Origin: Lysobacteraceae bacterium | GTDB taxonomy: Bacteria > Pseudomonadota > Gammaproteobacteria > Xanthomonadales > Wenzhouxiangellaceae | Reading direction: 5' to 3' | Assembly: GCA_020201235.1 (NCBI GenBank) | Contig: JAIVHD010000236.1 | Span: 1 to 13,748 of the forward strand | DNA length: 13,748 nucleotides | Shown: piece by piece, positions 1 to 13,748 of the stretch | Position numbering within the stretch: position 1 is the stretch's first letter | Layout of the letters: the number at the start of each line of letters is the position of its first letter | Notes under the pieces: generated by a model | The model's database searches: none | Told to the model about the DNA's origin: nothing | Seen by the model: only the letters and a program-made list of their open reading frames with translations | Position numbers and translations under genes: made by a program

Positions 1-2
1 CA

Positions 3-1694
3 TTGATGATGGATCGCTCTGGCGACGAGATTTCTGAAGCGATTACTGATCGATTCTCGCGCGGCGATCGGTGCATCACAGCTCGGGATAACCATGGCAA
101 CATTCTTCACTCGCGCTGGCTAACTCAAAAACCGACACTTATCCCCGAGCTCAATCTGCATGTAGCACCGACCCGTCAGCAACTCTACATGTATGACGGT
201 TATAGCCGCGCCGAGGCGCGCCGGCAGGGAATCGACAGTGCAATGCGCAAGTTCATCTTTCAGATGTCACGTGACGAAGGCATACGCGAGGTTATTTCTT
301 ACGTCTACAGTCAAAATCCGACGGGTATCAAGGCAGTCCAGAAACTGCAGGAAGAGGTAGGCAGCATCCGCTTTATCAGGCTGTTTCAGCGGTGGTGCCT
401 GGTTTTCGGCCGACGCAGGCTAAACCAACGAGTGACGCTGCTGACCGACGCAGCGCTCAGGCGCACGCAAGAGGCATACCAGCAGCGTTCCCATGCACTC
501 AAGCAGTGGTTCGAGAGCTGGCTGAGTCAACCCATGGATCGGCGCTCGACCGGCTTTTCGGCCTTGCCAGAGAGTTGCTTTCAATTGACTGCAGACCACA
601 TCATAAGCACCCTGGCCTTGGACCGAAACCGTGACGAGGTGCTCGACGTCGGCTGCAGCAGCGCCGTCGTCAGCCGGTACGTTGCGCCATACAGTCGTCG
701 CTTTCATGGCATTGATGCCACTGCTGGTTTGATCGCCGATATCGACACCGATTCAATCGTTACCGGCAGCGGGGAGCCGGTACGCTTTTCAGTGGCCGAT
801 GGGCGCAAACTACCGTTCCCGGAACATGCCTTCGACAAAGTTTACTGTTCCGGGGTGCTTCATATGCTGCCATCGCACGGGGATGCCACAATTATGGTTG
901 AGGAAATGATTCGAGTCTGCTCGGCCGGCGGCAAGATCCTGCTGGCTGCGGTACCGGACTCGGCCAAGAGCAAGAAGGGACGATGGCTGGCCTGGCGCCG
1001 TTCCAACCTGAGCGGCAAGCTCAGGCTGACGGCGGCAATGGTAACGCCACGGCCGTTGCGTCGTCTCGCGCAGACAGCTGGCCTCATCCAGAAAAATCCA
1101 GTGGCTTTTCTGGAATTTGACCTGCAGGCCCTCAAGTCATCTTACGAATCACGCGGATTCCACTGCCAATTGCTCGATTATCCCGGCAACTACTGGAGCA
1201 GGGATTTTCGCACGTCACGCTCCAATTTCGTCATCACCAAGCCACGTAGCCTATCTGGTGGGCGCCGCCAAACATTCAGTCATTCTCACAGCGTGACTGA
1301 GTCTACCCATCCGTTTCGTTCACCGTCAGGCCGCGCTCACCGGCCAGCTTGCGCCATCATGAATCAAGGCCCGGTAGGACGAATTTTGATCAAATGGGCG
1401 CTTCAGCCAGGGCACGCCCCAACGGTGGTGGCGCAGTCGGGCCTCAGCCAGCGCGGCGTCAGCACGCGCCTGCTCTCCCCGGGAATCCCGCTGCAAACGA
1501 ATCCATGGCACTTCAAACAGGCCGGGCAGGCGTTGATCCAGGGCATCGAGCAGCACTCGCGACTGATCATCGAGGGGTCCCCGGCCACGCAGCAACCGCG
1601 CCAGACGCAACCGGTCGGCAAGCAGGGTCTTGCTCAATCCCAACACGGGTGCCAATCCAAAGGTGCCACGCTGTGCCTGAATGCGAATCGATAG
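3..1694 (+). CDS. GNAT acetyltransferase-SAM methyltransferase fusion, 5' partial
   Basis: The reading frame is open to the window edge, so the true start is probably upstream; the TTG/ATG codons at 3-11 give no reliable start. Residues about 20-130 resemble a GNAT N-acyltransferase: an acidic Tyr-rich strand, then ARRQGIDSAMRKF, the acetyl-CoA loop region, and a conserved SQNP segment. Residues about 210-400 are a class I SAM-dependent methyltransferase: motif I is VLDVGCSSAVVS, the acidic residue ending strand 2 is in HGID, and ADGRKLPFPEHAFD followed by SGVLHML are the later motifs. Substrates cannot be told. The recognisable protein ends near residue 415 (FVITKP, about position 1250). The remaining ~145 residues are rich in Gln, His, Arg and Pro, and from 1326 on they run antisense through the convergent DUF6817 gene, so the tail looks like read-through after a lost stop codon. 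Domain calls are fairly sure; the 3' end is not. Confidence 0.7.
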   Translation: MMMDRSGDEISEAITDRFSRGDRCITARDNHGNILHSRWLTQKPTLIPELNLHVAPTRQQLYMYDGYSRAEARRQGIDSAMRKFIFQMSRDEGIREVISYVYSQNPTGIKAVQKLQEEVGSIRFIRLFQRWCLVFGRRRLNQRVTLLTDAALRRTQEAYQQRSHALKQWFESWLSQPMDRRSTGFSALPESCFQLTADHIISTLALDRNRDEVLDVGCSSAVVSRYVAPYSRRFHGIDATAGLIADIDTDSIVTGSGEPVRFSVADGRKLPFPEHAFDKVYCSGVLHMLPSHGDATIMVEEMIRVCSAGGKILLAAVPDSAKSKKGRWLAWRRSNLSGKLRLTAAMVTPRPLRRLAQTAGLIQKNPVAFLEFDLQALKSSYESRGFHCQLLDYPGNYWSRDFRTSRSNFVITKPRSLSGGRRQTFSHSHSVTESTHPFRSPSGRAHRPACAIMNQGPVGRILIKWALQPGHAPTVVAQSGLSQRGVSTRLLSPGIPLQTNPWHFKQAGQALIQGIEQHSRLIIEGSPATQQPRQTQPVGKQGLAQSQHGCQSKGATLCLNANR

Positions 1695-2219
1695 CGCCTT
1701 ACCGGTCATGCCAGCGGCCCGCAATACTTGCAAGCATTCTGGTGTCTTGACCCAGGGTTCCGCACATGCCAGCAGAGCAGAAATGATGTCGAAACCAAAG
1801 CCCTCCATTTGCTCCGCAAGATCTGCCGCATGCACAACCAGCAACGGCGCAATCAGTTGGGCAGGCACGCGTGCCGTTGAGCCGGTTAACGCATTGCGCA
1901 ATTCAAGGCCATCCTCGGGCAGTGCCGCCCCCCCTTTGGCAAGTTCGACCGCCTGAGCGTAGAGGTCGACCCTGTCGTGTGAGCAAAACAGAAACACTAG
2001 CCGCTCGGCGTCGTCACCAATCAACGCTCGAAGCTGCTCCCGCTGGTGGTAACTGTAGAGCCCATAGGGATATTGCTGAGTTGAGTAGGCACTGTGGAAC
2101 AGACCAATCCGGACAGTCATCGCATCCTGCTCCCAGCGTTGCAGCAGCTCCGCGACGCCCTGCAGATGATCCTGAAAACCCCGGCCGCGCGAATGTTTGT
2201 AGCGATTGGCAACACTCAT
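1326..2219 (-). CDS. DUF6817 domain protein (HD-like), possibly 5' shortened
   Basis: The N-terminal ~90 residues fit the DUF6817 family, which looks like a reduced HD-type metal-binding helical domain. His18 sits in FQDHLQGV, His42 in GLFHSAYST, and His81 in FCSHDR. The rest (about residues 100-297) is helical and I do not recognise it. No biochemical role is known to me. The ATG at 2219 overlaps the stop of the upstream oxygenase gene (ATGA), with no Shine-Dalgarno sequence, so translation is probably coupled. The same frame stays open upstream of 2219 and reads like a natural helix (GELDRLSASI) leading into the first conserved residues, so the original start may have been lost together with the end of the oxygenase gene. 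The 3' end converges on the GNAT-methyltransferase frame. Family assignment is from memory of the motif pattern. Confidence 0.6.
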   Translation of the reverse strand: MSVANRYKHSRGRGFQDHLQGVAELLQRWEQDAMTVRIGLFHSAYSTQQYPYGLYSYHQREQLRALIGDDAERLVFLFCSHDRVDLYAQAVELAKGGAALPEDGLELRNALTGSTARVPAQLIAPLLVVHAADLAEQMEGFGFDIISALLACAEPWVKTPECLQVLRAAGMTGKALSIRIQAQRGTFGLAPVLGLSKTLLADRLRLARLLRGRGPLDDQSRVLLDALDQRLPGLFEVPWIRLQRDSRGEQARADAALAEARLRHHRWGVPWLKRPFDQNSSYRALIHDGASWPVSAA

Positions 2220-3223
2220 AATGCTTGCGCTAAGCCGATCGAGCTCACCGGACGATTCGGCGGGCGACAGGTGAAACTGAAGCGAATCTGAGCGAGTGTC
2301 CGGTGCACAAGATCGAGCACCCCAGGCGCAAATTGACGGCCCGATTCAAGCGCAAATTCCATTCCCAGTTGGGAACGCAGGGCTCGTCGACCCAGCCGCG
2401 TATGCCAGGGCAGCTGACGGGTGATCTGATCGCTCAAATACCAACGCTTGCGGCCACTGCTTGGATGCACACTGATGACCGGCTGGCAACAGCGGGTTCG
2501 CAACCGTCGCCGGCCGCGCAGGCTGACCTCGTACCCTGCGCGCTCAAGTACGTTACGCGCGTCCTTAAAATCATTACAGCCGGAGACTTCCTGCCAGCTC
2601 AACGCAAGCGATTGGGTGACCTTCTTTGGCAACAGCCGATACAGTCGCGACTCTCGGTCCATCAGCTCCCGGGTGTAAAGCACCCGCTCACCTTCAAGCG
2701 GCTGAGTCACATCTGCGGGCAATGCGTCATACAACTCAACAAAACTGGCCATGGGTGTCTCGCCGCCATGCTGTGGGGCGATCTGACAATTGAAAACGAT
2801 GCGCTCGGGTGGCAGCGGCGTGTGCGTGGCTTCCAGATGTTGTTCGATCACCAGATTGCTTGGGGCTTCAGTGGTGTTGTAAACATTATTGTGCACCCGC
2901 GACCGTCGCGACACACCGCCGATGTAGCGCTCCTGCACGGGCAGGAATTCGGCCGCCACCGCTTCAAATTCCTCGGCAGAGTTCACCGGCAAACCGCGTA
3001 ACAAGAGCCCACCATGGGCCAAAATCATCGCACCCAGCGGTTCATGCTGTGAGCGCAGCAGTTCGAGCCATTCCGTCAACCTGGGGAGGTTCTCCCTGCC
3101 CCGGCCAAGCGCGCTGGCATACGGCAGCGCGTCCAGCACTGAAATCCACTGCGCTTTTGCCTGCACAAACTTCATGTCAGGGGACGGGCTGGCACTTCGG
3201 ATGTTGTCGGCGTTAGCGGACAT
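2216..3223 (-). CDS. TauD/TfdA-family Fe(II)/2-oxoglutarate oxygenase, C-terminally truncated
   Basis: The protein resembles the SyrP-like branch of the TauD/TfdA family, which hydroxylates amino-acid-like substrates using Fe(II) and 2-oxoglutarate. The first half of the iron site is visible as His129-x-Glu131 (QHLEATHTP), followed by the typical strand FNCQIAP and the QHGGETPMA segment at about 142-159. The penultimate helix and strand (FAPGVLDLVHRTLAQ, IRFSFTC) are present. The expected C-terminal part, a Trp/Gly-Asp-Asn strand with the distal iron-binding His and the 2-oxoglutarate-binding Arg, is missing. After about residue 320 the frame turns into unrelated sequence and stops in the start of the next gene. 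It could therefore not form a complete facial triad. The start at 3223 is the first ATG, with only weak ribosome-binding potential. The likely setting is biosynthesis with the DUF6817 and GNAT-methyltransferase neighbours; the substrate is unknown. Confidence 0.65.
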   Translation of the reverse strand: MSANADNIRSASPSPDMKFVQAKAQWISVLDALPYASALGRGRENLPRLTEWLELLRSQHEPLGAMILAHGGLLLRGLPVNSAEEFEAVAAEFLPVQERYIGGVSRRSRVHNNVYNTTEAPSNLVIEQHLEATHTPLPPERIVFNCQIAPQHGGETPMASFVELYDALPADVTQPLEGERVLYTRELMDRESRLYRLLPKKVTQSLALSWQEVSGCNDFKDARNVLERAGYEVSLRGRRRLRTRCCQPVISVHPSSGRKRWYLSDQITRQLPWHTRLGRRALRSQLGMEFALESGRQFAPGVLDLVHRTLAQIRFSFTCRPPNRPVSSIGLAQAL

Positions 3224-3400
3224 CGACGGAATTTTTCACAACAGGCGGCATCGCTCGTACTCCCCTTGGCGGCACCTATGGCGCGCCTTGCGTTGGTCGC
3301 CTAGTGTAGCGAACTCCCGCTGCAACCGCTGGGATTGCCAATCAGCGACAGTCGCTAGCGCAGTCTGGTCTTTGCTTTTACTTCGATACCAATTGCGCGC
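3224..3400. other. Intergenic region upstream of the oxygenase gene
   Basis: No coding sequence is supported here. It should hold the promoter of the minus-strand oxygenase unit. A TACACT-like -10 hexamer lies on the minus strand near 3303-3308, but no convincing -35 is at the right distance. A 6+6 nt perfect palindrome with a one-base centre (AGCGAC/GTCGCT, 3344-3356) is the only other structure seen. Confidence 0.35.
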
Positions 3401-3433
3401 AGAAAAACGCCGCCCGAAAAATCGGGCGGCGTT
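3401..3433 (-). terminator. Rho-independent terminator of norZ
   Basis: A perfect 12-bp stem (3406-3417 pairing with 3422-3433, core CGCCGCCCGA) closes a 4-nt loop. Read on the minus strand, the stem is followed directly by a run of T, so it ends transcripts from norZ, whose stop codon lies about 90 nt upstream on that strand. Confidence 0.85.
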
Positions 3434-3441
3434 GCGGGAGT

Positions 3442-3518
3442 GCGGCCTAAATACCCTCGGGCACACCTATACACACGGTCTGAGACCGCCTGCGTCATGC
3501 CCGAGGGTACTAAGCCGC
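3442..3518. repeat. Nested inverted repeat between the norZ stop and its terminator
   Basis: A perfect 12-bp arm (TACCCTCGGGCA, 3452-3463) pairs with 3498-3509. A further 5-bp pair lies outside (GCGGC 3442-3446 with GCCGC 3514-3518), separated by a small asymmetric internal loop. The 34-nt interior holds its own short palindrome (GGTCTGAGACC, 3477-3487). In norZ mRNA this would fold into a long branched hairpin starting only about 7 nt past the stop codon. It has no T-run of its own. It could be a 3' stability element, a processing site or a REP-like repeat. The pairing is certain on paper; the function is not known. Confidence 0.6.
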
Positions 3519-3524
3519 AGCAGA

Positions 3525-5810
3525 TCAGGCGCGGGCTGGCGCTTCGGCCGTGACCGAGCCGACGGGTGCTGATTCGGCCCGTCCGCCGCGCCACAGGCCA
3601 AACACGAACCAGGCCAGCAATGCACCGCCGCCGGCAAAGATGATGTCGCCGGGCACCCGCATCCAGACCATGGTTTCCATCCACGTCGAATGGATGATTT
3701 CGGGCGAACGCGCGTACCACAGGCCCTCGGTGATCGACCAGTAGGCCTGGTAAACGCCGGCCGGCAGCAGCGAGCCGAACACCATGGCGGCAAGACCGAT
3801 GTTGAGCATCCAGAATGTCGGTTTCAGCAACCGGCTGTTCCAGGCCGAATCGCGGGTCAGGCCGCGCAGCCCGAACAGCAGCAATCCGATGCCGAGCATG
3901 CCGTAGACGCCGAACAACGCCGCGTGACCATGGGCCGGCGTGGTGTTCAGGCCCTGGATGTAATAAAGCGATATCGGCGGGTTGATCAAAAAGCCGAGCA
4001 GGCCGGCACCGACCAGGTTCCAGAACGCCACGGAGACGAAGAACAGGATCGGCCATTTGTAGCGCTGCACCCAGACCGCGGCCTTGCGCAACTGGAAGTT
4101 TTCATAGGCCTCGAAGCCGATCAGCACCAGCGGCACCACTTCCAGCGCCGAGAATACCGCCCCGACCGCGATCACCGAAGTAGGCGTGCCGGCGAAGTAC
4201 AAATGGTGCAAGGTCCCGAGTATGCCGCCCAACAGGAAAATGATGGTGGCAAACAGCGTCGCATGGGTTGCAAGCTGCGCACGAATGAGCCCCATTCGAG
4301 TGAACAGCAGCGCAACCACCGCGGTGGCGAAGACCTCGAAGAATCCTTCGACCCACAGATGCACCACCCACCAGCGCCAGTAGGTCACCATCGACAAGTG
4401 GGTGTGCTTGCCCCAGGTCAGACCGGCGGCGTAGAACAGGCCTATGGCGATGGTCGACAGGAACAGGATGGTGATCAGTGCGCGGTTCTCGGAAGGCTGT
4501 TTCAACGCCGGCCACAGCGAGCGGGCAACCAGCGCAAGCCAGATCATCAGCCCGACAAACAGCAGGATCTGCCAGAAGCGGCCCAGGTCGACGTATTCCC
4601 AGCCCTGGTGGCCGAGCCAGAAGTTGGTGTCCAGGTCGAAGCGCTGCATCACGCCGAACCACTCGCCGGCCATGGACCCCACCACGACGACCAGCAGGGC
4701 CACGTAAAGCACGTTGACGCCAAGCGTCTGGAATTTCGGCTCATGCCCCGAGATGGCCGGCGCCACGTACAGGCCGGTGGCCAGCCAGGCCGTGGCAATC
4801 CAGAACACGCCGAGCTGGGTATGCCAGGTGCGCGCGACCGAGTACGGCAACCATTCGGACAGGTTGAAGCCGTAGAAACCGTGGCCTTCGACCGCGTAGT
4901 GGGCGGTAATCATGCCCATCAGCATCTGCGCGATGAACAGCGCGACGACGGTATAGAAGTACTTGGCGACCGCACGCTGCGATGCGGTCGGGTTCGACGA
5001 TAGCAGCGGATCGGAGTTGGGCGGCGTCGGAAGCTCCCCTTCGTGTTTCGTCGCCACGTAATACCAGCACAGCGCGCCGATACCGGCCAGCAGCAGGATG
5101 ATGGACGCCATGGACCACATTGCCGTACCGGTGGTCGGGCTATTGCCCACCAGCGGTTCGTGCGGCCAGTTGCTGGTATAGGTGATATCGCTGTCCGGGC
5201 GTTCGGTGGTCGCCGCCCAGGCGGCCCAATGGAAGAACGCCGGCATCAGTTCGCGATGCTCGACCGAGCTGATCGCATCGTTGGCGATTGCGTATTGCTC
5301 GCGTAGCGATTCCTGCTCGGCGCCGTTGCCGAACAGATCACGGTAGTGAGAATGCACCTGCGCTATCGCTTCGGCCCGTTCGCTGGAAACTGTGATGCTT
5401 CCGGTCTGCGGATCGTAGGTGTTGGTTCGCATCTCGCCGACCAGTCTCGCTTTCAACCCGGCCTGGGCCTCGGGCTCGAGTCGGTCGAATTCAATTCCGT
5501 ACTGCTGTTTCGACCAGATATCGAGCAGCGCCACGGCCTCGCGATGGAGCCAGTCGGCCGACCAGTCGGGTGCCACGTAGGCCCCGTGTCCCCAGACCGA
5601 GCCGACCTGCTGGCCGCCCAGGGTCTGCCAGACCTGGCGCCCGCGCTGGATATCGTCACGCGTGTAGATGAGGTCGCCGTCTTCGCTGACAACCGTCTCC
5701 GGTATCGGTGGCATTTCGCGATAGATCTCGGAACCGATCAGCAACAGCGCGCCGAACGAAACGACGAACATCACTCCCAGAACCCACCACAGGCGTCGCG
5801 TCGGATTCAT
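3525..5810 (-). CDS. norZ: Quinol-dependent nitric oxide reductase, single subunit (qNor)
   Basis: This inner-membrane enzyme reduces two NO to N2O with electrons from quinol. The 761 residues match the family's usual length. An N-terminal helix (about 8-27) anchors a periplasmic cytochrome-c-like domain that, as in all qNors, lacks a CxxCH heme-binding motif. The catalytic domain of about 12 helices follows from about residue 230. Expected metal ligands are all present: His330 (low-spin heme b, TWHTQLG), His484 and Glu488 (HLWVEGFFEVF; non-heme FeB), His535-His536 (LGTLHHLYFAGTP; FeB), and His627/His629 (PAHGHAALFGVYG; heme b3 and heme b). The ATG at 5810 has a strong AAGGAG (minus strand of 5818-5823) seven bases away. 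The gene is a single transcription unit with its own NsrR-controlled promoter and terminator, divergent from the DUF454-nnrS-nsrR run. Nothing looks damaged. Confidence 0.96.
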   Translation of the reverse strand: MNPTRRLWWVLGVMFVVSFGALLLIGSEIYREMPPIPETVVSEDGDLIYTRDDIQRGRQVWQTLGGQQVGSVWGHGAYVAPDWSADWLHREAVALLDIWSKQQYGIEFDRLEPEAQAGLKARLVGEMRTNTYDPQTGSITVSSERAEAIAQVHSHYRDLFGNGAEQESLREQYAIANDAISSVEHRELMPAFFHWAAWAATTERPDSDITYTSNWPHEPLVGNSPTTGTAMWSMASIILLLAGIGALCWYYVATKHEGELPTPPNSDPLLSSNPTASQRAVAKYFYTVVALFIAQMLMGMITAHYAVEGHGFYGFNLSEWLPYSVARTWHTQLGVFWIATAWLATGLYVAPAISGHEPKFQTLGVNVLYVALLVVVVGSMAGEWFGVMQRFDLDTNFWLGHQGWEYVDLGRFWQILLFVGLMIWLALVARSLWPALKQPSENRALITILFLSTIAIGLFYAAGLTWGKHTHLSMVTYWRWWVVHLWVEGFFEVFATAVVALLFTRMGLIRAQLATHATLFATIIFLLGGILGTLHHLYFAGTPTSVIAVGAVFSALEVVPLVLIGFEAYENFQLRKAAVWVQRYKWPILFFVSVAFWNLVGAGLLGFLINPPISLYYIQGLNTTPAHGHAALFGVYGMLGIGLLLFGLRGLTRDSAWNSRLLKPTFWMLNIGLAAMVFGSLLPAGVYQAYWSITEGLWYARSPEIIHSTWMETMVWMRVPGDIIFAGGGALLAWFVFGLWRGGRAESAPVGSVTAEAPARA

Positions 5811-5880
5811 GCTTTTTCTCCTTGAAAATTCCTGATAATCAGAGGCCGGTCAATGGCCAGCCGTCGGGCATCGACGACTT

Positions 5881-5903
5881 AAGATGTATTCTACATACCT
5901 TTA
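5881..5903. promoter_or_regulatory. Putative NsrR operator 1 (norZ side)
   Basis: This is a 23-bp site of the 11-1-11 NsrR type (known half-site AAGATGCATTT). The left half reads AAGATGTATTC, a strong match; the right half is weaker, with 6 of 11 symmetric positions kept. It covers the norZ -10 hexamer, the position expected for repression. Confidence 0.65.
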
Positions 5904-5916
5904 TGCTGAATGTGTA
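5888..5916 (-). promoter_or_regulatory. Predicted sigma70 promoter of norZ
   Basis: On the minus strand, TACACA (5911-5916) and TAGAAT (5888-5893) are separated by 17 bp, giving a start near 5881 and a leader of about 70 nt to the norZ ATG. It overlaps the divergent promoter almost completely. Confidence 0.55.
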
Positions 5917-5920
5917 TACT
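5892..5920 (+). promoter_or_regulatory. Predicted sigma70 promoter of DUF454-nnrS-nsrR
   Basis: TATACT (5915-5920) is a good -10; a weak -35 (TACATA, 5892-5897) stands 17 bp upstream. A start near 5927 leaves a short leader of about 25 nt before the ATG at 5952. Confidence 0.5.
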
Positions 5921-5931
5921 AAATGCATCTT
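5909..5931. promoter_or_regulatory. Putative NsrR operator 2 (DUF454-nnrS-nsrR side)
   Basis: In this second 23-bp NsrR-type site the right half AAATGCATCTT is the exact consensus half-site, while the left half (AATGTGTATAC) is weaker. The site covers the -10 hexamer of the plus-strand promoter. nsrR lies downstream in the same direction, so this would close an autoregulatory loop. Confidence 0.7.
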
Positions 5932-5951
5932 GAACTCCGGGCTCGTCTGAC

Positions 5952-6350
5952 ATGATTGACATCAGCATGAAACTGCATCCGACATCGATACTGGGCTACA
6001 GGGTACTGGCAGTATCCGCACTCAGCGCCGGAACGCTGGGCCTGCTGCTACCATTGCTGCCGACCACACCGTTCATACTGGTCGCGCTTTGGGCGTCCGC
6101 GCGCGGCGCGCCGAAATTGCACGAAAAGATTCTCACCCACCCGCGGTTCGGTCCATCGGTCCAGGCCTGGCAGACACAGCGTGCGGTATCGAGCCGGGCC
6201 AAGTGGCTGGCCTGCTCGATGATGACTGTAAGCTGGTTTGGGCTTTGGCTGAGCGATGTGCATTCGGGCATTCTGGCGGCGCTGGCGGTCCTGTTCGTCG
6301 CCGTTGCCACTTACCTGCTTGCCCGCCCCGAACCCGTGGAGTCGTCCTGA
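5952..6350 (+). CDS. DUF454 (YbaN-like) small inner-membrane protein
   Basis: The 132-residue protein matches the DUF454/YbaN family: a first membrane helix with GLLLPLLPTTPFILVALWASA (shown here by its core LPLLPTTPF), the following PKLHEKILTHPRFGP segment, a basic loop around residues 75-85, and two closely spaced C-terminal helices (about 87-125). The family has no firm biochemical function; in other proteobacteria it is often found near respiratory and NO-response genes. It is the first gene of a run with nnrS, with which it shares one base (TGATG), and nsrR. No good Shine-Dalgarno precedes the ATG at 5952, nor the alternative ATG at 5967, so the start is uncertain by five codons. The proposed NsrR operator 2 lies just upstream. 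Confidence 0.85.
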   Translation: MIDISMKLHPTSILGYRVLAVSALSAGTLGLLLPLLPTTPFILVALWASARGAPKLHEKILTHPRFGPSVQAWQTQRAVSSRAKWLACSMMTVSWFGLWLSDVHSGILAALAVLFVAVATYLLARPEPVESS

Positions 6351-7519
6351 TGCAGATCTTCCGGACCGTGTTTGCGGCGGGTTTTCGTCCGTTCTTTTCC
6401 GCGTGCGCACTTTATGCCATCGTCTTGATGACCGCCTGGATTGGCGTGTTCACGTTTGGCTGGAGCATGGCCGGGTCGCAGCCGAACAACTGGCATGCCC
6501 ATGAAATGATCCACGGCGTGGTCGTCGCCGCGATTGCCGGCTTTTTGCTGACCGCGGTGCCCAAGTGGACCGGGACCCGGCCGGTGGCCGGTGCCCCGCT
6601 TGCACTGCTATGGCTGCTCTGGCTGGCCGGCAGAGTGGTCTTCTGGGTCACCGACACCGGTGCGGCGAACCCGGCCGGCCGGATCGCCGAAGGCATCGAT
6701 CTGCTGTTTCTGCCGGCACTGGCCCTTGCCATGGCCTGGCCAATTGTGAAAACCGGCAACCGGCGCAACCTGCTGATCGTGGTTGTGCTTGCCGCACTGT
6801 TCGCGACCAACCTGATGCAGGGATTCGCGCCGCTGGCGCAAAAAGCGAACATCCTGGCGCTGGACCTTGTGTTGCTTTTGATGGCCATCATCGCTGGCCG
6901 GATCGGCCCGGCATTTACCCGTAACTGGCTGCTCAAACGGGGACTCAACGCCAAAGCAGTCCGGGTTCATGGCTGGTTGGATATTCTGGCGCTGGCGCTG
7001 ATCGTCGTGCTTGGCCTGGCAACGCTGTTTTCCGCCCCGGCACAGATTGTCGGCACGATCGCCCTGGCTGCGGGTCTGGCCCACCTGGCCAGACTGCTCG
7101 ACTGGCAGGGCTGGCGCGCCTGGCGCGATCCGCTGGTCTGGGTGCTGCACTTGGGTTATGCCTGGATCGTGGTCGCGCTGCTGCTGCGCGGTATCGCCAG
7201 CCATACTTTCGCACTGCCAGCCAGCACATGGATACATGCACTCGGCGTCGGTGCCATGGGCACGCTGATACTCGGCGTGATGGCACGCGCCACGCTGGGC
7301 CACACCGGCCACGAATTGCGACTGCCGCGAGGTGGCTGGATCATGTTTGTATCGATAGCCATCGCGGCAATCGCGCGCATTGGCAACGCAATCGGGGGCT
7401 TCGATCACGGCTTTGCGCTGACGCTGGCCGGCCTGGCCTGGATCGCCGCGTTCGCCCTGTTCGGTTTGCTATTCTTTCCCAAACTGCTGCGCCCGCGCAT
7501 CGACGGCCACCCGGGCTGA
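6350..7519 (+). CDS. nnrS: NnrS family NO-response membrane protein
   Basis: NnrS is a heme- and copper-containing polytopic inner-membrane protein that helps cells withstand NO-derived stress; its exact reaction is unsettled. The 389-residue product shows the family marks in order: GFRPFF near the N-terminus, NNWHAHEMIHG (about residue 48, likely metal ligands), AGFLLTAVPKWTG, LLWLAGR, AGRIGPAFTRNWL, and the C-terminal HALGVGAMGTLILGVMARATLGHTGH. It has about 12 hydrophobic segments. The frame is open further upstream, but the start at 6350 is chosen because it gives the conserved N-terminus, overlaps the DUF454 stop (TGATG) and has GGAG (6338-6341) eight bases before it. It is co-transcribed with DUF454 and nsrR and is a common member of NsrR regulons. 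Confidence 0.94.
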   Translation: MQIFRTVFAAGFRPFFSACALYAIVLMTAWIGVFTFGWSMAGSQPNNWHAHEMIHGVVVAAIAGFLLTAVPKWTGTRPVAGAPLALLWLLWLAGRVVFWVTDTGAANPAGRIAEGIDLLFLPALALAMAWPIVKTGNRRNLLIVVVLAALFATNLMQGFAPLAQKANILALDLVLLLMAIIAGRIGPAFTRNWLLKRGLNAKAVRVHGWLDILALALIVVLGLATLFSAPAQIVGTIALAAGLAHLARLLDWQGWRAWRDPLVWVLHLGYAWIVVALLLRGIASHTFALPASTWIHALGVGAMGTLILGVMARATLGHTGHELRLPRGGWIMFVSIAIAAIARIGNAIGGFDHGFALTLAGLAWIAAFALFGLLFFPKLLRPRIDGHPG

Positions 7520-7550
7520 TCATGCCGCACAGCATCTCGAGGACCCTCCG

Positions 7551-7988
7551 GTGAGACTGACCCAATACACTGATTTTTCAATACGCGTCCTGATCTATCT
7601 CGGGCTGCATCCGGATCGTCGCTGCACCATCCAGGAAATCGCCGAAGGCTACGGCATCTCGCGCAATCATCTAATGAAAGTGGTGCAACAACTGGCCGGC
7701 TCCGGTTTCGTCGTCTCGGCGCGCGGCAGCGGCGGCGGCCTCACACTGCCGCGCTCCCCCGAGCAGATCAATTTAGCCGACGTCGTCGCCGAGATGGAAC
7801 CCGATTTCGCCATGGTCGAGTGTTTTCGCGACAACAATGAATGCGTGATTACCCCGGCCTGCCGACTGCCGCCGATGCTGGCCCGCGCCACGCGTGCCTA
7901 TCTCGATGTATTGCGCGGCTACACGCTGGCCGACCTGCTCGACAAGCGCGATGCAGCAAAGATGAAGTTGCTGCTCAGATCGAGCTGA
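7551..7988 (+). CDS. nsrR: NsrR, Rrf2-family NO-sensing repressor
   Basis: NsrR is a dimeric transcription repressor whose iron-sulfur cluster is destroyed by NO, which releases its operators. The 145 residues include the winged-helix start (MRLTQYTDFSIRVLIYL), a recognition region around ISRNHLMKVVQQL, the Gly-rich wing (RGSGGGL), and the three cluster cysteines Cys91, Cys98 and Cys104. Asp8, a cluster ligand in characterised NsrR, is also present. The GTG start at 7551 has GAGGA (7539-7543) seven bases upstream and gives the canonical N-terminus; the ATG at 7522 is out of frame. It lies 31 nt after nnrS and is probably in the same transcript. The proposed operators at 5881-5931 and 9998-10020 are its likely targets, including its own promoter. 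Confidence 0.95.
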   Translation: MRLTQYTDFSIRVLIYLGLHPDRRCTIQEIAEGYGISRNHLMKVVQQLAGSGFVVSARGSGGGLTLPRSPEQINLADVVAEMEPDFAMVECFRDNNECVITPACRLPPMLARATRAYLDVLRGYTLADLLDKRDAAKMKLLLRSS

Positions 7989-8065
7989 CCCGACCCGCAA
8001 GCCCTTTGCAGGCACCGAGTCGATCGGCGAATATACTTTTTTAAGCGCTCACAAGGAGTCGGTTA

Positions 8066-9292
8066 ATGTCGTTCACCTGGCCGAAATATCGATTGCTGGC
8101 CGCAGCACTGATGCTGACCACAGGCAGCTCGGCCGCAGATGACAGCCTGGCTGGAGCGTTGCGCCAGAGCCAGTGGGGCCTGGATTTCCGTCACCGGATT
8201 GAACGGGTTGAAGAAAGCGGTTTCGCCGAAAACGCCGAGGCCTCCACGCTGCGCACCCGGCTGAACCTCAAGACCGGAAGCTACAACGGGCTGCAGGCGT
8301 TCATTGAGTTCTCCGATGTGCGCGAGATTGTGTTCGACGACTTCAACGCCGGCGCGGGCGCCTCGCCCGACCGCGCCCGCTTTCCCGTGGTCGCCGACGC
8401 CGAGGACACGCGCATCAATCAGGCCTGGCTGGGTTTGTCGCCTGATGACAGGCTTGCGATGCGGGCCGGGCGCCAGCGCATCAAGCTCGACAACGACCGC
8501 TTCGTCGGCAATGTGGGATGGCGCCAGAACGAACAGACCTACGACGGCGCCAGCCTGGAATGGCAGCAGGATCGGTGGAAACTGTTCTACAGCTATGTCG
8601 GTCATGTCAACCGGATTTTCGACAGCGCAGTGCCGGCCGGCGATCACGACCATGACACCCATCTGGTCAATGCATCGTTCAGAGTCGCCGACGGCCATAC
8701 GCTTGTCGGCTATCTCTACAACATCGAGGACGAGGACCAGCAGGCGCTGTCGAATCGCACCTTCGGGCTGCGTTATTCGGGTACCACAACGCTTGGCGCG
8801 GACCGGCCTGTGAACTGGCTGGCCGAGTATGCGCACCAGGTCGAAGCCGGCGACAACGCGACCGATTACGACGCCGATTATTTCCACCTGCGCGTCGATC
8901 TGGGGCTGGAGCCGCGCTTCAAGCCCGTCGTCGGCTTTGAACGCCTCGGAGGCTCGCGCAATACAGGCGAGGCCTTTCGAACACCCTTGGCCACGCTGCA
9001 TGCGTTCAACGGCTGGGCCGATCGTTTTTTGGCCACGCCGGACCGCGGGCTGGACGATTTCTACGCCGGATTCACGGGCAACCAGGGACGATTCGGCTGG
9101 AATTTAACCTGGCATCGGTTCCGGACCGAGACCGGCAGCACGACGCTGGGCGATGAATTTGACGGTTCGCTTTCAGTGAAGCTGCATCGGACCCGCTCGC
9201 TGCTGGTCAAAGTAGCCCACGTGGCCGAAGATGATCCCGCCCTGCGCGGCGTGACCAAATTCTGGTTCATGTTCACTCTGGCACTGCCGTGA
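8066..9292 (+). CDS. Outer-membrane beta-barrel porin, alginate-export (AlgE-like) family
   Basis: The 408-residue protein has a clear signal peptide (basic start, hydrophobic LLAAALMLTTG, cleavage near SSA-AD at about residue 24). Alternating amphipathic strands follow and the chain ends in an aromatic/hydrophobic strand (FWFMFTLALP), as in outer-membrane barrels. Features recalling the alginate-export/OprD-like barrel family include LRTRLNLKTG, the INQAWLGL then GRQRIKLDNDRFVGNVGWRQN segment, and YDGASLEW. The substrate is unknown; alginate is not implied. AAGGAG (8053-8058) precedes the ATG by seven bases. It sits 77 nt after nsrR, with only a weak promoter candidate in the gap, so read-through from the NsrR-controlled run is possible. 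A TlpA-like gene follows closely. Confidence 0.8.
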   Translation: MSFTWPKYRLLAAALMLTTGSSAADDSLAGALRQSQWGLDFRHRIERVEESGFAENAEASTLRTRLNLKTGSYNGLQAFIEFSDVREIVFDDFNAGAGASPDRARFPVVADAEDTRINQAWLGLSPDDRLAMRAGRQRIKLDNDRFVGNVGWRQNEQTYDGASLEWQQDRWKLFYSYVGHVNRIFDSAVPAGDHDHDTHLVNASFRVADGHTLVGYLYNIEDEDQQALSNRTFGLRYSGTTTLGADRPVNWLAEYAHQVEAGDNATDYDADYFHLRVDLGLEPRFKPVVGFERLGGSRNTGEAFRTPLATLHAFNGWADRFLATPDRGLDDFYAGFTGNQGRFGWNLTWHRFRTETGSTTLGDEFDGSLSVKLHRTRSLLVKVAHVAEDDPALRGVTKFWFMFTLALP

Positions 9293-9339
9293 TCGGCTGG
9301 CCTGGCTTTTTTTCGCGACCTTTTTCGAGACACCCCGAC

Positions 9340-9828
9340 ATGCGCTTCATATCTGGAACAACAATGATGGTTCTGCTTTTTGCCGCAATGCTGAGCCCGG
9401 TTTCGCGAGGCTGGGCCGACGAGAATGCCGAGTTCGATCGCATCGGCGGCGGTACCGAGTCGCTTCTCGATTATCGCGGCCAGACGGTGGTACTCAATGT
9501 CTGGGCGATCTGGTGCGCGCCGTGCATCGGCGAGATTCCCGAACTGGTCGAACTGCAGCGGCGAATCGCACCGCGAAATGCCACCGTTGTCGGCCTCGCC
9601 GTGGATTCCGGCGCCGAGTCCCAGGTGCTGTCATTCTGGCGGCGGCGTTTGGAGCTGGAACCGAGCTATCCGCTGTGGCTGGGCTCGATGGAACAAGCGA
9701 AAGAGCACTTCGGCGCGATCACGGTTCCGCTGACCCTACTGATCGACCGCCAGGGCACGGTTCGCGAACGCCTGCTGGGCGCTCATGACGCCGAGACGCT
9801 GTTGGAGAAGCTCGAACCCCTGCTGTAG
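9340..9828 (+). CDS. TlpA/ResA-like periplasmic thioredoxin
   Basis: This is a secreted or membrane-tethered thioredoxin-fold disulfide reductase, of the kind that keeps apo-cytochrome c or copper-site cysteines reduced. From the ATG at 9340 the 162 residues give a signal sequence (about 1-26, ending near SRGWADE), the redox motif WCAPC (58-62) in the TlpA context VLNVWAIWCAPCIGEIPEL, and the cis-Pro strand ITVPLTLLID near residue 130. A GTG at 9289 overlaps the porin stop and would add 17 residues before the signal sequence; 9340 is preferred because it gives a normal signal peptide, although its ribosome-binding site is weak. Its position between the NO genes and a c-type cytochrome/copper enzyme unit suggests a maturation role, which is inference. 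Confidence 0.87.
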   Translation: MRFISGTTMMVLLFAAMLSPVSRGWADENAEFDRIGGGTESLLDYRGQTVVLNVWAIWCAPCIGEIPELVELQRRIAPRNATVVGLAVDSGAESQVLSFWRRRLELEPSYPLWLGSMEQAKEHFGAITVPLTLLIDRQGTVRERLLGAHDAETLLEKLEPLL

Positions 9829-9917
9829 ATTCCTGCACTGGCAAAAAATTTACCGGGTTGCCGGAAGACTGACGCATTTCAACTTCCTCACGGGCCAATG
9901 AATGACCGTGACTGTTG

Positions 9918-9950
9918 AAAGAAAGGACGCCTGACGCCGCTTTCTTTTTA
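9918..9950 (+). terminator. Probable terminator after the TlpA-like gene
   Basis: An 8-bp stem (AAAGAAAG 9918-9925 with CTTTCTTT 9940-9947) has a 14-nt loop and runs into a T-rich tail (TTTTTAATTTT). The stem is AT-rich, so efficiency may be modest. It would separate the porin-tlpA run from the cytochrome-nirK unit. Confidence 0.5.
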
Positions 9951-9993
9951 ATTTTGAATAAGTAAATTGAATGCATCTTTTATGCTCGATTCT

Positions 9994-10002
9994 TGCTATA
10001 AT
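9994..10002 (+). promoter_or_regulatory. Extended -10 promoter of the cytochrome c-nirK unit
   Basis: TGC is followed directly by a perfect TATAAT (9997-10002), an extended -10 element. No good -35 stands 16-18 bp upstream, as is common for this class. The predicted start near 10009 leaves a leader of about 60 nt. Confidence 0.65.
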
Positions 10003-10020
10003 GTATTTAAGATACATCTT
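9998..10020. promoter_or_regulatory. Putative NsrR operator 3 (cytochrome c-nirK)
   Basis: This 23-bp palindrome of the NsrR type has halves ATAATGTATTT and AGATACATCTT around a central A, with 8 of 11 symmetric positions paired, the best of the three sites. It overlaps the TATAAT box and start site, so binding should block transcription. A lone half-site (AATGCATCTT, 9970-9979) lies 28 bp upstream. Confidence 0.75.
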
Positions 10021-10070
10021 TAGGGCCGCATGCCCCGAAACCGAAAGACGACATTGGGTACAGCCACAGC

Positions 10071-10460
10071 ATGAAACGAATCCAGAACACGCTGCAAAGC
10101 CTGACGACGAGGATCCGGTTTGCTGCTCTCGCCGTCGCAGTAGTCGGCACGGCTTCGCTGGCCGACGAGCCACCGGCAGCCGGTGACAGCGCCGGTGACA
10201 GCGGACAGGCGCTGTACCTGCGCCATTGTGCGAGCTGCCATGGCCCGGCCGGACGCGGCGACGGCCAGGAGGGCCGTGCATTCGAACCGCCGCCGACGGA
10301 CTTCACCGAAGTCGAGCCCGACGCGGCCCGCTTCGAGACGGCCATTCGCGACGGCGGCATGGCGGTCGACAAGGCCGGCACCATGCCGGCATTCCGCCAC
10401 ACACTCGGCGACGAGGAAATTCAGGATGTTGTCGCCTACCTGATGCAACTGCAACGATGA
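10071..10460 (+). CDS. Small periplasmic c-type cytochrome
   Basis: The 129-residue protein has a signal peptide (about 1-31, cleaved near SLADE), one heme c motif CASCH (Cys53, Cys56, His57), and a likely axial Met105 in TMPAF. The C-terminal helix (EEIQDVVAYLMQLQR) is typical of class I monoheme cytochromes. About 25 residues between the signal peptide and the heme motif are Gly/Ala/Asp/Ser-rich. It sits directly behind NsrR-like operator 3 and 41 nt before nirK, so it is probably an electron donor to NirK; this is inferred from position. The ATG at 10071 has no clear Shine-Dalgarno sequence, but it is the only start giving a signal peptide. Confidence 0.88.
   Translation: MKRIQNTLQSLTTRIRFAALAVAVVGTASLADEPPAAGDSAGDSGQALYLRHCASCHGPAGRGDGQEGRAFEPPPTDFTEVEPDAARFETAIRDGGMAVDKAGTMPAFRHTLGDEEIQDVVAYLMQLQR
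10179..10202 (+). repeat. Tandem 12-bp duplication in the cytochrome gene
   Basis: GCCGGTGACAGC occurs twice head to tail, encoding a repeated Ala-Gly-Asp-Ser in the linker between the signal peptide and the heme domain. It looks like a recent slippage-type duplication. Confidence 0.8.
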
Positions 10461-10472
10461 AACGTTGCTTTT
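10451..10472 (+). other. Short hairpin between cytochrome c and nirK
   Basis: GCAACG (10451-10456) pairs with CGTTGC (10463-10468) around a 6-nt loop that includes the cytochrome stop codon, followed by TTTT. It could be a weak terminator or attenuator tuning the cytochrome:NirK ratio; six base pairs is marginal. Confidence 0.3.
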
Positions 10473-10501
10473 GAAATTCACGCAAGACAGACGAGGTTGA
10501 T

Positions 10502-12003
10502 ATGAACACAAACAAATCAAGATCATGGCGCGGTGCCGTTACCGGCACCTCACTGGCCCTGCTGGTAGCGCTGGGCTCTGCCGTCGGACTCTACACGCCC
10601 GAAGCCCGGGCATGCGATTCGTGCAACGACACGCTGCTGCACGAGCTGACGCACGAGCGTAGCGGCAGCCTCATGAGCCGCGACCTTCTGGCTGCCATCG
10701 ACAATCAGCGCGGTCTCCCGCTGGAGTCTCTGGATGCCGGCGGCACCGGTTCGGCGGCATCCGCGGCGGCGGCCAAGCTCGACCCGATGTTCGAGGGCGC
10801 GGAGTTCATCGAGGTGATCTCGCGCGACCAAGGCCTGTCGATTCCGGCCACCGGCTTCGTTCCGCAGGACATCGAGCCGGATCACACCTTCAATATCTCG
10901 CTGGACGAGGGCCAGACCTACCTCGGCCAGGGCGTGATGTACGACGGCTTCCTGGCCAACGGCGGTGTTCCCGGCCCCACGCTGCGCGTGACCGAGGGCG
11001 ACGTCGTCAGGATCACGATCACCAACACCGGCACCGTGCCGCATGCCACGCGATACCGATGCACGTGATCTTCGGCCAGTACGGCATGATCGTGGTCGAG
11101 CCGAAAGAAGCGAAATACAAGCTTGAACAGGAACTCGGCAAGAAGCCGGACCTGGAGCTGTACCTGCTGCAAAACGAGTTCTACGCCAGCGGCAGGGACG
11201 CCATCGAGGGCGCGCCGATGTACACGGCATTCAACGGTCGCGTGTTCCGCTACATCGAGGAACCGATTACCGCCAAGCCCGGCGACTACGTTCGAATCAA
11301 CTACCTGAACGTCGGTCCCAATCTCGTATCGACGTTTCATATCGTCGGCATCATCTGGGACTACGTCTACTGGCAAGGGCATCCGGAGGCCTGGATGGCC
11401 GGCGGTCAGACGGTCACCTCGGGCCCATCCGACTCGTGGGTCATCGAGTTCCGCGTACCGCCCGATGAAGGCGCCTACACGATGCTGAGCCACGCGGTGG
11501 GCTCGACCAGCCGCGGCGCGATCGGGTTGCTGGTAGCCGACAAGGACGCAGACACACCGAAGACCGTGCTGGCGGAGGGGCCGAAGTGGTCCGATGACGA
11601 GATGGCTGAAATCGCCGCATCGGCCACGCGCACGATCTCGCCGTTCGCCCCCGGCTCTGCCGGAAAAGGGATGGCCGCACGCGCCGACCGCGTGGTGTCC
11701 TACGGACCGGAGGTCGAGGAAGTAGTGGTCGAAATCATCGGCAACTCCTTCTACCCGAAGGTCATCGAGATCGAGCCTGGAACAAAGGTCACCTGGGTCA
11801 ACGAGGATGTGTTTACCTACCTGGCCGGCGAGTTCTCGGGCGTGCACAATGCGGTGGGCACGCTCGGCCCCAAGCGCTTCGCGACCCCTCTTCTGGGCCA
11901 TGGCGAGAGCGCCAGCGTGGCGTTCGACGAATCGGGTGAATACACTTATATCTGTACGCCCCACCCCTACATGAAAGGCCGCATCATCGTCCGTCAACCC
12001 TGA
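10502..12003 (+). pseudogene. nirK: Copper nitrite reductase-like gene (NirK), broken by internal deletion and frameshift
   Basis: NirK reduces nitrite to NO in the periplasm. The first frame (10502-11068) starts with GAGG five bases before the ATG, encodes a signal peptide, a ~75-residue extension with CDSC (38-41), and the first part of cupredoxin domain 1 up to TVPH181, the usual type 1 copper His. The frame then shifts. From about 11047 the second frame resumes with HAIPMHVIFGQYG and runs to 12003. It contains domain 2 with the type 2 site residues FHIVG (His94 from 11059, cf. His255) and SHAVG (His145, cf. His306), plus an extra C-terminal cupredoxin with its own type 1 set (His263, Cys299, His302, Met305). 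Compared with known NirK, roughly 44 residues are gone at 11042-11050, including the catalytic Asp, two type 2 His ligands and the type 1 Cys. No functional enzyme can come from this sequence as read. The original could also have been a NirK-like multicopper oxidase of other activity. Confidence 0.85.
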
Positions 12004-12015
12004 CGCGCGACCCGT

Positions 12016-12039
12016 AGCCCGGCGGCGATCCGTCGGGCT
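12016..12039 (+). other. Hairpin directly after nirK
   Basis: A 10-bp stem with one G-U pair (AGCCCGGCGG 12016-12025 with CCGTCGGGCT 12030-12039) and a CGAT loop lies 13 nt past the nirK stop. The T-run a terminator would need is absent; the sequence jumps almost at once into azurin coding sequence, so the tail may have been deleted. Confidence 0.55.
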
Positions 12040-12052
12040 CCGATCCCAAGGG

Positions 12053-12304
12053 GTGCTCACCACCGAGGCCGATGCGCAGGCCGCCTACCAGGACGGCATG
12101 CAGGCCGGACTTGACAACGAGTACGTCGAGCCCGGCGATGACCGGGTGATCGCGCACACGAGCGTGGTCGGCGGCGGCGATGAGGTCACCATCACCTTCG
12201 ACACCTCGGCGATGCAAGCAGGCGGCAATTACAAGTTCTTCTGCTCTTTCCCCGGCCATTTCCCGATGATGAACGGCACTTTCGGATTCGGCCAAGAACG
12301 CTGA
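12053..12304 (+). pseudogene. azu: Azurin, N-terminal half missing
   Basis: Azurin is a periplasmic blue copper protein that passes electrons to nitrite reductases, among others. The 83 codons from GTG at 12053 match its C-terminal half well: VLTTEAD, DGMQAGLDNEYVEPGDDRV, IAHTSVVGGGDEVTITFD, and the copper loop CSFPGHFPMM with Cys64, His69 and Met73. The GTG is not a real start; it is the Val of the conserved (W)VL just after the ligand-bearing GHN. Upstream in frame there is only unrelated sequence from the nirK 3' region. The signal peptide, the first ~45 mature residues and the first copper His are therefore lost, and there is no ribosome-binding site of note. It would not bind copper as azurin does. 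Assignment to azurin is firm; the cause of the truncation (deletion or misassembly) is not. Confidence 0.85.
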
Positions 12305-12342
12305 GCGTCAAGCCTCGACGCCGTTAGTGAACCTCTGAATAC

Positions 12343-12365
12343 CGCGGCGGCCGCTGGCCGCCGCG
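12343..12365. repeat. GC-rich perfect hairpin after azurin
   Basis: CGCGGCGGCC (12343-12352) pairs perfectly with GGCCGCCGCG (12356-12365) around a 3-nt loop. No T-run follows on either strand, so it is at best an imperfect terminator; it may also be a transcript-stabilising element. Confidence 0.55.
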
Positions 12366-12659
12366 CCCCATGGGCGGTCGGGCAAGTCCGCGCAAAACTT
12401 CCACTCCGCTGCAAAAGTTGCTCTGAATTCCGGCGTGTATGCCACTTCACGCCCTCGGGTTCGAGTTCACCGGCTGGATACAAAGACGCGACCGAGCGAA
12501 ACGCCCCAGATGCGGGGCATGGCGGTGCCACAGTCGGTGGGGTAGTAAATAAAACGGGGTCAAGCCAGGCGTTGAAAAAAAGTGCTCGGTAAACGGTGCG
12601 AGATCCCCGGCCGGACAGCGTCGGAAATAGCGAGGGCAGAACTTGCGTCGCGCGCACTA

Positions 12660-12688
12660 TTGACGGGTTGAGCTGAAGATGTTAATTA
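12660..12688 (+). promoter_or_regulatory. Possible promoter of the protease gene
   Basis: TTGACG (12660-12665) is a good -35. The -10 is poorly defined within the AT-rich TTAATTATA (12682-12690), 16-17 bp downstream. It would give a leader of about 25-30 nt. Confidence 0.35.
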
Positions 12689-12691
12689 TAG

Positions 12692-13748
<1,057 letters not shown>

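Follow-up and report, generated by a model that had tools for sequence, protein, structure and literature searches.

A split nirK lacking about 130 bp in a draft gammaproteobacterial genome, most likely through an assembly error

The window analyzed here (13,748 bp) makes up the whole of contig C241 in a draft genome that comprises 2,888,667 bases in 439 contigs and is 83% complete. Upstream of nirK, the interval 3525-7988 holds genes for the nitric oxide reductase NorB (3525..5810, minus strand; its N-terminal cytochrome c-like domain is that of PF22085), an NnrS protein and an Rrf2 regulator resembling NsrR. All three are full length by profile, and the NO-handling genes are therefore not visibly hit. 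The plus strand then carries a TlpA/ResA-like thiol-disulfide protein (9289..9828), placed relative to nirK as it is in Alkalisalibacterium limincola, a small c-type cytochrome directly before nirK (10071..10460; intact by profile), nirK itself in two pieces (10502..11068 and 11059..12003) and the remnant of an azurin gene (12053..12304). A terminator-like hairpin 3' of the nirK stop (12013..12042, plus strand) is not stronger than shuffled sequence (z -0.84).

Reading of the ORFs gives nirK as two overlapping frames. The 5' piece, 188 aa as read, matches TIGR02376 over residues 129-182 in a profile search and is conserved as far as VPH (11036-11044), after which a short tail continues to 11068. 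The second frame encodes CHAIPMHV from 11044, has an ATG at 11059 and stays open to 12003; the resulting 3' piece (314 aa) contains the remainder of the two-domain core and a C-terminal cupredoxin domain (PF00127 at residues 230-311, profile search). When both pieces were aligned with 12 homologues, the gap between VPH and HAIPMHV came to 44 codons, and the sequences on either side of it aligned. In the DNA of A. limincola, base 3855 corresponds to window position 11043 and base 3989 to position 11047, so that a net 130 bp is missing at the joint (11044..11047, plus strand), equivalent to 44 codons less two retained bases. Because the net loss is 130 bp, the frame changes. The split nirK and its missing segment are confirmed as real in the deposited sequence. 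An earlier note on this DNA had described a loss of about 44 codons, a change of frame and conserved flanks, and on these three points it was correct.

No direct repeats in 10900-12200 as assembled touch the nirK joint. The earlier note had named GCCA/GCCAC at the junction as possible microhomology; in the DNA of three relatives that was inspected, the segment is not flanked by a GCCAC repeat. A tangle of the assembly graph caused by a conserved repeat was considered and rejected: the missing segment has a mean pairwise DNA identity of 0.836 among 11 relatives, which is ordinary for nirK. Searches at an E value of 0.001 found neither a second nirK nor a displaced piece of nirK in the draft, and no match to nirS or cytochrome cd1 above the cut-off. 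Note that, since the draft is incomplete, these results are no proof of absence from the organism.

The 44-residue segment is present at all 69 relative loci (9 from whole genomes and 60 from GTDB records, with some records probably entered twice). By a strict motif pattern it has exactly 44 residues at 59 of these, and at the remaining 10 the alignment runs across all 44 residues. Proteins were also compared with the intact relative P0008, using 118 homologues drawn from the best 120 of 326 matches. The whole segment is found, without insertion, in 113 of them, and the other five (296-361 aa) start only within the segment or beyond it and seem to be fragments. The earlier note had proposed measuring the gap against intact homologues; this gave 44 residues, and no full-length homologue naturally without the segment, nor any protein with both flanks and no segment, was found among the 69 loci and the 118 proteins from the best 120 of 326 matches. 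A functional short or two-piece NirK that dispenses with the type 2 copper loop might be read into the ATG at 11059 and the 314 open codons that follow it. Such a protein would lack the sensing loop and the Cys-His bridge, both of them part of the missing segment, it would have no counterpart among those 118 homologues, and the azurin break described below would need a separate explanation. We consider it hardly credible.

For the type of enzyme, the comparison was made with TsNirK of Thermus scotoductus SA-01, which PMC6400189 describes as a three-domain copper nitrite reductase in which SerCAT replaces the catalytic Asp and the sensing loop reads His-Gly-Leu-Ser-Ile-His. P0008 matches TsNirK (PDB 6hbe) with 442 bits across the two-domain core and the C-terminal cupredoxin, and shares with it the HGxSIH sensing loop and the Cys-His bridge. 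Among the best 120 of 326 matches, 94 proteins could be placed by pattern, and 93 of these have Ser at the sensing-loop site. The “catalytic Asp” that the earlier note had assigned to the missing segment therefore misfits this NirK group. Judged from their sequences, the window's relatives belong to the TsNirK type of three-domain enzyme, in which the sensing loop carries Ser instead of Asp. The window's own nirK retains a C-terminal cupredoxin domain joined to the two-domain core (PF00127, in the 3' piece), and the Gln of its FGQ, which aligns with a TsNirK Gln, may coordinate type 1 copper in the core. Unlike TsNirK, the window as assembled has no His-x-x-Ser-x-His sensing loop (homologue alignment), no Cys-His bridge linking the type 1 and type 2 copper sites (the relatives' MWHCAPGG stretch is absent) and no single continuous reading frame.

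The A. limincola locus (L027) has the TlpA-like protein, a cytochrome-like stretch, nirK and azurin in identical order, with 86% identity across the 314-aa nirK piece, but A. limincola has both genes whole, nirK at 541 aa and azurin at 157 aa. Values of dN/dS for the 3' piece are 0.110 versus A. limincola and 0.138 versus a second relative (L028), compared with 0.113 between these two, and the piece shows no relaxed selection. The 5' piece, over its final 90 codons, gives dN/dS values of 0.32 and 0.36 versus these two intact relatives and 0.23 between them. Neither nirK piece bears clear signs of prolonged decay.

The azurin remnant (plus strand) covers profile positions 46-48 to 123 of 125 only, with the signal peptide and the N-terminal half absent. 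The stretch from nirK to mid-azurin measures 45 bp in the window versus 332 bp in A. limincola, which places a loss of about 287 bp at a second joint (12007..12050, plus strand). No other azurin match was found in the draft. Two consecutive genes of the window are thus short of sequence, nirK by about 130 bp and azurin by about 287 bp. A true and very recent 130-bp deletion could be proposed from this, leaving nirK as a pseudogene; azurin would have been lost at about that time and NorB kept, so that NO from others is reduced or detoxified. In keeping with such a history, both cuts lie in adjacent genes that likely serve one pathway, the draft has no second nirK and no nirS above the cut-off, and dN/dS of the 5' piece is slightly raised; against it, the 3' piece is without decay. 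If the loss in nirK were biological, one would expect the remaining genes of the draft to be unbroken.

For a survey on this premise, 80 further contigs of the 439 were taken, of which 11 were all N and 69 were readable (510,677 bases). The reference was a same-genus genome, G003 (6 contigs, 99% complete), of which 1.2 Mb was used. A break was scored where a reference gene aligned in two adjacent blocks with bases missing in between. The matched set consisted of 92 genes on 25 draft contigs, with 34,470 aligned residues. N-free internal losses of 20-276 bp were found in 8 of the 92 genes, and their joints were read in the DNA. The losses amount to about 167 bp in InfB (at about 9027-9065 of contig C7; 152 bp in the alignment run), 262 bp in GlnD, 222 bp in NuoL (in frame) and 20 bp in an acetyl-CoA acyltransferase. 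Four more proteins, which we take to be PilY1, an IcmF-like protein, a YceI-like protein and a LysM/M23 protein, have lost 193 bp, 276 bp (in frame), 160 bp and 167 bp, respectively, the last in a variable linker but with a change of frame. In CarB, 43 N stand for about 321 bp; it was counted apart from the eight because its gap carries N, and with it there are nine broken genes on seven contigs. NCBIfam names were obtained for five of the nine (InfB, GlnD, NuoL, the acyltransferase and CarB). InfB has a single match above the cut-off in the draft, and the matches to GlnD are its own two pieces; no other copy of either was found. In the reverse comparison, bases were missing from the G003 part in none of 94 genes (30,657 residues), and all four listed splits were cases of the relative having more.

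These figures come from an enlarged run that gave 14 split rows, of which 9 were kept and 5 dropped. Of the dropped rows, L176 on C3 and three on C40 (L181_1_0_2059, L181_1_0_4986 and L181_1_0_5940) were taken on visual inspection for antisense frames, L181_1_0_2059 mirroring nuoL, and L124 on C7 was considered to extend beyond the gene. A smaller run (40 contigs, 800 kb) had given six split rows in the draft and two in the relative, one of the latter being a 2-bp frame difference in a reverse-strand frame. Contigs provisionally classed as plain had no loss event, in only 11 genes. The sampled contigs have roughly 8 breaks in 103 kb of aligned coding sequence, or about one per 13 kb; this rate is approximate, since a few of the matched genes may be antisense frames. 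At this rate, 1.06 breaks are expected in 13,748 bp, and the probability of two or more is 0.29; two were seen. The breaks in nirK and azurin need no further cause.

It was also considered whether the window is a composite scaffold, from the order and sizes of contigs. The 81 contig sizes contain a decreasing series of 40, whereas 2000 shuffles gave none longer than 21. That series has alternatives, however, and the initial contigs do not follow it, so it was not used as evidence.

The gene infB is indispensable for bacteria. A cell with infB frameshifted and glnD, nuoL and carB cut would hardly be viable, and the draft must therefore hold false losses. Because N-free losses occur in essential genes elsewhere in the draft, the loss in nirK is most likely an assembly error as well. 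We accordingly put a probability of about 0.88 on nirK being intact in the living organism and on the 130-bp loss having arisen during assembly or scaffolding of the draft. Were this so, like losses should occur in essential or conserved genes of the draft and be absent from a well-assembled relative, and both were observed; underestimated gap lengths, which would also be expected, were seen in a single case (carB).

By the same evidence, the true deletion introduced above is unlikely: like losses affect nuoL as well as infB and glnD, neither of which turned up in another copy, and the two breaks of the window fit the background rate. It is quite improbable that nitrite reduction and azurin have only just disappeared together from a gammaproteobacterium that keeps NO reductase and whose remaining sequence has not yet drifted. 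A further possibility is that strains are mixed in the draft, with the deletion present in some cells and the assembler following the short path. Strain mixing is common in metagenome bins, and the source here is a draft of 439 contigs that is 83% complete. Strain variation would not be expected, however, to remove similar lengths from many unrelated genes, infB among them, and we regard this explanation as very improbable.

An error of assembly or scaffolding might have operated as follows. Runs of N sit inside draft contigs, and the one run that could be tested, in carB, is far too short for the true distance. Judging from that single case, the scaffolder may have set gaps about 275 bp too short. 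Gaps of up to about 275 bp would then have been written as zero, with both ends butted together. False joining of this kind would have occurred at least twice in the window, in nirK at 11044-11047 and before azurin at about 12007-12050. Note that the azurin loss, at 287 bp, is slightly larger than 275 bp, its spacing being judged from a different genus.

Spurious pseudogenes created by assembly errors have been described (PMC11017572). As in that abstract, assembly rather than evolution would be breaking genes of unrelated functions; the losses here comprise tens to hundreds of bases, whereas the abstract stresses internal stops.

The earlier note had called the event “recent or artificial”. 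This holds as a pair, with the artificial member now strongly favored, given that infB, glnD, nuoL and others are broken and azurin is cut too. Its account of a loss at the copper center as a biological event finds no support, and its interpretation overall is partly supported. To claim the loss of nirK on the strength of this record alone would very probably be mistaken, the denitrification capacity of this draft would be under-called, and broken or shortened genes in it should not be taken for biology.

Some further observations concern other parts of the window, the draft and the relatives. The 3' piece of nirK is closest to Alkalisalibacterium (86%) and to another Lysobacteraceae genome (84%), with its own family at 76-79%, and it has no match in any of five same-genus genomes. 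Horizontal transfer and a mis-binned contig are offered as alternatives that might account for this affinity. Near the start of the window (1200-1694), a GNAT/methyltransferase-like ORF (3-1694) extends about 370 bp into the antisense of the ORF at 1326-2219, and a third false joint possibly lies near its natural end. A TauD-like ORF was suspected of being cut, but distant relatives are similar in length and no claim is made for it. Elsewhere in the draft, one frame of 1,071 aa on C40 covers two blocks whose spacing in the relative is 241 bp greater (L172); this site, which is separate from the 222-bp loss in nuoL, is probably another false joint. A nirK relative from Verrucomicrobia (L086, 3326-4938) aligns as two abutting blocks at residue 367/368, possibly reflecting a change of frame. 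Note also that the A. limincola cytochrome between the TlpA-like gene and nirK (2627-3323 of L027) seems, from the ORF list, to change frame after its haem motif.
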